Of a DNA stretch of 64,000 nucleotides, positions 1 through 64,000 are shown piece by piece (positions within the stretch are counted from its first letter, which is position 1; each line of letters starts with the position of its first letter). The notes beneath the pieces were generated by a model. It was not told where the DNA came from. It ran no database searches and saw only the letters and a list, made by a program, of their open reading frames with translations. Source of the DNA: Acetobacter estunensis. Its GTDB lineage: Bacteria; Pseudomonadota; Alphaproteobacteria; Acetobacterales; Acetobacteraceae. The position numbers and the translations under genes were made by a program. The stretch spans positions 1-64,000 of the forward strand of contig NZ_WOTH01000005.1 of the NCBI RefSeq assembly GCF_011516945.1. The letters run 5' to 3'.

Positions 1-70
1 CCTCAATCAGAGGTTCCCAGATCGCCCATGTCTCGTCCGTAAAGGTGCCTGTTCTGTCTCCTTCTTCCAT
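1..70 (-). CDS. IS5-family transposase, N-terminal fragment
   Basis: Reading the minus strand from the ATG at 70-68 gives MEEGDRTGTFTDETWAIWEP and a few more residues before the window ends. The segment FTDETWAIWEPLIE matches the N-terminal pattern of IS5-group transposases, and resembles MTDEEWERIAPLMP in the complete copy at 1427. The catalytic DDE domain lies outside the window, so whether the gene is intact cannot be told. Confidence 0.5.
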   Translation of the reverse strand, partial: MEEGDRTGTFTDETWAIWEPLIE

Positions 71-109
71 CCCTACAATATGGGAAGAAATTCAAGATCT
101 AACAGGCCC
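1..109 (-). mobile_element. Partial IS5-family insertion sequence (cut by window edge)
   Basis: The minus strand shows the end of an insertion sequence: a terminal sequence beginning GGGCCTGTTAGATC at 109 and reading leftwards, then a transposase start at 70. The terminus resembles the GAGCCTGTT end of the complete IS5-type element at 1358-2240. The adjacent TAG at 110-112 would fit the TNA target duplication of this family, but the other end is outside the window, so the boundary is inferred. Confidence 0.55.
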
Positions 110-232
110 TAGAACGTGTTTAGGTGGTATTTTTTTCCACCCAGACACTGTGCTGTGCGAAAGACCGATTGCTTTGGCCACTACTACGCAGCCTCCCGCC
201 CGGCGAACTATCTCTCGTGTGTCCATGCATTA

Positions 233-287
233 AATGTCGGACATTCCAACATTATTGTCAAACGGAAATGTCGGCACAACCGGCACA
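233..287. promoter_or_regulatory. Operator pair 1 (upstream of XRE regulator)
   Basis: Two 21-bp sites start 34 bp apart. Site A at 233-253 is AATGTCGG-n5-CCAACATT. Site B at 267-287 keeps the AATGTCGG half and a weaker CCGGCACA half. Site A matches the reverse complement of 2281-2301 at 19 of 21 positions. Lying 34-88 bp before the regulator start at 321, they look like autoregulatory operators. This is inference from the repeats; no binding data are available. Confidence 0.6.
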
Positions 288-320
288 CGCAGAGAAACCG
301 CCTGCCATGATGGCGACGCT

Positions 321-674
321 ATGACAGATACCACATTAGGGAACAGATTGAGAACACTGCGCAAAGAGCGTAGGATCACTCAATCAGAGGTCGCGTCAGC
401 GGTGGGGGTTTCAAGATCTCATCTCGCTACCATTGAACGGGGGCTCGACAATCCAGGGCGGGAGACCCTAATGGCGTTGGCTGACTTCTATGGAGTATCT
501 ATGGACTGGCTGGCCGCCACACCAGGGCGAGCAGTCTCGTCGGTAGATATTAGGGCTCAAACACATGAAGAGGCTCTGCTCTTGTCGGCCTTTCGCAAAT
601 TGCCGAAAGACGAAGCTGAGCCTCTTCTTAGAATGCTTATCAGCAGATCAAAATCTGCCGACAAGTCATCGTGA
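321..674 (+). CDS. XRE-family helix-turn-helix regulator of the integrated element
   Basis: This 117-residue protein has a Cro/CI-type helix-turn-helix in its first 65 residues (LGNRLRTLRKERRITQSEVA, then GVSRSHLATIERG), the typical XRE pattern. The C-terminal part is a short helical tail, so there is no peptidase or ligand domain. An earlier in-frame start exists, but ATG 321 puts the helix-turn-helix at the N-terminus and leaves the operator pair at 233-287 outside the gene. The stop codon directly abuts the convergent lipoprotein gene at 675. By position and by the second operator pair at 2247-2301, it probably represses both itself and the operon that starts near 2323. Confidence 0.85.
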   Translation: MTDTTLGNRLRTLRKERRITQSEVASAVGVSRSHLATIERGLDNPGRETLMALADFYGVSMDWLAATPGRAVSSVDIRAQTHEEALLLSAFRKLPKDEAEPLLRMLISRSKSADKSS

Positions 675-1280
675 TCAATGTAAGATATTGGAATTAATGA
701 CTTTGTAGACGAAGTCAGTGCCGAGGCGGCGAATGGCTTTGTCGCCAGCCAAGTGGATTGCGGTTTCTGCATTGAAGCACCCACCGTCGGCGCTTTCTGT
801 GCCTTCACCGTAAATCATCGCACGTGCCGCTGGCGTTCCTTGGGCGTCTCTCACATCCACGCGGCCAGTTATTTCGACATGAGCTTCTACTCTACTCGAA
901 AACATCCGAGGTATCACGGAAATGCGGGCAGAAATGTCTTCCGCGTCAATTCGCATGTTGTAAGGGGCTGTCATTACTTCGCCATCGTGAGTTTCTGTTG
1001 CTTTAGCAAATCCCGCAGAAATCGCAGCATCCAAGGTTTCTTTGATTCCCGGTCCAATGCTTAATTTATATGTATGCGCCGCGCATGAAGCGCTTTCCGG
1101 CTCTATTGACTTGCTCGCGTTTGTTAAATCTTGGGTATATGAATACTGCGTCGGAGTCTGAATAATTCTATTTGGCATTACTTCTGACGCAGATGCTCCG
1201 GTTCCCGACAGTGTTATCGAGTGTGAGCAGGCACTCAGCATTACCATGCTACCTAAAGCGAATACGATATTGAGTCTCAT
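675..1280 (-). CDS. Putative lipoprotein of the integrated element
   Basis: About 201 residues from ATG 1280, beginning MRLNIVFALGSMVMLSACSH: a short signal peptide with an LSAC lipobox, so the mature protein should be lipidated on the Cys. An in-frame ATG at 1313 would add an 11-residue leader that fits a signal peptide less well. I do not recognise the rest; it has mixed alpha/beta composition with two Cys (ESASCAAHTY and DGGCFN) and no clear domain. It converges on the XRE gene with no gap. The IS5 element is inserted 44 bp upstream of ATG 1313, so its native promoter has probably been displaced. Confidence 0.65.
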   Translation of the reverse strand: MRLNIVFALGSMVMLSACSHSITLSGTGASASEVMPNRIIQTPTQYSYTQDLTNASKSIEPESASCAAHTYKLSIGPGIKETLDAAISAGFAKATETHDGEVMTAPYNMRIDAEDISARISVIPRMFSSRVEAHVEITGRVDVRDAQGTPAARAMIYGEGTESADGGCFNAETAIHLAGDKAIRRLGTDFVYKVINSNILH

Positions 1281-1357
1281 TTGTTTGTCCCACATAAATT
1301 TCACCGGTCCCATACATGGAATTTTCCTAATAAGAAGTCGTAAAAATGCATTTCTAA

Positions 1358-2240
1358 GAGCCTGTTTGGAAAATCGGTCTGATGTGATTCAAGCTCTGGA
1401 TGTGGACGCCAGAGCAGAGGGGCCGGATGGCCAGGATCACCCGCAAGACGAAACGCTACCCGTCTGACATGACGGACGAGGAATGGGAGCGGATCGCGCC
1501 ATTGATGCCAGGCCCAGGGCGTCGTGGCCGCCCACGGGAGGTCGAATTCCGTGAGGTGATTAACGCGGTGCGCTATCTTGTTCGTTCAGGCTGCGGTTGG
1601 CGCATGCTGCCGATCCACTTCGGGCACTGGCGCACGGTCTATGGCTGGTTCCGGGAACTGGCGCGACGGTTCCTGTTCCAGACCATCCATGACGTTGAAC
1701 TGATGCTCGACCGGGAGCAGGCAGGCCGCGAGGCCAGTCCGACAGCGGCGGTGATCGACAGCCAGAGCATCAAGGCGCCTCATGCAAAGACAAGAGGTTA
1801 CGATGCCGGCAAGAAAGTCGTCGGACGCAAGCGCCATATTGCCGTCGATACGGACGGGCGCCTCCTGATGGTCAATCTGACCCCGGCCGATATCTCCGAC
1901 AGTGCCGGCGCCCAGATGATCCTGGATGCGATCCGCAAGCGTTGGCCATGGGTGAAGCATCTGTTCGCCGATGGCGCCTATGACCGCCTGAAGTTGATGG
2001 ACAAGGCGACTTATCTGGATTTCATCGTCGAGATCATCCGCCGCCGCGACGCAGCAAAGGGTTTCGAGTTACTGCCGCGACGTTGGGTGGTCGAGAGGAC
2101 TTTCGGCTGGATGACCCGCTGGCGGCGGCTCGTACGTGATTATGAGCATCGTGTCGACGTGTCACAGGCCATGATCTTCGTCGCCATCGGCGCCAATCTC
2201 ATGCGCAGAAATGCACACCCGTGATTTTCCAAACAGGCTC
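1358..2240 (+). mobile_element. Complete IS5-family insertion sequence with TAA target duplication
   Basis: The element is 883 bp and bounded by perfect 18-bp terminal inverted repeats, GAGCCTGTTTGGAAAATC at 1358-1375 and its reverse complement at 2223-2240. TAA flanks it on both sides (1355-1357 and 2241-2243), the 3-bp TNA duplication typical of several IS5 subgroups. The single transposase fills it. Intact ends, matching duplications and an open transposase point to a recent insertion. It lies between the lipoprotein gene start and operator pair 2. Confidence 0.92.
1427..2224 (+). CDS. IS5-family DDE transposase
   Basis: The 265-residue transposase has the N-terminal YPSDMTDEEWERIAPLMPG block of IS5-group enzymes. 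It also has a complete DDE triad: D in AVIDSQSIK, D in LFADGAYD, and E in VVERTFGW, followed by the basic RWRRL segment. It catalyses cut-and-paste movement of the surrounding element. ATG 1427 was preferred over ATG 1400 because AGAGGGG sits just before it. The stop lies inside the right inverted repeat. There is no frameshift, so the enzyme should be active. Confidence 0.9.
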   Translation: MARITRKTKRYPSDMTDEEWERIAPLMPGPGRRGRPREVEFREVINAVRYLVRSGCGWRMLPIHFGHWRTVYGWFRELARRFLFQTIHDVELMLDREQAGREASPTAAVIDSQSIKAPHAKTRGYDAGKKVVGRKRHIAVDTDGRLLMVNLTPADISDSAGAQMILDAIRKRWPWVKHLFADGAYDRLKLMDKATYLDFIVEIIRRRDAAKGFELLPRRWVVERTFGWMTRWRRLVRDYEHRVDVSQAMIFVAIGANLMRRNAHP

Positions 2241-2246
2241 TAACCT

Positions 2247-2301
2247 GATGTCGGAAAGCCCGACGTTTTTTGTTGACGAAAATGTTGGGATATCCGACAT
2301 T
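2247..2301. promoter_or_regulatory. Operator pair 2 (upstream of the element operon)
   Basis: Site C at 2247-2267 reads GATGTCGG-n5-CCGACGTT and site D at 2281-2301 reads AATGTTGG-n5-CCGACATT; their starts are exactly 34 bp apart, the same spacing as pair 1. Site D is the inverted near-copy of site A. The XRE regulator encoded at 321 is the obvious candidate to bind all four. Site D overlaps the likely -10 region of the operon promoter, which fits repression. Confidence 0.6.
2273..2301 (+). promoter_or_regulatory. Candidate sigma-70 promoter of the element operon
   Basis: TTGACG at 2273-2278 is a good -35 hexamer. Seventeen bases later GACATT (2296-2301) could serve as a weak -10. The -35 lies between operator sites C and D, and the -10 is inside site D. 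The first candidate genes begin at 2323 and 2411. The assignment rests on spacing only. Confidence 0.4.
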
Positions 2302-2322
2302 AGCCCATCACCCACTCGGGCG

Positions 2323-2427
2323 ATGGAGAACGAGATGCACCACATACGACCTGAGCGGCACGCAGTTGACGTAGCCCTACAGGATCTGATGGCACACGCT
2401 GGCGACGCTGATGCAGCCGGCCCGTGA
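2323..2427 (+). CDS. Small unknown protein, first in the element operon
   Basis: A 34-residue reading frame, MENEMHHIRPERHAVDV and on, ends at 2427 and overlaps the next candidate gene by 17 bases. It has no recognisable domain and its Shine-Dalgarno sequence is weak. Its position directly after operator pair 2 and its overlap with the following frame suggest a leader gene or translational coupling, but it may not be translated. Confidence 0.3.
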   Translation: MENEMHHIRPERHAVDVALQDLMAHAGDADAAGP

Positions 2428-2560
2428 TGCAGAAGCCATCACCTCAATTCAGAACGCAGCGCGGCGTGCCGTTAGCGCGCTGGAACGCGAAACCGGAACT
2501 GGCACGGGATCTGCGGCCGCACATGCTTGCCTCATTCCTCATCTGGGAGCGGTATCGTGA
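2411..2560 (+). CDS. Small unknown protein of the element operon
   Basis: This frame encodes 49 residues starting MQPARDAEAITSIQNAARRA, predicted to be mostly helical. Its TGA overlaps the GTG start of the next gene (GTGA at 2557-2560), the tight packing typical of phage-like operons. It was preferred over the 390-residue frame that runs through here, because that frame crosses several better-supported small genes. Function unknown. Confidence 0.5.
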   Translation: MQPARDAEAITSIQNAARRAVSALERETGTGTGSAAAHACLIPHLGAVS

Positions 2561-2775
2561 CTGCCCCGGCACCGGAAATGGTCCGGACGCTTCAGGCGTC
2601 GGTGCGTCGTCTGGAAGCGCAGGCCGAGCTTGCTTTGGTTCTGGCGCAGCACATTCGCGACGGCCGTTGCAACAAGGATGCGCGGAACCAGCTTCTTGTT
2701 CTGTCTGGCGAATGCGTCAGTGCGATGCGCGAGGAAGAGAAGGCTGTCGCGCTCCAGCGGGGAGAGGCGGCGTGA
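2557..2775 (+). CDS. Unknown small helical protein of the element operon
   Basis: From the GTG at 2557, which overlaps the preceding stop, this encodes 72 residues (TAPAPEMVRTLQASVRRLEA, then a charged C-terminus ending QRGEAA). It looks like a short all-helical protein with heptad-like hydrophobic spacing. No family is recognised. An ATG at 2527 would extend it but lose the GTGA coupling. Confidence 0.55.
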   Translation: MTAPAPEMVRTLQASVRRLEAQAELALVLAQHIRDGRCNKDARNQLLVLSGECVSAMREEEKAVALQRGEAA

Positions 2776-2829
2776 ACAGTTTACCAATGCTAAACACAAC
2801 TTGTTACGTCCCCATGGCGGAGAGACCCA

Positions 2830-3399
2830 ATGCCGGAAGAGTTAACGGTTGTAGACGCAGACCAAGAAACGGCGTGGGGTGCTATCGGTACAGAGTTTCC
2901 TTTATGGCAAGCCAAAGAGGCGATGTCACAAATAGAAAAGCGAATTACCGCACAGACGACCACCTTAGGGGTCTACGAAACGCGCGCCACAACTCTTCTG
3001 GGATGGTTGAGCGCGGAAATCATAGCTACAGCGACAGCTGCCATATCCAGTTTATTGAAGGCCCCAAGTCCGGTTATGGATACAGGGACGACACTTATTT
3101 TGGCTGCGAGCGTATTGATTCCTGCAATGACCTCAGCCTTTTGTTTGGCGAAGGTCTTTTCCTCGAAAGATTGGTCTCTTGGTGGCGTGGATATCAGATG
3201 GCTGATGGACGCCGACCACGCAGATCCAAGCGAACTCGAAGTTTTGCAGGAATTCGCGAAAAAAGGACTGGCAGGGGTGTCTGCCAACCACAGTATTCTT
3301 TTGTCCGCCTACAAATGGCTGACGCTGGGATGGAAGATATTTCTTGTCGTCCCAGTATCAGCCCTGATTGTCAGCCTTTTCGTGGCGTTGGTGAAGTAG
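2830..3399 (+). CDS. Unknown multi-pass inner-membrane protein of the element operon
   Basis: The 189-residue protein has a soluble helical N-terminus (about 1-50), hydrophobic segments near 53-75 and 85-107, a polar stretch of about 60 residues (IRWLMDADHADPSELEVLQE), and a C-terminal hydrophobic segment near 165-188. I do not recognise the family. The layout, with a short cytosolic domain joined to paired membrane helices and a final one, resembles small membrane effectors of some defence systems, but that is only an architectural resemblance. It is translated from ATG 2830 between other small element genes. AGGAGG overlaps its stop, which suggests coupling to a downstream reading frame. 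Confidence 0.7.
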   Translation: MPEELTVVDADQETAWGAIGTEFPLWQAKEAMSQIEKRITAQTTTLGVYETRATTLLGWLSAEIIATATAAISSLLKAPSPVMDTGTTLILAASVLIPAMTSAFCLAKVFSSKDWSLGGVDIRWLMDADHADPSELEVLQEFAKKGLAGVSANHSILLSAYKWLTLGWKIFLVVPVSALIVSLFVALVK

Positions 3400-3437
3400 G
3401 AGGTCTCGGTGGTGGAGCAGAAGGCGGAGTCTGCTTT

Positions 3438-3596
3438 GTGTCAGGTGTCCTTGGCACCACCGGTGCCGTACTAGGGCCACTTGGCCGCATCGGAGCTTTT
3501 ACCACAGGTTTCCTCATTGCTGGAGTTCACACCGCAATGATGGAAGCGGCCGGGGCGGCTGACAATTGTCGCTCCGGCATGCGGGGTGCGTCATGA
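3438..3596 (+). CDS. Possible small hydrophobic protein (uncertain)
   Basis: A frame that can start at GTG 3438 encodes about 52 residues rich in Gly, Ala and Val (SGVLGTTGAVLGPLGRIGAF and on), so it may be a small membrane peptide. Its TGA overlaps the next ATG (ATGA at 3593-3596), which supports translation. The start is uncertain because the strong AGGAGG at 3398-3403 points instead to a 21-codon frame beginning at GTG 3409. Treat as tentative. Confidence 0.3.
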   Translation: MSGVLGTTGAVLGPLGRIGAFTTGFLIAGVHTAMMEAAGAADNCRSGMRGAS

Positions 3597-3829
3597 GCCC
3601 GCTTGAAGCAATTCGGCCCTGCCCGTGCCGGGACCAGGTTTTGGTCAATCTGACGGGGCAGTTTTTATCCTTCGCAGACGCTTTCGAAGAGGCCGCGCAG
3701 GACTGTCGAACACGCAATTTCATTCCGGCGTCTGAGGCTTGGCTGAACGTCGCGCGGTGCTTCCGTGATCAGGCCGCCATCCTCAAACGCCACATCAGCC
3801 CCGTCGATGCCGACGTGCGGGCGGAGTAA
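3593..3829 (+). CDS. Unknown small protein of the element operon
   Basis: This encodes 78 residues from ATG 3593 (MSPLEAIRPCPCRDQVLVNL and on). It includes a CPC motif, two further Cys (DCRTRN and ARCFRD) and a helical C-terminus. The four Cys might bind metal, but spacing is irregular and no known fold is evident. The ATGA overlap with the upstream frame and the short gap to 3835 place it inside the operon. Confidence 0.55.
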   Translation: MSPLEAIRPCPCRDQVLVNLTGQFLSFADAFEEAAQDCRTRNFIPASEAWLNVARCFRDQAAILKRHISPVDADVRAE

Positions 3830-3834
3830 CGTAC

Positions 3835-4125
3835 ATGCAGATTTCCCCTGGCTTTGAATTCGCTTCTCATACGCGCATCGAAAAGCGCAATCGTCCCGTG
3901 ACGGTTCGCGATCCGTCCGGACGCCGCAACGCTTTTGCCGAACCGATGCATGGCCGTGAAGTCGCCATCAAGACGATCTCGGGCCGCACGATTGAGCACG
4001 TGATCATGCTGGAGAATGGCGTGGAACTGACATGCCCGCCGACATGGGTCAGCGCTGCTCCTCATATGCCGGTTCCAAGCCGCGCTTGGCATCCGTACTG
4101 CATCACGGGAGGCGCTGTGTCATGA
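3835..4125 (+). CDS. Unknown small protein of the element operon
   Basis: The 96-residue product (MQISPGFEFASHTRIEKRNR and on) looks like a small beta-rich, soluble domain with segments RPVTVRDPSGRR, EVAIKTISGRTIEHV and GVELTCPPTWV. No family is recognised. Its stop overlaps the ATG of the next gene (ATGA at 4122-4125), so the two are probably translationally coupled. Confidence 0.6.
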   Translation: MQISPGFEFASHTRIEKRNRPVTVRDPSGRRNAFAEPMHGREVAIKTISGRTIEHVIMLENGVELTCPPTWVSAAPHMPVPSRAWHPYCITGGAVS

Positions 4126-4349
4126 GATCGCCTCATCTGATGCCGAGATCCGGAATTGATCCGCTCCTGATTGGCGTGTGGGCTTCGATTTTGCTTCTCA
4201 GTGCGATGGTCTGGGGACTTGCCTTTGAGATGGGTCGGGATCTGGGCGCAATTATCTGGGGCTATGTGCTTGGACTGCATTTCAACGCGATCGCTGTTGT
4301 TCTGATGGCGCTTATGGTTGTGGTGCTGGTCGAGAAGGGGCGCGGCTGA
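4122..4349 (+). CDS. Unknown two-helix membrane protein of the element operon
   Basis: The 75-residue protein has two hydrophobic segments, about 15-35 (LLIGVWASILLLSAMVWGLA) and 48-69, separated by a short loop with Glu and Asp, and ends in the basic VEKGRG. GGGAGG lies upstream of ATG 4122, and the start overlaps the stop of the preceding gene. It could be a holin-like or small regulatory membrane protein, but there is nothing specific to decide. Confidence 0.6.
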   Translation: MRSPHLMPRSGIDPLLIGVWASILLLSAMVWGLAFEMGRDLGAIIWGYVLGLHFNAIAVVLMALMVVVLVEKGRG

Positions 4350-4351
4350 CG

Positions 4352-4696
4352 ATGCCGCGCTACCATCTCTCGCTGACGCCGATCGACAACGGCCTTTACA
4401 GCGCAATGCTCATGGACACGGCCATGAGATGGCCGATTGGCTTCCGCACTTGTCGCCGCACGCGCATTGAGGGACGAGCCGCCATCGTCGGATCCAGCAC
4501 GGACGGGTTGCCGGGTTGGGAACTGACAGTTCGGCCGACATCTGACGGAATGTTCCAGGCCGATGCAACTGACGGCCGCGACTGGGAAATCCGGTTCCCG
4601 GAATGCGTTCTGGAGCAGGATGGCGCCGGCAAGCGGATCGATGGATGGGCTGAAGAGGCCGAGATAATCGAAGAGAAGAAAGGAGAAGCGGCGTGA
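4352..4696 (+). CDS. Unknown small protein of the element operon
   Basis: A 114-residue soluble protein (MPRYHLSLTPIDNGLYSAML and on) with an acidic C-terminus, WAEEAEIIEEKKGEAA. It begins two bases after the stop of the membrane protein gene, and its TGA overlaps the GTG of the AlpA gene (GTGA at 4693-4696). No domain is recognised. Confidence 0.6.
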   Translation: MPRYHLSLTPIDNGLYSAMLMDTAMRWPIGFRTCRRTRIEGRAAIVGSSTDGLPGWELTVRPTSDGMFQADATDGRDWEIRFPECVLEQDGAGKRIDGWAEEAEIIEEKKGEAA

Positions 4697-4905
4697 TTGA
4701 TCACATGCTCACTCGGCGCGAAGTGGAAAGCCGGATCGGCCTGAGCCGGAGTTCCATCTATCAGCGCCTTAAAGACGGATCATTCCCCCAGCCGGTGCGG
4801 TATGGAAGCCGCACCGTGCGCTGGAAAGAGAGCCAGATCGCTGCATGGCTCAAGGAACAGGAGGATAAATACCTTCGTAAGAACTGTAATCTAGTCGACC
4901 CATAA
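4693..4905 (+). CDS. AlpA-family excisionase-like DNA-binding protein
   Basis: The 70-residue protein is a MerR-like winged helix of the AlpA type: LTRREVESRIGLSRSSIYQR then DGSFPQPVRYGSRTVRWKES and IAAWLKEQ, the full family pattern. AlpA proteins act as recombination directionality factors or activators in P4-like elements and sit near the integrase, as here. GTG 4693 overlaps the previous stop; ATG 4705 is an alternative. It is the last gene of the operon and converges on the AT-rich orphan gene. Confidence 0.88.
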   Translation: MIDHMLTRREVESRIGLSRSSIYQRLKDGSFPQPVRYGSRTVRWKESQIAAWLKEQEDKYLRKNCNLVDP

Positions 4906-4914
4906 AGGGATTGA

Positions 4915-4955
4915 GATGATAGGAGCTACTAAAAAAGTCGATAGTTCCTATCATC
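4915..4955. repeat. 10-bp inverted repeat at the AlpA / AT-rich gene boundary
   Basis: GATGATAGGA at 4915-4924 is repeated inverted as TCCTATCATC at 4946-4955, with a loop containing a run of A (T on the minus strand). It lies between two convergent genes and overlaps the last codons of the AT-rich gene. It may act as a terminator for one or both, or mark the edge of the AT-rich segment. Confidence 0.5.
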
Positions 4956-5516
4956 TGTGCCAGTTTTTTTGACTGGAGCCGATACTTCGTCGAGGATTCG
5001 AAGCCAGTCATCATAAACACTAAGAAGCAGATTGTTTATTTCAGTTATATCTAGGAAATCATTTCCTTCATAAATATGCTCTTCGAGATAAAATCCCTTC
5101 TTTTTGCTCCCAAGTATATTTATAATGCACGGAAGAACACTATCTAAGTCAGGATCTTGACTTAGTACAAATGCCTTTTGGATGCTGAAAACAATCTTTC
5201 TGGTTATGCTGCTGTCGATTCCTGACTGGGACCGAAAGTCAAGAAAGAGAGAAAACGCAACTCCACTTTTAATGCCAATTCTATCATGCCAAAATTTTAT
5301 GTTTTTATCATCTGGAAGCGTTGGCCCGAAAGGCATAGGAAATTCTCTAAATAAAACATTATTTTTTCTTATATAATCAAAAAGAATCCTTCCCTTTATT
5401 ATATTAAATTGCTGAGCTCTTTCAGGGTCTTTTTGTTTCTGACAATCTCTACGAATTTTCTTTTCGATGTTTTCCCATGGAACATCAGGCAAAAGTAAAC
5501 CTAGCTCATTCTTCAC
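4929..5516 (-). CDS. AT-rich orphan protein translated from the integrase stop
   Basis: The 195-residue protein starts at GTG 5516, two bases after the integrase TAA (5519-5521), so it probably relies on coupling, as no Shine-Dalgarno motif is seen. It is soluble, rich in Lys, Asn, Ile and Phe, with no signal peptide or membrane helix. I recognise no family. GC content is clearly far below the neighbours (roughly one third by eye), which indicates recent foreign origin. Its place next to the integrase is a common position for cargo such as defence genes, but nothing in the sequence proves such a role. Confidence 0.65.
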   Translation of the reverse strand: MKNELGLLLPDVPWENIEKKIRRDCQKQKDPERAQQFNIIKGRILFDYIRKNNVLFREFPMPFGPTLPDDKNIKFWHDRIGIKSGVAFSLFLDFRSQSGIDSSITRKIVFSIQKAFVLSQDPDLDSVLPCIINILGSKKKGFYLEEHIYEGNDFLDITEINNLLLSVYDDWLRILDEVSAPVKKTGTDDRNYRLF

Positions 5517-5518
5517 AT

Positions 5519-6541
5519 TTAAAATGTAGCGCGAAAGCCATGAGGCACATGGCGACCATGATACCCGGCTCGGTTGAGCAGATATCCGATTGCATTTTCA
5601 CACAGAGGGACACGCGGACGGCGGCTGTTCGGAAAGAGGTGTGGCCAGCGATCTGAAAACGGGCGAAGGGCCTCAATGACCTCGACAGCAGCCGGCGCCA
5701 GAGGAACGACATGTTCGCGATCCATCTTCATGCGTTCGGCAACGATCACCCAGATAGGCTCCGATCCTGAAAGATCGTGAAACTCGTCCCAACGAGCACC
5801 TCGAACTTCACCTGGGCGCACGGCCGTCAGGTAAAGCAGTCGCATTGCCAGCAGAGTGACGGGATGGGCCGCCATATCTTCGGTCTTCCGGATCATTTCG
5901 CGCGCTTCATCCAGATCAGTGATCGCGGGCTGCCGCCCACGCTTCACCGGTCGCAGTGCCGGCTTCACGACAGCAGCCGGATCGGAATCCGCTCGATCAG
6001 TTGCGATGGCATGCACGAAGATTTCGCTGATGCGCTGCCTGATCCTATGGGCTGTCTCGATCGCTCCACGGTCTTCGACGTGCCTCAGGACATGCAGGAC
6101 AGTGCGAGGCGTGATCTGTGAGGGCGGAAGCTTCCCAATCAGCGGAAAGACATCACGCTCAAGACTGGTGATGACATCATGGGCATGGCGCGGCCGCCAT
6201 AGATCTCGGCGCTGGCCATACCATTCCCGCGCGATAGCTTCGAACACCTCTTCATGGGCTGGGCGCAGTAGCGCAGGAGCGATCTTTTTGTGCGCCACGG
6301 GATCAATACCTTGGCGCTTGATATCCTTGGCTGCATCGCGGGCGCGCCTAGCATCCTGCAGCGACATTGCAGGGTAGGGGGCAAGAGTAAGTGTTTGCTC
6401 TTTGCCTTCAGGAGAGCGGTAACGCATTCGCCAGATCTTGCTTCCAGACGCCATGACGTGGAGAAAAAGACCACCGCTATCTGCCAGACGGTAGGCTTTC
6501 TCGGCGGGTTTGGCCGTCCGGATCTTCGTATCTGTCAGCAT
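5519..6541 (-). pseudogene. P4-type tyrosine integrase, truncated before the catalytic Tyr
   Basis: The 340-residue frame opens with the DUF4102 arm-binding domain of P4-like integrases (MLTDTKIRTAKPAEKAYRLA) and continues through the core-binding domain into the catalytic domain. Arg242 (TAVRPGEVRG), a Lys near 270 and His334-x-x-Arg337 (HGFR) are present. The protein then ends ATF-stop, so the later His/Trp and the Tyr nucleophile, normally about 50-70 residues further on, are missing. Family members are usually near 400 residues. The enzyme should not be able to cleave DNA. The AT-rich gene at 4929-5516 occupies the place of the lost 3' end. The tRNA-Ser target lies 160 bp upstream. Confidence 0.85.
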
Positions 6542-6642
6542 TAGCGTTTACCCACACTCCACAAATTGTTTGCCCACTCCATACCCACATTCCTTGTGGC
6601 CTGGTTAGAACAAAACTGGAACACTGTGGATGCAAGAAAATG

Positions 6643-6672
6643 CCAAAAACCCTGGAAGATCAAGGGTTTTGG
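6643..6672 (-). terminator. Hairpin downstream of tRNA-Ser, in the attachment region
   Basis: CCAAAAACCCT and AGGGTTTTGG form a stem around a 10-base loop at 6643-6672. On the minus strand the hairpin follows the tRNA-Ser 3' end by about 30 bases and is followed by CATTTTC, so it may terminate the tRNA transcript. It also lies in the presumed attachment region between tRNA and integrase. Three CCCAC-containing repeats at about 6550-6595 could be integrase arm sites. Confidence 0.4.
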
Positions 6673-6701
6673 AACAATCAGAATTTACGAGGAAAACCTT
6701 T

Positions 6702-6791
6702 TGGCGGATGGGGTGGGATTCGAACCCACGGTACGGTTACCCGCACGCCAGTTTTCAAGACTGGAGCCTTCAACCGCTCGGCCACCCATCC
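6702..6791 (-). tRNA. tRNA-Ser (anticodon UGA)
   Basis: The minus strand from 6791 reads GGATGGGTGGCCGAGCGGTT and folds as a class II tRNA: acceptor GGATGGG pairs with CCCATCC, the anticodon stem CCAGT/ACTGG encloses a loop with TGA, a long variable arm follows, and GGTTCGAATCC forms the T arm. The CCA end is encoded. It is the likely integration target of the element to its left, since tyrosine integrases commonly use the 3' half of Ser tRNAs. Confidence 0.95.
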
Positions 6792-6800
6792 GGTAGCAGG

Positions 6801-6829
6801 CTTATGCGTCAAAAAGCCTGATTTCGCAA
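6801..6829 (-). promoter_or_regulatory. Candidate promoter of tRNA-Ser
   Basis: On the minus strand TTGCGA (6829-6824) and CATAAG (6806-6801) are separated by 17 bases and lie just upstream of the tRNA 5' end at 6791. The -10 is weak. Position is the main support. Confidence 0.35.
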
Positions 6830-6845
6830 CAGCAACTCAAGACCA

Positions 6846-7904
6846 TTAGGTCTTGGAACGATGCGTTGAATGTGTAGCCGCCTTGGCTTTGTGCGATCCT
6901 GTTACTTTAAGACGACGATTCAATGGCGCACGTGCCAGCACATAATGGATCATGCCCAGTTTCTTCAGGTGTTGGCGAGAGGCCGCCGACAGATTGCCCG
7001 TTCGCCCGCTTGCCGCCATCATGCGAAAACCTTGTCGTCGTGCGGACGCGCTGCCTGCCCGAGCGATGATGAGGGGAACCTGTGGCCGTGAAACGGGCGC
7101 CACACCTTCGTCCTGAAAGCCCTGATCCAGAAGGGCCGCCATTGTGCGGGTGCGCTCCGCATTGGAGCGCGCGCCCATCACTACGCCCACTAATCGCACA
7201 TTGTCGCGCGCGGCGGAGCTTACGAGGTTGAGGCCAGCCTGCGCCGTATATCCCGTCTTCATGCCATCCGCTCCGGGATAAAAGCGCAGCATGGGGTTAT
7301 GATTGGGAATTTCGCGTCCATGGAAATAGAACAACGGCACGGAAAAATAGTGATAATCTTCCGGAAAATCGTTGATGAGATGCCGTCCGAGCGTCGCCAA
7401 ATCTCGCGCTGTGGTCACCTGATCAGGGTTGGGAAGTCCGGACGCATTGCGGAATGTCGTGGAACTCATTCCCAGCGCATGTGCCTGAGCGGTCATCATG
7501 GCTGCGAATCGATCTTCATCGCCGCCCACAAGTTCACCCAGTGCGCAGGCCGCGTCATTAGCCGATTTGGTGACCAGCCCCAGAATGGCCTGTTCGACAG
7601 TGATGTAGGAGCCGGGCACCAGTCCAAGTTTCGATGGCTCGCGGGTTGCGGCGCGGACGGAGACGGGAACCGCCTGATCAAGGGAAATCTGACCCGAACG
7701 TAGGGCGTTGAACGTCATATAGAGCGTCATCAGCTTGGTAAGACTCGCTGGATAACGCTGCAGATCCGGATTGATCTGGGCCATCACGGCGCCGCTACGG
7801 GCATCGGTCACGAAAGCGCTGATGCGGCCTACATACTGGGCGTGTGCGGCCGGAACGCTGAGAAGAGCGGACAGAAAAGCTGTTCCGACAGCCAGTCGCC
7901 GCAT
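6846..7904 (-). CDS. dacC: D-alanyl-D-alanine carboxypeptidase (PBP5/6 type)
   Basis: This periplasmic serine D,D-carboxypeptidase trims the terminal D-Ala of peptidoglycan stem peptides. The active-site motifs are all present: SLTK (YPASLTKLM), SAN (KSANDAA) and KTG (MKTGYT). Starting at ATG 7904 gives a classic signal peptide (MRRLAVGTAFLSALLSVPAA, then HA). An ATG at 7991 would add a 29-residue leader. No strong ribosome binding site decides between them. The catalytic domain is followed by a shortened, basic C-terminal region rather than a full PBP5 C-terminal beta domain with amphipathic anchor. The gene symbol is by family only. Confidence 0.88.
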   Translation of the reverse strand: MRRLAVGTAFLSALLSVPAAHAQYVGRISAFVTDARSGAVMAQINPDLQRYPASLTKLMTLYMTFNALRSGQISLDQAVPVSVRAATREPSKLGLVPGSYITVEQAILGLVTKSANDAACALGELVGGDEDRFAAMMTAQAHALGMSSTTFRNASGLPNPDQVTTARDLATLGRHLINDFPEDYHYFSVPLFYFHGREIPNHNPMLRFYPGADGMKTGYTAQAGLNLVSSAARDNVRLVGVVMGARSNAERTRTMAALLDQGFQDEGVAPVSRPQVPLIIARAGSASARRQGFRMMAASGRTGNLSAASRQHLKKLGMIHYVLARAPLNRRLKVTGSHKAKAATHSTHRSKT

Positions 7905-8316
7905 GAAACGATTGCTGAAGGAGGGCCGACCGGTCTCGATCCCGTCGCGTTTACCGAATGCTGACGGTGTAGGGGGCAGATCATTCATCATGGCGATCAG
8001 TACGAGAATCCTGTGAGCCGGGCACTCGAACCTTAGCAGTGCCGATTCGACCGTCTAGGCTAAAAGTGGCTAACAAGATGACAAAAATACGGATGGGAGG
8101 GGTGAGAAATGCGGGAAGCGTCTTCACGACTTCTCAACTGTGGGGAATTGGAGACACAATGACGCCCAAGACGCATGGGGCTGTGCCCGAATTCCTGTTC
8201 CCTTGACCGGGTCGGGGGTTTACAGAGACCTCATGAAGTCACGCGATTGGACAGAAGCAATGGGCGGCTCGGCTGGCTTTTGGCCAGCGAGCCACAGAGA
8301 TGTCAGGCGGGTTGTC

Positions 8317-8637
8317 ATGACGGAAAAGCCCGAAGACGGCGGCGATGACGTTGGTGTTCTGGTAAGGACAACGACGAAGACGCGCAAACCGTCGATGTAC
8401 AAAGTGCTTATGCTCAACGACGATTATACGCCGATGGAGTTTGTCGTGCATGTGCTGGAGCGGTTCTTCAACAAGACCCGCGAAGAGGCGACCAGCATCA
8501 TGCTGCATGTGCACAAGAAGGGGGTAGGGGTCTGCGGCGTGTTCACCTATGAGGTGGCCGAGAGCAAGGTCGCGCTCGTCATGGATTTGGCACGACAGAA
8601 CCAGCATCCGCTGCAATGCACCATTGAGCGGGACTGA
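8317..8637 (+). CDS. clpS: ATP-dependent Clp protease adaptor ClpS
   Basis: ClpS delivers N-degron substrates to the ClpAP protease in the cytosol. The 106-residue protein has the conserved core [20 protein letters not shown], with [10 protein letters not shown] forming the N-end residue pocket, then [21 protein letters not shown], which contacts ClpA. ATG 8317 is preceded by AGGCGGG at good spacing; longer frames run upstream but lack conservation. clpA is not adjacent here. Confidence 0.93.
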
Positions 8638-8639
8638 CA

Positions 8640-8661
8640 CCGGGAATAATTTTTTTCCCGG
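8640..8661 (+). terminator. Hairpin after clpS
   Basis: CCGGGAA and TTCCCGG flank a T-rich loop immediately after the clpS stop. It has no T run after the stem, so it may be a weak terminator or an mRNA 3'-end stabiliser. Confidence 0.4.
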
Positions 8662-8679
8662 TAAAACCAGTAAAATGAG

Positions 8680-8715
8680 AAAACCCGCAAAGACGCGGGG
8701 ATCAGAGATCCCCGC
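8680..8715 (-). terminator. Terminator of the FYDLN protein gene
   Basis: On the minus strand GCGGGGATC-tct-GATCCCCGC (8715-8695) is followed by a smaller CCCGC/GCGGG hairpin ending in TTTTCTC. The two stems share a segment and cannot both form. Either would end the acidic FYDLN gene transcript. Confidence 0.5.
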
Positions 8716-8726
8716 AGCATAGTTCC

Positions 8727-9056
8727 TCAGGAGTCGTGCTCGTCCTTTTCGGACGGAACGTCGATGTCCGAACTGATGTCGTCGGCATCGTCGTCCAGAT
8801 CGGCGGTGTCCTCGATGGCGTCGTCGTCATCGTCATCACCGGTGTCGAGATCGATGTCATCATCGCTCTCTTCGGTCGGCTTGGGCGCCTTTACGGGCAC
8901 AGGCGCGGGGATGTCCCCCGCGCGTTTGAGACGGGGAACCTCGGCAGGCTGGTCGGCGCCGCATTTCGGGCAGACGGCCGGCTCCTTGTTGAGGTCATAG
9001 AAACGCGCACCGCAGGAGACGCAGACGCGCTTGGAACCGAGTTCAGGCTGGGCCAT
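8727..9056 (-). CDS. TIGR02300/FYDLN-type acidic protein
   Basis: The 109-residue protein matches the alphaproteobacterial family named for the FYDLN motif: [20 protein letters not shown] then [10 protein letters not shown], two CxxC pairs that should form a zinc ribbon, followed by a long Asp/Glu-rich tail ([20 protein letters not shown] region). The biochemical role is unknown for the family. ATG 9056 begins MAQPELG, right before the conserved region; the longer upstream frame is not conserved-looking. Confidence 0.88.
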
Positions 9057-9308
9057 GTTGAACCTGTCGATCGTGGTCGAGGGCGGGAGAAGATTTCCCG
9101 CAGGGATGCACAGTATGTGGGCGCAAACGACCGCACGCATCCCGAGGGCAGGGCACATGCCAGTTCAGGCCCATGGCGTCAACCGGACGTTGGGGAAAAG
9201 TGGCGAAACTGCCTTGTGTGCCGTTTTTCTGCCGTGATTTTTTCATGCCATGGCAGAAACGGCAGTCTGGCTCCTGAGTCTGGGTGCCTTGATGGAGAGC
9301 AATGCAAG

Positions 9309-10463
9309 ATGTGTCGCAACGGGGAGCGTCGTATCCTTCGGATTCTGAGTGTTGGGGGGCTGCTGGCACTGGCCGCATGCAGCGCGACATCCCGACCCGG
9401 AGGTGACCCTTCCCAATGGGGACGTGGGAATTATACGCCCCCGGGCACGACCAGCGATCCGTGGGGGCCTTATGTCCGGGAAGCCTCTGGGCGGTTCCAG
9501 TTGCCGGAACAGTGGATTCGGGCCGTGATGAATCAGGAATCGGGCGGCAAGGAATATCGTAACGGTCGCCTGACCCGCTCGGGCGCGGGGGCAATCGGGC
9601 TGATGCAGCTCATGCCGTCCACATGGTCCTCTCTGGCGGCGCAGTATGGACTGGGCAACGATCCGTACGAACCGCATGACAATATTACAGCAGGATCTGG
9701 TTATATCCGGCAGCTCTACGATCGTTTTGGCTCGCCGGGTTTTCTGGCGGCCTATAACGCCGGACCGGGGCGGCTGGAGCAGTATCTTCAGGCAGGAACG
9801 CCGCTGCCGGATGAGACGGTCAATTATGTCGCGTCCATCTCCCCGCATCTTGGCGATACGGTCCCGGCTGTGGGGGCTACGCCTGTCATGGTGGCTAGTG
9901 CGTCGCAGCGCGTTCCGACTGTCCCGACGGCTTCTGTCGTGCCTGTCGAGACCGCAACTCTTTCCCGGACAGCGGATGGGTGCCTGAGAAACGTGGACGC
10001 TGCCTATGATCCGTCCGACTGTCTGGTGGATCGCGATGTTCCACATGCGGATCCGGCTCCTTTGCCGCCACCTCAGCCTACGATTACGGTGGCGTCCACT
10101 CAGCCTTTGCCGGCGCCGCAGCCAGCGCCTCTTCCCACTGAACTGGCGAGTTATGTGGAGCCGGTTGGTCATCGCGCCCCGGTCATGCAAGCGTCTTATG
10201 CTCCTGTGCGGGGGATGGGAGGTTCGTGGGCCGTGCAGGTCGGAGCCTTTTCGTCTGGCGGAGAGGCCCGTATGGCGCTTGCTCAGGCGCGCGCCATCAT
10301 AGGTCCGCTGAGCGCCAGTCCGTTGGTGATGCGTGTGCCGTCCAGTGCGGCGCCTCTTTATCGTGCGCGGCTTGTAGGGCTTGGGGCGGAGGATGCGGCT
10401 GCGGCCTGTCGCGCCTTGCGCAGTCACGCCATGGCCTGCTTCCGGGTGCCCATCGCCACCTGA
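9309..10463 (+). CDS. Lytic transglycosylase lipoprotein with SLT and SPOR domains
   Basis: The 384-residue protein starts MCRNGERRILRILSVGG and has a lipobox LALAAC near residue 22, so it should be a membrane-anchored lipoprotein. The SLT domain at roughly 55-170 carries the catalytic Glu in MNQESGG, plus GLMQLMP and AAYNAGPG. A Pro/Ala-rich linker leads to a C-terminal SPOR domain (WAVQVGAFSSGGEARMALAQ) that binds denuded glycan. It cleaves peptidoglycan glycan strands, probably at the septum. The frame is open upstream to 8736, but that part is antisense to the FYDLN gene and is not real. Confidence 0.9.
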   Translation: MCRNGERRILRILSVGGLLALAACSATSRPGGDPSQWGRGNYTPPGTTSDPWGPYVREASGRFQLPEQWIRAVMNQESGGKEYRNGRLTRSGAGAIGLMQLMPSTWSSLAAQYGLGNDPYEPHDNITAGSGYIRQLYDRFGSPGFLAAYNAGPGRLEQYLQAGTPLPDETVNYVASISPHLGDTVPAVGATPVMVASASQRVPTVPTASVVPVETATLSRTADGCLRNVDAAYDPSDCLVDRDVPHADPAPLPPPQPTITVASTQPLPAPQPAPLPTELASYVEPVGHRAPVMQASYAPVRGMGGSWAVQVGAFSSGGEARMALAQARAIIGPLSASPLVMRVPSSAAPLYRARLVGLGAEDAAAACRALRSHAMACFRVPIAT

Positions 10464-10576
10464 TGCGATTGGCCCTTCCCGTGCGGATGAGCATTGCCCG
10501 ACGCCGCCCCGTTCGCTAGACCGCCGCCTTCGCACGGGCATCCGTCCGCGCATCGGGTTCAGGGGCTGGGGGTGAA

Positions 10577-11500
10577 ATGGCGCGCAATCGGGTTCGGAAG
10601 GGACGGCCACTGGATGGGTGGCTCGTCATCGACAAGCCGACAGGCATCACCTCCACGGCTGTCGTGGCCATCGTCAAACGGGCATTCAACGCGCAGAAGG
10701 TGGGACATGGGGGGACGCTGGACCCCTTGGCGACCGGTCTTCTGCCGATCGCTCTGGGGGCGGCCACCAAGACCGTGCCTTATATCATGGACGGCACGAA
10801 ACGGTATCGCTTCACCCTGCGGATGGGAGAGGCGCGCGATAGTGATGATGCCGATGGCGCGGTGACGGCCACCTCCGATGTGCGCCCGACGGATGAGCAA
10901 TTGCGCGCGGCAGCTGCGGCGTTGACGGGTGATATCATGCAGGTGCCCCCCGTCTTTTCCGCTCTCAAGGTGGCGGGCGAGCGGGCCTATGACATGGCGC
11001 GTGATGGTCGTCCTCCCGAACTGCCGCCGCGTCCCGCACGGGTGGATCGGTTCGAACTGATCGAGCGCCCGGATGCGGATCACGCCGTGTTCGAAGTCGA
11101 GTCCGGCAAGGGCGTTTATATGCGCTCGCTGGCGCGCGATGTGGCGCTGGCCTGCGGGACGCTCGGGCATATCGCCGTGCTGCGACGGCTCAGGGTGGGA
11201 CCTTTCACGGAAACGGATGCGATTTCGCTGGACAAGCTGGCCGCAAGCGCCGAAGAAGGCCCCGCTTCACCGGAACTTCTGCGTCCGGTCGCGACCGCGC
11301 TGGCCGACATCCCGGCGCTGGCCCTGACTTCGGACGAAGTGGTTCTCCTGCAGCACGGGCAGGCTCTTGGCCTGCTGGATTTTGTCGGTCGTATCCCTCA
11401 AACGGGCGCTGATGGAATTGTCCGTGCGATGGACGGGGAGCGTGTGCTGGGGCTCTGCCGTCTTGAAGAAGGATGGCTGAGGCCCGTTCGTTTGCTTTGA
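10577..11500 (+). CDS. truB: tRNA pseudouridine(55) synthase TruB
   Basis: TruB converts U55 in the T loop of tRNAs to pseudouridine. The 307-residue protein has the family start [13 protein letters not shown], the catalytic Asp in [12 protein letters not shown], and the [10 protein letters not shown] and [10 protein letters not shown] motifs. The C-terminal region carries a PUA-like extension. rpsO follows 16 bases downstream, then pnp, the common truB-rpsO-pnp order, so the genes are probably co-transcribed. Confidence 0.96.
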
Positions 11501-11516
11501 ATTCTGGGAGACGATG

Positions 11517-11786
11517 ATGTCGATCACAGCTGAGCGCCGTACGGCGCTGATTGAGGAATACCGCACGAATCCGACCGATACGGGTTCGCCGGAAGTGCAG
11601 GTTGCCATCCTTACGGAGCGCATCAACAACCTGACCGAGCATCTGAAGACGCACGCGAAGGATTTCCACTCGCGTCGTGGCCTGCTGGTGATGGTGGGTA
11701 ACCGCCGTGGCCTGCTCGACTACCTCAAGCGCAAGAGTCAGCAGCGCTACGAGACGCTGATCGGGCGTCTGGGTCTGCGTCGCTGA
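11517..11786 (+). CDS. rpsO: 30S ribosomal protein S15
   Basis: The 89-residue S15 has the family blocks [40 protein letters not shown] and [13 protein letters not shown]. It binds the central domain of 16S rRNA. Two ATGs are adjacent (11514 and 11517); 11517 gives the usual MSITAERR start. TGGGAGACG precedes it. Confidence 0.96.
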
Positions 11787-12107
11787 GCATGACAGGTCGG
11801 GTGTAGGGTGGCGTATCCGCTGTTTTACCTGCGCCGATAATCCTGTATGGGATCGCCCGAGGCACCGCTTTGCGGGGTCTCGGGTTTTTCATGCCCGGAT
11901 TCCGGGTTCATCTGCGCCGAACCGGCCGTCGCAAGGGTTCGATCCGTTACGGCGTTTCAGGCCACATGGCGTCCTGGCGTTTTGCGCCAGCCACCATGCC
12001 GTCCGAGACGCTGTCCGCATTCGGGTCGTCCACTCTCCTGAACGGATTTGTCTGTTTCTGAGGGAAGGCGAGGCTCCTCCGTTCGGCCTGAAGTAAGGTT
12101 CGACTGA
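11787..12107 (+). other. rpsO-pnp intergenic region
   Basis: This gap of 321 bases contains the rpsO terminator at 11856-11889 and then about 220 bases of pnp leader with no convincing gene. In other bacteria this leader folds into structures cut by RNase III in pnp autoregulation; a similar role here is possible but not shown. Confidence 0.5.
11856..11889 (+). terminator. Terminator after rpsO
   Basis: CCCGAG pairs with CTCGGG around an inner CCGC/GCGG stem and is followed by TTTTT, a standard intrinsic terminator 70 bases after rpsO. Read-through could still supply pnp. Confidence 0.8.
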
Positions 12108-14255
12108 ATGTTCAACTACTTCCGCAAGGAAATCGAATGGGGCGGCCGCCCGCTGATTCTGGAGACGGGTAAGATCGCTCGTCAGGCGGATGGCGCGGTT
12201 GTTGTGACCTATGGCGAGACGGTGGTGCTTTGCACCGCGGTTGGCGCCAAGACCGTCAAGCCGGGGCAGGACTTCTTCCCGCTGACCGTCAACTATCAGG
12301 AAAAAGCCTATGCTGCGGGGAAAATCCCCGGCGGCTTCTTCAAGCGTGAAGGACGTCCTTCCGAAATCGAGACGCTCAACTCGCGTCTGATCGATCGTCC
12401 GATCCGGCCGCTGTTCCCCGAAGGTTTCCGCAATGAGGTTCAGGTCATCACGACCGTTCTGAGCCACGACATGGAAAACGATCCGGCGGTTCCGGCTCTG
12501 ATCGGTGCTTCGGCGGCTCTGACGCTCTCCGGCATTCCGTTCTTCGGTCCCGTCGGCGCGGCGCGTGTCGGTTATAAGGACGGCGAATACATCCTGAACC
12601 CGACCATCGACGAGGTGAAGGAAAGCGAGCTTGACCTCGTGGTCGCCGGCACGGCGGAAGGCGTGCTGATGGTGGAATCGGAGGCGTCCGAGCTTTCCGA
12701 AGCCACCATGCTTGGTGCTGTGAACTTCGGGCACAAGACGTTCCAGCCGGTTCTCGACGCCATCATCGCGCTGGCCGAGCATGCGGCGAAAGCGCCGTGG
12801 GAACTCGAAGGTCCAAGCAAGGAGGCCATCGCGCTTCGCAAGAAGGTCGATACGCTTGGCCGCAAGCTGTTCACAGCAGCTTATAAGGAAAAGGCCAAGC
12901 AGGCGCGTTACGAAAAGCTCGCTGCTGCCAAGAAGACGGTTCTCGACAAGCTGACGGCTGCTGATCTGGATGCCGAGGCGGCCAAGCCGATGCTCAAGGA
13001 GCTTGAGGCCGATATCGTGCGTGGCGCGATCCTCGACACGGGTCTGCGCATCGACGGGCGTGACCTGACGACGGTTCGTCCCATCGTGTCCGAGGTCGGT
13101 ATCCTGCCGCGTGCGCATGGCTCGGCCCTGTTTACGCGCGGTGAGACACAGGCGCTGGTGATCGCGACGCTCGGCACCGGTCAGGACGAGCAGGTGATCG
13201 ATGCGCTGGAAGGCGAGTATCGCACCAACTTCCTGCTGCACTACAACTTCCCTCCGTTCTCGGTGGGCGAGTGCGGTCGCACGGGTTCGCCGGGTCGTCG
13301 TGAGATCGGCCATGGCAAGCTGGCATGGCGCGCCATTCATCCGCTTCTGCCGACAAAGGCCGAGTTCCCCTACACCATGCGCGTGGTCTCCGAGATCACG
13401 GAGAGCAACGGCTCGTCTTCCATGGCGACGGTCTGCGGTTCTTCGCTGGCGCTGATGGATGCGGGTGTTCCGCTGAAGCGCCCGGTGGCGGGCATCGCCA
13501 TGGGACTCATCAAGGAAGACCGCGGCTACGCTGTGCTGTCCGATATCCTTGGTGACGAGGATCACCTCGGCGACATGGACTTCAAGGTGGCGGGAACCGA
13601 AAAGGGTGTCACTGCGTTGCAGATGGACATCAAGATCACGTCCATCACGCCGGAGATCATGGAAATCGCGCTTGAGCAGGCGCGTGGTGGCCGTCTGCAC
13701 ATTCTCGGTGAGATGAGCAAGGCGCTGACGGAAGGACGTTCGGACGTGTCGGCGACGGCACCGAAGATCACAACCATGAGCGTGCCCAAGGAGAAGATCC
13801 GCGATGTGATCGGTTCCGGCGGCAAGGTTATCCGTGAGATCGTGGAATATTCCGGCGCCAAAGTGGACATCGGGGACGATGGCACGATCACGATCGCTGC
13901 GATGTCCGACGACCAGGCGCAGAAGGCCATCTCGCGCATCAACGGGATCGTGGCGGAGCCGGAGATCGGCCGTATCTATGACGGCAAGGTCGTCAAGACG
14001 GCGGATTTCGGGGCATTCGTGAACTTCCTCGGTGCGCGTGACGGACTGGTTCACATCTCGGAACTGGCGCAGGGCCGCGTCGGTCGCACGACGGACGTGG
14101 TCAAGCAGGGCGATGCCGTGAAGGTCAAGGTCATCGGTTTCGATGATCGCGGCAAGGTGAAGCTCTCCATGCGGGTTGTGGATCAGGCTACGGGTGCCGA
14201 CATCACCTCCGAGGTGGGAGAGAAGCCCGCTCGCGCTCCGCGCCGCGAGGACTGA
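12108..14255 (+). CDS. pnp: Polyribonucleotide nucleotidyltransferase (PNPase)
   Basis: PNPase degrades RNA 3' to 5' by phosphorolysis as part of the degradosome. The 715-residue protein has two RNase PH domains joined by a helical linker (about 1-220 and 300-540; [20 protein letters not shown] and [20 protein letters not shown] are signature blocks). It ends with a KH domain ([15 protein letters not shown]) and an S1 domain ([20 protein letters not shown]). Length is normal. It follows rpsO. Confidence 0.97.
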
Positions 14256-14282
14256 CATCGTTTGACGACGGGCAGTTGGTGG

Positions 14283-14318
14283 GGCGGGCGCCGTGACGGA
14301 GTGGTCACGGCGCCCGCC
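14283..14318 (+). terminator. Strong hairpin after pnp
   Basis: GGCGGGCGCCGTGAC and GTCACGGCGCCCGCC form a perfect 15-bp stem with a 6-base loop. There is no T run, so it may need Rho, or protect the 3' end of the pnp mRNA. Confidence 0.6.
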
Positions 14319-14398
14319 TGCGTATGGCGCAGCCTCTGGCAATGATCCCGGTGCGGATGACCGCATCTGGTATGAACAGAAACGACGATGAGACAGGC

Positions 14399-15817
14399 AT
14401 GAAGGCGATCAACGCAGTTAGGTTGGGCGGAGCGGAGATTCTGCCACTGGTCGAGGGCGGGAAGGGTGTGTCCGTCTCCACCGGTGAGTCGGCCGGCGCC
14501 TGGGCCGAGGCTGGTGGTGCGGGCACTATCTCCATCGTCAACGCCGACAGCTACGATGAGAACGGCAATGTCGTGCCGCAGATTTACAGGGGCAAGACCC
14601 GGCGGGAACGACACGAAGAACTGATCGACTACGCGATCCGGGGCGGCATCGCTCAGGCGCGTATCGCGCATGAGCGTGCAGGCGGCAAGGGACGTATCCA
14701 CGCCAACATCCTGTGGGAAATGGGCGGTGCCGAGCAGGTCATCACGGGTGTTCTGGAAGGGGCCAAGGGGCTGATCCAGGGACTGACCTGTGGCGCGGGT
14801 ATGCCTTACCGCCTGTCCGAGATCGCAACCCGTTTCGGTGTTCACTATTATCCGATCATATCTTCGGCACGCGCGTTCAATGCGCTGTGGAAGCGCGCCT
14901 ACAGCAAGAGCTCCGAGTTGCTGGGGGGCGTGGTGTATGAAGACCCGTGGCGCGCGGGCGGACATAACGGTCTGTCCAACACCGAAAATCCGCTGGCTCC
15001 GGAAGATCCGTATCCCCGTGTGGCCGCTCTGCGTAAGCTGATGCGGACCTTCGGGCTGGGCGATACACCGATCATCATGGCCGGTGGTGTGTGGTGGCTG
15101 GAAGAATGGCAGGACTGGATCGATAACCCTGAACTGGGGCCAATCGTTTTCCAGTTTGGAACGCGTCCTCTTCTCACGACGGAAAGCCCTATCCCCGAGG
15201 CATGGAAGGCGCGTCTGCGCACGTTGAAAAAGGGCGATGTCTATCTGAACCGCTTCTCACCGACGGGCTTTTATTCTTCTGCTGTGAACAACAGTTTTCT
15301 GCAGGAACTGCGTGAGCGTTCGGAGCGGCAGGTGGCGTTCTCGCCAGAGCCTCTCGGCGAACTGGTGGCGAGCTATGGTGTGGGCGCACGTAAGCGCGAA
15401 GTCTTCGTGACGGAAGCGGATCTGCTGCGTATTCGTGCGTGGGAGGCCGATGGTTTCACGGACGCCATGCGCACACAGGATTCCACGCTGATCTTCGTGA
15501 CGCCGGAGCGCGCGCGCGAGATCGTGGCGGATCAGGTTGCCTGCATGGGCTGCCTCTCGGAATGTCGGTTTTCCAACTGGAGCCAGAAGCCTCCCGAATA
15601 CAGCAACGGCCACAGGGCTGATCCCAGGTCGTTCTGCATTCAGAAAACGTTGCAGAACATCGCACACGCGCATGGTCCGGACGAGGAAGAGATCGCGGAC
15701 CATAATCTGATGTTTGGCGGCACGAATGCGTGGCGTTTCGCGACCGACCCGTTCTATTCGAACGGCTTTGTGCCCACGGTCAAACAACTTGTGGAACGGA
15801 TCATGACGGGCCGCTGA
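14399..15817 (+). CDS. Nitronate monooxygenase family flavoprotein
   Basis: The 472-residue protein belongs to the 2-nitropropane dioxygenase/NMO TIM-barrel family that binds FMN. Visible blocks are VSVSTGESAGAWAEAGGAGT, LTCGAGMPYRLSE, and PIIMAGGVWW with FQFGTRPLLTTESP. A Cys-rich segment near the C-terminus (ACMGCLSECRFSNW) is unusual and could bind a metal or cluster. Starts at 14324 and 14372 are possible but weaker. The physiological substrate is unknown. Confidence 0.8.
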   Translation: MKAINAVRLGGAEILPLVEGGKGVSVSTGESAGAWAEAGGAGTISIVNADSYDENGNVVPQIYRGKTRRERHEELIDYAIRGGIAQARIAHERAGGKGRIHANILWEMGGAEQVITGVLEGAKGLIQGLTCGAGMPYRLSEIATRFGVHYYPIISSARAFNALWKRAYSKSSELLGGVVYEDPWRAGGHNGLSNTENPLAPEDPYPRVAALRKLMRTFGLGDTPIIMAGGVWWLEEWQDWIDNPELGPIVFQFGTRPLLTTESPIPEAWKARLRTLKKGDVYLNRFSPTGFYSSAVNNSFLQELRERSERQVAFSPEPLGELVASYGVGARKREVFVTEADLLRIRAWEADGFTDAMRTQDSTLIFVTPERAREIVADQVACMGCLSECRFSNWSQKPPEYSNGHRADPRSFCIQKTLQNIAHAHGPDEEEIADHNLMFGGTNAWRFATDPFYSNGFVPTVKQLVERIMTGR

Positions 15818-15854
15818 GGTCGTCTGGCGTTACGTTTTGTCAGCAGGTGAAAGC

Positions 15855-16469
15855 ATGTTCTTGCGTTCGTTCGTCGTTATGAGTGGCCTGTTCCTGACGG
15901 GTGTGACGATGTCTGTCGCCAGTCACGCGGAAACCGTGCTGACGCCGGCCGATCAGGGATGGATCGCGCGGGTGCAGGATGCCATGAATGGCGTTACGAC
16001 GCTTGAGGGACGTTTCCAGCAGGTTGCTCCCGATGGGCAGCGCACGACGGGGCGTGTCTGGTTGGCGCGGCCCGGTCGCATGCGCTTTGAATATGACAAG
16101 CCAAGCCCGCTTCTTCTTGTGGCCAATGATGGAAAGGTTGTCTTTCGGGATTCGCAACTCGACCAGACCACCGAAATGCCACTTGAACGGACGCCGCTTG
16201 GGCTATTGCTCGCGGAACATCTCTCTCTGTCGAGGGATGTGACCGTAACCGATTTCCGGCATGAAGACGGTATATTACGTGTTGCCGTTGTACGCACGGC
16301 GTCACCGGGAGAAGGGACGCTTGAGATGATCTTCTCTGCCCAGCCTGTGGCCTTGCAAGGATGGATCGTCACCGATGCTCAGGGGCACCGTACGCAGGTA
16401 ATGCTGACCGATCTGAAGGCCGGAAGACCGTTGTCACCCGATCTGTTTGTTCTGCCGCAAGGCGGTTGA
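15855..16469 (+). CDS. LolA-like outer-membrane lipoprotein carrier family protein
   Basis: The 204-residue protein has a signal peptide (MFLRSFVVMSGLFLTGVTMS, then HAE) and a LolA-type beta domain: VQDAMNGVTTLEGRFQQVAP, GRVWLARPGRMRFEYDKPSP, LLVANDGKVVFRDSQLDQTT, and PLGLLLAEHLSLS. LolA ferries lipoproteins across the periplasm. AGGTGA precedes ATG 15855. Whether this is the main LolA or a paralogue cannot be judged from one copy. Confidence 0.82.
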   Translation: MFLRSFVVMSGLFLTGVTMSVASHAETVLTPADQGWIARVQDAMNGVTTLEGRFQQVAPDGQRTTGRVWLARPGRMRFEYDKPSPLLLVANDGKVVFRDSQLDQTTEMPLERTPLGLLLAEHLSLSRDVTVTDFRHEDGILRVAVVRTASPGEGTLEMIFSAQPVALQGWIVTDAQGHRTQVMLTDLKAGRPLSPDLFVLPQGG

Positions 16470-16663
16470 TCTCAAGCGGAGGGGTATTGTCGCAACTAAG
16501 ATTTGATTTTGTAAATAATTTCAGTGAGTGCTTGGTGGATTCTATCGCGAATATGGGGTGGAGCTAAGAATTTGTGTTGTGTCGAACGGAAGCAGCGTTT
16601 TGTTGGAGATATCCACACTCATTGATTGAACGGTGGTGTCTGTCGGATTAAGACCAAAGCATC

Positions 16664-17782
16664 ATGCAGAACGTGGACACGACAAAGATATCTTCCTCAA
16701 AGCTGGCTCCCATCGACCTCGGTGGTGTGGTGCTCGACACCCCAGTGATCCTTGCGCCCATGGCCGGTGTGACGGATCTGCCGTTCCGCAGGCTTGCGCG
16801 CAAGCTGGGTGCGGGGCTGGTCGTTTCGGAGATGATCGCATCGTGGGCGATGGTACGTGAGAACGCCGCCACGCTCCGCATGGCGGAGGTGGCGGACGGC
16901 GAGGGACCGAACTCCATCCAGCTTGCTGGATGCGAACCCGCAGCGATGGCTGAGGCTGCCCGCATTGCCGTCGCGCATGGCGCAAATATCGTGGATATCA
17001 ACTTCGGTTGCCCTGTGCGCAAGGTGGCGGTGGGCCAGCAGGCCGGCTCCGCTCTCATGCGAGATGAGGCGATGGCCGCGCGGTTGCTTGAAGCGACTGT
17101 CAAAGCTGTGGACGTGCCAGTCACGCTCAAAATGCGCATGGGTTGGGATCATGAGCATCTCAACGCGCCTTCACTTGCTCGCATCGCGCAGGACTGTGGA
17201 ATCCGTATGGTGACAGTGCATGGCCGCACCCGTCAGCAATTCTACAATGGCGTCGCCGACTGGCGCTTCGTGCGGCGGGTGAAAGAGGCTGTGGACATTC
17301 CTGTCATCGTCAATGGTGACATCATCACCAAGGAAGACGCGCGCACGGCGCTTGAGCAGTCGGGTGCAAACGGGGTGATGATCGGGCGCGGGTGCTATGG
17401 GCGGCCGTGGTTTCTCGGTCATGTGGCAACCTATCTTCGGACAGGGATTGCCCTGCCGGAGCCCGATCTGGAGACAGAACGCGGCATTGTGCTTGAGCAT
17501 TACGACATGATGCTGCGCCATTTCGGTGAACAGCCGGGCCTGCGGCTCGCCCGCAAGCATGTTGCGTGGTACTCGGCTGGACTGCCGGATTCGGCGGGTT
17601 TCCGTGCCTCCATCACGCGAATGGACGATGCGAAGACCGTCATTGCGTCCATCAATACGTTTTATGATGAGCAGATCGCCCGGGGCGCCAGTCATACGCC
17701 CCGCCGTTCCCGTGAGGGGCAGATGCCGTCGTCCGAGGGCGTGGTGACAGATTGCTGCGCGGATGGTCTTCAGGCGGCATGA
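16664..17782 (+). CDS. dusB: tRNA-dihydrouridine synthase B (NifR3)
   Basis: DusB reduces uridine to dihydrouridine in the D loop of tRNA using FMN and NADPH. The 372-residue protein has [20 protein letters not shown], the catalytic Cys in [24 protein letters not shown] and [14 protein letters not shown]. As nifR3 it leads the ntrBC operon in many Alphaproteobacteria, and the same order is kept here. Its last 20 bases overlap the longest ntrB frame. Confidence 0.95.
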
Positions 17783-17807
17783 GCAGGCAGTGGCGGGCGC
17801 AGGCCGG

Positions 17808-18932
17808 ATGAAAGACCGGCCAGCCAATGAAGCTACTGCCCCTGATGCGGCATTGCTGCTGGACACCTTGCCGGTTCCCATCATGGTAATGGGCAAAGAC
17901 GACGCCATTCTGGCGGTCAACAATGCCGCCGAGATGTTCTTTGCCCGCTCGCGGGCCCTTCTTTGTCAGGAGCATCTGGGGGCACTGCTCTCTGCGGATC
18001 ATCCGCTTTTTCCCTTGATTGCGCAGGTCCGTCGCAGCGGTGTCATGGTGACGGAGCATGACGTAGAGCTGACCGCGCCCCGTTTTCATCACGAAGATAT
18101 CTGCGTTCATGCCTGCGCGATCCCAGAATGGCCCGATCGGGTGATGCTGGTTTTTCAGGATTCTTCGTCCACTCGTGCGCTCGACCGGCAACTGACGTTC
18201 CGCTCGGCAGCCCGGAGCGTGTCAGGAATGGCGGCCGTGCTGGCGCATGAAGTGAAGAACCCGCTGTCGGGCATACGCGGTGCGGCCCAGCTTCTGGAAA
18301 GCTCCGTCAGTGAGGCGGACCGGGAACTGGCGGTTCTCATTCGAGATGAAGCCGACCGTATTCGTGCTCTGGTCGAGCGAATGGAAATGTTCGGGGAAAA
18401 ACCGGTCGGACGGCGGCCGGTCAACATCCACCAGATTCTTGAGCACGTGCGAAAGCTCGCGGAAAAAGGCTTTGCTGCAGGCATCCCGATTGTCGAGCGG
18501 TATGACCCGTCCTTGCCCCATGTGTGGGTCAATCGCGACGAACTCGTGCAGGTGCTTCTCAATCTGGTGAAAAACGCGGCCGAGGCCATTGTGGAATCCG
18601 GGCGACCGGGGACCATCACTCTCCAGACCGCCTACAGGCAGGGCGTGCGACTGGCTCTTCCCGGTTCCACAGAGCGTCGGCATCTGCCTCTGGTGGTTAC
18701 GGTGAGGGATACGGGACCGGGTATTCCCGAGGCCATCCGGCCCCATCTGTTCGAGCCATTCCTAACCACCAAGACCTCGGGTTCGGGGCTCGGGCTTGCT
18801 CTGGCCGGCAAGATCATCAACGATCATGGGGGAATAATTGAAGTCGAAAGTCGTCGCGGATGCACCGAGGTGAGCCTTCTTCTTCCCGTGGTGACGGATG
18901 CTGGGCGGCGTGAGCGTGAACATGGCGAGTAA
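17808..18932 (+). CDS. ntrB: Nitrogen regulation sensor histidine kinase NtrB
   Basis: NtrB phosphorylates or dephosphorylates NtrC under control of PII proteins in the cytosol. The 374-residue protein has a PAS-like domain (about 15-120), the phospho-accepting His in LAHEVKNPLSG, an N box (LLNLVKNAAEAI), and the DTGPGIPE and GSGLGLALAGKI ATP-binding motifs. No membrane helix is seen, as expected. ATG 17808 is chosen; ATG 17763 would overlap dusB. It is followed by ntrC after 36 bases. Confidence 0.93.
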   Translation: MKDRPANEATAPDAALLLDTLPVPIMVMGKDDAILAVNNAAEMFFARSRALLCQEHLGALLSADHPLFPLIAQVRRSGVMVTEHDVELTAPRFHHEDICVHACAIPEWPDRVMLVFQDSSSTRALDRQLTFRSAARSVSGMAAVLAHEVKNPLSGIRGAAQLLESSVSEADRELAVLIRDEADRIRALVERMEMFGEKPVGRRPVNIHQILEHVRKLAEKGFAAGIPIVERYDPSLPHVWVNRDELVQVLLNLVKNAAEAIVESGRPGTITLQTAYRQGVRLALPGSTERRHLPLVVTVRDTGPGIPEAIRPHLFEPFLTTKTSGSGLGLALAGKIINDHGGIIEVESRRGCTEVSLLLPVVTDAGRREREHGE

Positions 18933-18968
18933 ACGGGCGAGAGCGAGCGGGCGGGATGTGCAGGCGCC

Positions 18969-20402
18969 ATGAGCGCGCCTGTTGTTCTGGTTGCCGATGA
19001 TGATCGGTCCATCCGCACGGTTCTCGGACAGGCGCTAGGTCGAAATGGATACGAGGTGCGGACCACGCCCAGCGCTTCCACGTTGTGGCAGTGGGTGGAG
19101 GCGGGAGAGGGCGATCTGGTCATCACCGATGTGGTGATGCCCGAGGAAAACGGGCTCGATCTGCTCCAGCGCATCCGGGCGTTCCGTCCCGATCTGCGTG
19201 TGATCGTGATGAGCGCCCAGTCCACACTTGTGACGGCCGTAAAGGCCACCCAGCGCGGCGCGTTCGAATATCTGCCAAAGCCCTTCGATCTTACTGAACT
19301 GCTGGCCGTGGTGGAACGGGCGCTTGAGGAGCCAGCTTTTACCTTTGAAGAAGGCGGTGAGCCCGCGCCCGAGGAGCGCATGCCGCTTCTGGGCCGTTCG
19401 GTGCCCATGCAGGATATCTATCGCATCATCGCCCGCCTCACGACGTCCGATCTGACCGTGATGATTACGGGTGAAAGTGGAACGGGCAAGGAACTGGTGG
19501 CGCGCGCGCTGCACGATTACGGGCATCGTCGCACCGGGCCTTTCGTGGCCGTCAATCTGGCCGCCATTCCAAAGGATCGCATCGAGACGGAACTGTTTGG
19601 ACAGGAAAGCGGGGGCGGCCGCGTTTCCGGTCGCTTCGAGCAGGCGGCGGGTGGCACCCTGTTTCTTGATGAGGTGGGCGATATGCCGCCTGAGGCGCAG
19701 ATACGGCTTCTGCGCGTGCTTCAGGATGGCGAATTTACGGTCACGGGCGGTCGTCGGGCGATTCGCGCCAATGTGCGGATCATTGCCGCCACTCAGAAGG
19801 ATTTGCGTCAGGCGATTGCCGCCGGGACGTTCCGTGAAGATCTGTTCTATCGGCTCGATGTCGTGCCCATCCGTGTTCCGCCCCTGCGCGATCGGGTGGA
19901 GGATATTCCCTTGCTCGCCCGTCATTTCCTCGATGAAGCGCAGGAGGAGGGACACACTCCCAAGACCCTGACACAGGATGCCCTCGACCAGCTTCAGTCG
20001 TGGCGCTGGCCGGGCAATGTGCGCGAACTTGCCAATCTCATGCAGCGCATTGTGGCACTTCATCCCCAAGAGAGTGTGACGGCCGCACTGATCGAGGCGG
20101 AACTGGCCGGTGCGCAGCCAGAAACGACGGGAACGAGTGGCCCCCGGGAGGAGGAATCGTTCGCGGACGTGGTGGCACGCCATATCCGGCGCTATCTTGC
20201 CATGGGGGATGAGCATGGTGATGGGCTGCACACGGCCCTGCATGAGCACATCATTGCGGAAGTGGAGCGTCCTTTATTGCGGGTGGTGCTGGAGGCCACG
20301 CGGGGCAACCAGATCCGGGCCGCTGCCATTCTGGGACTGAACCGCAACACGTTGCGCAAGAAGATCCGTGAGTTGGACATTCCTTTGAGCAAGGGGCCAT
20401 GA
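18969..20402 (+). CDS. ntrC: Nitrogen regulation response regulator NtrC lacking the GAFTGA loop
   Basis: The 477-residue regulator has a receiver domain with phospho-acceptor Asp54 (VITDVVMPE), an AAA+ domain with Walker A GESGTGKE (168-175) and Walker [11 protein letters not shown] (231-240), and a Fis-type helix-turn-helix at the C-terminus ([20 protein letters not shown]). The sigma-54 contact loop is missing: residues 210-224 read [15 protein letters not shown], where the family has GxExGAFTGA plus about six residues. In Rhodobacter capsulatus an NtrC without this motif activates sigma-70 RNA polymerase; the same is likely here. ntrY starts four bases before its end (ATGA). Confidence 0.95.
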
Positions 20403-22669
20403 ACTCCTCGGATCAGCCTGTGGAAAAGAAGGGAAGCGTGAAGCACTTCCTTGAGTTGCGCGGTGTGTGGGTCACGCTCGCGGCGCTGGCGCTCATGCTG
20501 GTGTTCGCAATGTTCGTCGTGCTGTCAGGAGGCGCGGCGCTGGCCCATCATCCTCACATTCAAAACGCCGTCTTCGTGCTGGGTGGGCTGGCGCTGGCGC
20601 TGCTGGCGCTGACAAGCGGCCTGCGTGTGCGGCGGCTCATCAATGAGCGGCAGTCGGGAGAGGGAGCGGGTGCGCGGCTGCATGTGCGGCTTGTGCGTCT
20701 CTTTGGCCTTGTCGCGGTGGCGCCAACCATTGTGGTGGGCATCTTCGCCACTCTGTTTTTCGATTATGGCATCCAGATATGGTTCTCGGATCGTGTGAAC
20801 ACAGCGCTGAACGAGGCGCTGGAAGCATCGCGCGGGTATCTGAGCGAGCACAACGCCAACATCCGCACCGAGGCCTTCTCCCTGTCGAACTATCTGGTCA
20901 GCGCGGAGAACGAGCTTCAGGTCAACGGCACCGATCTGCTGCACGATCCGGACACACTCGGGCAGATGCTCGACAGTCAGGCCACGATCCGCGGCCTGAC
21001 GGAAGCTGTGGTGTACGATCCCATCACCAACCGCGTGATCGCCACGGGTGGCCTGCTCAGCCGTTCAGGCTATGAACAGCCCCTGCCGCCGCCTGCCGCC
21101 ACGATGATGGCGCGGACCAATGACGTGGCGATCTATGACAGTCCCGACGAGAAGGTGGTGCGCGCTGTCGTGGCGCTGGGGGAGACGCCGGAGATGATGC
21201 TGGTCATCACCCGTCCGGTCGATCCCGAGATTCTGGGGCATATGCGTAAGACCGAGAAGGTCGTTGCAGATTACAGGCGCCTCAATCACAATCGTACGAA
21301 GATCCAGACCACCTTCGTGATGATTTTCGCGCTTGTGGCCTTGCTGGTGTTGCTCGCCGCCGTGCTGATGGGGCTGGCGCTCGCTACCCAGATCGCTCGC
21401 CCGCTGGGACTGCTCATGGACGCATCGCGCCGCGTCAGTGAGGGCGACCTTGCCGTGCGCGTGCCCGAGGTCGGGCGCGACGATGAGATTCGCAATCTCT
21501 CGCATGCCTTCAATCTGATGACGGATGAACTGGCCACTCAGCGCACCAAGCTGATGGAGGCGTATGCGCAGATCAACGAGCGGCGACGGTTCACGGAGGC
21601 CGTGCTCTCGGGTGTTTCGGCCGGTGTGATCGGGCTGGATTCACTGGCGCGCATTGAGCTTCCCAATCGGGCAGCGTGTGAGCTTCTGGGGAAAGATCTT
21701 ACTCTGGAGGTCGGGGTGCCGCTGGCTGAGGTGATCCCCGAGTTTGCCCCCATGCTTGCGCCATTGTGCGACGGGACGGATCGGGCTCTGACCCGGGAGG
21801 TGCAGATCGGTGAGCCGGGCAGCCGCCGTGTGCTGTTCGTGCGGGCGGCGGTCGAACTTCGCAATAATGTGACGGAGGGCTACGTCGTCACGTTCGATGA
21901 CATCACCGCTCTTCAGGCGGCCCAGCGCAAGGCGGCGTGGGCAGATGTGGCACGGCGTATTGCGCACGAGATCAAAAATCCCCTCACACCCATCCAGCTC
22001 GCCGCCGAGCGGCTCAAGCGGCGGTTCCTGCGTGAGATCACCACCGATCCGGACACGTTCAGGCAGTGCGCGGACACCATTGTCCGGCAGGTGGGCGATA
22101 TCGGTCGCATGGTGGACGAGTTCTCCGCGTTTGCCCGCATGCCGCAGCCGCGCATGGCGGAGGAAAACCTCAACGAGATCGTGCGTGACGCGCTGGTGCT
22201 CCAGAAAGGCGCGCACCCGGATATTTTCTACGATGTGGTTCTGCCCGAAGAGGGACTCCGGCTGTCGTGCGATCGTCGTCAGTTGGGGCAGGCTCTGACC
22301 AATCTTTTGCAGAATGCCGCGGATGCCATCGCCATGACCGGGCGACTGGGGCAGGGGAACGGTGAGGAAGAGAATGGCAAGGCGGGTGGACATATCCGCG
22401 TGGAAGTGCGGCATGACGGCGCGCGCGCGTGGATTATCGTCACAGATGATGGGGTTGGACTGCCCGGAGAAGACCGCGACAGGTTGACCGAGCCCTACGT
22501 TACGCACAAACCTCGGGGGACGGGTCTGGGGCTGGCCATTGTCAGGAAAATCATGGAAGACCATGAAGGGACAGTGGAACTCAGGGATCGTCCCGACGGA
22601 ACAGGCACCGAGGTGATCCTCAGCCTGTCGATCAAGGCCGGAGTGCAGAAGGAAGACGATGGCGTATGA
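20399..22669 (+). CDS. ntrY: Membrane sensor histidine kinase NtrY
   Basis: The 756-residue kinase pairs with NtrX. Membrane segments lie near 22-45, 52-75, 95-120 and 305-330, bracketing a periplasmic domain. A HAMP domain ([20 protein letters not shown]), a PAS domain and a kinase core with His in [15 protein letters not shown] follow, then [17 protein letters not shown] and [12 protein letters not shown]. NtrYX systems respond to nitrogen, redox and envelope signals in Alphaproteobacteria. The start overlaps ntrC by four bases and its end overlaps ntrX by 11 bases. Confidence 0.95.
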
Positions 22670-24047
22670 AATCCTGATCGTCGATGACGAACCGGATATC
22701 CGCATGCTGATCGAAGGCATCCTTCACGACGAAGGATACGAGACACGCGTTGCGGGCGATTCCGAAGCGGCATTGGCGGCTTTTCGCGCGCGCCGGCCTT
22801 CGCTGGTCATTCAGGATATCTGGTTGCAGGGCTCGAAGCTTGACGGGCTGGATGTGCTCAAGACCATGCAGGTCGAGGATCCGACCGTCCCGGTTGTGAT
22901 GATTTCGGGGCATGGTACGATCGAAACCGCCGTGAGCGCGTTGCAGCATGGCGCTTACGACTTCATCGAGAAGCCTTTTCAGTCCGATCGTCTGCTGGTC
23001 GTGGTCCGTCGCGCGCTGGAAGCGTCGCGTCTGGAGCGTGAGAACGCGGAACTGCGGCTGCGCGCCGGCCCCGAGAGCACCCTGTTCGGTGAGAGCGGCA
23101 CGATTGCCAATGTCCGCGCCCAGATCGAGCGCGTGGCGCCCACCGGTTCGCGTGTGCTCATCACCGGCGCGCCGGGGGCAGGCAAGGAAGTCGCGGCCCG
23201 CATGATCCATGCGCGTTCGCGCCGTGCGGATGGTCCCTTTATCGCCCTGAACTGCGCGACGCTGGCACCGGGGCGGTTCGAGGAGGAACTGTTCGGACTG
23301 GAAGGGGCGGAGGGCATTCCGCGCCGCATTGGCGTGCTGGAACGCGCTCATGGCGGCACATTGCTGCTCGATGAGGTCTCGGACATGCCTCTGGAGACTC
23401 AGGGCAAGATTGTTCGCGCGCTTCAGGATCAGAGCTTCGAGCGGATCGGTGGGTCCACACGGGTGAAGGTGGATATTCGCGTCATCTCCACGACCAATCA
23501 GGATCTTCAGGCCGAGATCGCAGCGGGCCGTTTCCGTGAGGATCTTTATTATCGGCTGGCTGTCGTGCCTCTGCGGATTCCCAGTCTGCGCGAGCGGCGC
23601 GAAGACATTCCCGAACTGGCCCGTATGTTCCTGCGCCGGGCCGCCGAGACGGCGGGGTTGCCGGTGCGTGAACTCAGCGCCGACGCGATGGCAGCACTTC
23701 AGGCTTATGACTGGCCGGGCAATGCGCGCGAACTGCGTAACCTGATGGAGCGTCTGCTCATCATGATGCCCGGCAGCGGCACCGATCCGATCCGCGCCGA
23801 CATGCTGCCGCCCCAGATCAGCGAAGGCGCTCCGGCGCTCCTGAAGTTTGACTCCAATGCCGACATCATGAGCCTGCCGCTTCGCGAAGCGCGGGATCTG
23901 TTCGAGACGCAGTATCTACAGGCGCAGCTTCTGCGGTTTGGCGGCAATATCAGCCGTACGGCGGGATTTGTCGGCATGGAACGCAGTGCGCTGCACCGCA
24001 AGCTCAAGCAGCTTGGCGTCACGTCGGAAGATCGTGCCACAACGTGA
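22659..24047 (+). CDS. ntrX: Response regulator NtrX with degenerate GAFTGA region
   Basis: The 462-residue regulator has a receiver domain with Asp53 (VIQDIWLQG), an AAA+ domain and a Fis-type helix-turn-helix (ISRTAGFVGMERSALHRKLK). The Walker A is GAPGAGKE (170-177) rather than GESGTGKE. The position of the sigma-54 contact loop reads LEGAEGIPRRIG, not GAFTGA, so it is unlikely to remodel sigma-54 polymerase. Loss of this motif in NtrX is known from other Alphaproteobacteria. It is the last of the four regulator genes before hfq. Confidence 0.95.
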   Translation: MAYEILIVDDEPDIRMLIEGILHDEGYETRVAGDSEAALAAFRARRPSLVIQDIWLQGSKLDGLDVLKTMQVEDPTVPVVMISGHGTIETAVSALQHGAYDFIEKPFQSDRLLVVVRRALEASRLERENAELRLRAGPESTLFGESGTIANVRAQIERVAPTGSRVLITGAPGAGKEVAARMIHARSRRADGPFIALNCATLAPGRFEEELFGLEGAEGIPRRIGVLERAHGGTLLLDEVSDMPLETQGKIVRALQDQSFERIGGSTRVKVDIRVISTTNQDLQAEIAAGRFREDLYYRLAVVPLRIPSLRERREDIPELARMFLRRAAETAGLPVRELSADAMAALQAYDWPGNARELRNLMERLLIMMPGSGTDPIRADMLPPQISEGAPALLKFDSNADIMSLPLREARDLFETQYLQAQLLRFGGNISRTAGFVGMERSALHRKLKQLGVTSEDRATT

Positions 24048-24247
24048 AAAGGCGTTCTGTTTCTGCTGTCATCTGGTATGCGTGACGCACAGCCTGAAAT
24101 TGATACGCGCGCCTGTATTCCTTACATGCGCGATTGTGGCATGATCGCCAAAACCTGTTCCGAACCGGGGCATGGGCGGTCTGCCGCCCTGACGCACCTT
24201 TGATTACGGGCGGAAGAACAAGAACGAACAAGAAACAGGACTGCATC

Positions 24248-24568
24248 GTGGCAAAGACACCGACCCAGAACGTCCAGGACGTCTTCCTTGGCCATGTGAG
24301 GCGCGGGAAGGCGCCGGTCACGATTTTCCTCGTCAACGGCGTCAAACTTCAGGGCGTCATAAGCTGGTTCGACGACGAAACCGTCCTTCTGCGACGCGAC
24401 GGTCACACCCAGCTTGTCTACAAACACGCCATCAGCACTGTCATGCCCCTCGTGCCCGTCAACGTCTTCGAAGCTCCCAACGGGAGTGCGAGCGTGACGT
24501 CCGGCACGGAGCGCGAGGCGACCCTTCAAGCGGAGAGCGACGAAACTCTTGCCGACGACATCTACTGA
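24248..24568 (+). CDS. hfq: RNA chaperone Hfq
   Basis: Hfq binds small RNAs and mRNAs as a hexamer. The 106-residue protein has Sm1 ([34 protein letters not shown]) and Sm2 ([10 protein letters not shown]) motifs in its first 75 residues, and a longer acidic tail of about 30 residues. The start is GTG 24248 (GTG GCA AAG), preceded by AACAGGA; the frame is open further upstream without conservation. hflX overlaps its end by 20 bases. Confidence 0.94.
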
Positions 24569-25865
24569 AACAGCCACCCCGGCCACCCGCGCCGCTGTCA
24601 TCCTCCCATGGGAAAAGCCTGATCGCGATCAGGACGCCCGCGCCGCTGACGCCCGGCTGGAGGAAGCGATCGGGCTGACCTCTTCCATCGGGCTGGTTGT
24701 GGTTCTCAATGCCGTGCTGCTGCTGCGTTCCCGCCGTCCCGCGACCCTGCTTGGAGCTGGACAGGTCGATTCCCTGCGTGAAGCGGTGGCGCGGGAAGAG
24801 GTCAAAGTCGTGGTCATTGACGCCCGGCTGTCTCCCGGCCAGCAGCGCAATCTGGAAAAAGCTCTCGGCTGCAAGGTGATCGACCGGACGGGGTTGATTC
24901 TCGACATCTTCGGCGCGCGCGCCGCAACCCGTGAGGGCTCACTTCAGGTCGAACTGGCGCATCTGGAATACCAGCGTTCCCGTCTGGTGCGCCTGTGGAC
25001 CCATCTGGAACGTCAGCGCGGTGGCTTCGGCTTCCTCGGCGGCCCGGGCGAGACGCAGATCGAGGCGGATCGCCGGATGATCGGTGATCGTATTGTTCGG
25101 CTGAAAAAAGAGCTTGAGCAGGTCCGTCGCACGCGCGGACTGCATCGCAGCGCCCGCAAGCGGGTGCCGTTCCCCATTGTGGCGCTTGTGGGCTACACGA
25201 ACGCGGGCAAATCAACACTGTTCAATGCACTGACAGGTGCAACCGTCTATGCGCAGGATCAGTTGTTCGCCACGCTCGATCCCACCATGCGGGCGATTGA
25301 ACTTCCATCCGGACGAAAGGTGATCCTGTCCGATACGGTGGGGTTCATCAGCGATCTGCCGACGGAACTGATTGCGGCCTTCCGGGCAACGCTGGAGGAA
25401 GTGGCGGAAGCAGACATCATCCTGCATGTGCGTGACGTGGCGCATCCCGACACGGCGGCACAGAGGACCGATGTGTTGTCCGTTCTGGGTGATATGGAAC
25501 GCGATCACATGCTGGACGCCCATTGGCGCGACCGGGTGATCGAGGTTCTCAACAAGGCCGACCTGCTCGGTGGTCCGGAAAATGTGCCGGTGCGTGAAAA
25601 CACGGTGGCCATCTCAGCGATCACGGGAGATGGGTTGCCGGAACTTCTGGCGGCGATTGATGCCCACCTGACTGAATCCATGGTGACAGCCCGGTATGAC
25701 ATCCCTGTGGAGAAAGGGGATGCCATGGCGTGGCTGTATGAGCATGGGGAAGTGCTGGAGCGTCAGGATGACGAGATGCGTATCGTCGTCACTGTGCGGA
25801 TGCGTGCCGAGGATCAGGCCCGGTTCGACCGGCTGTTCCCAAAACTTCTGTCGCCAGAGTCCTGA
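24549..25865 (+). CDS. hflX: GTPase HflX
   Basis: HflX is a ribosome-splitting GTPase acting after stress. The 438-residue protein has the HflX N-terminal domain ([20 protein letters not shown]), the coiled segment [20 protein letters not shown], and a G domain with [12 protein letters not shown] (P loop), [10 protein letters not shown] and NKAD. The only start near the N-terminus is TTG 24549, inside the hfq coding region, so translation may be coupled to hfq. The true start is not certain. Confidence 0.93.
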
Positions 25866-25997
25866 TACACAGAGAGCGCGGAAACCATCGTGGTTTTCGC
25901 GCTTTGGGGCGTTTATATGCGCAATTTCTGCGGGATCAACGAACAGATCTCGCAAGTAATCTTACGGTCTGATATGGCGCTACTTTTTAAGGGAAAG

Positions 25998-26074
<77 letters not shown>

Positions 26075-26115
26075 TTTTTTCAGTGACCCGGTGTTCCGTG
26101 CCGCTGTTGAGGGGC

Positions 26116-26143
26116 TTTATACTCGGGTTTTCGCAGCTTGCAA
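26116..26143 (-). promoter_or_regulatory. Promoter of tRNA-Asp
   Basis: On the minus strand TTGCAA (26143-26138) and TATAAA (26121-26116) are separated by 16 bases, about 40-45 bases upstream of the tRNA 5' end. This is a good sigma-70 match. Confidence 0.6.
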
Positions 26144-26343
26144 CACCGTCTGGCGAAAAAAACGCACGTTTTGGTCCGAAGGCGTGAAATTTGACGGAAA
26201 GATTAGGAAGATCAACATGTTGCCAGAAATGTGGAAGGCGCTTGTGCACGGCGTCGCTTCAACGATTGTGTGAGAAGTTAAGGGCAGCCCGATTTCACCT
26301 TGGCGTTCTGAGCGTTCTCACAAGATGATTTCTGCGAAAACAA

Positions 26344-26390
26344 CCCCGTGGTCTGAGCGGCTAGCCTGTCGTGCCGCCAGACCACAGGGG
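26344..26390 (-). terminator. Terminator of ahpC-ahpD
   Basis: On the minus strand CCCCTGTGGTCTG and CAGACCACGGGG pair across a 22-base loop that itself contains a GCGGC/GCCGC stem, followed by TTGTTTTC. It lies just after the ahpD stop. Confidence 0.75.
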
Positions 26391-26402
26391 GGCTTTTAAG
26401 GC

Positions 26403-26927
26403 TCAGTTCGCAGGAGCGGCTTCCAGCGCTGCAGCAACACCATGAAGTGTCGCAGCGATGCGCACGGCAGTCTGGACCTGTTCGCTCGACAGACCGCCTT
26501 CACGAACCGCGCGCTCGTGGCTTTGCACGCACATCTCACAGCCGTTGATGGCGGAGACGGCAAGCGACCAAAGTTCGAAGTCCACCTTGTCCACGCCGGG
26601 ACGGGCGATCACGCTCATGCGAAGCTTTGCAGGCATTTGCGTGTAGTCGCCACCCACCATATGCGTGAAGCGATAATAGATGTTGTTCATGCCCATGATC
26701 GCGGCTGCGGCCTTGGCGGCGTTGAGCGCTTCGGGCGAGAGCTTGCCGCCGAATTCGTCGAGAATATCGCGGGTCATTTCCGCGTTGCGGCAGGCGATGG
26801 CGCTGGCGACGAATGTTCCGGCCAGCTTCTGTTCATCGAGCGTGATGTCGGAGGCGAGGCTGCTCAGATTGAGGCGCAGATCCTTTGCGAAATCGGGAAT
26901 GCGGTCCTTGAGTGCGTCAATCGACAT
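26403..26927 (-). CDS. ahpD: Alkyl hydroperoxide reductase D (AhpD)
   Basis: The 174-residue protein is a carboxymuconolactone decarboxylase-fold alkylhydroperoxidase. The redox site is CEMCVQSHE (CxxC plus His), preceded by the proton-relay Glu in the [12 protein letters not shown] region. In this type of system AhpD reduces AhpC in place of AhpF. It lies 97 bases downstream of ahpC on the same strand. ATG 26927 gives the normal length; the longer open frame runs back into ahpC. Confidence 0.93.
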
Positions 26928-27024
26928 CGTGTTTGGCCTCGGTGGAAATTTCGGTGGGTAAGGGGTTGAGGGAAGGGACGTGGCGTCCGCGCAAAGGCGG
27001 ACACCACGATTCCCGGTCGTGCGA

Positions 27025-27567
27025 TCAGCCCTGAAGGAAGGCGTCGCCCTTCTTCCAGTTGCACGGGCACAGCTCGTCGCTCTGCAGACCGTCAAGGATA
27101 CGCACGATTTCCTGCGGGTTACGGCCCACCGAGAGATCGTTGACCGACACGTGACGGATGATGCCGTGCGGATCGACCACGAACGTGGCGCGCAGATCGA
27201 CGCCTGCGTCCTTGGCAATGATGCCCAGAGCCTCGGACAGCTCGCGCTTGATGTCGGACAGCATGGGAATCTCAAGCTTCTTGAGGTCCTCATGGTGCAG
27301 ACGCCAGTTCAGGTGAACGAACTCGCTGTCGATGGACGCGCCGTAGACCACGGCATCACGGTCGGCGAAGTCCTTGGCCAGCTTGCCGAACGCCACGATC
27401 TCGGTCGGGCAGACGAAGGTGAAGTCCTTCGGCCAGAAGAACACGATCTTCCACTTGCCGGCATTGGACGTGTCGGAAATCTGGACAAACTTGCCCTCCA
27501 GACCTTCCGGGCCACCCGGAACGGCGGTCAGATCGAAGCTTGGAAACTTGTCGCCTACTGTCAGCAT
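27025..27567 (-). CDS. ahpC: Peroxiredoxin AhpC
   Basis: The 180-residue peroxiredoxin reduces hydrogen peroxide and organic peroxides. The peroxidatic Cys is in DFTFVCPTE and the resolving Cys is in ELCPCNW, where a second Cys follows as in AhpD-dependent enzymes. It pairs with ahpD downstream and is divergent from oxyR, its likely activator, across 204 bases. Confidence 0.95.
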
Positions 27568-27771
27568 CGGAATGCTCCTTGTATGTAGCGGTAATTGAGA
27601 CAGGAAACCGGTTCCGGCCCCCTGCGGACCCTATCCATGACAGCAGGAAGAGGGAGGTGCCAATGAATAATTCAGCATGGCATGATCGACGCGGTCGATG
27701 GTCGGATTTGCTTTTTTAATAAGATATTCGATCATACTCCCGTACAACCGACGTGGCGGAGAGAATACGAC
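27568..27771. promoter_or_regulatory. ahpC-oxyR divergent promoter region
   Basis: The 204-base gap separates ahpC from oxyR. LysR regulators usually control such a divergent pair from within the gap. Stretches such as GATATTCGATC at about 27725 have the partial dyad expected for OxyR sites, but I cannot define a full four-part OxyR box by eye. Confidence 0.45.
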
Positions 27772-28734
27772 ATGGTGGCGTTTCCATCGCCTCAACAGTT
27801 GAGATACCTGCTAGCACTAGCGGAACTGCGCCATTTCGGGCGGGCGGCGACGGCCTGCTCGGTGACGCAATCCACGCTTTCCGCCGGCATTCTCGCGCTG
27901 GAGCGGCAGCTTGACGTTCAGCTTCTTGACCGGGAAGTGGGCAAACGCGTGGTCTTCACGCCGCTGGGTGAGGAGATTCTGCGACGGGGCAGAGTCGCGC
28001 TGGAAGCGTTGGAGGCAATCTGCCAGGTGGCGGAAGCATCGCGCGATCCGATGACGGGACCAATGCGGCTGGGCATAATCCCCACCATCGGGCCGTTTAT
28101 TCTCTCTCGTCTCGTGCCGTTGGTGAGCGATCTCTTTCCGCGAGTCCGGCTTTTCATTTCCGAGGACATGACCGAGCGCCTTCAGGAACGGTTGATGACG
28201 GGGCGACTGGATGTTCTTCTGCTGGGCATGCCGTGTGACTGTGACGGGCTTGAGACAACACCCTTATGGCGCGATCCGTTCGTGCTGATCGTTCCGCCGG
28301 GACATCCGCTGGAAGCATTGCCGGTCGTTCCGCTCGACCGGTTGGCGGGCGAGCGGATGGTTCTGCTTGAGGACGGTCATTGCCTGCGGGATCAGACGGT
28401 GGATGTGTGCCGACAGGGAAACAACTGGGCGGATAGCGAGCCGGAAGCGATGCACACGGCGTCCTCCCTGCATACGCTGGTCCGTATGGTGGGGCAGGGA
28501 CTGGGAATCGGTCTCGTGCCGCAGCTTGCGGTCGATCATGGTCTTCTGGACGGGGCAGGTGTGATGGCGCGACCGCTGACGGGTGGACCGGTCTGGCGGA
28601 CCATCGGACTGGGATGGCGGCTCCGCTCGCCGCGCGCCGAGGACTTTCGGACCCTTGCAAATGGTTTGCGGCGGTTGGGGCCTGAGGGGGCCGTGATTGC
28701 GGGAAACGCGCTGGAGACAAGGGTCGGTTCTTGA
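27772..28734 (+). CDS. oxyR: Hydrogen peroxide-sensing regulator OxyR
   Basis: The 320-residue LysR-type regulator has an N-terminal helix-turn-helix (LRHFGRAATACSVTQSTLSA) and the redox pair of OxyR: Cys in EDGHCLRDQ and a second Cys nine residues later (VDVC), matching C199/C208 of the E. coli protein. Peroxide should form this disulfide and turn on the divergent ahpC-ahpD genes. ATG 27772 begins MVAFPSPQQLRYLLALAELR, the usual start. Confidence 0.93.
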   Translation: MVAFPSPQQLRYLLALAELRHFGRAATACSVTQSTLSAGILALERQLDVQLLDREVGKRVVFTPLGEEILRRGRVALEALEAICQVAEASRDPMTGPMRLGIIPTIGPFILSRLVPLVSDLFPRVRLFISEDMTERLQERLMTGRLDVLLLGMPCDCDGLETTPLWRDPFVLIVPPGHPLEALPVVPLDRLAGERMVLLEDGHCLRDQTVDVCRQGNNWADSEPEAMHTASSLHTLVRMVGQGLGIGLVPQLAVDHGLLDGAGVMARPLTGGPVWRTIGLGWRLRSPRAEDFRTLANGLRRLGPEGAVIAGNALETRVGS

Positions 28735-28868
28735 AGAAAAGCGGCCACAAGGCACGGTTTTCCTAGGTTGAGTGGGTGTTGTGCGTTGACTTTCCCGGTC
28801 TGGCTTCGTATGTCGCAGCACCTTTTGTTGCAGGTTTCCTGCAGCCGCATGAATGAAAGAAACGGGTC

Positions 28869-28994
28869 ATGAAGATCAGAAACAGCCTCAAGTCCGCTAA
28901 GGTGCGTGACAAGGACTGCCGCGTCGTTCGTCGTCGTGGCCGCGTCTACGTCATCAACAAGAAGAACCCGCGCATGAAGGCGCGTCAGGGCTGA
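28869..28994 (+). CDS. rpmJ: 50S ribosomal protein L36
   Basis: This 41-residue protein reads [20 protein letters not shown], then a basic stretch, and ends NPRMKARQG, the long-type L36 (bL36) in which only one of the zinc-binding Cys remains. It is too short for most gene lists, but sequence and length fit well. GAAAGAAACGGG lies upstream. Confidence 0.95.
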
Positions 28995-29030
28995 AACCTG
29001 ACCGTCATGTCCTCTGACATGCAGCGTAAG

Positions 29031-29075
29031 GCCCGCCCGTCAGCCCCTCACGGAGGCTCACGAGGCGGGCTTTTT
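29031..29075 (+). terminator. Terminator of rpmJ
   Basis: GCCCGCCCGT and the matching ACGAGGCGGGC form a long stem (inner part CGTCAGCC/GGCTCACG) followed by TTTTT, a strong intrinsic terminator 37 bases after rpmJ. It overlaps the earliest possible start of the next frame, which argues for a later start there. Confidence 0.85.
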
Positions 29076-29078
29076 CGT

Positions 29079-29648
29079 ATGCTCGCGGTGCTCACTGTAT
29101 GGGGGGCGATCCCGTCGGTGCTGTGCCATGCAGCACCCCCAACGACAGCCACTCCCGCTCCCGCCCCGAAAGACTCCAAGACGGATCTGGTGGCACGGTT
29201 GGCTCACGCCCAATCCGCTCAGGAAGCAGCACTGATCCGTCAGGCGCTCGAAGGATTGCGGCTCAAGCCCATTCGCCCGGCCACGCAGCTTCTCGTGCGC
29301 CGCGCCACGCGGGAACTGGGCGAAGAGAAGCCTGCGGAGGCGATTGAGGATATGGGAGCGGCTCTTGCTCTACAGAGCGATGTCGCGGCCTTGTGGCGGA
29401 TGAGGGCGCAGACACGTCTGTCCGGCGGTGACGCACGGGGCGCCATCAGCGATCTGGGTGAGGCGCTTCAGCGTGACCCAGAGGATGCCCAGTCATGGCA
29501 GACACTGACATCGGCTGAAGAAGCGGCTGGAGCCAACGATGCTGCGCTGAAAGCGTGGGAGCATGTCATGGCGCTCGACCCACTTACGCCGGGAGCGGTG
29601 AAGACATACGACAAGCTGAAGCTCAAGGCGTACGGTCAGCCGACCTGA
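29079..29648 (+). CDS. Exported tetratricopeptide-repeat protein
   Basis: Starting at ATG 29079 gives about 189 residues with a signal peptide (MLAVLTVWGAIPSVLCHA), then a Pro/Ala-rich linker and TPR-like helix pairs: GEEKPAEAIEDMGAALALQS, LSGGDARGAISDLGEALQRD and NDAALKAWEHVMALDPLTPG. It probably scaffolds protein contacts in the periplasm. An ATG at 29007 is open, but that leader would encode the rpmJ terminator hairpin. Confidence 0.75.
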   Translation: MLAVLTVWGAIPSVLCHAAPPTTATPAPAPKDSKTDLVARLAHAQSAQEAALIRQALEGLRLKPIRPATQLLVRRATRELGEEKPAEAIEDMGAALALQSDVAALWRMRAQTRLSGGDARGAISDLGEALQRDPEDAQSWQTLTSAEEAAGANDAALKAWEHVMALDPLTPGAVKTYDKLKLKAYGQPT

Positions 29649-29663
29649 CGTTGAAGGAAAACT

Positions 29664-29698
29664 GTTTCTCCCGCCCGTGCTATAGGGGCGGGAGAAAC
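29664..29698. terminator. Bidirectional terminator between the TPR gene and dps
   Basis: GTTTCTCCCGCCC and GGGCGGGAGAAAC form a perfect 13-bp stem with a 9-base loop between convergent genes. A and T residues at both ends let it act in both directions. Confidence 0.8.
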
Positions 29699-29709
29699 GT
29701 GCGTAATGC

Positions 29710-30270
29710 TCAGCTATTGGCGCCGAAGGTCGTGCGCGTGATTTCGAAGAGGAACCACGTGCGCTTTTCGCTCTGATCGATCCAGTTTTCGAGCAGGCTT
29801 GTCGTCGCACAGTCCCCCACGTCGCTGGTAAGGCCGTGCAGCGACCGCATGGAGGCGACAAGCTGTTTGTTGTCTTCGCACAGTTCCGCAATCATGTCCG
29901 GCGCATCGACATATTCGGCGTTGTTGTCCTTGATGCGCTGGTGCGTGCTGATTTCACCGATGGAATGCAGCGTCAGGCCGCCGATGCGACGGGCGCGCTC
30001 GGCCACCGGGTCTGTCATGGCGAACAGCTCGGCGCTCTGGTCATCGAGCATCAGATGCAGGTCACGGAAGTGACGGCCGCTCATGTGCCAGTGGAAGTTT
30101 TTCGTTTTCAGGTAAAGAGCGAAAACGTCGGCCAGAAGAGCGCGCAGACCGGCTGAAATCTGCTCCACGCCTTCGCGCGGGAGGTCCGAAGGTGTGCCGA
30201 GAAAATGCTGAACCTCGGCTGCATAGGCCGCTTTGGCTTTGGTCTTGTCGGTCGTTTTCGTCGTGCTCAT
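29710..30270 (-). CDS. dps: Dps-family DNA-protecting ferritin
   Basis: The 186-residue Dps-type protein oxidises and stores iron with hydrogen peroxide and binds DNA. Ferroxidase residues are visible in NFHWHMSGRHFRDLHLMLDD (His and Asp) and DQSAELFAMTDPVAERARRI (Asp, Glu). A basic N-terminal tail (MSTTKTTDKTKAKAAYA) may bind DNA. ATG 30270 was chosen because the upstream extension is not family-like. Given its role, OxyR or Fur control is likely, but no site was identified. Confidence 0.93.
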   Translation of the reverse strand: MSTTKTTDKTKAKAAYAAEVQHFLGTPSDLPREGVEQISAGLRALLADVFALYLKTKNFHWHMSGRHFRDLHLMLDDQSAELFAMTDPVAERARRIGGLTLHSIGEISTHQRIKDNNAEYVDAPDMIAELCEDNKQLVASMRSLHGLTSDVGDCATTSLLENWIDQSEKRTWFLFEITRTTFGANS

Positions 30271-30423
30271 GACAACATTCCTCTGATCGTTCCGGCCGTT
30301 CCCACGTGGACGTGCATATACCGCCACTGAGAGGCCGCGCATGTGAGACAACGGTTTTCGATACCGTCGGTTCATGCACGATCTGTTTGAGGACACTGTC
30401 AAGGCATGGGAGCCGTGTGATAT

Positions 30424-31245
30424 TTACGCTCCCGCAGCCGTGATCCGGTGGAGGTGCCGGTGCGGTGATTTTCCGAAGGAGTCGGGAAAGAAAGCATGTC
30501 CATCACGCAGGATGGATTCAGCTTCCTCCGTGAAATGCCGGTCCGCTCGATGCAGCGTGAGCCCCGGCAGCATGCGCGCTCCTCCGCGTCCCAGATGGCG
30601 ACCGCGCACAAGAACGATACGGGCCTCCCGTGCTCCGCCGGGCCAGAGAGGGACGATTTCCGTGCTTCCGATGCGATGACGCTCACAGGCTGCCAATGTG
30701 CGGGCAAGCAAAGCAGCGGGTATCGCTAGAGTGAGTGAGCCGCCCGATGTGAGAAATCCAGCCAGCGCCCGGATCCAGTCTTCCGGCGTGCGGGCGCGTG
30801 CGCGGCGGGCAAGGTCACGGCGCGCGTCCGGACACGGGGTGCCGGTGGGAGGATGCCATGGCGGGTTGGCCATCACGTGATCGAATCGTTCCGTCAGACG
30901 GAGCGTGCGGATGTCGGCCTGCAGGATCTGGAGGTTCGTTCTGTGATTGAGGGCGAGATTTTTTCGTGCGAGTTCCGCCATCGCAGGGTCGAGTTCCACC
31001 CCCGTGCCAACGAGATCATGTACGCGCTCGGTCAGGCAGAGCAGGCCCGCTCCGGCCCCGCAACCGGCCTCCAGAACCCGCTGGCCCGGACGTGCGGGGA
31101 CGAGGGCCGCCATGAACACGGGTTCAAGCCCGGTGCGGTAGCCATTGTGGAACTGATGGTACATGACACGTCCTCCGAGCAGCGTGTCGTGGGTGATCGC
31201 GACATCGGGAACAGAGAGCGGAATTGCAGGTGGGGCAGGGGTCAC
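30424..31245 (-). CDS. TrmN6-like SAM-dependent methyltransferase
   Basis: The 273-residue protein has the methyltransferase glycine motif VLEAGCGAGAGLLCL and the NPPW adenine-amine motif (VMANPPWHPP), which points to N6-adenine methylation. The start THDTLLGGRVMYHQFHNGYR is the pattern of tRNA1(Val) A37 N6-methyltransferases and their alphaproteobacterial relatives. The exact substrate is inferred from family resemblance. It is divergent from the polyprenyl synthase gene. Confidence 0.82.
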   Translation of the reverse strand: MTPAPPAIPLSVPDVAITHDTLLGGRVMYHQFHNGYRTGLEPVFMAALVPARPGQRVLEAGCGAGAGLLCLTERVHDLVGTGVELDPAMAELARKNLALNHRTNLQILQADIRTLRLTERFDHVMANPPWHPPTGTPCPDARRDLARRARARTPEDWIRALAGFLTSGGSLTLAIPAALLARTLAACERHRIGSTEIVPLWPGGAREARIVLVRGRHLGRGGARMLPGLTLHRADRHFTEEAESILRDGHAFFPDSFGKSPHRHLHRITAAGA

Positions 31246-31298
31246 AGCTTGACCGCCTTCGGAGCGCCGCTCATATGCTGAAAAGAACAGGGTAACCT

Positions 31299-32450
31299 GT
31301 GGCGGGAGAAAGTCATTTGCGCGTTGCAGTCAATCGGCCGGAAACGGAGGGCTCAGGCCCGGAAACGGAGAGCCCCATCGGTGTGGTGGATGCCGGTGCG
31401 CGTGACGAGGCGCGCGGTCGGGATGGCGAGACGGCCCTGAGAGGGCTTGCCGACTATCTTGCCGATGATATGGCGGCCTGCAATCGGGAAATCGTCGCGC
31501 GGATGCAAAGTGACGTGCCGCTGATCCCCCAGTTGGCCGCGCATCTGGTGGCGGCAGGTGGCAAGAGGCTCCGTCCACTCCTTGTGCTCGCGGCGGCTCG
31601 GCTGGCAGGCTATGACAAATATGGCGAGGACATGCGGCATGTTGGGGTCGCAGCCTGCGTCGAATTCATTCACACCGCTACATTGCTGCATGACGATGTC
31701 GTGGATAACAGCCAGTTGCGGCGCGGGCTGGCGAGCGCCAACGCCGTGTTCGGCAACAAAGCCTCCGTCCTCGTCGGGGATTTCCTTTTCGCACGCGCCT
31801 TCCAGATTCTTACGGCGGACGGATCGCTGCCCGTGATGGCGATCCTTTCCGCCGCCTCCGCGACGCTGGCGGAAGGTGAGGTCATGCAGATGACCACACA
31901 GAACGATCTGTCCACGTCCGTCGAGCAGTATCTCAAGGTGATCTATGGCAAGACGGCGGCCCTGTTCGCCGCAGCCTGTGAAACTGGGGCCGTCGTAGCG
32001 GAAGCGCCGGACAGTGTGCGTGAGGCGCTTCGTCTGTATGGCGCCAATCTCGGCATGGCTTTTCAGCTCGTCGATGATGCTTTGGACTACGCCGCCGATC
32101 AGGCCGTGCTCGGCAAGACGGTTGGCGATGACTTTCAGGAAGGCAAGGTGACGCTTCCCGTGCTGGCCGCTTATCACGCGGGCAACGAGGAAGAGCGGGC
32201 TTTCTGGGTGCGCACGATCGAGAATAATGAGGAGCAGCGGGAGGGCGACCTCCAGCGCGCCCTCGATCTCATTGCGCAGACCGATGCGATCGGCGTGACG
32301 ATGGCTCGTGCGCAGGAATATGCGGAAGACGCCGTAAAGGCGCTGGCCCGTATCCCTCAGGCAGCACCCGGTTCAGCCCGTCATCGTCATGAGCCGCTTC
32401 GCGAGCTTCTAGTCGACGTTGCGCTCTACACGGCCAATCGTGCGCGCTGA
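31299..32450 (+). CDS. ispB: Long-chain trans-polyprenyl diphosphate synthase
   Basis: The 383-residue enzyme makes the C40-C50 side chain for ubiquinone by adding isopentenyl diphosphate units. The two Asp-rich motifs are DDVVD (HDDVVDNSQLRRG) and DDALD (LVDDALDYAADQ), with GGKRLRPLLVL upstream. Residues 1-45 are an unusual Pro/Glu-rich leader; the GTG start at 31299 may be too early. Chain length cannot be set by eye; acetic acid bacteria make Q9 or Q10. Confidence 0.9.
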   Translation: MAGESHLRVAVNRPETEGSGPETESPIGVVDAGARDEARGRDGETALRGLADYLADDMAACNREIVARMQSDVPLIPQLAAHLVAAGGKRLRPLLVLAAARLAGYDKYGEDMRHVGVAACVEFIHTATLLHDDVVDNSQLRRGLASANAVFGNKASVLVGDFLFARAFQILTADGSLPVMAILSAASATLAEGEVMQMTTQNDLSTSVEQYLKVIYGKTAALFAAACETGAVVAEAPDSVREALRLYGANLGMAFQLVDDALDYAADQAVLGKTVGDDFQEGKVTLPVLAAYHAGNEEERAFWVRTIENNEEQREGDLQRALDLIAQTDAIGVTMARAQEYAEDAVKALARIPQAAPGSARHRHEPLRELLVDVALYTANRAR

Positions 32451-32476
32451 TATTATTCGGAGTTTTTCGGATAGGT

Positions 32477-33310
32477 TCAGGTTGAGGCCCAAAGTTCGGG
32501 CTGGTCGTATCTGAGCTTCTTCAGTCCATTTTCCAGACGCGCCGGGTTATAGGGCGGTGCTGTGAACCAGATGTGTTCCGGTTCGCTCCTTACTCCTGTT
32601 GAGAGACCGGTCGTTTCCAGCACATGCCGGGTCTGACGTGCCACGGCGTCTGCCGGGTCCAGCCATGCAACATCTGGCGGCGAGGCGGCACGCAGGGCGT
32701 CTGCTACGAAAGTGTAGTGTGTGCAGCCAAGCGCCACAGCATCGATGCGTGATCCTGAAGGTTGCTCGAACAGTCCCGCCACATCCTGTCGGATGCAGGT
32801 GGCATCGGGCGGAACACCCCGGAACGCACTCTCGGCAAGAGCGGCCAAATCTCGTGCGCCGTAGGCGATCACTGTGCAGTCAGGCGCGTAATGGTTTCGA
32901 AGATCCGTGATGTAGGCGCGGCGCACGGTAGCCGGGGTGGCCAGTAGCCCGATCACCTTGCTGCGTGTGATCCGGGCGGCCCAGCGAATGGGTGGCACGC
33001 ACCCCACAAAGGGCACGCCACAGATCTCACGCAACGCGGCGAGAGCGAGTGTGCTGGCGGTGTTGCAGGCAATGACGACGACATCGGGGGCAAGGCGCAG
33101 GATGGCGTTCTCAAGCAGCGACACGATGTGCCGTTTGAGAATATCGTCGTCTTGCCCGCCGTAAGGAAAAAACGCGGTGTCGGCGAGATAGTCGATATGG
33201 GCGTGGGGGAGATGGCGGCGCAGGGCGGCGACGATGCTCAGCCCCCCGATTCCGGAATCGAAGGCAAGGATACGGGGAGAGGCGGACAGCGTGAAGCTGC
33301 CCGCCCTCAT
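32477..33310 (-). CDS. murI: Glutamate racemase
   Basis: MurI supplies D-glutamate for peptidoglycan. The protein has AFDSGIGGLSI at the N-terminus and both catalytic Cys: VVIACNTASTLAL and VALGCTHYTFV. ATG 33310 is preceded by AGGCGAC; an ATG at 33334 adds eight residues and is also possible. It lies just downstream of pyrE on the same strand (about 36 bases). Confidence 0.93.
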   Translation of the reverse strand: MRAGSFTLSASPRILAFDSGIGGLSIVAALRRHLPHAHIDYLADTAFFPYGGQDDDILKRHIVSLLENAILRLAPDVVVIACNTASTLALAALREICGVPFVGCVPPIRWAARITRSKVIGLLATPATVRRAYITDLRNHYAPDCTVIAYGARDLAALAESAFRGVPPDATCIRQDVAGLFEQPSGSRIDAVALGCTHYTFVADALRAASPPDVAWLDPADAVARQTRHVLETTGLSTGVRSEPEHIWFTAPPYNPARLENGLKKLRYDQPELWAST

Positions 33311-33346
33311 GTTGTCGCCTGCCGTTTCGTCCATCGTGACGTGTCG

Positions 33347-34102
33347 TTAGGAATCGCGCGCGGTCTTGAGCGCGAGAGCCTCTTCGAGGCTGCCCACGCC
33401 ACCATGCTTTTTTGACCAGCCGCATGGATCTTCGAGGAAGCGGCGCACTTCCGCAGCCGCGCCTTCTGCGAAGTAAGGCCGTTCGGCAGAGGCTTCCAGA
33501 ACATCCCACCATGTGCACAGTGAATGCAGGGTGATGCCCATATCGGCCAGCGTCTTATGAGCGCCGGGAAACACGCCATAGAAGAAGACGACGAATGTGT
33601 GTTCCAAGATGGCACCGGCATCACGCAGGGCCTTGGCAAAGCCGATTTTGGAGGCGCCATCCGTCGTGAGATCTTCCACCAGCAGCGTGCGCATGCCCTC
33701 CGGCACATCGCCCTCGATCTGGGCGTTGCGGCCAAAGCCTTTGGGCTTTTTGCGCACATAGGCCATGGGCGTCATCATCCGGTCTGCGAACCAGGCGGCA
33801 AAGGGAATGCCCGCCGTCTCGCCGCCGACCACGGCGTCGATGCTTTCGTAGCCAACGTGACGACCGATCTTTTCCACACCGAGTTCCATGATCTTCGCAC
33901 GGGCGCGGGGAAAGAAGATGATACGGCGGCAGTCGATATAGACCGGGGATTTCCAGCCGGAGGTGAGGGTGTAGGGCTCTTCGGGACGGAAATTGACGGC
34001 TTTGATTTCAAGCAGAATGCGCGCGGTTGTGAGTGCTGCATCCCGGTCCCACGCCGAAGCGTCATTGCCGAGAACCGATTCCTGTTCGATCATGCGTGTC
34101 AT
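33347..34102 (-). CDS. pyrE: Orotate phosphoribosyltransferase
   Basis: PyrE makes OMP from orotate and PRPP in pyrimidine synthesis. The 251-residue protein has GWKSPVYIDCRRI, VVGGETAGIPFAAW, YVRKKPKGFGRNAQIEG and the PRPP-binding motif TLLVEDLTTDGASK. ATG 34102 is preceded by GAAGGGAC. A short tail of about 25 residues (CGWSKKHGGVGSLEEALALK) goes beyond the bacterial core enzyme. Same strand as murI. Confidence 0.95.
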   Translation of the reverse strand: MTRMIEQESVLGNDASAWDRDAALTTARILLEIKAVNFRPEEPYTLTSGWKSPVYIDCRRIIFFPRARAKIMELGVEKIGRHVGYESIDAVVGGETAGIPFAAWFADRMMTPMAYVRKKPKGFGRNAQIEGDVPEGMRTLLVEDLTTDGASKIGFAKALRDAGAILEHTFVVFFYGVFPGAHKTLADMGITLHSLCTWWDVLEASAERPYFAEGAAAEVRRFLEDPCGWSKKHGGVGSLEEALALKTARDS

Positions 34103-34225
34103 GTCCCTTCTTCCTTGCGCGCGTTCTTCGGCGTTGTGGTGGCATAGCCGCAGATCGCTGGAAAATCCATCGGGAGTCGCCCGGTGCTGGCATATGGGCG
34201 TGATGATGGAAGAAAGGCGGGACGC

Positions 34226-35143
34226 ATGATCCGTGAAGAAAGGACATGCAACACACCTTTGTGGATTATCGAATCGGGTTTGTCGAAGGGTGAGGCCGGG
34301 CCGGCTCATGCACTGGCCAGCCGGTTTGATCTGTCGTTCCGTCGATTGCGCGATTTGGCTTCCATGGAGCCGGGATGCGTGCCCCCGCGTCTGGTGATGA
34401 CATCCGGGTCTTCTGCTGCGTTTGCCGGATTGTCGTTGCGCCGTCGTTTTGGCGTGCCCGTTGTGCACTGTACCCATCATGGCACGACTGGTTTTTTCGG
34501 GCAGCGGCTGTTCGATGAACTAATCCTGTCCGCGACGCATCCGGTGCGAACACACGGCACGCATGTTATCCCCGTGCTTGGGCCTCTCAGTATCGTCTCC
34601 CCCACGCTCTACGAACGGGCGCGGCATGTATGGGGTGAACGTCTGGAGCATCTGCCCAGCCCGAGAGTGGCCGCTATTCTCGATGCCGGAGGCGCAATCG
34701 ATCCCCGGCGGGCGAGTGTTCTGGGACGGCAATTGGGAGAGATGGTGCGGGCGGAAGGTGGCTCGGTCATGGTGTCCGTCGCGCGTGGTGTGGCGCGGGA
34801 GGTTGCCGAGAGTTTCATCGCGGGTCTGGATGAGTGTTTCAGTCTTGTCTGGCGGCATGGTGAACCCGATGACGATCCGACATTGGGCTTTATGGCCTGT
34901 GCTGACGCCATCGTGCTCTATGGGTGTCGAGTGGAAACGGTGATCGAGGCGGCAGCCAGCGATCTTCCTTTGTTCGTGGAGGCGGCTCCCGGCCGTTTCG
35001 GAACGTGGAATCGGCTCGTTCGCACGTTGATGGAACAGGGGATGCTCCGGCTTTTCGATCGGGATATTTCACCGTGGTTGCGGTCCCCGCTCGATGAAGC
35101 TGGCCGTGTGGCGCAGATGCTGCGTCGTCGTTTCGGTCTCTGA
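34226..35143 (+). CDS. ELM1/GtrOC1-type putative nucleoside-diphosphate-sugar epimerase-like protein
   Basis: This 305-residue protein resembles the mitochondrial fission ELM1 family (COG3660), widespread in Alphaproteobacteria. Visible blocks are IESGLSKGEAGPAHALASRF, VMTSGSSAAFAGLSLRRRFG, HVIPVLGPLSIVSPTLYERA and EGGSVMVSVARGVAREVAES. The fold is glycosyltransferase-like and the bacterial function is unknown. ATG 34226 follows GGAAGAAAGGCGGGACGC. Divergent from pyrE. Confidence 0.7.
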   Translation: MIREERTCNTPLWIIESGLSKGEAGPAHALASRFDLSFRRLRDLASMEPGCVPPRLVMTSGSSAAFAGLSLRRRFGVPVVHCTHHGTTGFFGQRLFDELILSATHPVRTHGTHVIPVLGPLSIVSPTLYERARHVWGERLEHLPSPRVAAILDAGGAIDPRRASVLGRQLGEMVRAEGGSVMVSVARGVAREVAESFIAGLDECFSLVWRHGEPDDDPTLGFMACADAIVLYGCRVETVIEAAASDLPLFVEAAPGRFGTWNRLVRTLMEQGMLRLFDRDISPWLRSPLDEAGRVAQMLRRRFGL

Positions 35144-35197
35144 CGCATCCGTGAGATGAAGAGGCGCGAATCATTGGCGCGAAAGGTCATCGCAGGC

Positions 35198-35255
35198 TTG
35201 CTTCCTGCACCATCAAACGCCTATAATACACGAGTTGAGAATGATTATCAATTCA
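35198..35255 (+). promoter_or_regulatory. Promoter with Fur-like box
   Basis: TTGCTT (35198-35203) and a perfect TATAAT (35222-35227) are 18 bases apart. GAGAATGATTATCAATTCA at 35237-35255 covers the expected start site and matches 13 of 19 positions of the Fur consensus, including AATGATTATCA. The next gene starts at 35268. This suggests iron-dependent repression of the small downstream gene. Confidence 0.6.
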
Positions 35256-35267
35256 AGGAAGCCTGCG

Positions 35268-35504
35268 GTGACTGATATCACCCGGATCAGCCGGAAATGC
35301 GAACGTGCCGTTATCACGGCTTACCAGGAGCTGCGGCTGGTGGGGACCAACGATGTCTCGGCCTTCAACGCCTGCACCACGCTCTATCGTATCCATCACC
35401 CGGAGGCTTCGGTGAACGAAGCGCGCCGACTGGTGTCGGAGTGGATTGACCACCACGTCGTTCGCAAGAGCGAGGCTCCAACGAAAGGATGCGCCTGCCC
35501 GTAA
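35268..35504 (+). CDS. Small unknown protein, probably iron-regulated
   Basis: From GTG 35268 (preceded by AAGGAAG) this encodes 78 residues: MTDITRISRKCERAVITAYQ and on, with a helical middle and a C-terminal CACP. An ATG at 35235 is open but would place the Fur-like box inside the gene. No family is recognised. The promoter architecture suggests a role in iron starvation. It converges on citrate synthase. Confidence 0.7.
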   Translation: MTDITRISRKCERAVITAYQELRLVGTNDVSAFNACTTLYRIHHPEASVNEARRLVSEWIDHHVVRKSEAPTKGCACP

Positions 35505-35522
35505 GGCTTTTGCATCTGGGAT

Positions 35523-35558
35523 AAAAAAGGGGCGGCCTGATATGGCCGCCCCTTTTTT
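35523..35558. terminator. Bidirectional terminator
   Basis: AAAAAAGGGGCGGCC and GGCCGCCCCTTTTTT form a symmetric 15-bp stem with a TGATAT loop between the convergent small gene and citrate synthase. It has T runs on both strands. Confidence 0.9.
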
Positions 35559-35576
35559 CTTTGCTGTGTGCGAGAG

Positions 35577-35610
35577 CCATTCCCCATTCTGTATACAGAA
35601 TGGGGAATGG
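35577..35610. repeat. Perfect 34-bp palindrome
   Basis: CCATTCCCCATTCTGTA is followed immediately by its exact reverse complement, centred on GTATAC. It lies just after the citrate synthase stop (about 7 bases) and before the bidirectional terminator. It may be a second 3'-end hairpin of the citrate synthase mRNA or a protein-binding site. Confidence 0.85.
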
Positions 35611-35616
35611 AAGACT

Positions 35617-36906
35617 TCAGCGTTTGTCGAGAGCCGTGAAGTCGCGGCGGTCCGAACCGGTATAGAGCTGGCGCGGACGGCTGATGCGCTGCCCCGGTTC
35701 CTCGATCATTTCCTTCCACTGGCTGGTCCAGCCGGTGGTGCGGGCGACGGCAAACAGCACGGTGAACATGCTGGTGGGAATCCCCATCGCCTTGAGGATG
35801 ATGCCCGAGTAGAAATCCACGTTCGGGTAGAGCTTACGCTTGACGAAGTAATCGTCGCTCAGCGCGATTTTTTCCAGCTCCACGGCCAGATCGAGCAGCG
35901 GATCGTCCTTGATGCCAAGTTCCGTCAGCACCTCGTGGCAGGTGGCCTGCATGATCTTCGCCCGTGGGTCGAAGTTCTTGTAGACGCGGTGCCCGAAGCC
36001 CATCAGCTTCACGCCGCTGTTCTTGTCCTTCACCTTTTCAATGAAGGAAGGGATGTTCTCCTTGGAGCCGATCTGTCCCAGCATCTTGAGAACGGCTTCG
36101 TTCGCACCGCCATGAGCCGGTCCCCAGAGGGCCGCAATGCCGGCGGCAATACACGCGAAGGGATTGGCGCCCGTGGAACCGGCCAGCCGCACCGTTGAGG
36201 TGGAGGCGTTCTGCTCGTGATCGGCGTGCAGGATCAGGATACGGTTCATGGCGCGTGCCAGAACCGGATTGACCTTGTACGGCTCGGAGGGGCGGGCGAA
36301 CATCATCGAGAGGAAATTCTCGGCGTAGTTCAGGTCGTTGCGCGGATACACGAACGGCTCGCCGATCGTGTATTTGTAAGCCCATGCCGCGATCGTGGGG
36401 ATCTTGGCGATCAGGCGCATGGCCGAGAGTTCGCGGCTCTCGGGGCGTGAGATGTCGTTGGCATCGGGATAGAACGCCGACAGCGCGCCCACGGTCCCGC
36501 ACAGGATGGCCATCGGATGGGCATCGCGGCGGTAGCCGTTGAAGAAATTGCGGATCTGTTCGTGCAGTAGAGTGTGATTCGTGAGCGTATTCACGAACGT
36601 CTCATGCTGCTGCTTGTTGGGCAGTTCGCCATTGAGCAGAAGATAGATCACCTCCGGATAGGAAGCATGCTCGGCAAGCTGATCGATGGGGTAGCCACGG
36701 TGGAGAAGAATGCCCTTCTCGCCGTCGATGAAGGTGATCTTGCTCTCGCACGAGGCCGTTTCACCGTAGCCGGGGTCAAAGGTGAAGACACCCAGATCAG
36801 CGGTCAGGCGACGGATGTCGACGACCTCTGGCCCGAGCGTCCCCTTGAGAATCGGCAGGTCAGCCGAGTTGGCCCCGATTTTGATGCTGGCGGTTGTTCC
36901 CGTCAC
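35617..36906 (-). CDS. aarA: Citrate synthase (AarA type)
   Basis: Citrate synthase condenses acetyl-CoA and oxaloacetate. The 429-residue type II enzyme has [34 protein letters not shown] (catalytic His), [18 protein letters not shown] (second His) and the [10 protein letters not shown]-terminus. It closely resembles Acetobacter aceti AarA, which is needed for acetic acid resistance. The start is GTG 36906, preceded by a full GGAGGA Shine-Dalgarno sequence; the longer ATG frame would ignore it. AarC lies 2.3 kb away. Confidence 0.95.
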
Positions 36907-37065
36907 TGCTTCCTCCGACGCGCTCAATGGCGCTGCTTCTGAAACGAACTGCCCACGCACCGGGAGGTCGTGGTGTCCCCACTTTTGTCCCTGATCGGAC
37001 GCGAAACCGAAAGCCGCTGGACCGTCACCTTGTTGAGAGGCGGGACGATCCATCCCTATTTCCGC

Positions 37066-37605
37066 TCAATTTTGCGAGAACGACTCAAGCCAGGCCGTTC
37101 GTGGCCCGAGCGCTTTCCATGTCAGCGCAATCGACTCCCGCTCTTCCACTTCCACATGGAAGGTGGCGAGGGTGCCAAGCGCGAAATCGGAGTCGAGCGC
37201 GCGTTCCACACCGTTGAGATAGCGGGCGAGGGCGGGAAGCCCCGGATTGTGCCCCACAAGAAGGATGGTGTGGACCGAATCTGACGTTGCGCGCAGGCGC
37301 GCCAGCAATTCGTCTGGGGCGGCCAGATAGAGAGTGGGCTCAATGCGGATTTCGGGGCGTGCGCCTTCTCCGAAAGGCAGCAGACCGGCATAGGTCTGGC
37401 GTGTGCGCATCGCGGGGCTGCACAGGACGAGATCGGGCACGAGCCCGGCGCGACGCATGCTCTCGCCTCGGCGGCGCGCCATCATGTGGCCTGCCTGCGT
37501 GAGCGGGCGCGCCTGATCGGCCGCGCTTCCAAACTCATTGCCTCGTGCCGGTTCGGCCTCGCAGTGCCGCAGGAGAAGCAGGCGATGCGCGACCGGCCGG
37601 ATCAT
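37066..37605 (-). CDS. sixA: SixA-type histidine phosphatase
   Basis: The 179-residue protein has the RHG-type phosphatase signature in LLLLRHCEAEPA and a conserved His in ILLVGHNPGLP. SixA acts on phospho-His or similar substrates. It lies 160 bases upstream of citrate synthase on the same strand, and its start overlaps the chorismate mutase stop by four bases, so the two are translationally coupled. SixA homologues occur next to citrate synthase in acetic acid bacteria, but any functional link is inference. Confidence 0.88.
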   Translation of the reverse strand: MIRPVAHRLLLLRHCEAEPARGNEFGSAADQARPLTQAGHMMARRRGESMRRAGLVPDLVLCSPAMRTRQTYAGLLPFGEGARPEIRIEPTLYLAAPDELLARLRATSDSVHTILLVGHNPGLPALARYLNGVERALDSDFALGTLATFHVEVEERESIALTWKALGPRTAWLESFSQN

Positions 37606-37949
37606 GCGGCGGTGCCCGTTTTTCCGGCGATGGCTTCGTGATGACGAATGACTTCGCGGATGATGAAGTTGAGGAACTTTTCGGCAAAATCCGGATCGAG
37701 ATGCGCGTCTGTCGCAAGCTGCCTCAGCCGCGCGATCTGCCGGGCTTCACGCGCGGGATCGGCGGGCGGCATGTGATGCCTGGCTTTGAGTTTGCCGACC
37801 TCCTGCGTACACCGGAAGCGTTCGGCCAGCATGGCGACAAGAGCCATGTCGATGTTGTCGATGCTCTGACGCAGTGACGCCAGTTCCGCGCGCGGATCCT
37901 TCTGATCGTCCGCGCCGTTGGTCGTCTCATGAGTCCGGTCTGCCGTCAC
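37602..37949 (-). CDS. Chorismate mutase (AroQ type)
   Basis: The 115-residue protein is an all-helical AroQ domain converting chorismate to prephenate for Phe and Tyr synthesis. Visible residues are ELASLRQSIDNIDMALVAML (Arg, Asp), ERFRCTQEVGKLKARH (Arg and Lys of the active site) and FLNFIIREVIRHHEAI. The N-terminal 25 residues are an Asp/Thr-rich leader. It overlaps sixA by four bases. Confidence 0.92.
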   Translation of the reverse strand: MTADRTHETTNGADDQKDPRAELASLRQSIDNIDMALVAMLAERFRCTQEVGKLKARHHMPPADPAREARQIARLRQLATDAHLDPDFAEKFLNFIIREVIRHHEAIAGKTGTAA

Positions 37950-38049
37950 GCTTCTTGGTCCTGTCTTCTTACGACGGGTTCATGCGGCCTTTGCCGACCC
38001 GCCTTTCATTCTGAAAGCGGATTCATTCACCACGCCGTGATGTCTCCTG

Positions 38050-38865
38050 TCAAAAGGAGTCGCGCACGCTGCGCCGGTCTCCCGGCATGGGAATGGGAGT
38101 CGGCTCGTAGGCGGGCGGTGCAGGGTAGTCGGGCTGATCGGTCTCATCGGGCAGGTCGATCCATGCCAGATGTCCCCCTTTGCCCGCTCCTGTGTCCACG
38201 AACACGGCCGTTCCTCCGGAGCGGCCATGCTTCACCCATGGGCGTCCATCGGTCGAGCGGCGGTCATGTCCGCAATAGACGGTATAGCCCGCCGGAATAT
38301 GATCGACCCAGTTCAGACGACGTTCGGGATACCCGTCCGTCTGGGTGCGGCCCGTGACCTCACCGAACAGGGCGCGGGAGAGAAGGTGCGAAACACTGTC
38401 GAGGCCGGGAGGGCAGGACTCGCTTAGCATGCCGGTGTGGAACGCGGCATGAACGAAGATACGGCGCCCGAATTTCAGCCATGTGGGGGCGGATTCAAAG
38501 AGGGGCAGCGCGTGTTCCAGAACGTCCGAATTACCGGGCTCGAAAAGCTGGTGGATGGTGGCTTCCAACGTTTCGTCCCGACGGAGCTTGCGGCCCAGAA
38601 GAGCGCGGCCAAGCTTGCGATCGTGATTGCCCAGCAGAAAGAGACCGCGACCCTCTTCGAGGATCGAGTCCATCAGACGCAGCACGCCTGCGCTATCGGG
38701 GCCATAATCCACCAGATCGCCCAGTTGTACGATGAAGCGGTCTGTCGCCACCGCATGCCGGAAAGCTTCCAGATCGCCGTGGACATCTCCCACCACCCGG
38801 ATGCGGCGACCGGCAACTCTGCGCTGGAACTCTCTTTCGTCGTGCATCGCCTGCTCACCATTCAT
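38050..38865 (-). CDS. Calcineurin-like metallophosphatase
   Basis: The protein has the complete di-metal phosphoesterase motif set: VVGDVHGD, LGDLVDYGPDS, LLGNHDRKL, FVHAAFH and YCGHDRR. It resembles serine/threonine protein phosphatases and diadenosine tetraphosphatases of the PPP class. ATG 38865 gives about 271 residues; ATG 38847 is equally possible. The C-terminus (about 30 residues) is Pro-rich. Substrate unknown. Confidence 0.85.
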   Translation of the reverse strand: MNGEQAMHDEREFQRRVAGRRIRVVGDVHGDLEAFRHAVATDRFIVQLGDLVDYGPDSAGVLRLMDSILEEGRGLFLLGNHDRKLGRALLGRKLRRDETLEATIHQLFEPGNSDVLEHALPLFESAPTWLKFGRRIFVHAAFHTGMLSESCPPGLDSVSHLLSRALFGEVTGRTQTDGYPERRLNWVDHIPAGYTVYCGHDRRSTDGRPWVKHGRSGGTAVFVDTGAGKGGHLAWIDLPDETDQPDYPAPPAYEPTPIPMPGDRRSVRDSF

Positions 38866-40732
<1,867 letters not shown>

Positions 40733-40808
40733 ACAGCCGTCCAGAAAAGACTTCGACATCCGGGGCGTCCTTCACGGGGCGCCCCGTTTGTTTGTGAGGG
40801 ATGGAAAA

Positions 40809-41954
40809 ATGAAGGTCATGATCGCCTGCGATTCCTTCAAGGAAAGCCTCGATGCCGAGGACGTGGTCCGTGTGATTGCCGAGGCGTTCGAGGACGTCTT
40901 TCCCAATATCTCCTGTGTCCGCTGTCCCATGGCCGATGGTGGAGAAGGCACGGTTGCGGCTTTTGTCACGGCAACGGGTGCTCAACGGATCGAGGCAACG
41001 GTGACGGGCCCGCTTGGGGCGCCGGTAAAGGCTGGATTCGGTCTCTCTGCCGATGGTGAGCTTGCCGTGATCGAACTGGCGGAAGCGGCGGGACTGATGC
41101 TCGTACCGCCCGCTGAACGCGACCCATGCCGCGCTACGACTCGCGGTGTTGGTGAGCTGGTGAAGCTGGCGTTGGATCGTAACTGTCGTCGTGTCGTGCT
41201 GGCGGTAGGAGGGAGCGCCACGAACGACGGTGGGGCGGGACTCGCTCAGGCGCTGGGTGCGCGGCTGCTGGATGCTGGCGGTCGGGAGATTGGAGCCGGA
41301 GGACTGGCGCTGAGAGATCTGGCGCGAATCGATATCTCGGCGCTCGATCCGCATCTGAAGGACGTAACGGTCGATCTGGCATGCGATGTGGACAATCCAT
41401 TGCTTGGGCCGGATGGCGCGTCCGCGATGTTCGGTCCGCAGAAAGGCGCGTCCCCCGCGATGGTGACGGCGCTGGATGAGGCGTTGGGGCGATACGCTCA
41501 ACGCCTGCGTGACGATGTCGGACGCGATGTGGCTCACGTGTCGGGCGCGGGAGCGGCTGGCGGCACGGCGGCTGGCGCAATGGCCTTTCTGGACGCACGG
41601 ATGCGCTCGGGCTTTGAATTGATGGCCGGTCTACTGGGCTTGGAAGAGAAAATCCGCGAGGTCGATCTCGTCATCACGGGTGAGGGGCGACTGGATGAGC
41701 AGACAGCACGCGGCAAGGTGCCGGCCGGTGTGGCGTCAATGGCACGTCGCCAAGGTAAGCCAGTGATCGCGCTGGGTGGGTCGCTGGGGAAGGGCGTGGA
41801 CAGTCTGGGTGAGGTGGGAATCGACGCCGTGTTTGGCTCGGTTCCCGCACCGGCCTCGCTGGAGGAGGTACTGAAACACGCGCGGGAGAATCTGCGGCGC
41901 GCGGCGCGTAACGTCGCGCTTGCGCTGCAAATCGGTCAGAGACTGCCGCGCTGA
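40809..41954 (+). CDS. glxK: Glycerate kinase
   Basis: The 381-residue protein is a GarK/GlxK-type glycerate kinase. Visible blocks are MKVMIACDSFKESLDAEDVV, CPMADGGEGTVAAF, VGGSATNDGGAGLAQALGAR, FGPQKGAS and VITGEGRLDEQTARGK. It makes 2- or 3-phosphoglycerate from D-glycerate and ATP, so it feeds glyoxylate or sugar-acid carbon into glycolysis. ATG 40809 is 76 bases after aarC, and both may be co-transcribed. Confidence 0.93.
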   Translation: MKVMIACDSFKESLDAEDVVRVIAEAFEDVFPNISCVRCPMADGGEGTVAAFVTATGAQRIEATVTGPLGAPVKAGFGLSADGELAVIELAEAAGLMLVPPAERDPCRATTRGVGELVKLALDRNCRRVVLAVGGSATNDGGAGLAQALGARLLDAGGREIGAGGLALRDLARIDISALDPHLKDVTVDLACDVDNPLLGPDGASAMFGPQKGASPAMVTALDEALGRYAQRLRDDVGRDVAHVSGAGAAGGTAAGAMAFLDARMRSGFELMAGLLGLEEKIREVDLVITGEGRLDEQTARGKVPAGVASMARRQGKPVIALGGSLGKGVDSLGEVGIDAVFGSVPAPASLEEVLKHARENLRRAARNVALALQIGQRLPR

Positions 41955-41958
41955 GCGG

Positions 41959-42807
41959 TCAGCTTTCGCCCAGAACGTGAGCGAAATGGTCCGGCGCGCT
42001 GGTGACGACGATGTCCACCGGCTCGCGCAGCAGGGCGCGAATGGCTTTTGGATTATCTTGTGGATCGGGACTGTCGGCAATCACCACATCCGCTTCACGG
42101 TGAGCGGTGGCGAATAGAGTGGGGGAGGCGTTGGCCGGGAGATATTCGGCATAGGGATGCTGGCCAGCCAGTCGGTGGGCGGTAAGCTGGTCGCGTGTCG
42201 AGCGAACCGGAATGGCGACCATGAGCGATCGATCGACTTTCAGCGCGGTTCGGGTTTCGCTCTCATTGCTGGCCACGATCACGGCCTGATGTCTCATGCC
42301 ACTGGAACGGATAAGGCGCGCTGCTGGCTGGATGTCAGCTTCCTGCAAGGACAGCATTACCAGTTGGTGCTTGCGATGCGAGGCGTGCAGAGCCTCCTCC
42401 AGCGGCACGGTCTGTCCCTCGTCCTTTACCGCCAGAGTGTTGTCGGGAGTCCGCACCACTTCGAACGCGACCATGGACGGTGGTTGCGTGGGGGCTTCCG
42501 TCTTGGGCTGATCCGCCTTTCGGGATGGGAGGACAGCGTCAGCCAGTTCGGAGAGCGCGGAAGGCGCGCTGGTGGGGAGTGTGTCGGTTGCGGCCTTGCC
42601 CGTCGCACAGATGACCAGCCCATGATGGATGCGCGTCAGTAGCGCGTCCGCGTGCGAATCACGCCACAGGACGACAGCGGCCAGACTTCCCAATATGCCC
42701 AACGCCATGATGGTGTTGCGACGGCACTGTTTCGTCAGACGTGAGGAACGACCGATCGTGGGAGGAGATGTCGGCATATGATCCATGTTCACGGAGGAAT
42801 CAGACAT
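41959..42807 (-). CDS. Membrane-anchored protein with a GDPD-like C-terminal half (uncertain)
   Basis: About 282 residues from ATG 42807: a basic N-terminus, one hydrophobic segment near 33-48 (IMALGILGSLAAVVLW), a Pro/Ala-rich linker, then a soluble domain. The domain segments VPLEEALHASHRKHQLVMLS, HQAVIVASNESE and EADVVIADSPDPQDNPKAIR loosely recall glycerophosphodiester phosphodiesterases, but the catalytic His/Glu residues are not evident. The start overlaps the smc stop by eight bases, so it is probably the second gene of an smc operon. Confidence 0.65.
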   Translation of the reverse strand: MSDSSVNMDHMPTSPPTIGRSSRLTKQCRRNTIMALGILGSLAAVVLWRDSHADALLTRIHHGLVICATGKAATDTLPTSAPSALSELADAVLPSRKADQPKTEAPTQPPSMVAFEVVRTPDNTLAVKDEGQTVPLEEALHASHRKHQLVMLSLQEADIQPAARLIRSSGMRHQAVIVASNESETRTALKVDRSLMVAIPVRSTRDQLTAHRLAGQHPYAEYLPANASPTLFATAHREADVVIADSPDPQDNPKAIRALLREPVDIVVTSAPDHFAHVLGES

Positions 42808-45800
42808 GAGCGTCTTCCTTCTTTCCCGCGCCGGCCATGGCCGCGGCACGTTCGAGATCGACGGACAGCACGCGACTGACGCCGCGCTCCTGCATGGTCA
42901 CGCCGTAAAGGCGATCCATATGCGCCATGGTGAGTTGATGATGCGTCACGACAAGAAAACGGGTTCCACCCTCATTGGCCATGTCGCCCAGAAGGGCGCA
43001 GAAGCGTCCGACATTGGCATCATCAAGCGGGGCGTCAACCTCGTCGAGGACGCAGATTGGCGCCGGGTTACACCGAAAGACCGCAAAAATAAGCGAAAGC
43101 GCGGTAAGAGCCTGTTCGCCACCGGACAGCAGAGACAACGTAGCGAGCTTCTTTCCCGGCGGCTGGGCATAGATTTCCAAGCCAGCCTGCAACGGATCGT
43201 CGCTGCCGACAAGTCCCAGATGAGCACGCCCTCCGCCGAACATGCGTGAGAACAGGGACTGGAAGTGGTGGTCCACCTGCGTGAACACCGCCATCAGGCG
43301 CTCGCGGCCTTCCTTGTTGAGCGAGCCGATGGAGCCGCGTAGGCGGGCGATGGCGGCTTCCAGTTCCGCGTGTTCGCGGCGGATGGTCTCGATCTGCTGT
43401 TCGGCTTCCTGTGCTTCCAGATCGGCGCGCAGATTGACGGGGCCGAGTTCCTCGCGCTCGCGCGTGAGACGGGAAATCTTGCGGCGCAGACCAGTCTCCG
43501 CCGATTCTGTGAGATCACCCACGGGGGCGAGGGGTGGCTCCGGCGTTTCGGCCAGAAGCTGTGCGAGGATAGCCTGCGCCTGTTCGTTCTTGCCTTCACT
43601 GCGCACGACTGTCTCGCGCGCTTGGGTCAACGCGGTTTCTGTCTGGCGCCGGCTTTCCTGTGCGTCTTTCAGCCGCACCTCGGCGGCTTCGCGGGCCGCG
43701 TTAGCCTCCTGATAGGCTTTTTCGGCATCGTCCAGCGCGGCGAGAGTGGTCGTGCGCAACCGCAGCGCTTCCTCGGGCCGGGTCGCGACGGTGCGATGTT
43801 CTTCCGCAACCCCCGCCAGTCTCTGCTCGGCTTGTACAAGCTGGGTGCGGGCCACGCTCTCACGCTCGGTCCATTCGGCCAGTGCCGCTTTCAGTGCGCT
43901 TTCGCGGCTGCTCAGGGTCTCGCGTTCCGCAAGGAGCGCTGCGCGGGTTTCACCTGCTGCCTGCTCATCCGCACGAAGGGCTGTGATGCGGGCGCGGAGC
44001 GTTTCGGGGAGGGCTTCCTGTTCTGGGTCGATGGCGGCGGCAGTTACGGCCTGACGGGCCGCCTCCAGCGCGGTCGTGGCGTCCGCCAGTTCCTCGTCGA
44101 GAGAGTCCCGACGCGGGAGCAACGCTGACAGTTGCGAGCGCAGTTCGAGCGCGCGGGTTTGCAGGATACGTGCGGCCTCGGTGGCGGCGGTTAGTGCCTG
44201 TTCGGCTTCAGCGCATGCGGAACGTGCGTGAGCCTCGGCCTGCGTGCTCTCAATGGCCTCGGCTTGCGCAGCTTGCAGGTGGTTCGTGGCGGCTGCCGGA
44301 TCGGCGGTCTCATCCAGAGCCGCCTGCGCGGTTGTCAGCGCCTTGGCGGCCGTAGCGCAATCGGTCTCAAGTCGCGCCAGATCGGGCGTGATGGTGGCGA
44401 GTTTCGTCTCGGCGCTGGTGTGGCGGGACTCCGTCGCCTGCCGGGCACGTTGCGCCTGTTCCAGCACCTGTGCCGTGCGGCGACGGGTTTCCCGCGCCGC
44501 CGTTTCGGCCTGTTGGGCGTTCAGGTCGCGTGTCCGTGCCGCGTCATGTGCCTGTTTCAGCGCTGCCGGATCCGGCAGCGCTTCTTGCGCAGCCTGCGCT
44601 TCGGTAAGGGAAATACGGGCGGCGTCGAGAGCCTGTGCCGCGCGTTCGTGTTGGGGACGCACCGCGTCCAGCCGGGCGCGGGCTGCGCCATGACGGCGGG
44701 CTGTCTCGGCTTCGTGTGTCCGGGCTTGTCCCAGTGCCGTTTCAATGGTGGCGCGCAGTTCACGGGCTTGCCGCATGGCCGCTTCAGACTTTGTCTGAGC
44801 CTGCATCGCTGTGCGTGCGCGGGCTTCCGCTTCAGGCTGGTGATCTTCAAGTTCGGCCAGACGAGTGCGGGATTCGAGCAGGATACGGCGCTGGGTCAGA
44901 CGTTGGGCGGCGGCGTTCGGCTGCCCAGCCGCAATCCGATAGCCATCCCAACGCCACAATGCGCCTTCGCGGGTGACGAGGCTCTGTCCGGGCTGCAACG
45001 ATCTGGCCAGCGCGTCCCCATCCGCCGTGTCTTCGATCAGGCCGGACTGTGAGAGGGCACGGCGCAACGTGTCGGGAGCGCTCTCCACCATGTCCGAGAG
45101 GGCACACGCACTGGCGGGTAGCGCGGGAGACGTCGCCCATGCCCCAAGGGCAAGCCAGGCGCGTGGCGCGGCGGGAGAGGCGCTGGCTTCCGGCGCGTCC
45201 AGTCCGTCGGCCAGAACGGCGGCCACGGCCATTTCCAGTCCTGCAGGAATACGCAGCAGATCGGAAACGGGTGTAATGCCCTGTGTTGAGTCTTCTGGCT
45301 CTTCGCTCCCAAGCGCCTGCGCAAGACCATCGATGCGGGCGCGAAGCTGGGTCAACTCCGCGTTCAGCGTGCCAAGAGCCGCTTCGCATTCCCGGGTGGC
45401 GCTGGTGGTGCGCGTGAGGGTTTCTTCAGTCTGCGTCAGCGCGGTTTCGGCATCCTGAAGACGATGTTCCTCTTTGGCGCGTGCGGCTTGTGCTTGTTCC
45501 AGAACAGAGTCCGGTACAGCATCGCGTTGGGCCGTCTCCAGCTCTTTCACGAGGCTTCCGGCTTCCTGCTCGGCGCGTTTCAGCGCGGCTTCGGCCCGGC
45601 GAACAGTCTCACTCGTGGCGGCGCGAAGAGTGCTGTCTTCCTGTACGCGCGCCCGCGCTTCCAGCAGCGCACTTGCGGCTGCCGCGCGTTCGGTTTCAGC
45701 GGCTTCGAGCGCGCGGGCGGCTTCTGTCTGGGCTGCTTCGGCCTGTGCGAGGGCTGTCGCAAGGGCTGCACGCTCCGTCTCGGGGACAAGGCCGCGTTGC

Positions 45801-47362
45801 GCCTCGGCCTGTCGCGCCATCAGCGCGTCCCGGTCGCGGGTCAGGGCGGCGAGCGTGTCTTTGGCGGTGGCGTGCGCTTTGGCGCGTTCTGCATGACGGG
45901 TTCGCGTGGCTTCGGCAGCATTTTGGGCGATGGAGAGCGCCAGATGGGCATCGGATTTCCGCTGTGTGGCGGTCTCCATGGCCTCTCGACAGGCAGAGAG
46001 ATGCGCGTTTGCCTGATGGACCGTGTCTTCCGCAGCTTTCAGGGCCGCGTCATCGGGCATTTCGGCGTGAAGCTGCGTGAGTTCCGCTTCCAATGCCACC
46101 CGTGCCTGCGTCAGGCGATCATGACGGAGGGATGTGGCCTCCAGTGCCGTGCGCGCCTGTTCGGTGCGGGTGCGTGCGGCCGAGACATCCGCTGTGGCGC
46201 GTTCCAATGCATCACCCGCGTGCGTGAGTTCCGTGCGCAGGTGGGTGATCGTGGTGTCCGCTTCCTCCTGCCGGGCGGGCAGTGTGGCGCGAACGGTTTC
46301 GATAGCGGCCACTTCCTCGCCAAGGCGCGTGAGGGTGGCTTGCGCGTCCTCCATACGGGAGAGAGCCGCGTCCCGGTCGGCTTCGCTCTGCTTCAGACGG
46401 GAGCTTGCGGCCTCCAGCGCCTGCGCGGCCTGTTCTTCCTCGCGCGCGATGCCTTCGGCGGCCACGCGCTGGCGTTCCAGTGCTGTTCGGCGCTGTTCGG
46501 CTGCCTCACGAATGGCAGGCAGGGCGCGATCGGCTTCGTATTCGCCAAGGACAGCGGTTTCTGCGGCCTCCTCGGCGGCGATCAGAGCGTTGCGGGCAGC
46601 GATGGCGGCCAGCCGTGCGCGTTCCACCTGCTGGCGCGCACGGGCATGCAGCAGGGCGAGCAGCGTCGTCTCCGCCTCGCGCAGATTGGCGGAGAGTTCG
46701 CGATATTTCGCGGCCTGTGTGGACTGCCCCGCCAGTCCCTGTAACCGGGTTTCAAGCTGGATCTTGAGGTCTTCCGCGCGGGTGAGGTTGGCTTCAGTCG
46801 CCCGTAGCTTCAGTTCCGCTTCGTGGCGCCGTGCGTGCAGGCCGGTGATCCCGGCGGCTTCTTCGAGGATGGTGCGGCGCTCTTCGGGGCGTGCGCCGAC
46901 CAGCATGGCGACACGGCCCTGACTGACCATGGCCGAGGAGCGCGCCCCGGATGCCAGATCGGCAAACAGGGTCTGGATGTCGCGACCGCGCGTTGCCTTG
47001 CCATTGAGACGATAATCGCTGCCGGACCCGCGCTCGGCGCGGCGGGTAATTTCCAGATCGTCCTGTTCGGCAAAGGCGCCGGGACCGAGACCTTTGGCGT
47101 TCTCCAGAACCAGCGTGACTTCGGCAAGATTGCGTGCGGGGCGACTGGTGGTGCCAGCGAAGATGAGATCGTCCATCTCGCCGCCACGCAGGTTGCGCGC
47201 GGACGTCTCGCCCATGGCCCAGCGCAGACCCTCGACCACATTGGACTTGCCGCAGCCGTTCGGCCCCACGATGCCGGTTAGGCCCGGAAGGATGTCCACC
47301 GAGACCGGATCGGCAAAGCTTTTGAAGCCCGCGATCCGCAACTGCACGAAGCGCGCGCTCAT
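42800..47362 (-). CDS. smc: Chromosome segregation protein SMC, unusually long
   Basis: SMC forms the ring-shaped ATPase that condenses and segregates the chromosome with ScpA and ScpB. The 1520-residue protein has Walker A (GPNGCGKSN) near residue 35, long Ala/Glu/Arg-rich coiled coils, a Gly-rich hinge near 650-760, the ABC signature (LLSGGEQALTALSLIF) and Walker B (CVLDEVDAPLDDAN) near the C-terminus. Typical bacterial SMC is about 1150-1200 residues, so the coiled coils are extended by about 300. ATG 47362 starts MSARFVQLRIAGFKSFADP, the usual SMC start. Confidence 0.95.
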   Translation of the reverse strand: MSARFVQLRIAGFKSFADPVSVDILPGLTGIVGPNGCGKSNVVEGLRWAMGETSARNLRGGEMDDLIFAGTTSRPARNLAEVTLVLENAKGLGPGAFAEQDDLEITRRAERGSGSDYRLNGKATRGRDIQTLFADLASGARSSAMVSQGRVAMLVGARPEERRTILEEAAGITGLHARRHEAELKLRATEANLTRAEDLKIQLETRLQGLAGQSTQAAKYRELSANLREAETTLLALLHARARQQVERARLAAIAARNALIAAEEAAETAVLGEYEADRALPAIREAAEQRRTALERQRVAAEGIAREEEQAAQALEAASSRLKQSEADRDAALSRMEDAQATLTRLGEEVAAIETVRATLPARQEEADTTITHLRTELTHAGDALERATADVSAARTRTEQARTALEATSLRHDRLTQARVALEAELTQLHAEMPDDAALKAAEDTVHQANAHLSACREAMETATQRKSDAHLALSIAQNAAEATRTRHAERAKAHATAKDTLAALTRDRDALMARQAEAQRGLVPETERAALATALAQAEAAQTEAARALEAAETERAAAASALLEARARVQEDSTLRAATSETVRRAEAALKRAEQEAGSLVKELETAQRDAVPDSVLEQAQAARAKEEHRLQDAETALTQTEETLTRTTSATRECEAALGTLNAELTQLRARIDGLAQALGSEEPEDSTQGITPVSDLLRIPAGLEMAVAAVLADGLDAPEASASPAAPRAWLALGAWATSPALPASACALSDMVESAPDTLRRALSQSGLIEDTADGDALARSLQPGQSLVTREGALWRWDGYRIAAGQPNAAAQRLTQRRILLESRTRLAELEDHQPEAEARARTAMQAQTKSEAAMRQARELRATIETALGQARTHEAETARRHGAARARLDAVRPQHERAAQALDAARISLTEAQAAQEALPDPAALKQAHDAARTRDLNAQQAETAARETRRRTAQVLEQAQRARQATESRHTSAETKLATITPDLARLETDCATAAKALTTAQAALDETADPAAATNHLQAAQAEAIESTQAEAHARSACAEAEQALTAATEAARILQTRALELRSQLSALLPRRDSLDEELADATTALEAARQAVTAAAIDPEQEALPETLRARITALRADEQAAGETRAALLAERETLSSRESALKAALAEWTERESVARTQLVQAEQRLAGVAEEHRTVATRPEEALRLRTTTLAALDDAEKAYQEANAAREAAEVRLKDAQESRRQTETALTQARETVVRSEGKNEQAQAILAQLLAETPEPPLAPVGDLTESAETGLRRKISRLTREREELGPVNLRADLEAQEAEQQIETIRREHAELEAAIARLRGSIGSLNKEGRERLMAVFTQVDHHFQSLFSRMFGGGRAHLGLVGSDDPLQAGLEIYAQPPGKKLATLSLLSGGEQALTALSLIFAVFRCNPAPICVLDEVDAPLDDANVGRFCALLGDMANEGGTRFLVVTHHQLTMAHMDRLYGVTMQERGVSRVLSVDLERAAAMAGAGKKEDAHV

Positions 47363-47441
47363 GAGAGAGGCGCGGACCTGCGGTCAGATGGGGCGGCAGC
47401 CGGAGAGAAGAGGCCCGTCATGTTGGAAAGGAGGGCGCTGT

Positions 47442-48068
47442 TCAGCCGCCCGCCGCCACGACCTTTTTCTCGAAAGCGTCATAGGTCAACTCACCCTGAC
47501 GATAGACTTCATCGTTGAAACGGAATGTCGGCGTGCTGTCGATGTGATACTGCGCTTCGGCCCGGTTCTGCTCCGCCATGATGGCATCGCGCAGTGCAAC
47601 GTCATTGACGGTGCGGTCAAAATTATCTGCTGACATACCGGCGAGACCGGCCATCTTGCGGAGCTGGTCTTCGGGGTTCCCGTCCTGAATGAACGCCCAG
47701 CGGTCCTGATTGGAGAAGAGAGAGAGGATGAACGCCTCATAGCGTTCGGCGGGCAGGGCGCGGGCCACCTGTGCTGCCATCAGGGCGATGCGGTCGAGGG
47801 GGAAGTCACAGAACACATAGCGGATGCGACCGGTGTCGATCAGCTTCTTCTGCACCTCGGGGAACACGTCGATGGCAAAGCGCGCGCAATGGGTGCAGGT
47901 CAGGGAGAACCATTCCTCGACCGTCACCTTGGCGGACGGATTGCCCAGCGCGCGCGGCGCCATGCGCGGGTCGGCGCTCGTTCCCGCAGCGCGTGCGACG
48001 GAGAGGAATGCCGGTGCGAGGGCGGCGGGAAGCGTGGCCCCGAGAAGGGCGCGACGTGTAATCGACAT
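47442..48068 (-). CDS. DsbA-like thioredoxin-fold oxidoreductase
   Basis: The 208-residue exported protein has a twin-arginine-like start (MSITRRALLGATLPAALAPA) and a thioredoxin fold with the redox motif CTHC (WFSLTCTHCARFA). The cis-Pro is in DSTPTFRFN. It belongs to the DsbA/DsbG-like group that forms or isomerises disulfides in the periplasm. It lies 79 bases upstream of smc on the same strand. Confidence 0.9.
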   Translation of the reverse strand: MSITRRALLGATLPAALAPAFLSVARAAGTSADPRMAPRALGNPSAKVTVEEWFSLTCTHCARFAIDVFPEVQKKLIDTGRIRYVFCDFPLDRIALMAAQVARALPAERYEAFILSLFSNQDRWAFIQDGNPEDQLRKMAGLAGMSADNFDRTVNDVALRDAIMAEQNRAEAQYHIDSTPTFRFNDEVYRQGELTYDAFEKKVVAAGG

Positions 48069-48260
48069 GGCGTTTGGGCTCCGCGCTGGATGGGTCGTGG
48101 AGAAAGAACCGGGACGCTCATGACCGCACGGCGCGATGGGCGTCAAGACTGCAGTGCATGGAAATTCGCTCACGTGTTCTGGTTTTCGCCACCTTTGAGG
48201 TTCATATGTCTCGCTGTGCCCCTGTTCGGGGTAGATGTGCAGAAGCAGGACAACAACTTC

Positions 48261-48641
48261 ATGAAGAAACTACTTTGCCTGACGGCCGCGACCATGATCG
48301 CAGCCAGCTCGGTCTCCGTGGCGCATGCCGAGCCGGGCGGTTGCATCAAATACGGTGCGGCAGGAGCGGTCGGCGGTCATGTGGCCAATCATCATGGCGT
48401 GCTGGGTGCCATGGGTGGCTGCGTGACGGGCATGTATGTGCGTCATCGTTACCGCAAGGAAGCGCGCGCGAAGGCGGCTCTGTACGATCAGGAGCATCCG
48501 GGCGCAAAAGGCACATATGCCGAGAAGGCCACGGCTTACGATGTGGAGCACTCCACACAGCCGGGCAAGATGAACTCTGACACTCCGAGCACGCCGGCGG
48601 CACCCGCTCAGGCGCAGCCCGCAAATGGCGCGCAGCTCTGA
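48261..48641 (+). CDS. Exported glycine-zipper protein
   Basis: The 126-residue protein has a signal peptide (MKKLLCLTAATMIAASSVSV, then AHA). A Gly-rich hydrophobic segment (GAAGAVGGHVANHHGVLGAM) with two Cys (GGCIKYG and GGCVTGMY) is followed by a basic helix (RHRYRKEARAKAAL) and a Pro/Ala/Gln-rich tail. This is the pattern of glycine-zipper envelope proteins. ATG 48261 is chosen because it begins the signal peptide. Function unknown. Confidence 0.75.
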   Translation: MKKLLCLTAATMIAASSVSVAHAEPGGCIKYGAAGAVGGHVANHHGVLGAMGGCVTGMYVRHRYRKEARAKAALYDQEHPGAKGTYAEKATAYDVEHSTQPGKMNSDTPSTPAAPAQAQPANGAQL

Positions 48642-48650
48642 CGTATAAAC

Positions 48651-48678
48651 GGGGCGGCCTCCATGAGGAGGCTGTCCC
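48651..48678. terminator. Hairpin between convergent genes
   Basis: GGGGCGGCCTCC and GGAGGCTGTCCC form a 12-bp stem (two G-U pairs) with a 4-base loop between the glycine-zipper gene and epmB. It is likely a shared terminator. Confidence 0.5.
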
Positions 48679-48680
48679 GG

Positions 48681-49748
48681 TCAGTTTCCGGAATGCGTGT
48701 CAGGGGGGAGCAGCGTGTGGCGTTTGCCGGACGGGTCGCTCACGGTTCTCTTCTCTGTTTCCAGATAGTCCGGCCCCAGCGGCACTTTTCCATGACCGCC
48801 CGGGATGTCGAGCACATAGGTCGGCCACGCCAGACCGGTGACACGGCCACGTAGTCCCGCCAGCAGGCGCCGTCCCTCTGTGATGGGGACGTAAAAGCGC
48901 GACGTTCCCGGCGCTGGATCGAGTTGGTGGAGGTAATAGGGCTTCATCCGGTTTTCCACCATCGCACGGAACAATCCCTCCAGCGCGGATACGCTGTCGT
49001 TCACACCGCGCAGCAAAACGGATTGTCCCAGAACGGGAATACCACGTCGCACGATGCGTCGGAGTGCGGCGCGGCCCGTCTCCGTAAACTCCCGCTCGTG
49101 GTTGGCATGCACCACCAGCCACATGGCCTGACGCTCCAGTTCCATTGCGTCCATAAGATCGTCCGTAATCCGCTCCGGCGCGGCCAGCGGGACGCGCGAG
49201 TGGATGCGCACCGTTGTGATGTGCTCGATATTTTCCAGTTCTCGCAAGATATAACCGAGGCGCCGTGGGGAGAGCATCAGCGGATCGCCCCCTGTGAGGA
49301 TTACCTCGCGTATGGCCTCGTGGCTGCGCAGCCATTCCAGCGCCCGTTCCAGCGCCGCTTCATCCAGCAGGCCGCCATCCGGCCCGACATGTTCCCGCCG
49401 AAAACAGAAGCGGCAGTAAAGTGGGCAGATCAGAAGGGGTTTGAGCAACGCCCGGTCGGCGTAGCGGTGCACGATCCCCGGAACAGGGGAGAGCGCGTCG
49501 TCCCCTATGGGATCTTCGCGCTCATATGGCGCCATCTCCAGTTCGTCCGGCGAGGGGATGACCTGAAGTCCGATCGGATCGTCCGGGCGTTCGATCAAAT
49601 GAAGAAAGGTCGGGGGGATGGCGGTGGCGTAGTCTTGCGCCACACGTTCGAGCGCCGCGCGGTCGTCCGGACGGGCAAGACCGTGTTCGATCAGGGCGCC
49701 GGGGGTGCGCAGCGTTTCGTTCCGAGATGGAGAGGAGCGGGAGGGCAT
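48681..49748 (-). CDS. epmB: EF-P lysine 2,3-aminomutase EpmB
   Basis: EpmB makes (R)-beta-lysine used to modify elongation factor P. The 355-residue radical SAM protein has the cluster motif CPLYCRFCFR (CxxxCxxC) and ILTGGDPL, RIHSRVP and VLLRGVND, matching the KamA/EpmB family; the short length favours EpmB over true lysine 2,3-aminomutase. epmA is divergent 101 bases away, completing the pathway. The target EF-P gene is not in the window. Confidence 0.92.
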   Translation of the reverse strand: MPSRSSPSRNETLRTPGALIEHGLARPDDRAALERVAQDYATAIPPTFLHLIERPDDPIGLQVIPSPDELEMAPYEREDPIGDDALSPVPGIVHRYADRALLKPLLICPLYCRFCFRREHVGPDGGLLDEAALERALEWLRSHEAIREVILTGGDPLMLSPRRLGYILRELENIEHITTVRIHSRVPLAAPERITDDLMDAMELERQAMWLVVHANHEREFTETGRAALRRIVRRGIPVLGQSVLLRGVNDSVSALEGLFRAMVENRMKPYYLHQLDPAPGTSRFYVPITEGRRLLAGLRGRVTGLAWPTYVLDIPGGHGKVPLGPDYLETEKRTVSDPSGKRHTLLPPDTHSGN

Positions 49749-49849
49749 GACGCGGTTCTAGCGTCGGGCAAAGGATATGGGCAACTTGCGTTTCTCCGGG
49801 TGGCACGCCACCTCTGCGCGGCAGACGCCTGCGCGAAAGAGGATGAGCC

Positions 49850-50845
49850 ATGAACAGGACAAGCGATCCGTCGGATATCGCCGAGCGATTGCCCATGTTG
49901 CGCCGTCGCAGCCTGATGCTGCGGGCCACACGGGCTTTTTTCAATGGGCGTGGTTATCTTGAGGTGGAGACGCCCTGTGCCGTGTCGGTGCCCGGAGAGG
50001 AAGTGCATCTGGAGGTCTTCGCCACACGGCGAACGATGCCGGATGGAAGGTCCGAGCCTCTTTTCCTGCACACGAGTCCCGAATTCGCCATGAAGCGCAT
50101 TGTGGCGGCCACAGGGCTGCCGATTTTCCAGCTCGCGCGGGTCTGGCGCAATGGCGAGGCCAGCGCCTTGCATGCGCACGAGTTCACGATGCTGGAGTGG
50201 TATCGCCCCGGTGCCGATCTGGATGCGCTTATGGACGAGACGGAGACGCTGGTACGCACGCTTCTGCCGCCCGTTGTGCTGCGCGACGGGTGTGAAATTG
50301 CCGTCGATACACCTTTCGAGCGGCTGACGATGGCGGAGGCCTTTCGCCGGTATGTCGGAGCGGATGTGCTGGGGACAATGGAGGACGCGCAGGCTCTGGC
50401 GTGTCAGGCGGGCTGCACGTTGCGTGAGGGAGAGAGCTGGGAAGATCTGTTCTTTCGGCTGCTTCTGGAGCGCATCGAGCCTGTAATCGGCCGTGAAAGG
50501 CCAACATTTCTCACGCACTGGCCGATCAGTCAGGCGGCGCTGGCGCGGGCCTGTCCTCAGGATCCGCGCGCGGCCTTGCGGTTCGAGCTGTATCTGGGGG
50601 GCGTTGAACTCGCCAATGCCTTCGAGGAGTTGACGGATGGGACCGAGCAGCGCAGGCGGTTCGAGGCTGATCGTGCGCGCAGGCAGGAACTCTATCCTCA
50701 GCATCCACGCTGGGAAATGGATGAAGCACTGCTGGCCGCGCTGGACACCATGCCTCCCACGGCGGGGATTGCCATGGGGTTCGACCGGCTGGTCATGCTG
50801 GCAACGGGCGCTCCCCGGCTTGCGAATATCTTGTGGCTGGGATGA
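49850..50845 (+). CDS. epmA: EF-P lysine lysyltransferase EpmA (PoxA/GenX)
   Basis: EpmA is a paralogue of class II lysyl-tRNA synthetase that attaches beta-lysine to a Lys of EF-P. The 331-residue protein keeps the class II catalytic core (FFNGRGYLEVETPCAVSVPG, LHTSPEFAMKRIVAATGLPI, ARVWRNGEASALHAHEFTML, GIAMGFDRLVMLATG) and lacks the anticodon-binding domain, as the family does. Divergent to epmB. Confidence 0.94.
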   Translation: MNRTSDPSDIAERLPMLRRRSLMLRATRAFFNGRGYLEVETPCAVSVPGEEVHLEVFATRRTMPDGRSEPLFLHTSPEFAMKRIVAATGLPIFQLARVWRNGEASALHAHEFTMLEWYRPGADLDALMDETETLVRTLLPPVVLRDGCEIAVDTPFERLTMAEAFRRYVGADVLGTMEDAQALACQAGCTLREGESWEDLFFRLLLERIEPVIGRERPTFLTHWPISQAALARACPQDPRAALRFELYLGGVELANAFEELTDGTEQRRRFEADRARRQELYPQHPRWEMDEALLAALDTMPPTAGIAMGFDRLVMLATGAPRLANILWLG

Positions 50846-50895
50846 TTTCGGGCCAGCATGCGCGGCCCCGCAATGGTGAAGGCAAGGACAGGATC

Positions 50896-51318
50896 ATGGT
50901 CGCAAGGCGTATCTGGCCATTGATGGCCGTTCTGGCAGTCACAGCCTGCGCATCGGGGCCAACCCCCGAGCAGCGCAAGCGGCTTGACGCTCTGATCGGG
51001 CATACGGATGTGGATGTGGTCCGGGCATTCGGCGTGCCGACTCGCACCTATCAGGCAAGTGGACATCTTTTCCTCGCCTATATCGACAACCAGACTGAGT
51101 ACTATCCCGGCAGCATGGGCTGGGGATGGGGTTGGGACGGCTGGGGTTGGGATGGTCCCGGCTGGGGAGGAGGTGGTTGGGGCGGCGGCTGGGGTGGTCC
51201 GGGCTGGGGATATGGATCGGGTTTCGGGCCGTCCTATTACAACTCCGTCTGTCAGACCGCCTTCGAACTTGCCAATGGGCGCGTGATTGGCTGGACCATG
51301 CGGGGAGACGGGTGCTGA
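50896..51318 (+). CDS. Lipoprotein with Gly/Trp-rich repeat
   Basis: The 140-residue protein has a signal peptide with lipobox VTAC (MVARRIWPLMAVLAVTACAS). A short conserved-looking domain (IGHTDVDVVRAFGVPTRTYQ, FLAYIDNQTEYY) is followed by a striking Gly/Trp/Asp stretch at about 75-106 and the C-terminal segment SVCQTAFELANGRVIGWTMR. The two flanking parts read together as a small lipoprotein domain with an inserted repeat loop. ATG 50896 begins the signal peptide. Function unknown. Confidence 0.8.
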   Translation: MVARRIWPLMAVLAVTACASGPTPEQRKRLDALIGHTDVDVVRAFGVPTRTYQASGHLFLAYIDNQTEYYPGSMGWGWGWDGWGWDGPGWGGGGWGGGWGGPGWGYGSGFGPSYYNSVCQTAFELANGRVIGWTMRGDGC

Positions 51319-51431
51319 TCGTCCCGAGGATCGGCGCGCGATTTACGGATACGCAACCTGTGTAACATCAGGTATGACACGCACGGTGCTTCCGTTGGGA
51401 GGTGCGTGGACATTCGTGACGGGAGATCTGG

Positions 51432-52199
51432 ATGCTGACGGGACGGTACGGTGCGGCGGGCGCCATGATGATGATGGCGCTGTCCCTGGGAGCCTGCCAG
51501 AGTCCGGCGCGACAGGATGCCTACAAGGTTGTCGGCAGCAGCAACTCCTTCATGGCGCCCACTGTGTCGGGCGCGCGTAACTACACCCCTGCGGGAGAAA
51601 AGGACGCGCCGAACAGCAATGTGGCGTATCCCGACCCCGAAACGCCGATTTACTATGATCGTCCTCTGTCGGAATCCATTCTCTCCGCCATCGAACTGGG
51701 AAACTACTCCCGCGCGCTTCAGGTCAGCGGATATGACCGGCTGCTACAGATGGCCGGACCCTATACGGTCTTCGCCATTCCCAATGAGCCGATGAAGCAT
51801 GTCTCGGAACAATATCCCGGTGGACTTCTGGATCCGGCCAACGCACAGGCGCTGAAGAACCTCATGGGCTTCACCATCGTGCCTGGAAAATGGTCTGTGG
51901 ATCGTTTGCGGCGGGTCATCGCCCGGATGCAGACACATGCTGTCGGTCTGCGCACGCTCTCTGGCGCTCTTCTGACTGTGTCGGTGGAGCCGGGAACGAA
52001 CCAACTTGTCCTCAGCAATGCGGCGGGCACCATCAATCGGATTTGGGTGACTGGAATCCCGCAGTCGAACGGGGTGCTTTATTTTACCCAGTCCGCTCTG
52101 CCGCCAGTGTTTCCCGCGTTGCCCGTAGCCGGGCAGTCGCAAGTGGCGCTGGGTGTGAAAAGCGCGCCGCTGGCAGCCCCTGCCTCCACCACGCATTGA
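51432..52199 (+). CDS. Fasciclin-domain lipoprotein
   Basis: The 255-residue protein has a lipobox (LSLGAC near residue 22) and a fasciclin (FAS1) domain at about 75-225. The FAS1 blocks are DRLLQMAGPYTVFAIPNEPM, LKNLMGFTIVPGKWSVDRLR and VLYFTQSALPPVFP. FAS1 domains mediate adhesion and envelope contacts. It follows the Gly/Trp lipoprotein on the same strand with a 113-base gap. Confidence 0.82.
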   Translation: MLTGRYGAAGAMMMMALSLGACQSPARQDAYKVVGSSNSFMAPTVSGARNYTPAGEKDAPNSNVAYPDPETPIYYDRPLSESILSAIELGNYSRALQVSGYDRLLQMAGPYTVFAIPNEPMKHVSEQYPGGLLDPANAQALKNLMGFTIVPGKWSVDRLRRVIARMQTHAVGLRTLSGALLTVSVEPGTNQLVLSNAAGTINRIWVTGIPQSNGVLYFTQSALPPVFPALPVAGQSQVALGVKSAPLAAPASTTH

Positions 52200-52242
52200 A
52201 CATTTACGGCGGACGGCGATGGCCGCTCGTCGTGATGTCATG

Positions 52243-52282
52243 AAAAAAGGCTCCGACCGTTTCCGGTCCGGAGCCTTTTTTC
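52243..52282. terminator. Bidirectional terminator
   Basis: AAAAAAGGCTCCGACCG and CGGTCCGGAGCCTTTTTT form a stem with one bulge between the convergent fasciclin and alaS genes. T runs on both strands support action in both directions. Confidence 0.88.
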
Positions 52283-52307
52283 TGGGTCATCCTGAAGGGG
52301 GCTGGGT

Positions 52308-54959
52308 TCAGCCTTCCATTGCTGCGATGATTCCGGCGCGCACAGCGTCCAGCGCCGCGTCCACCTTGTCCGCTTCGGGGCCGCCAGCCTGCGCCATATC
52401 GCGACGACCGCCGCCTCCTTTGCCCCCCAGGGCCACGCTGGCAGCCCGGACGAGCGTCACGGCATCCAGCTTCTCGGAAAGGGCCGGGTTGACGGCCACG
52501 ACCACACTGCCTTTGCCGTCAGCCGTCGAGACGAGGGCGACCACACCTTCTCCGATCTGCTTGCCAATGGTTTCGGCCAGTCCCTTGAGTTCCCGCGCCG
52601 GGGTTTCTCCCAGATTGCGCCCAGAGAACGGGACACCGGCGATGGTCTCGACGGCGGTCGTCTCGGCTGATCCCATGGCCAGCTTGCGCTGAAGATCGGC
52701 GATACGCCGCTCCATGGCCTTGCGTTCGTCCAGCAGGGTGGCGAGACGCTCCGGCGCTTCGGCCACGGTGACTTTCATCATTGCGGCCATCTGGTTCAGG
52801 CGGTCTTCATTGGCATGTGCCGCAGTTTCGGCCGCCACACCGGCCACGGCTTCGATGCGGCGTACACCCGCCGAAACACCGCTTTCCGAGGCGATGCGGA
52901 ACAGGCCGATATCACCCGTGCGGCCGACATGCGTGCCACCGCACAGTTCCACTGACCAGCCGGGCTTGTTACCGTCCTCGCCCCCCATGGAGACTACACG
53001 GACTTCATCGCCATACTTCTCACCGAACAGGGCCATGGCGCCTTCGGCCTGCGCCTGTTCAGGTGTCATGATGCGCGTGGTGACCGGTGTATTGGCGCGG
53101 ATACGGGCGTTGACCTCTGTCTCGATCTCGTCGAGTTCCTCGCGCGTGATCGGACGTGGCTGGCTGACGTCAAAACGCAGTCGGTCCGGCGCGTTCAGGC
53201 TGCCTTTCTGGGTGACGTGCTCACCTAGACGACGACGCAGCGCCTCATGCAGAAGATGTGTGGCGGAGTGATGGGCGCGGATCGCGGCGCGTCGTGCGTG
53301 CTCGACCTCGGCTTTCACGGCCATACCCGGCTTGAGCGTGCCTTCTGTCACGGTGCCATAATGTACCAGCAGGTCGCCAAGCTTCTTCTGCGTATCGGAA
53401 ATGGCCACGCGCAGGCCCGGAGCGGTCAGGGTGCCCGTGTCACCCACCTGACCGCCGCTTTCACCGTAGAAAGGAGTCTGGTTGAGCAGGACAGCCACTT
53501 CCGTACCGACGCCAGCACTCTCCACGTTCTGGCCTTTAGCGACCACGAACTGCACTTCGGCTTCCGAAGTCTCGGTTCCATACCCAAGGAACTCGGTGGG
53601 ACCGAAGCGGTCGCGGGCTTCGAACCAGACCGTTTCCACGGCGGCATCTCCCGAGCCACTCCATGCGGCGCGGGCGCGATCGCGCTGCTCCTTCATGGCG
53701 GCCTCAAAGCCCGGTACGTCCACGATATGACCGCTTGAGCGCAGTGCGTCCTGCGTCAGATCCAGTGGGAAGCCGAAGGTGTCATACAGCTTGAAGGCGA
53801 CATCACCGGGTAGAGGTGATTTAGCGGGAAGCTTGGCGGTTTCTTCGGCCAGCAGGCCCAGACCACGATCGAGCATCGCCTTGAAGCGTTCTTCCTCACT
53901 GCGCATGGTCTCGCGGATGAGAGCCTGTGCCTGCGCCAGTTCGGGATAGGCTGCGCCCATCTGCTGAATCAGTGCGGGAAGCAGTTTGTAGAACACCGGT
54001 TCGCGGGTGCCCATCATGTGCAGGTGGCGCATGGCGCGGCGCATGATGCGACGCAGGACGTAACCGCGACCGTCCTTGGACGGCAGTACGCCGTCGGCGA
54101 TCAGGAATGCGGTCGAGCGCAAATGATCGGCCACGACACGGTGGCTGGCGTTGAACTCACCATCCGGATCGCGGGACGTGACTTCGGCCGACGCGAGGAT
54201 GAGGGCGCGGAACGTGTCCGTGTCGTAATTGTCGCGCTTGCCCTGCATGATGGCGGCAAAGCGTTCCAGCCCCATGCCGGTGTCGATGGACGGACGGGGA
54301 AGCGGTGAGCGCGTTCCCGGTGGGTCCTCGAAGAACTGCATGAACACGAGGTTCCAGATCTCGACGAAGCGATCCCCGTCTTCGTCCGGGGAACCCGGAG
54401 GGCCGCCGAATACATCCGGTCCATGATCGTAGAAGATCTCGGAGCACGGTCCGCACGGCCCGACATCGCCCATTCGCCAGAAGTTGTCGGTGGTGGGGAT
54501 GCGGATGATGCGGTCATCCGACAGCCCCGCGATCTTGCGCCACAGTGCCGCCGCTTCCTCGTCCTCGGAATAGACAGTGACGAGCAGCTTGTCCTTCGGC
54601 AGGCCGAAATTGGACGTCACGAGTTTCCATGCGAACTCGATGGCTTCAGGCTTGAAATAGTCCCCGAACGAGAAGTTGCCCATCATCTCGAAAAACGTGT
54701 GATGCCGCGCCGTATAGCCGACATTGTCGAGATCGTTGTGCTTACCGCCCGCTCTTACGACCTTTTGCGCGGTCGTCGCCCGGTTGTAGGGGCGTGTCTC
54801 CTGCCCGGTGAAGACGTTCTTGAATTGAACCATTCCTGCGTTGGTGAACAGCAGCGTTGGATCGTTGCTCGGCACCAGCGACGACGACGGCACGATCTGA
54901 TGCCCGTTGGACGCAAAGTAGTCGAGGAAGGCAGAGCGGATTTCGTTAGTCGTTGACAT
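52308..54959 (-). CDS. alaS: Alanyl-tRNA synthetase
   Basis: The 883-residue AlaRS charges tRNA-Ala. The class II core is at the N-terminus ([59 protein letters not shown]). The editing domain carries [19 protein letters not shown] and [17 protein letters not shown], and the C-Ala domain has [16 protein letters not shown] at its end. ATG 54959 gives [15 protein letters not shown]; an upstream ATG at 54998 is less likely. Confidence 0.97.
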
Positions 54960-55085
54960 GATGGGGAAAAACGTCCTGACGGCGGACAGGCGACGCAAAT
55001 GTCGTCAGTCCTGGAGAATAAAGATGTCTTTGTGCTTTAGCGCAGTCGATACGGGCAGGCAAAGAGTGGCGATAAAGCCTGAAGA

Positions 55086-55628
55086 CTAGGGGCGAGATAC
55101 GGGGGCTACGCTCTCTTTGTTTGCGGTTGCAACGGCGCTTTCAGGACATTCCGGATCAATCATTCCCGTCGAGATTTCCGCCAGTTCCAGCAGAGAGTCC
55201 GGTGCCCGTTCGCGAAAGACCAGTTTCTGGCTGAGATTGAAATTTGCAAACAGGCCCGCAAGAGAGCCCGCGGCCAGCGCGAGGAACTTGTGCTCGATGA
55301 ACATGGGATTCAGCCAGAACAGCAGATAGACGGTGCCACGATTGAGCAGGAAGCCGAGGCTGTTGGCGGAAAGAAAGCGCAACCATTGAAGAACGGGATG
55401 TTCCGAATTGCCGGCATCACGGAACGTCCACAGACGGTTGGTGATCCAGTTCATTGTCGCGGCCACGAGATAGGCCACAAGCGTGGCCGCGATCAGGCCG
55501 ATGACCGGTGTCAGGGCGTAAACGATGGAAATATCCCAGAGCAGACCTGCCGTTCCGACGATCCCAAATCTGATGAAGCGTCCAAGCGTCTTTGTCCGGG
55601 AGGCTGAAACAGCAGGAGAGGAGGGCAT
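55086..55628 (-). CDS. GtrA-family membrane protein
   Basis: The 180-residue protein matches GtrA/DPMS-like flippase-associated proteins: four hydrophobic segments near 20-40, 43-62, 83-103 and 112-132, with RFGIVGTAGLLWDISIVYAL and NWITNRLWTFRD. The family usually helps move polyprenyl-linked sugars across the inner membrane. A soluble C-terminal tail of about 35 residues (LLELAEISTGMIDPE) is unusual. ATG 55628 is the family-like start. Confidence 0.88.
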   Translation of the reverse strand: MPSSPAVSASRTKTLGRFIRFGIVGTAGLLWDISIVYALTPVIGLIAATLVAYLVAATMNWITNRLWTFRDAGNSEHPVLQWLRFLSANSLGFLLNRGTVYLLFWLNPMFIEHKFLALAAGSLAGLFANFNLSQKLVFRERAPDSLLELAEISTGMIDPECPESAVATANKESVAPVSRP

Positions 55629-55660
55629 GAACGGTCCGATGGGCTTGATACTGGGCAAGA

Positions 55661-55690
55661 AAAAGGGCGCCCCGTGGGACGCCCTTCTTT
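55661..55690 (-). terminator. Terminator of the ompA-like gene
   Basis: On the minus strand AAGGGCGTCCC and GGGCGCCCTT pair around a short loop and are followed by TTTTC, 36 bases after the ompA stop. Confidence 0.75.
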
Positions 55691-55725
55691 CGTAGTCATT
55701 CTGACTGGATTCGGCGAACCGAAAA

Positions 55726-56838
55726 TCAGTGCAGGATGATTTCCACGCGACGGTTCTGCGGCTCGCGGGTGTTCGCGCCCGTCGGAACCAGCGGGTGCTC
55801 TTCACCGTAGCCGTGGATGTCGATGGCGGACGCCGGAACGCCGTCACGAACCAGTTCGGCCTTGACGCTGTCAGCACGACGGATCGAAAGACCCATGTTG
55901 TACTTCGCACCAGCCGCGCCGCCACGAGCCGACGAGTTGTCGGTGTAGCCGTTGACTTCAATGCGCGTCGTCTGGACGTGCGTGGAAGCCTGAGCAGCCT
56001 CAGCAACGATCTGACGAGCGCGGGCCGTAAGGGCCGACTTGTCCCAATCGAAGAACACGAGATACGTGCGGGCCGGGGTAACGGCCGGCGGCGGCGTGTA
56101 GGGCTGAGCCGGCGGCGGCGGGGGAGCCGTGTCGAAAGCGTAGCGCAGGCCAACCATGAACATGTTGTTGAAGCGATGGTTGGAACCGACGTGACCAGCG
56201 CTCTCGCTGTCGCTGTAGTTGTACGAACCGTTACGGAACGAACCCGGCTGGCCGATCATGCGGTACTGAGCCGTGACCTGGAAGCCCGGGATGCCCGTGT
56301 CGAACGCCGCACCAACGATGGCCTGATAGGCGAAGCCGCCACGGTTGCCGCGGACCTTGCCCGAGAAACCGTTGCCATTGCTGTAGTTGGCGTGCTGATC
56401 GGTCCACAGGTAACCGGCACCGGCACCGATGAACGGCGTGACAGGCGCATCAATGCCGAACTGCTTCAGATCGATGTCATACACCAGGTTCACGAAACCG
56501 CCGTAGGACGAGTCCTTACCGCTGTTGTGAGCACCGTTGTAGTGCGAGCTGCCGCTCAGGTTGCTGCGGATGTAGGTGCCTTCGACCTCAGCGCGCAGAC
56601 CGTTGCCGAAGCCCCAGCCGAACGAGCCGTAGCCACCCCAGCCACTCTTGTGACCCATGTTCTGCTTGCGGCTGTTTGCACCACCGTTGGTGTAGTCACG
56701 CATGTGCATGCCCTGCGTGAGGGTCAGGTCATAGCCACCGCCAACATCAACGTAGGGGCCGGTGATCGTTGTGGCAGATGCAGCTACAGGGGCTGCCGCC
56801 ATCAGTGTCGTTGCAAGTAAAACTTTGCGGAGACGCAT
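55726..56838 (-). CDS. ompA: OmpA-family outer-membrane protein
   Basis: The 370-residue protein has a signal peptide (MRLRKVLLATTLMAAAPVAA), an N-terminal eight-strand barrel-like domain (about 25-215, rich in Gly, Tyr and Asn, with ITGPYVDVGGGYDLTLTQG), a Pro-rich linker (PPPPPAQPYTPPP) and a C-terminal OmpA peptidoglycan-binding domain (FDWDKSALTARARQIVAEAA, IEVNGYTDNSSARG, LSIRRADSVKAELVRDGVPA, PQNRRVEIIL). It anchors the outer membrane to the wall. GAGGA precedes ATG 56838. An FNR-type box lies upstream. Confidence 0.93.
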   Translation of the reverse strand: MRLRKVLLATTLMAAAPVAASATTITGPYVDVGGGYDLTLTQGMHMRDYTNGGANSRKQNMGHKSGWGGYGSFGWGFGNGLRAEVEGTYIRSNLSGSSHYNGAHNSGKDSSYGGFVNLVYDIDLKQFGIDAPVTPFIGAGAGYLWTDQHANYSNGNGFSGKVRGNRGGFAYQAIVGAAFDTGIPGFQVTAQYRMIGQPGSFRNGSYNYSDSESAGHVGSNHRFNNMFMVGLRYAFDTAPPPPPAQPYTPPPAVTPARTYLVFFDWDKSALTARARQIVAEAAQASTHVQTTRIEVNGYTDNSSARGGAAGAKYNMGLSIRRADSVKAELVRDGVPASAIDIHGYGEEHPLVPTGANTREPQNRRVEIILH

Positions 56839-56987
56839 GTTTTCGTCCTCATTCTTCATCTGCGGGGCCGGGCGCCTACCGTTGGCATCGCCGCCCCATC
56901 GAGATGTCTAAAAGCCCTATAAAACGTTGAGTTCCGGGATTGGAACCCATCGACACGCGCTCCTGTCATTCGAAGAGGAGAACGTGA

Positions 56988-57054
56988 TTTATATGCAACA
57001 GTCCCTTTGACGGCGGAAAAAGTGTAGTCGTGTTGCGGACTTGATCTGGATCAA
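56988..57054 (-). promoter_or_regulatory. FNR/CRP-type box and candidate promoter upstream of ompA
   Basis: TTGATCTGGATCAA at 57041-57054 matches the FNR consensus TTGATnnnnATCAA exactly. On the minus strand a TATAAA at 56993-56988 could be the -10, placing the box centre near -66 from the start site, a usual activator position. No good -35 is seen, which fits activator dependence. The gap 56839-57121 contains no gene. Confidence 0.55.
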
Positions 57055-57121
57055 GACTGTGGCACGCATAAGGTGACATGCCGCATTTATTCCACAGCGT
57101 CCTTCCCTGACTGTCCCCTGT

Positions 57122-58948
57122 TCAGAAGGCGGAATGCGGAAGGTGGCGGTCCGTCTGGGTGTCCGGAACACATCCATCCTCGGCCAGCACCGCCTTTACA
57201 GCTTCTTCCGGCACGTCGCGGCAGGTGAAAGCCTGCCCGATCCCACGGACGAGCACGAAGGTCAGCTTACCGCCTTCCATCTTCTTGTCGCGTGTCATGT
57301 GATTGAGGAGTGTCCCAACGGAAAAAGTCTGTGGCAGATCGGAAATGCGTGCTGGCATGTCATTGGCTTGCAGATGCGCTGTGACGCGGTCGAGATCGGT
57401 CGCAGGACAATAACCGAGTCTGACCGAGAGCATGAAGGCGAGACGCAGACCGATGGAGACCGCTTCTCCATGCAGCAGGCGGCCGTCATATCCCATTTCC
57501 GCTTCCAGCGCGTGACCGAACGTGTGCCCCAGATTCAGGAGCGCCCGACCACCTTCGGCCTTCTTTTCCTTTTCGTCATCGGCAACGACGCGCGCTTTGA
57601 AAGAGCAGGCACGCTCGACGGCTTCGGCCAGCGTGTCTGGATCCTGACCCAGAATACGGGGGGCGTTGTTCTCACACCATGCGAAGAAACCGGCATCTCC
57701 GATCAGGGCCGACTTTACGATTTCCGCATAGCCAGCTTTGATTTCGCGGGGTGGCAGGGTGGCCAATGTGGAGATGTCGGCCAGCACGATGGCAGGTTGA
57801 TGGAACGCTCCCAGCAGGTTCTTACCCCACGGCGTGTTGATTCCCGTCTTGCCGCCCACGGAGGAATCCACCTGAGAAAGAAGTGTGGTCGGAATCTGGA
57901 CGAAGGGCAGGCCGCGCAGGGTCGTGGCGGCGACGAACCCGGCCAGATCGCCCACCACACCGCCGCCGAGGGCGATGATGGCGGTCTTGCGTTCGACTTT
58001 CTGTTCCAGAATTGCGTCAGTCAGTTCTCGGTAACGATCCAGTGATTTGGTCTGTTCACCCGGTGGAACGATCAGGGACTGGGTGACGAATCCCGAATCT
58101 CCGAGCGAGTCCAGCAGTGGCTTGAGATACAGCTCCGCCACGTTCGCATCGCTGATGACGATGGCTTTCTTCTGTGGGAGCACCGGGGCGAGCAACGCGC
58201 CCGCACGTTCGATCAATCCGGCCCCGATCACCACTTCGTAAGAAGCATGGGCCAGAGTGACGGGCAGGCGTCGAGGGCGGTGATTGAGCGCCAGAGCCTC
58301 AATGACGCGGGTGGTGGCGTGATCCACGTTGTCGTCTCCACATTGCACGATGATATCGGCCTGAGCGTAGACCGGATGGCGAACAACCATCAGTTGCGCC
58401 AGTACGTCCCGAGGACGGGCGTTGTTGAGCAGGGGGCGATGAGTGCGCCCGCTGACCCGACGGACGAGAACGGGCAGGGGGCAACGCAGCCATAACGAAA
58501 TGGCCCGTTCGCGAATCAGGGCACGGGTTTCGCTGTTCATGAAGGCGCCGCCGCCTGTGGCGATGACGCGCGTGGGGCCGTCGAGCAGGCGTTTGATGAC
58601 GCGACGTTCTCCGTCGCGGAAGGCGTCCTCGCCATACAGGCGGAACACATCGCTGATGGAACATCCTGCTGCGCGTTCGATCTCAGTGTCGGCGTCCACG
58701 AATCCGAGACCGAGTCTCTGGGCCAGTCTGCGCCCAATGGTGGATTTGCCCGCTCCCATCAGCCCGATGAGCACGATGCTGCGACCGCAGAGCGGCCCAA
58801 AGCCGGAAGGGTTGCGGACAGCATCCAGATTCAGGGGCAGGGCCGCGTGGTGAAGAGGCGCGACAGGACTGCCCGACATATCAGGTGGCCCATGGAGGGG
58901 CGAAGGCGGTGCTGGACAGTGATCGTCCGGGAAAAATGGGCGTGACAT
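57122..58948 (-). CDS. aroKB: Shikimate kinase / 3-dehydroquinate synthase fusion
   Basis: The 608-residue protein joins two shikimate-pathway enzymes. Residues about 55-220 are shikimate kinase (Walker A GLMGAGKST, DADTEIE, GGGAFM, RTHRPLL). Residues about 235-595 are 3-dehydroquinate synthase (ISDANVAELY, GGGVVGDLAGFVAAT, TTLLSQVDSSVGGKTGIN, LNLGHTFGHALE). The reactions are not consecutive in the pathway. The genes are often adjacent in bacteria, and the fusion is typical of acetic acid bacteria as far as I know. A 50-residue Pro-rich leader precedes the kinase; the start is not certain. Confidence 0.94.
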   Translation of the reverse strand: MSRPFFPDDHCPAPPSPLHGPPDMSGSPVAPLHHAALPLNLDAVRNPSGFGPLCGRSIVLIGLMGAGKSTIGRRLAQRLGLGFVDADTEIERAAGCSISDVFRLYGEDAFRDGERRVIKRLLDGPTRVIATGGGAFMNSETRALIRERAISLWLRCPLPVLVRRVSGRTHRPLLNNARPRDVLAQLMVVRHPVYAQADIIVQCGDDNVDHATTRVIEALALNHRPRRLPVTLAHASYEVVIGAGLIERAGALLAPVLPQKKAIVISDANVAELYLKPLLDSLGDSGFVTQSLIVPPGEQTKSLDRYRELTDAILEQKVERKTAIIALGGGVVGDLAGFVAATTLRGLPFVQIPTTLLSQVDSSVGGKTGINTPWGKNLLGAFHQPAIVLADISTLATLPPREIKAGYAEIVKSALIGDAGFFAWCENNAPRILGQDPDTLAEAVERACSFKARVVADDEKEKKAEGGRALLNLGHTFGHALEAEMGYDGRLLHGEAVSIGLRLAFMLSVRLGYCPATDLDRVTAHLQANDMPARISDLPQTFSVGTLLNHMTRDKKMEGGKLTFVLVRGIGQAFTCRDVPEEAVKAVLAEDGCVPDTQTDRHLPHSAF

Positions 58949-59040
58949 GGATCACATCGTAACATAGAGCCGGACGAACACCTTCATAATGAAGCGGCAT
59001 TTCCTTTTCGGAATGTCTGATCGGGACAAGTGAGGACTCC

Positions 59041-59280
59041 ATGAGCCGAATCGTCATCATTGCAGCGAGTGTTGCGGCAGTTATCGTGATTGGCGGCATC
59101 GTGGCTTTGGGGCTCCCTTCCGCACAGCCTGCCCGCCAGATGGTGCATCGCGATATTCCGGTGTCTCAGTTTGCGTCCAGCCAGCCGCCTGCGGCTCCGC
59201 TTGTGGCACCAGCAGGGCCGGTCGCGGCCCCCGCTGCTCCCGCGCCTGTTGCTGCGGCGCCGGTGCAGCCTGCTCACTGA
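59041..59280 (+). CDS. Small membrane-anchored Pro/Ala-rich protein
   Basis: The 79-residue protein has one N-terminal membrane helix (MSRIVIIAASVAAVIVIGGI and on) and a Pro/Ala-rich tail with repeated APAAP-type segments. Such tails usually reach into the periplasm. It is divergent from aroKB and just upstream of the Xer recombinase gene. No family is recognised. Confidence 0.6.
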   Translation: MSRIVIIAASVAAVIVIGGIVALGLPSAQPARQMVHRDIPVSQFASSQPPAAPLVAPAGPVAAPAAPAPVAAAPVQPAH

Positions 59281-59307
59281 TCGGGATTGATCGAGGGAGT
59301 CGCAGGC

Positions 59308-60231
59308 ATGACGGCGGCGCCTTGCATCGAGTCCTTTCTTGAGATGCTGGCCGCCGAACGGGCAGCCGCTCCGGCGACTCTTCTCGCCTATACGCGTGAT
59401 CTCGATGACTGCGAGACGAGTCTTCGCGGGCAGGGGGAAACTCTCATGGAGGCCACCACCAGCGGTCTTCGGGAGTGGGTGGCGGGGATGAGCGCATCCG
59501 GTGCTGCCCGTCGCACAATCGCGCGGCGTATTTCCTGCATACGCCAGTTCTTTTTGTTCCTGCTTGGGGAAGGGCTGCGTTCCGACAACCCGGCGTCTTC
59601 TCTGGACGCGCCGCCGCCGGACAGGACATTGCCAAAATTTCTGACCGAAGCCGAAGTGGTTATGCTGCTTGATGCAGCAGAGCCTCCGGCCGAGGCCGAT
59701 CCAGCGCTAAGGCGACGCCTGTTGATGGGACGAGCGGCGCTGGAACTGCTGTATGCCACCGGTCTGCGCATCTCCGAGCTTCTGGCGCTGAAACGCGACA
59801 TGTTCCGTGAAGGTCTGCGTATGCTGATGGTGCGTGGCAAAGGCGGGCGGGAGCGACTCGTGCCGCTTTCGGACTCCGCGCGGGAGGCGGTCGCGGCCTT
59901 GGTGCATGAGGACACGGATCGCCCCTCTCCGTGGGTTTTCCCCGGACGCACACCGTTACGCCCTCTCACCCGGCAGGGGTTCGACAAGGTTCTGGCTTTC
60001 ATCGGCGAGCGTGCAGGCATTGCAGCGGACCGGCTTTCTCCGCACGTTCTGCGCCATTCCTTCGCCACACATATGCTGGCGCATGGAGCGGATCTGCGGA
60101 CGCTCCAAACCCTGCTCGGGCACGCGGACATCGCCACGACGCAGATCTACACTCATGTACAGGCCGAGCGACTGCGGGATATCGTTTCCGCTCATCATCC
60201 TTTGGGGCGCGGAGACGTCGCTGACGAGTGA
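59308..60231 (+). CDS. xerD: XerC/XerD tyrosine recombinase
   Basis: The 307-residue recombinase resolves chromosome dimers at dif. All catalytic residues are present: Arg in GLRISELL, Lys in RGKGGRERLVPL, HVLRHSFATH (His-x-x-Arg), LLGHADI (His) and Tyr in TQIYTHV. XerD fits slightly better than XerC, but a second Xer gene is needed to decide. ATG 59308 starts MTAAPCIESFLEML; an upstream ATG at 59287 is also open. accA follows. Confidence 0.9.
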   Translation: MTAAPCIESFLEMLAAERAAAPATLLAYTRDLDDCETSLRGQGETLMEATTSGLREWVAGMSASGAARRTIARRISCIRQFFLFLLGEGLRSDNPASSLDAPPPDRTLPKFLTEAEVVMLLDAAEPPAEADPALRRRLLMGRAALELLYATGLRISELLALKRDMFREGLRMLMVRGKGGRERLVPLSDSAREAVAALVHEDTDRPSPWVFPGRTPLRPLTRQGFDKVLAFIGERAGIAADRLSPHVLRHSFATHMLAHGADLRTLQTLLGHADIATTQIYTHVQAERLRDIVSAHHPLGRGDVADE

Positions 60232-60284
60232 TCGCGGCGCGCGAGATGCTTGGCTTTGCGCGTGAGTGTGCTATCGGCACTCCC

Positions 60285-61256
60285 ATGCGTCAGTTTCTGG
60301 ATTTCGAGAAGCCGGTCGCCGAGCTTGAGACCAAGATCGATGACCTGCGTAAAACGGCCACCGCAGCCAGCGGGGATGCCGGTGGTGTCAGCATCTCCGA
60401 TGAGGTTGGGCGTCTGTCCGACAAGGTGGAGAAGCAGCTTCGCGCGCTTTACGCGAAGCTGACACCTGTACAGAAAGTACAGGTCGCCCGCCACGCCCAG
60501 CGTCCTCACACGCTGGATTATATCGGCCAGCTCATCACGGATTTCACGCCTCTGGCCGGGGATCGTCAGTTTGCCGATGACAAGGCCATCATCGGTGGGC
60601 TGGGACGGTTCAACAATCAGGCGGTCGTGGTCATCGGCACCGAGCGTGGCTCGGACCTTGAGACCCGGCTTGCGCATAATTTCGGGATGGCGCGCCCGGA
60701 AGGCTATCGCAAGGCGATCCGCCTGATGGAGATGGCCGGGCGTTTCCGCCTGCCGATCCTGACATTCGTGGACACCTCGGGCGCGTGGCCGGGAATCGAT
60801 GCTGAGGCTCGTGGACAGGCGGAAGCGATTGCGCGTTCCATTGAGACCTGCCTGACCGTGCCGGTGCCACTTATCGCCACCGTGATCGGTGAGGGCGGTT
60901 CGGGCGGTGCCGTGGCGCTGGCGACGGCAGACCGCGTGCTGATGCTGGAAAACGCGATCTATTCCGTCATTTCGCCGGAAGCCTGCGCGTCGATTCTCTG
61001 GCGTGACCCGAAGCAGGCGCCCACAGCGGCCGACGCTCTGAAGCTGACGGCACAGGATCTTCGCAAGTTCGGATTGATCGACCGGATCGTGCCTGAGCCT
61101 GTCGGCGGCGCGCAGCGCGACCCCAAGACCATGGTCCAGACAACGGGGCAGGCCATTGCCGAGGAACTGATGCCGTTGCTGACGGTTCCGCCCACGACGC
61201 TGGTGGCCCAGCGGCGAGAGAAATTTCTCGCCATGGGACGCAGTTCCATCGCCTGA
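60285..61256 (+). CDS. accA: Acetyl-CoA carboxylase carboxyltransferase subunit alpha
   Basis: AccA with AccD transfers carboxyl from biotin to acetyl-CoA for fatty acid synthesis. The 323-residue protein has the family start MRQFLDFEKPVAELETKIDD, then ARHAQRPHTLDYI, FVDTSGAWPGIDAEARGQAE and VIGEGGSGGAVALA. ATG 60285 is the usual start; the open frame runs back to overlap xerD. Confidence 0.96.
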   Translation: MRQFLDFEKPVAELETKIDDLRKTATAASGDAGGVSISDEVGRLSDKVEKQLRALYAKLTPVQKVQVARHAQRPHTLDYIGQLITDFTPLAGDRQFADDKAIIGGLGRFNNQAVVVIGTERGSDLETRLAHNFGMARPEGYRKAIRLMEMAGRFRLPILTFVDTSGAWPGIDAEARGQAEAIARSIETCLTVPVPLIATVIGEGGSGGAVALATADRVLMLENAIYSVISPEACASILWRDPKQAPTAADALKLTAQDLRKFGLIDRIVPEPVGGAQRDPKTMVQTTGQAIAEELMPLLTVPPTTLVAQRREKFLAMGRSSIA

Positions 61257-61258
61257 CA

Positions 61259-61297
61259 CATCCGGCCTCTTTCCGCTTACAGGAAAGAGGCCGGATG
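61259..61297. terminator. Bidirectional terminator
   Basis: CATCCGGCCTCTTTCC and GGAAAGAGGCCGGATG form a perfect 16-bp stem with a 7-base loop between convergent accA and the CinA-type gene, followed by TTCTTTC on the plus strand. Confidence 0.85.
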
Positions 61298-61302
61298 TTC
61301 TT

Positions 61303-62064
61303 TCAGTTTGCGGGTTCGCCTTCCAGAGGCGTGGCACCAGCGGCTTCGATCAGAGCGCGAATCTGCTCTGCGGCCTGCTTGACCTCATTCTCATCCGCCC
61401 CCTTGGCCACGAGTGCCACGCCGCGTCGTTCCTCGGACTCCTTGAACGGATACGAGCCGATATCGAGCCCCGGAAAGCGCGTCTGCACGGCTTCGAGCGG
61501 CGTCGCGATGGCGCTTTCATAAAGACCGAGAGCGTGCCACGTGCGTGAAGTGATGGGCGCGCCGTGCTTGAGTTTCGGTGCCACCGCCTTGAACATGGCC
61601 TGCATGATGGTGGGCACGCCAGCCAGAACATGCACATTGCCAATGGAAAAACCCGGCGCAATGGAGGCTGTGTTCTCGATGGGTGTGGCGCCTCTTGGAA
61701 GCATTGCCATGCGTTGACGCGCGTCGGTGAAGCGGTCGGTGCCGTAATGGGCTTTCAGCCGCGCCGCGCTCTCGGCGTGCAGTTCCAGCGGCACACCGAA
61801 TGTCTCGGCCACACAGGCGGCGGTGATGTCATCATGTGTCGGCCCGATGCCACCCGTCGTGAATACCTGCTCGTAACGCGCCTTCATTTCCGTGAGGGTC
61901 GCAACGATGGTCTCGCGCACATCGGGGATGATGCGCACCTCGCGAAGCGGAGCGCCGATCTGGCCGAGTTCTTGCGCAAGGAAGCGGATATTCGCATCCT
62001 GTGTGCGTCCGGAGAGGATTTCGTTGCCGATCACCACAAGGGCGGAAGTGGGATTCATGGTCAT
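61303..62064 (-). CDS. CinA-type molybdopterin-binding domain protein
   Basis: About 253 residues form a MoCF-biosynthesis domain as in the N-terminal half of CinA: ALVVIGNEILSGRTQDANIR, TTGGIGPTHDDITAACVAET, ENTASIAPGFSIGNVHVLAG and GLYESAIATPLEAVQTRFPG. The nicotinamide-nucleotide amidase half of full CinA is absent, as in many alphaproteobacterial homologues. ATG 62064 or 62058 may be used. Function is not firmly known for this short form. Confidence 0.85.
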   Translation of the reverse strand: MTMNPTSALVVIGNEILSGRTQDANIRFLAQELGQIGAPLREVRIIPDVRETIVATLTEMKARYEQVFTTGGIGPTHDDITAACVAETFGVPLELHAESAARLKAHYGTDRFTDARQRMAMLPRGATPIENTASIAPGFSIGNVHVLAGVPTIMQAMFKAVAPKLKHGAPITSRTWHALGLYESAIATPLEAVQTRFPGLDIGSYPFKESEERRGVALVAKGADENEVKQAAEQIRALIEAAGATPLEGEPAN

Positions 62065-62123
62065 GGGTCCGGTCTTGTCTGGCGGGTTGCGGGCAGCAGG
62101 AAGCCGTCCCTGCAAGGGATACG

Positions 62124-63137
62124 TCAGAGCAGGGCCCGAAGAAAGGGAAGGAGAGGCAGATCCGCAGGCGGCATGGGATAGGAGGCGAGGTCATCCGCAT
62201 GCACCCATGCCAGCGCCTGTCCCTCACGCCCCTGTGGTGTGCCCTGCCACTGGCGGCACAGATAAAGCGGCATCAGCAGGTCGAACGTCTCATAAGCATG
62301 AGAGGCAAAGGTGAAGGGCGTGAGACAGGCTCGTCCCACGTCGATTCCCAGTTCTTCGTACAGCTCCCGCACAAGAGCGGTTTCGAGTTCCTCGCCGGGT
62401 TCCACCTTGCCGCCCGGAAACTCCCACAATCCCGCCAGTGCTTTTCCCTCGGGGCGCTGGGCCAGAAGAATGCGGTTGTCAGGATCGAGCAGGGCGGCTG
62501 CAACGACGAGAAGGAGCTTGCGCTGCACGGGGGAGGTCTGGGCTTCGGCTTCCGGGGTACCGGGACGTAGTGCTGCGTCCAATTCCGGTTGCGTCACGGT
62601 GAAGTGCTGCACCGGAACCTTGCCACCGCGTGCCATGAACGACTGCTCTCCCTTGCCCGTCTGACGGAAGCCAAGACGGCCGAGGAGAGCGCAGGAAGCG
62701 GCATTGTCCTCGGCCGCTGTCGCCGTGATCGTGTGCAGGCCAAGATGCGCGAAGGCCCAGCGACACACGCGGCAGGCCGCCTGTCGTGCCACGCCTTGTC
62801 CCCAATGGGAGTGGGCCACCCAATATCCCAGAGAAGCGGCGTTTTTCTGCGCTCCTTGCCCGAGTGTAAGCCCCACGCAGCCGATGAGTTGTCCGGAGCT
62901 ATCGAGAATGGCGAAATGATAGGCACGTCCCTCACGCGCTTGTCGGAGTGTCTCCGCAATCCATTGCGCCGCCAGATCGGCAGGGTAGGGGAACGGCAAC
63001 CGGCTGAGCATCCGGATGACGTTCCAGTCATTGACACGGGCGTGGATGGCGCTGGCGTCATCGGGCTTCAGGGCACGGAGGGTGAATGTGCCCACCGCCA
63101 GTGTGGGACTGGCGATGGGGAGACGAAGGGCGCTCAT
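62124..63137 (-). CDS. GNAT acetyltransferase fused to MutT-type Nudix hydrolase
   Basis: The 337-residue protein carries an N-terminal RimJ-like GNAT domain (about 10-180: FTLRALKPDDASAIHARVND, SHWGQGVARQAACRVCRWAF). It also carries a C-terminal Nudix domain (about 205-337) with the full Nudix box GGKVEPGEELETALVRELYE, then ELGI, and the MutT-like LLAQRPEGKALAGLWEFPGG. MutT hydrolyses 8-oxo-dGTP; the GNAT partner's substrate is unknown. Both domains look complete. Confidence 0.88.
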   Translation of the reverse strand: MSALRLPIASPTLAVGTFTLRALKPDDASAIHARVNDWNVIRMLSRLPFPYPADLAAQWIAETLRQAREGRAYHFAILDSSGQLIGCVGLTLGQGAQKNAASLGYWVAHSHWGQGVARQAACRVCRWAFAHLGLHTITATAAEDNAASCALLGRLGFRQTGKGEQSFMARGGKVPVQHFTVTQPELDAALRPGTPEAEAQTSPVQRKLLLVVAAALLDPDNRILLAQRPEGKALAGLWEFPGGKVEPGEELETALVRELYEELGIDVGRACLTPFTFASHAYETFDLLMPLYLCRQWQGTPQGREGQALAWVHADDLASYPMPPADLPLLPFLRALL

Positions 63138-63146
63138 ACGCCCTCC

Positions 63147-64000
63147 TCAGGACGGGGACTTGGTGCCGGAACCCAGCGGAGCCGTCGTGCGATGTTTGGA
63201 GCGGCTGCGAGAGCGTTTCTTTTTCGCGGGGGCACCCTCCGCTGCGGTTACGCGGGCAGTGGACGAGGCCGCCTTGGCCACGGTCTTGCGGGCGTTGGTG
63301 CGCGCTCTGGTGTTCTGCGGCTTGGATGCCGTGCTGGAGACCAGTGCTGCGGAGGAGGGCGGAGCGGCAGGCGCGGCGGTTACTATGTCGGTTTTCGGAG
63401 CCGGGGACGCCGTTGCTACTTTCTCTGTTGCCGCGACGCTGTTGGGATGAGGTGCGAACGTCGGCGCTTTCTTGTCCGTTGCGGGCTGCACACCGCATTC
63501 CACCAACAGGGCGCGGAGCGCATTGATAACGGGGAACACCTCAAGATTGTGGTCGCCGCCGAGGTCTTTCCATGCTTGTTGCTCAAGCTCCACGATCTCG
63601 CGGTCTTCGGCAAAGATACGCTCGGTGAAGGCGACGAGAAATGGCCATGCGAGGTCGAGCACACCCGGAATGTTGGGACGCTTGACGGACAGCAGGCCGA
63701 ACGTGCGGTTGGTGAGTTGATCCTTGTCCTGCGGCGTGTAGGCAATCCACAGATCCATCACCGGATCCTGATCGCCCGTCTGGATGTGCAGCGTCTGGTA
63801 GGGATAGGTCGTGCGGATGGTCATCACGTCACGATCCTGATGCTGCGCGGAGGTATCGCGCCGCTCACCAAAGATCAGCGCCTCACCCAACGGCTGCTTG
63901 CCGCTGGTGCGGGCGAAGGAATAGCGGGCTTCAACCAGTCCCGGCTCACGACGCTGGCCAAGGAAACGCGGGCGCATCTGGCCCATCTGTTTCATGTGCA
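63147..64000 (-). CDS. Rieske-type oxygenase, C-terminal part with basic tail (cut by window edge)
   Basis: The frame is open to the right edge, so the N-terminus and the Rieske [2Fe-2S] domain lie outside the window. The visible part resembles the catalytic-domain C-terminus of VanA-like aromatic ring-hydroxylating oxygenases (YPYQTLHIQTG, WIAYTPQDKDQLTNRTFGLL, EDREIVELEQQAWKDLGG). After this, about 115 residues are a low-complexity Ala/Pro/Lys/Arg tail ending in KKKRSRSRSKHR, which is unusual for the family and looks nucleic-acid binding. Confidence 0.75.
   Translation of the reverse strand, partial: HMKQMGQMRPRFLGQRREPGLVEARYSFARTSGKQPLGEALIFGERRDTSAQHQDRDVMTIRTTYPYQTLHIQTGDQDPVMDLWIAYTPQDKDQLTNRTFGLLSVKRPNIPGVLDLAWPFLVAFTERIFAEDREIVELEQQAWKDLGGDHNLEVFPVINALRALLVECGVQPATDKKAPTFAPHPNSVAATEKVATASPAPKTDIVTAAPAAPPSSAALVSSTASKPQNTRARTNARKTVAKAASSTARVTAAEGAPAKKKRSRSRSKHRTTAPLGSGTKSPS

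Follow-up and report, generated by a model that had tools for sequence, protein, structure and literature searches.

Gene content of the element

The window, meaning here the whole stretch of 64,000 nucleotides of Acetobacter estunensis DNA that was analysed, begins at a contig end, and the features discussed below are listed in Table 1. The XRE protein gave only HTH matches in Pfam and PHROG, with no match to an S24 self-cleavage domain; a C-terminal S24 domain is a trait of lambda itself and is not required for a lambda-type immunity region. The product of the divergent gene, which begins with MDTREIVRRAGGCVVVAKAIGLSHSTVSGWKKIPPKH, matched P22_Cro (E = 5e-6) and YdaS (E = 9e-5), both below the Pfam cut-off because the gene is truncated. 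Another transposase start (MEEGDRTGTFTDETWAIWEPLIE) was seen at positions 1-71 of the minus strand, at the contig end, where a repeated IS has probably broken the assembly.

Table 1. Features of the element, with positions in the window. Operator and promoter names follow the predicted immunity region.
Feature	Position	Strand	Remarks
Divergent cro gene	92..226	-	44 aa remain; 3' part cut off by the start of a transposase near the contig end
Predicted PR promoter	233..261	-	-35 TTGACA (256-261), 17-bp spacer, -10 GACATT (233-238)
Putative OR1 operator	234..252	-	ATGTTGGAATGTCCGACAT; within the -35/-10 spacer of predicted PR; one of two exact matches in the genome
Putative OR2 operator	268..286	-	34 bp from OR1; distal half degenerate, likewise in relatives
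XRE repressor (cI-like)	321..674	+	117 aa; N-terminal HTH
Lipoprotein-like gene	675..1313	-	slot between cI and OL
IS5-family insertion	1358..2240	+	TAA direct repeats at 1355-1357 and 2241-2243; ends 7 bases before OL2
Putative OL2 operator	2248..2266	+	34 bp upstream of OL1
Predicted PL promoter	2273..2301	+	-35 TTGACG (2273-2278), 17-bp spacer, -10 GACATT (2296-2301)
Putative OL1 operator	2282..2300	+	within the -35/-10 spacer of predicted PL; exact match
Stem-loop	2305..2326	+	predicted 5' end of the PL transcript; overlaps the ribosome-binding region
AlpA-type regulator/excisionase	4693..4905	+	PL operon; Phage_AlpA 2.3e-15, PHROG excisionase
Tyrosine integrase	5519..6541	-	340 aa; C-terminus truncated; profile match stops at 136/172
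tRNA-Ser(TGA)	6702..6791	-	presumed attachment site; compare phiAP1 integration in the tRNA-Ser 3' end

The lipoprotein-like gene had no Pfam or PHROG match, and its homologues in four genomes did not adjoin a repressor of this XRE family. For the IS5-family element, the five best plasmid matches, from Gluconobacter, Novacetimonas and Komagataeibacter, were 93-96% identical. Beyond OL there follow small genes without family matches, the AlpA-type gene, the truncated integrase and the tRNA-Ser gene. The integrase was 70.6% identical over 340 aa to that of Acetobacter phage phiAP1 (LC644972), whose protein runs on to residue 412; with the Pfam match also broken off early, the region in which the catalytic tyrosine would be expected is absent. 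An ORF of 195 aa without a family match (4929-5516, minus strand) abuts the truncated gene, and may mark the deletion or insertion that took the integrase C-terminus. When a second copy of the tRNA-Ser end was sought as attL, only three other tRNA-Ser genes came up, so that the left end was not located, and no right arm was found on this contig. As both integrase and cro are truncated and a right arm is absent from the contig, the gene content points to an element that is very probably a defective phiAP1-like remnant at tRNA-Ser. The OL pair and PL are intact, and in such a remnant the switch could have no targets beyond the PL genes and the remaining part of cro.

Paired palindromes and the predicted promoters

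Four palindromes resembling ATGTYGG-n5-CCRACAT start at positions 234, 268, 2248 and 2282, with 0, 2, 1 and 0 mismatches respectively, the second half of the 268 site being poor (CCGGCAC). The original prediction had placed each one nucleotide earlier; its 34-bp spacing is exact from start to start in both pairs, and the inverted agreement that it reported between the outer sites holds, the 21-mer at 234 (reverse complement) and that at 2282 being identical at 19 of 21 positions, because each is the promoter-proximal site read toward its own promoter. The divergent cro gene, the IS5-family insertion between the pairs and the promoter elements had no place in that prediction.

Sites with up to two mismatches numbered five in the 64-kb window, four of them inside these 2.07 kb, while a Markov model led to an expectation of 1.0 site per 64 kb. 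Two pairs at exactly 34 bp were observed, compared with none in 60 simulated 64-kb windows. The whole 3.45-Mb genome held 92 places with up to two mismatches, from which about 0.055 sites would be expected in 2.07 kb (Poisson probability of four or more, ~4e-7). Exact copies of the motif are not scattered over the 3.45-Mb genome, where only the sites at 234 and 2282 match in full.

Both outer palindromes fall within predicted promoters. The OR side, read toward cro, carries TTGACA-17-GACATT with OR1 in the spacer, and the OL side, read toward the operon, carries TTGACG-17-GACATT with OL1 in the spacer; OR2 and OL2 lie directly upstream of the -35 boxes, so that in PR and PL alike a TTGAC sits between the two sites. 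The -10 boxes (GACATT) match the consensus poorly, which counts against reading the locus as an immunity region. The cro start lies 6 bases past the -10 box in the window and about 5 to 8 bases past it in the relatives, so the cro transcript would be nearly leaderless.

Nearly all the PL leaders start with a sequence like CCATCAC-n-GTGATGGAG, which can be folded as a hairpin at the predicted 5' end, and this was also seen in L038, L043, L061-L063, phiAP1 (L178) and viral contigs. When the leaders were folded individually, the z-scores taken against mononucleotide shuffles ranged from -1.1 to -6.7, and the minimum-energy structure of L047 folded differently. A role in translation control or in transcript stability would be a first guess for this hairpin.

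Related elements and a search by promoter grammar

The XRE repressor family was found at E = 1e-15 or better in 11 of 147 related genomes, our own included, and larger regions were examined at twelve relative loci, giving 13 elements together with the window. A divergent cro-like gene lies upstream of the repressor in all of them (13/13), as a longer ORF in the 12 relatives, and several of the intact relatives encode cro proteins that exceed the Pfam YdaS cut-off. The OR sites are spaced by 34 bp in eight elements, 35 bp in four (L040, L044, L047 and L048) and 33 bp in L049, the repressor of which is longer than the 117 aa of the window. OL pairs spaced by 34 or 35 bp were found in nine elements (the window and 8 of the 12 relatives), and the failure of the scan to find them in L039, L040, L044 and L049 was counted against the immunity reading, as was the weak distal half of OR2 in the window and most relatives. 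A strict palindrome scan missed the pairs, since OR2 and some of the OL2 sites are degenerate. A TTGAC lies between the sites at most PR promoters and at all nine PL promoters, the PR exceptions being TTGAT (L039) and TTGC (L041, L042, L045 and L046). Measured from the centre of OR2, the nearest start codon for cI is 41-45 bp away in 12 of the 13 elements (44 bp in the window); the exception, also counted against the reading, is L038, where the sole candidate start is 70 bp away. Clusters of two operators each, not three as in lambda, were found in the window and its relatives; three operators per cluster are a trait of lambda itself, not a requirement for a lambda-type immunity region.

The inner letters of the half sites vary between the elements, and OR and OL agree within each element. 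The inner triplets of OR and OL matched at 2.61 of 3 positions within elements compared with 1.53 between elements (P = 2.5e-5 in an exhaustive permutation test on 8 representatives picked to reduce near-duplicates). Varied operator letters on a constant geometry offer a natural experiment in changing repressor specificity, and immunity groups may become readable from sequence.

In L048, the arm beyond cro carries replication and RusA-like genes, and the arm beyond OL a YqaJ exonuclease and an integrase. Between cI and OL, a slot with variable cargo was seen in the window and in L038, L041, L042, L045, L046 and L048, in a position like that of rex in lambda; its contents were lipoprotein-like genes in the window and L048, an M78 peptidase of the IrrE/ImmA type in L042 and, by eye, a RhuM-like protein in L045. 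The M78 peptidase, at 10043-10534 of L042 (oriented), has as its neighbour a short repressor that lacks a self-cleavage domain, and may there bring about an ImmA-like derepression.

The promoter arrangement was also searched for without reference to any protein, as ACAT-n5/6-TTGAC-n3/6-ATGT-n11-ACAT. This grammar had 14 matches, spread over 10 of the 397 family genomes, and none among the controls, and all of the matched family loci encode an XRE repressor of this family. Five of the ten genomes, our own included, were already known through the protein, and five were newly found. In four genomes the repressor stands between two divergent promoters at a distance of 0.8-0.9 kb, which is the lambda arrangement. 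A class sample added one further match (L068), without a repressor match, plus one control match. The pattern scan of viral contigs, with a recognised repressor near only 27 of 84 promoters, was not used as proof. The search for the XRE protein in named genomes returned only distant HTH proteins, without the motif, and a plasmid DNA search using the cI/OR region gave no match.

The predicted immunity switch and known systems

The sites are very likely operators, OR (234, 268) and OL (2248, 2282), in a prophage immunity region of the lambda type, as judged from sequence comparison. An HTH repressor gene faces a divergent cro-like gene, repeated operators lie between cI and cro and overlap PR, and a second cluster of the same sequence (OL1/OL2) stands at an early operon beyond cI; as for the arms, the window has alpA, and L048 has YqaJ, int, replication and RusA-like genes, the right arm of the window being missing. 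The switch is of a known kind, here in a new member. Dimers of the 117-aa XRE protein would bind OR1 and OL1, inside the -35/-10 spacers, and shut both promoters: PR, expected to be read leftward in the window into cro and the right arm, and PL, expected to be read rightward into the early operon that includes alpA. This repression would be strengthened by further, presumably cooperative, binding 34 bp away at OR2 and OL2. The repressor would probably also activate its own, possibly leaderless, transcript, given that the centre of OR2 is placed with respect to the cI start in a way that is near the geometry of lambda PRM.

The original prediction of a phage-like switch run by the XRE protein as repressor is thereby supported at the level of sequence and made more specific, the layout recurring beside this repressor family in related prophages. 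The exact sites are rare, so one of the refuting conditions set with that prediction, a motif abundant across the genome, did not come true. Its suggestion that the switch may control mobility holds in part: the OL operon does contain an AlpA/excisionase-like gene, but int lies on the opposite strand and is truncated here. This orientation of the integrase relative to the PL operon, unlike that of lambda, was also counted against the immunity reading, as was the sub-threshold Pfam match of the truncated cro.

A plasmid- or ICE-type regulator resembling ImmR, with autoregulatory sites that control conjugation or cargo instead of phage immunity, would agree with the matches of the XRE HTH domain to the structures of ICEBs1 ImmR and DdrO, and with the M78 peptidase near the repressor of L042. 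We consider it very unlikely, as it is at odds with the divergent cro in all relatives, with the phage replication, RusA and exonuclease genes in the arms of L048, with a nearest phage integrase that is the one of the infectious phiAP1, and with the genes examined, among which no conjugation gene was seen. Also very unlikely is a toxin-repressor module of the RacR/YdaS type, in which the divergent gene would be a toxin and the sites would merely silence it: the divergent protein family bears the Pfam name YdaS_toxin and RacR represses ydaS via sites in the shared intergenic region (PMC5700373), yet Jobling argues that YdaS is a Cro (PMC5917428), the copy in the window is truncated, and the second operator pair at the distant early operon would be left unexplained. 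Chance palindromes in GC-rich DNA, for which the loose matches across the genome might speak, have a negligible probability given the clustering of four sites and the two 34-bp pairs, never seen in the simulations, and are refuted by the comparative data, the layout being conserved in relatives.

The lambda-type immunity region remains the preferred reading. One of the closest known systems is phiAP1, described as a temperate phage that mitomycin C induces, that can infect a cured strain and whose integration site is the tRNA-Ser 3' end (PMC8566455). The phiAP1 paper points to CI-like repressors, and no mention of operators was found in its text (PMC8566455). In phiAP1, OL has two copies of TTCGCA-n3-TGCGAA at a distance of 34 bp, on either side of a TTGAC; OR pairs a strong site with a weak one at the same distance, again around TTGAC, and a further site lies close to the start of cI. 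That start is annotated at 6367, but cI may begin instead at an in-frame ATG at 6337, which would be 43 bp away from the centre of OR2 and so agree with the window family. An operator-like site was also seen at 6347-6361. A comparison of the window, whose right arm is off the contig, with the initial 16 kb of phiAP1 gave matches for int and alpA and weak ones for HTH proteins, and no more. The two share a related integrase, attachment at tRNA-Ser, an int gene opposite the early operon, divergent cI and cro genes, the 34-bp OL spacing, TTGAC between the sites and a similar PL leader hairpin, whereas phiAP1 differs in its operator (TTCGCA-n3-TGCGAA), in the additional site near the cI start and in being an active phage. 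The unrelated operator sequence implies a different immunity; the geometry is kept while the operator sequence differs.

More tentatively, the prophages of acetic acid bacteria could share a fixed promoter-operator chassis (34/35-bp pairs flanking TTGAC, cro and cI transcripts with almost no leader, and a hairpin at the 5' end of the PL transcript) on which operators are swapped freely, as in phiAP1, and in which the hairpin acts as a regulatory RNA element, for instance in antitermination or translation control of the early operon. For prophages of these industrially used bacteria, the analysis provides a predicted immunity switch, operators included.

In lambda, the operators are spaced by about 24, each cluster has three, and OR2 lies about 42 bp from the cI start, a distance similar to that in the window. 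Shared with lambda are also the position of cI between two operator clusters, the divergent cro, the operator inside the promoter and the second cluster at the early operon across cI; the window differs in having two clear operators per cluster, a 34/35-bp spacing, a short repressor without a self-cleavage domain and, in this copy, an int gene opposite the PL operon. RacR/YdaS/YdaT of the Rac prophage similarly places a short XRE repressor divergent from a YdaS/Cro-family gene with intergenic repeats, although three such repeats were reported there and their motif is GCCTAA/TTAGGC (PMC5700373). In the immB region of the telomere phage PY54, leaderless cI and cro mRNAs were measured by RACE (PMC4488713), a likeness to the leaderless transcripts predicted for the window, whereas its Cro binds a single operator and its prophage is a linear plasmid.

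Follow-up and report, generated by a model that had tools for sequence, protein, structure and literature searches.

In the window, the 64,000-nucleotide stretch at the start of an Acetobacter estunensis contig that was analysed here, a truncated integrase gene and the AT-rich open reading frame behind it are probably the scar of a single deletion whose ends fall in a shared ACATTTT, within a prophage or phage-like island integrated at a tRNA-Ser gene (Table 1). The truncations of the two genes coincide at one point, and the second gene is a SocB toxin gene; the antitoxin gene socA is missing from the genome, and the intact gene order exists elsewhere. That a single event was responsible, and that short homology guided it, is what this arrangement points to. 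The pair is decay of known parts and not a new system.

Table 1. Features of the integrase-socB region and its surroundings (window coordinates)
Feature	Position	Strand	Basis or remark
Element gene	4352..4696	(+)	88% DNA identity to a copy in sister genome G007, where it belongs to a separate element
AlpA-type regulator	4693..4905	(+)	Pfam Phage_AlpA, E 2.3e-15; convergent with the socB remnant, on the other side of the cargo slot
socB 3' part	4929..5525	(-)	SocB similarity from I/L to stop; NCBIfam NF047746, alignment A4
AT-rich ORF from GTG	4929-5516	(-)	195 codons
Integrase gene 5' part, P4/phage-type tyrosine integrase	5519..6541	(-)	340 aa, truncated after HGFRATF; ORF, Pfam, relatives
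Join ACATTTT	5521..5527	(-)	Fits integrase and socB; SocB HMM similarity begins here
tRNA-Ser (TGA), presumed attachment site	6702..6791	(-)	ARAGORN; 3' 25-mer exactly once in genome

The integrase product ends in HVPHGFRATF, with the stop codon three residues past HGFR, and Pfam places Arm-DNA-bind_3, Phage_int_M and Phage_integrase domains on it, the last to position 136 of 172 only. Compared with the tyrosine integrase family (PF00589), the arm-binding part, the core-binding part and the first catalytic part with HxxR are present in the window frame, and the second His/Trp and the Tyr, catalytic residues of tyrosine integrases, are missing from it and present in the aligned relatives. Full-length Acetobacter relatives extend 67-72 residues beyond the window integrase end, aligning past the HGFRATF point as SST-MNERYPQDH...ELMLAH...AYNRA and running through the catalytic Tyr. 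Among the 39 matches listed at E <= 1e-60, drawn from 33 of 299 family genomes, the frame is open from stop to stop for at least 400 aa in 36, and for 342 in the window. The Acetobacter integrases at L040, L041, L042 and L045 (71-74% protein identity) and L011 (72%) are 409-412 aa long with the Tyr-bearing end, as is a 58% identical integrase of 407 aa (L014); L012, L013 and L002 were left out of the evidence drawn from this alignment. The earlier claim of an integrase truncated without its Tyr segment is therefore upheld, both by the end of the frame at HGFRATF and by the full-length relatives that carry the remainder, and full-length relatives do occur at the equivalent site in other species, L011 and L014 both lying beside a tRNA-Ser(TGA). 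The window gene resembles the integrases of Acetobacter temperate phages (phiAP1, LC644972; L040, L045, L011) in identity, at 67% in DNA to phiAP1 and 72-74% in protein to Acetobacter relatives, and in lying adjacent to a tRNA-Ser gene, but differs from them in ending before the C-terminal Tyr segment.

Tyrosine recombinases need their Tyr for activity, and the window integrase would be dead; with the Tyr missing, the element should be immobile unless helped in trans. A full-length related integrase with the Tyr segment (G000:C13:12211-13398, 402 aa, 49% identical) lies at a tRNA-Ser(CGA) in the same genome and is the only evident candidate for such help, the 3' end of its tRNA-Ser differing from that of the window tRNA at 2 of 25 bases. 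The missing segment was found in its own genome only inside two other full integrases, the one on C13 (57% identical) and one on C3 (35%), and a displaced 3' piece was accordingly rejected, these matches being parts of the C13 and C3 genes. A frameshift or sequencing error was also rejected: across the aligned relatives the post-join sequence matches SocB and not integrase, and since the join leads straight into socB, no simple frameshift restores the integrase. An assembly or sequencing artefact joining two loci might be suspected in a draft of 120 contigs, but the join lies 5.5 kb inside a 137-kb contig, and the integrase end and the SocB N-terminus are found nowhere else in the genome, other intact integrases excepted, so that this explanation is highly improbable.

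The second frame had been described in the sequence-only reading as a GTG-started, AT-rich orphan gene of 195 residues, two bases past the integrase TAA and without a ribosome binding site of its own. The coordinates agree (TAA at 5521-5519, GTG at 5516-5514, two bases between), as does the GC content of 0.354, with 0.585 in the integrase and 0.618 in the window right of the element, and the 30 bases before the GTG hold no Shine-Dalgarno-like stretch by eye. The gene is, however, not whole in itself, being SocB without its 5' end. The NCBIfam model SocB_toxin (NF047746) matches 12 of 12 aligned members, the window fragment included (E 3.2e-31, profile positions 48-227 of 228, 108.1 bits). SocB similarity begins with ILN, three codons ahead of the GTG, and addition of these codons moves the start of the profile match from 48 to 43 and raises the score to 113.9 bits (+5.8); because the similarity extends upstream in this way, the GTG is an internal Val codon of socB and not a natural start. 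The fragment falls below the curated equivalog cut-off of 210 bits, as expected for a fragment, and intact relatives can also do so (205.7 bits for L010, 183.6 for L048). When aligned with 11 intact proteins (A4), the window copy begins at column 51, and the approximately 48 N-terminal residues that it misses are present in all 11 other rows, intact SocB relatives being 236-256 aa long. With a column counted as conserved when 80% or more of the intact homologs agree in it, 7 of 7 conserved N-terminal columns are missing from the window and 11 of 11 after the join are kept. Judged by sequence comparison, the frame is a remnant of a SocB member and not itself a member. Pfam, PHROGs and PADLOC gave no match in the fragment, tblastn with the fragment gave none in plasmids or phages, tblastn with the intact L009/L010 SocB gave none in plasmids, and a PDB sequence search with the SocB family profile returned 0 matches. 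A C-terminal 'LF' clamp-binding motif (the window frame ends in YRLF) was considered and set aside, L048 and L099 being without LF.

Reviews describe how, in Caulobacter, replication is blocked by SocB, which binds the DnaN sliding clamp, and how SocA hands SocB over to ClpXP (PMC5812544, PMC7566177). The window frame is like this type VI toxin-antitoxin system of Caulobacter crescentus (SocAB; NF047746/NF047745) in aligning with the profile from 43-48 to 227 of 228 and in having relatives paired with SocA/Panacea proteins, and unlike it in lacking the first ~48 codons, in having no SocA in the genome and in scoring under the curated cut-off (108 vs 210 bits). Kurata et al. 2022 (PMC8832971) place SocB in toxin cluster T10 and describe transposases and integrases as common neighbours of TA-like loci. 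The partner genes of SocB relatives carry PF13274, as in PanA-PanT (Panacea/DUF4065) pairs, whereas the window pair is broken and its antitoxin gone.

SocB relatives occur in 4 of 49 genomes of the same genus, the window's own included; the three others encode proteins of 242-247 aa with a 32-36% match to the window fragment, and in each the gene follows one with the SocA/Panacea antitoxin domain PF13274. In wider searches, relatives came from 4 of the 397 genomes at family level, 6 of 385 at class level and 4 of 398 at phylum level (the last at E <= 1e-6), these genome sets overlapping. SocB is a rare toxin family, and the 'orphan' can now be named as one of its remnants. One of the six class matches (L056, from G732; E 4.7e-4, internal stops) was judged from its ORFs to be a chance match. 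A viral contig, L048, also carries a SocB relative. In 10 of the 10 intact loci examined, which came from toxin-directed searches (L048, L057-L064, L130), a SocA/Panacea gene lies directly upstream of socB; these include the weak but paired homolog L061 (G398), which was left out of alignment A4. Both of the SocA partners scanned (L010, L048) exceed the curated NF047745 SocA cut-off. Among antitoxin-directed viral loci, 4 of 33 hold a SocB-type toxin, one of the four being L048, consistent with the known promiscuity of Panacea antitoxins (PMC8832971). The window has no socA directly upstream of and overlapping its socB, and a search for the Panacea domain that was positive in 3 of 14 control genomes found none in its own genome. 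The window thus shows a SocAB module lost in nature, in which antitoxin and toxin head appear to have gone together.

On the minus strand the join is CGC GCT ACA TTT TAA when read in frame with the integrase and CGC TAC ATT TTA AAT GTG when read in frame with socB. Integrase relatives have AC(A/G/C)TT(T/C)T at this point (AC-R-TT-Y-T in short), and socB relatives have GA(A/C/T)(A/G)TTTT(A/G), ATTCTA or ATATTA (socB side ...ATTTTA / ACATATTA), so that ACATTTT is compatible with both parent genes. On L048 the order is intact integrase (268-1482), SocA (1699-2292) and SocB (2240-2956), and removal of 1,066 bp between matching points would yield the same integrase-socB arrangement; as socB is intact directly downstream of an integrase there, loss of the intervening sequence explains both truncations at once. 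An ancestor of the window element would have carried integrase, socA (antitoxin) and socB (toxin) in this order, the latter two occupying the cargo slot that separates integrase from alpA, and one deletion guided by the short homology common to both genes would have taken ~70 codons from the end of the integrase gene, socA in its entirety and ~48 codons from the start of socB. For the window's own lineage this is an order that we infer, since the L048 integrase is 32% identical to the window's and among the 13 distinct intact socAB loci examined, an integrase lies directly upstream in L048 alone (integrase model built from 5 sequences, flanks of 1.5-6 kb). Against the deletion, the shared homology is only 5-7 bases, and against a single event, the 7-mer AATGAGC lies 13 bases past the join point in 5 of 5 aligned Acetobacter integrases and 12 bases past it in the window, allowing a slightly different join or a history of several steps; it was taken as chance or a second possible join, with the conclusion unchanged. 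The window species is represented by one strain.

The sequence-only reading had a foreign segment replacing the 3' end of the integrase, which does not fit an ORF that is a 5'-truncated socB, the intact gene lying directly behind an integrase on L048. In this replacement model, a socB piece that had already lost its 5' end would have been brought in through recombination or an IS and would have taken the place of the integrase 3' end. This would account for an AT-rich piece (GC 0.354) inside a gene of GC 0.585; the island also contains an IS5-type element (1354-2244), and the sister species shows an IS-linked loss of the same integrase. However, both genes would have to be truncated at one and the same base, neither an IS remnant nor an inverted repeat was seen in the sequence at the join, and intact socAB is also AT-rich relative to its surroundings (0.43-0.50), making low GC a family trait for which no foreign replacement is required. 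We regard such an overwriting as unlikely.

The deletion explanation comes with a working idea on viability. In the absence of SocA, SocB should arrest DNA replication, and a cell could survive a deletion of socA only if socB were disarmed by it as well; among such deletions those that also break socB would survive, with the integrase as collateral damage by virtue of being next door to socA-socB. With no SocA in the present cell, an active SocB should harm it, and presumably the truncation disarms SocB or SocB is not made, the core without its N-terminal helices then being harmless or unexpressed. Translation of the fragment by way of the integrase stop is possible, given the two-base spacing from stop to GTG. 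That the 195-codon frame is a functional gene, a SocB core without its N-terminal domain translated by re-initiation, seems decidedly doubtful: the 195 codons are open, the conserved columns after the join are intact (11/11), the stop lies two bases from the GTG and an alpha/beta core is still predicted for the fragment, but every conserved N-terminal column is gone (7/7), there is no ribosome site of its own and no antitoxin in the genome, and an undecayed frame is equally expected of a recent truncation.

A structural model of an intact SocB (L097:4536-5276; mean pLDDT 76.0, pTM 0.77, 5 sequences) assigns helices 8-15, 21-33, 40-43 and 46-50 to the lost part and an alpha/beta core to the kept part, and the window fragment modelled alone keeps this core (mean pLDDT 76.1, pTM 0.70). 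The top structural matches of the SocB model are RecB/Cas4-type PD-(D/E)XK nuclease folds throughout: 9iab by Foldseek (E 2.2e-4, but TM 0.40), and AdnA (Z 9.4, rmsd 5.7, 196 residues) and ACE1 (Z 8.5) by VIA-align. For the window fragment the best Z was 6.6; values below 8 may reflect no more than a common arrangement. A D/E-x-R motif in the family (D in 11 of 12 and R in 12 of 12 aligned) occupies what we take to be the place of D/E-x-K in PD-(D/E)XK nucleases. As a lead only, the models predict a RecB/Cas4-like PD-(D/E)XK nuclease fold for the SocB family, with an invariant D/E-x-R replacing D/E-x-K, which suggests a degenerate nuclease; a literature search listed no paper on such a fold.

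A broader and rather speculative proposal, to which we give little credence, is that a TA module beside an integrase shapes prophage decay, in that toxin-cutting deletions survive antitoxin loss, tend to take the integrase and freeze the element, the truncated SocB perhaps still being made by re-initiation as a toothless clamp-binding core. If this addiction reading were true, deletion end points would tell which parts of SocB toxicity needs, and here the loss of the N-terminal helices would suffice to abolish it; if false, the region represents ordinary prophage decay.

The slot between integrase and alpA, which holds the socB remnant in the window, is ~2.4 kb long in L065 and holds socAB in L048, with an HTH_17 gene beyond, and in L088 integrase and alpA are convergent and ~20 bases apart. 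In the sister genome G007, the tRNA-Ser region (L082:6717-7650) has a 93% match to the window, and ~55 frame-broken integrase codons are left there, ending at IS-like transposase sequence followed by the nuo operon. This is a separate, independent loss of most of the same integrase, and the tRNA-Ser site is decaying by different routes in both species. The G007 relatives of the left part of the window are on a contig other than that of its tRNA-Ser region, and after its copy of the 4352-4696 gene come an HTH gene and an integrase unlike those of the window. In the search for attR, the 25-base tRNA end was found exactly once in the genome, and three sites with 2-3 mismatches all lie on other contigs, one being the C13 tRNA-Ser; the left end of the element was out of reach, the contig beginning at window base 1. 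Window positions 1-112 are a contig-start repeat, found at 88-100% in many genus genomes and at other contig ends, and probably the end of an IS that broke the assembly. The IS5-family element at 1354-2244 lies inside the prophage-like region and shares up to 96% identity with copies on Gluconobacter plasmids. In genome G008, the third gene behind socAB (L010:2090-2788) has a PADLOC TIR effector match (E 2.1e-8) and a weak Nuc_deoxyrib_tr match, and is perhaps a defence gene linked to socAB.
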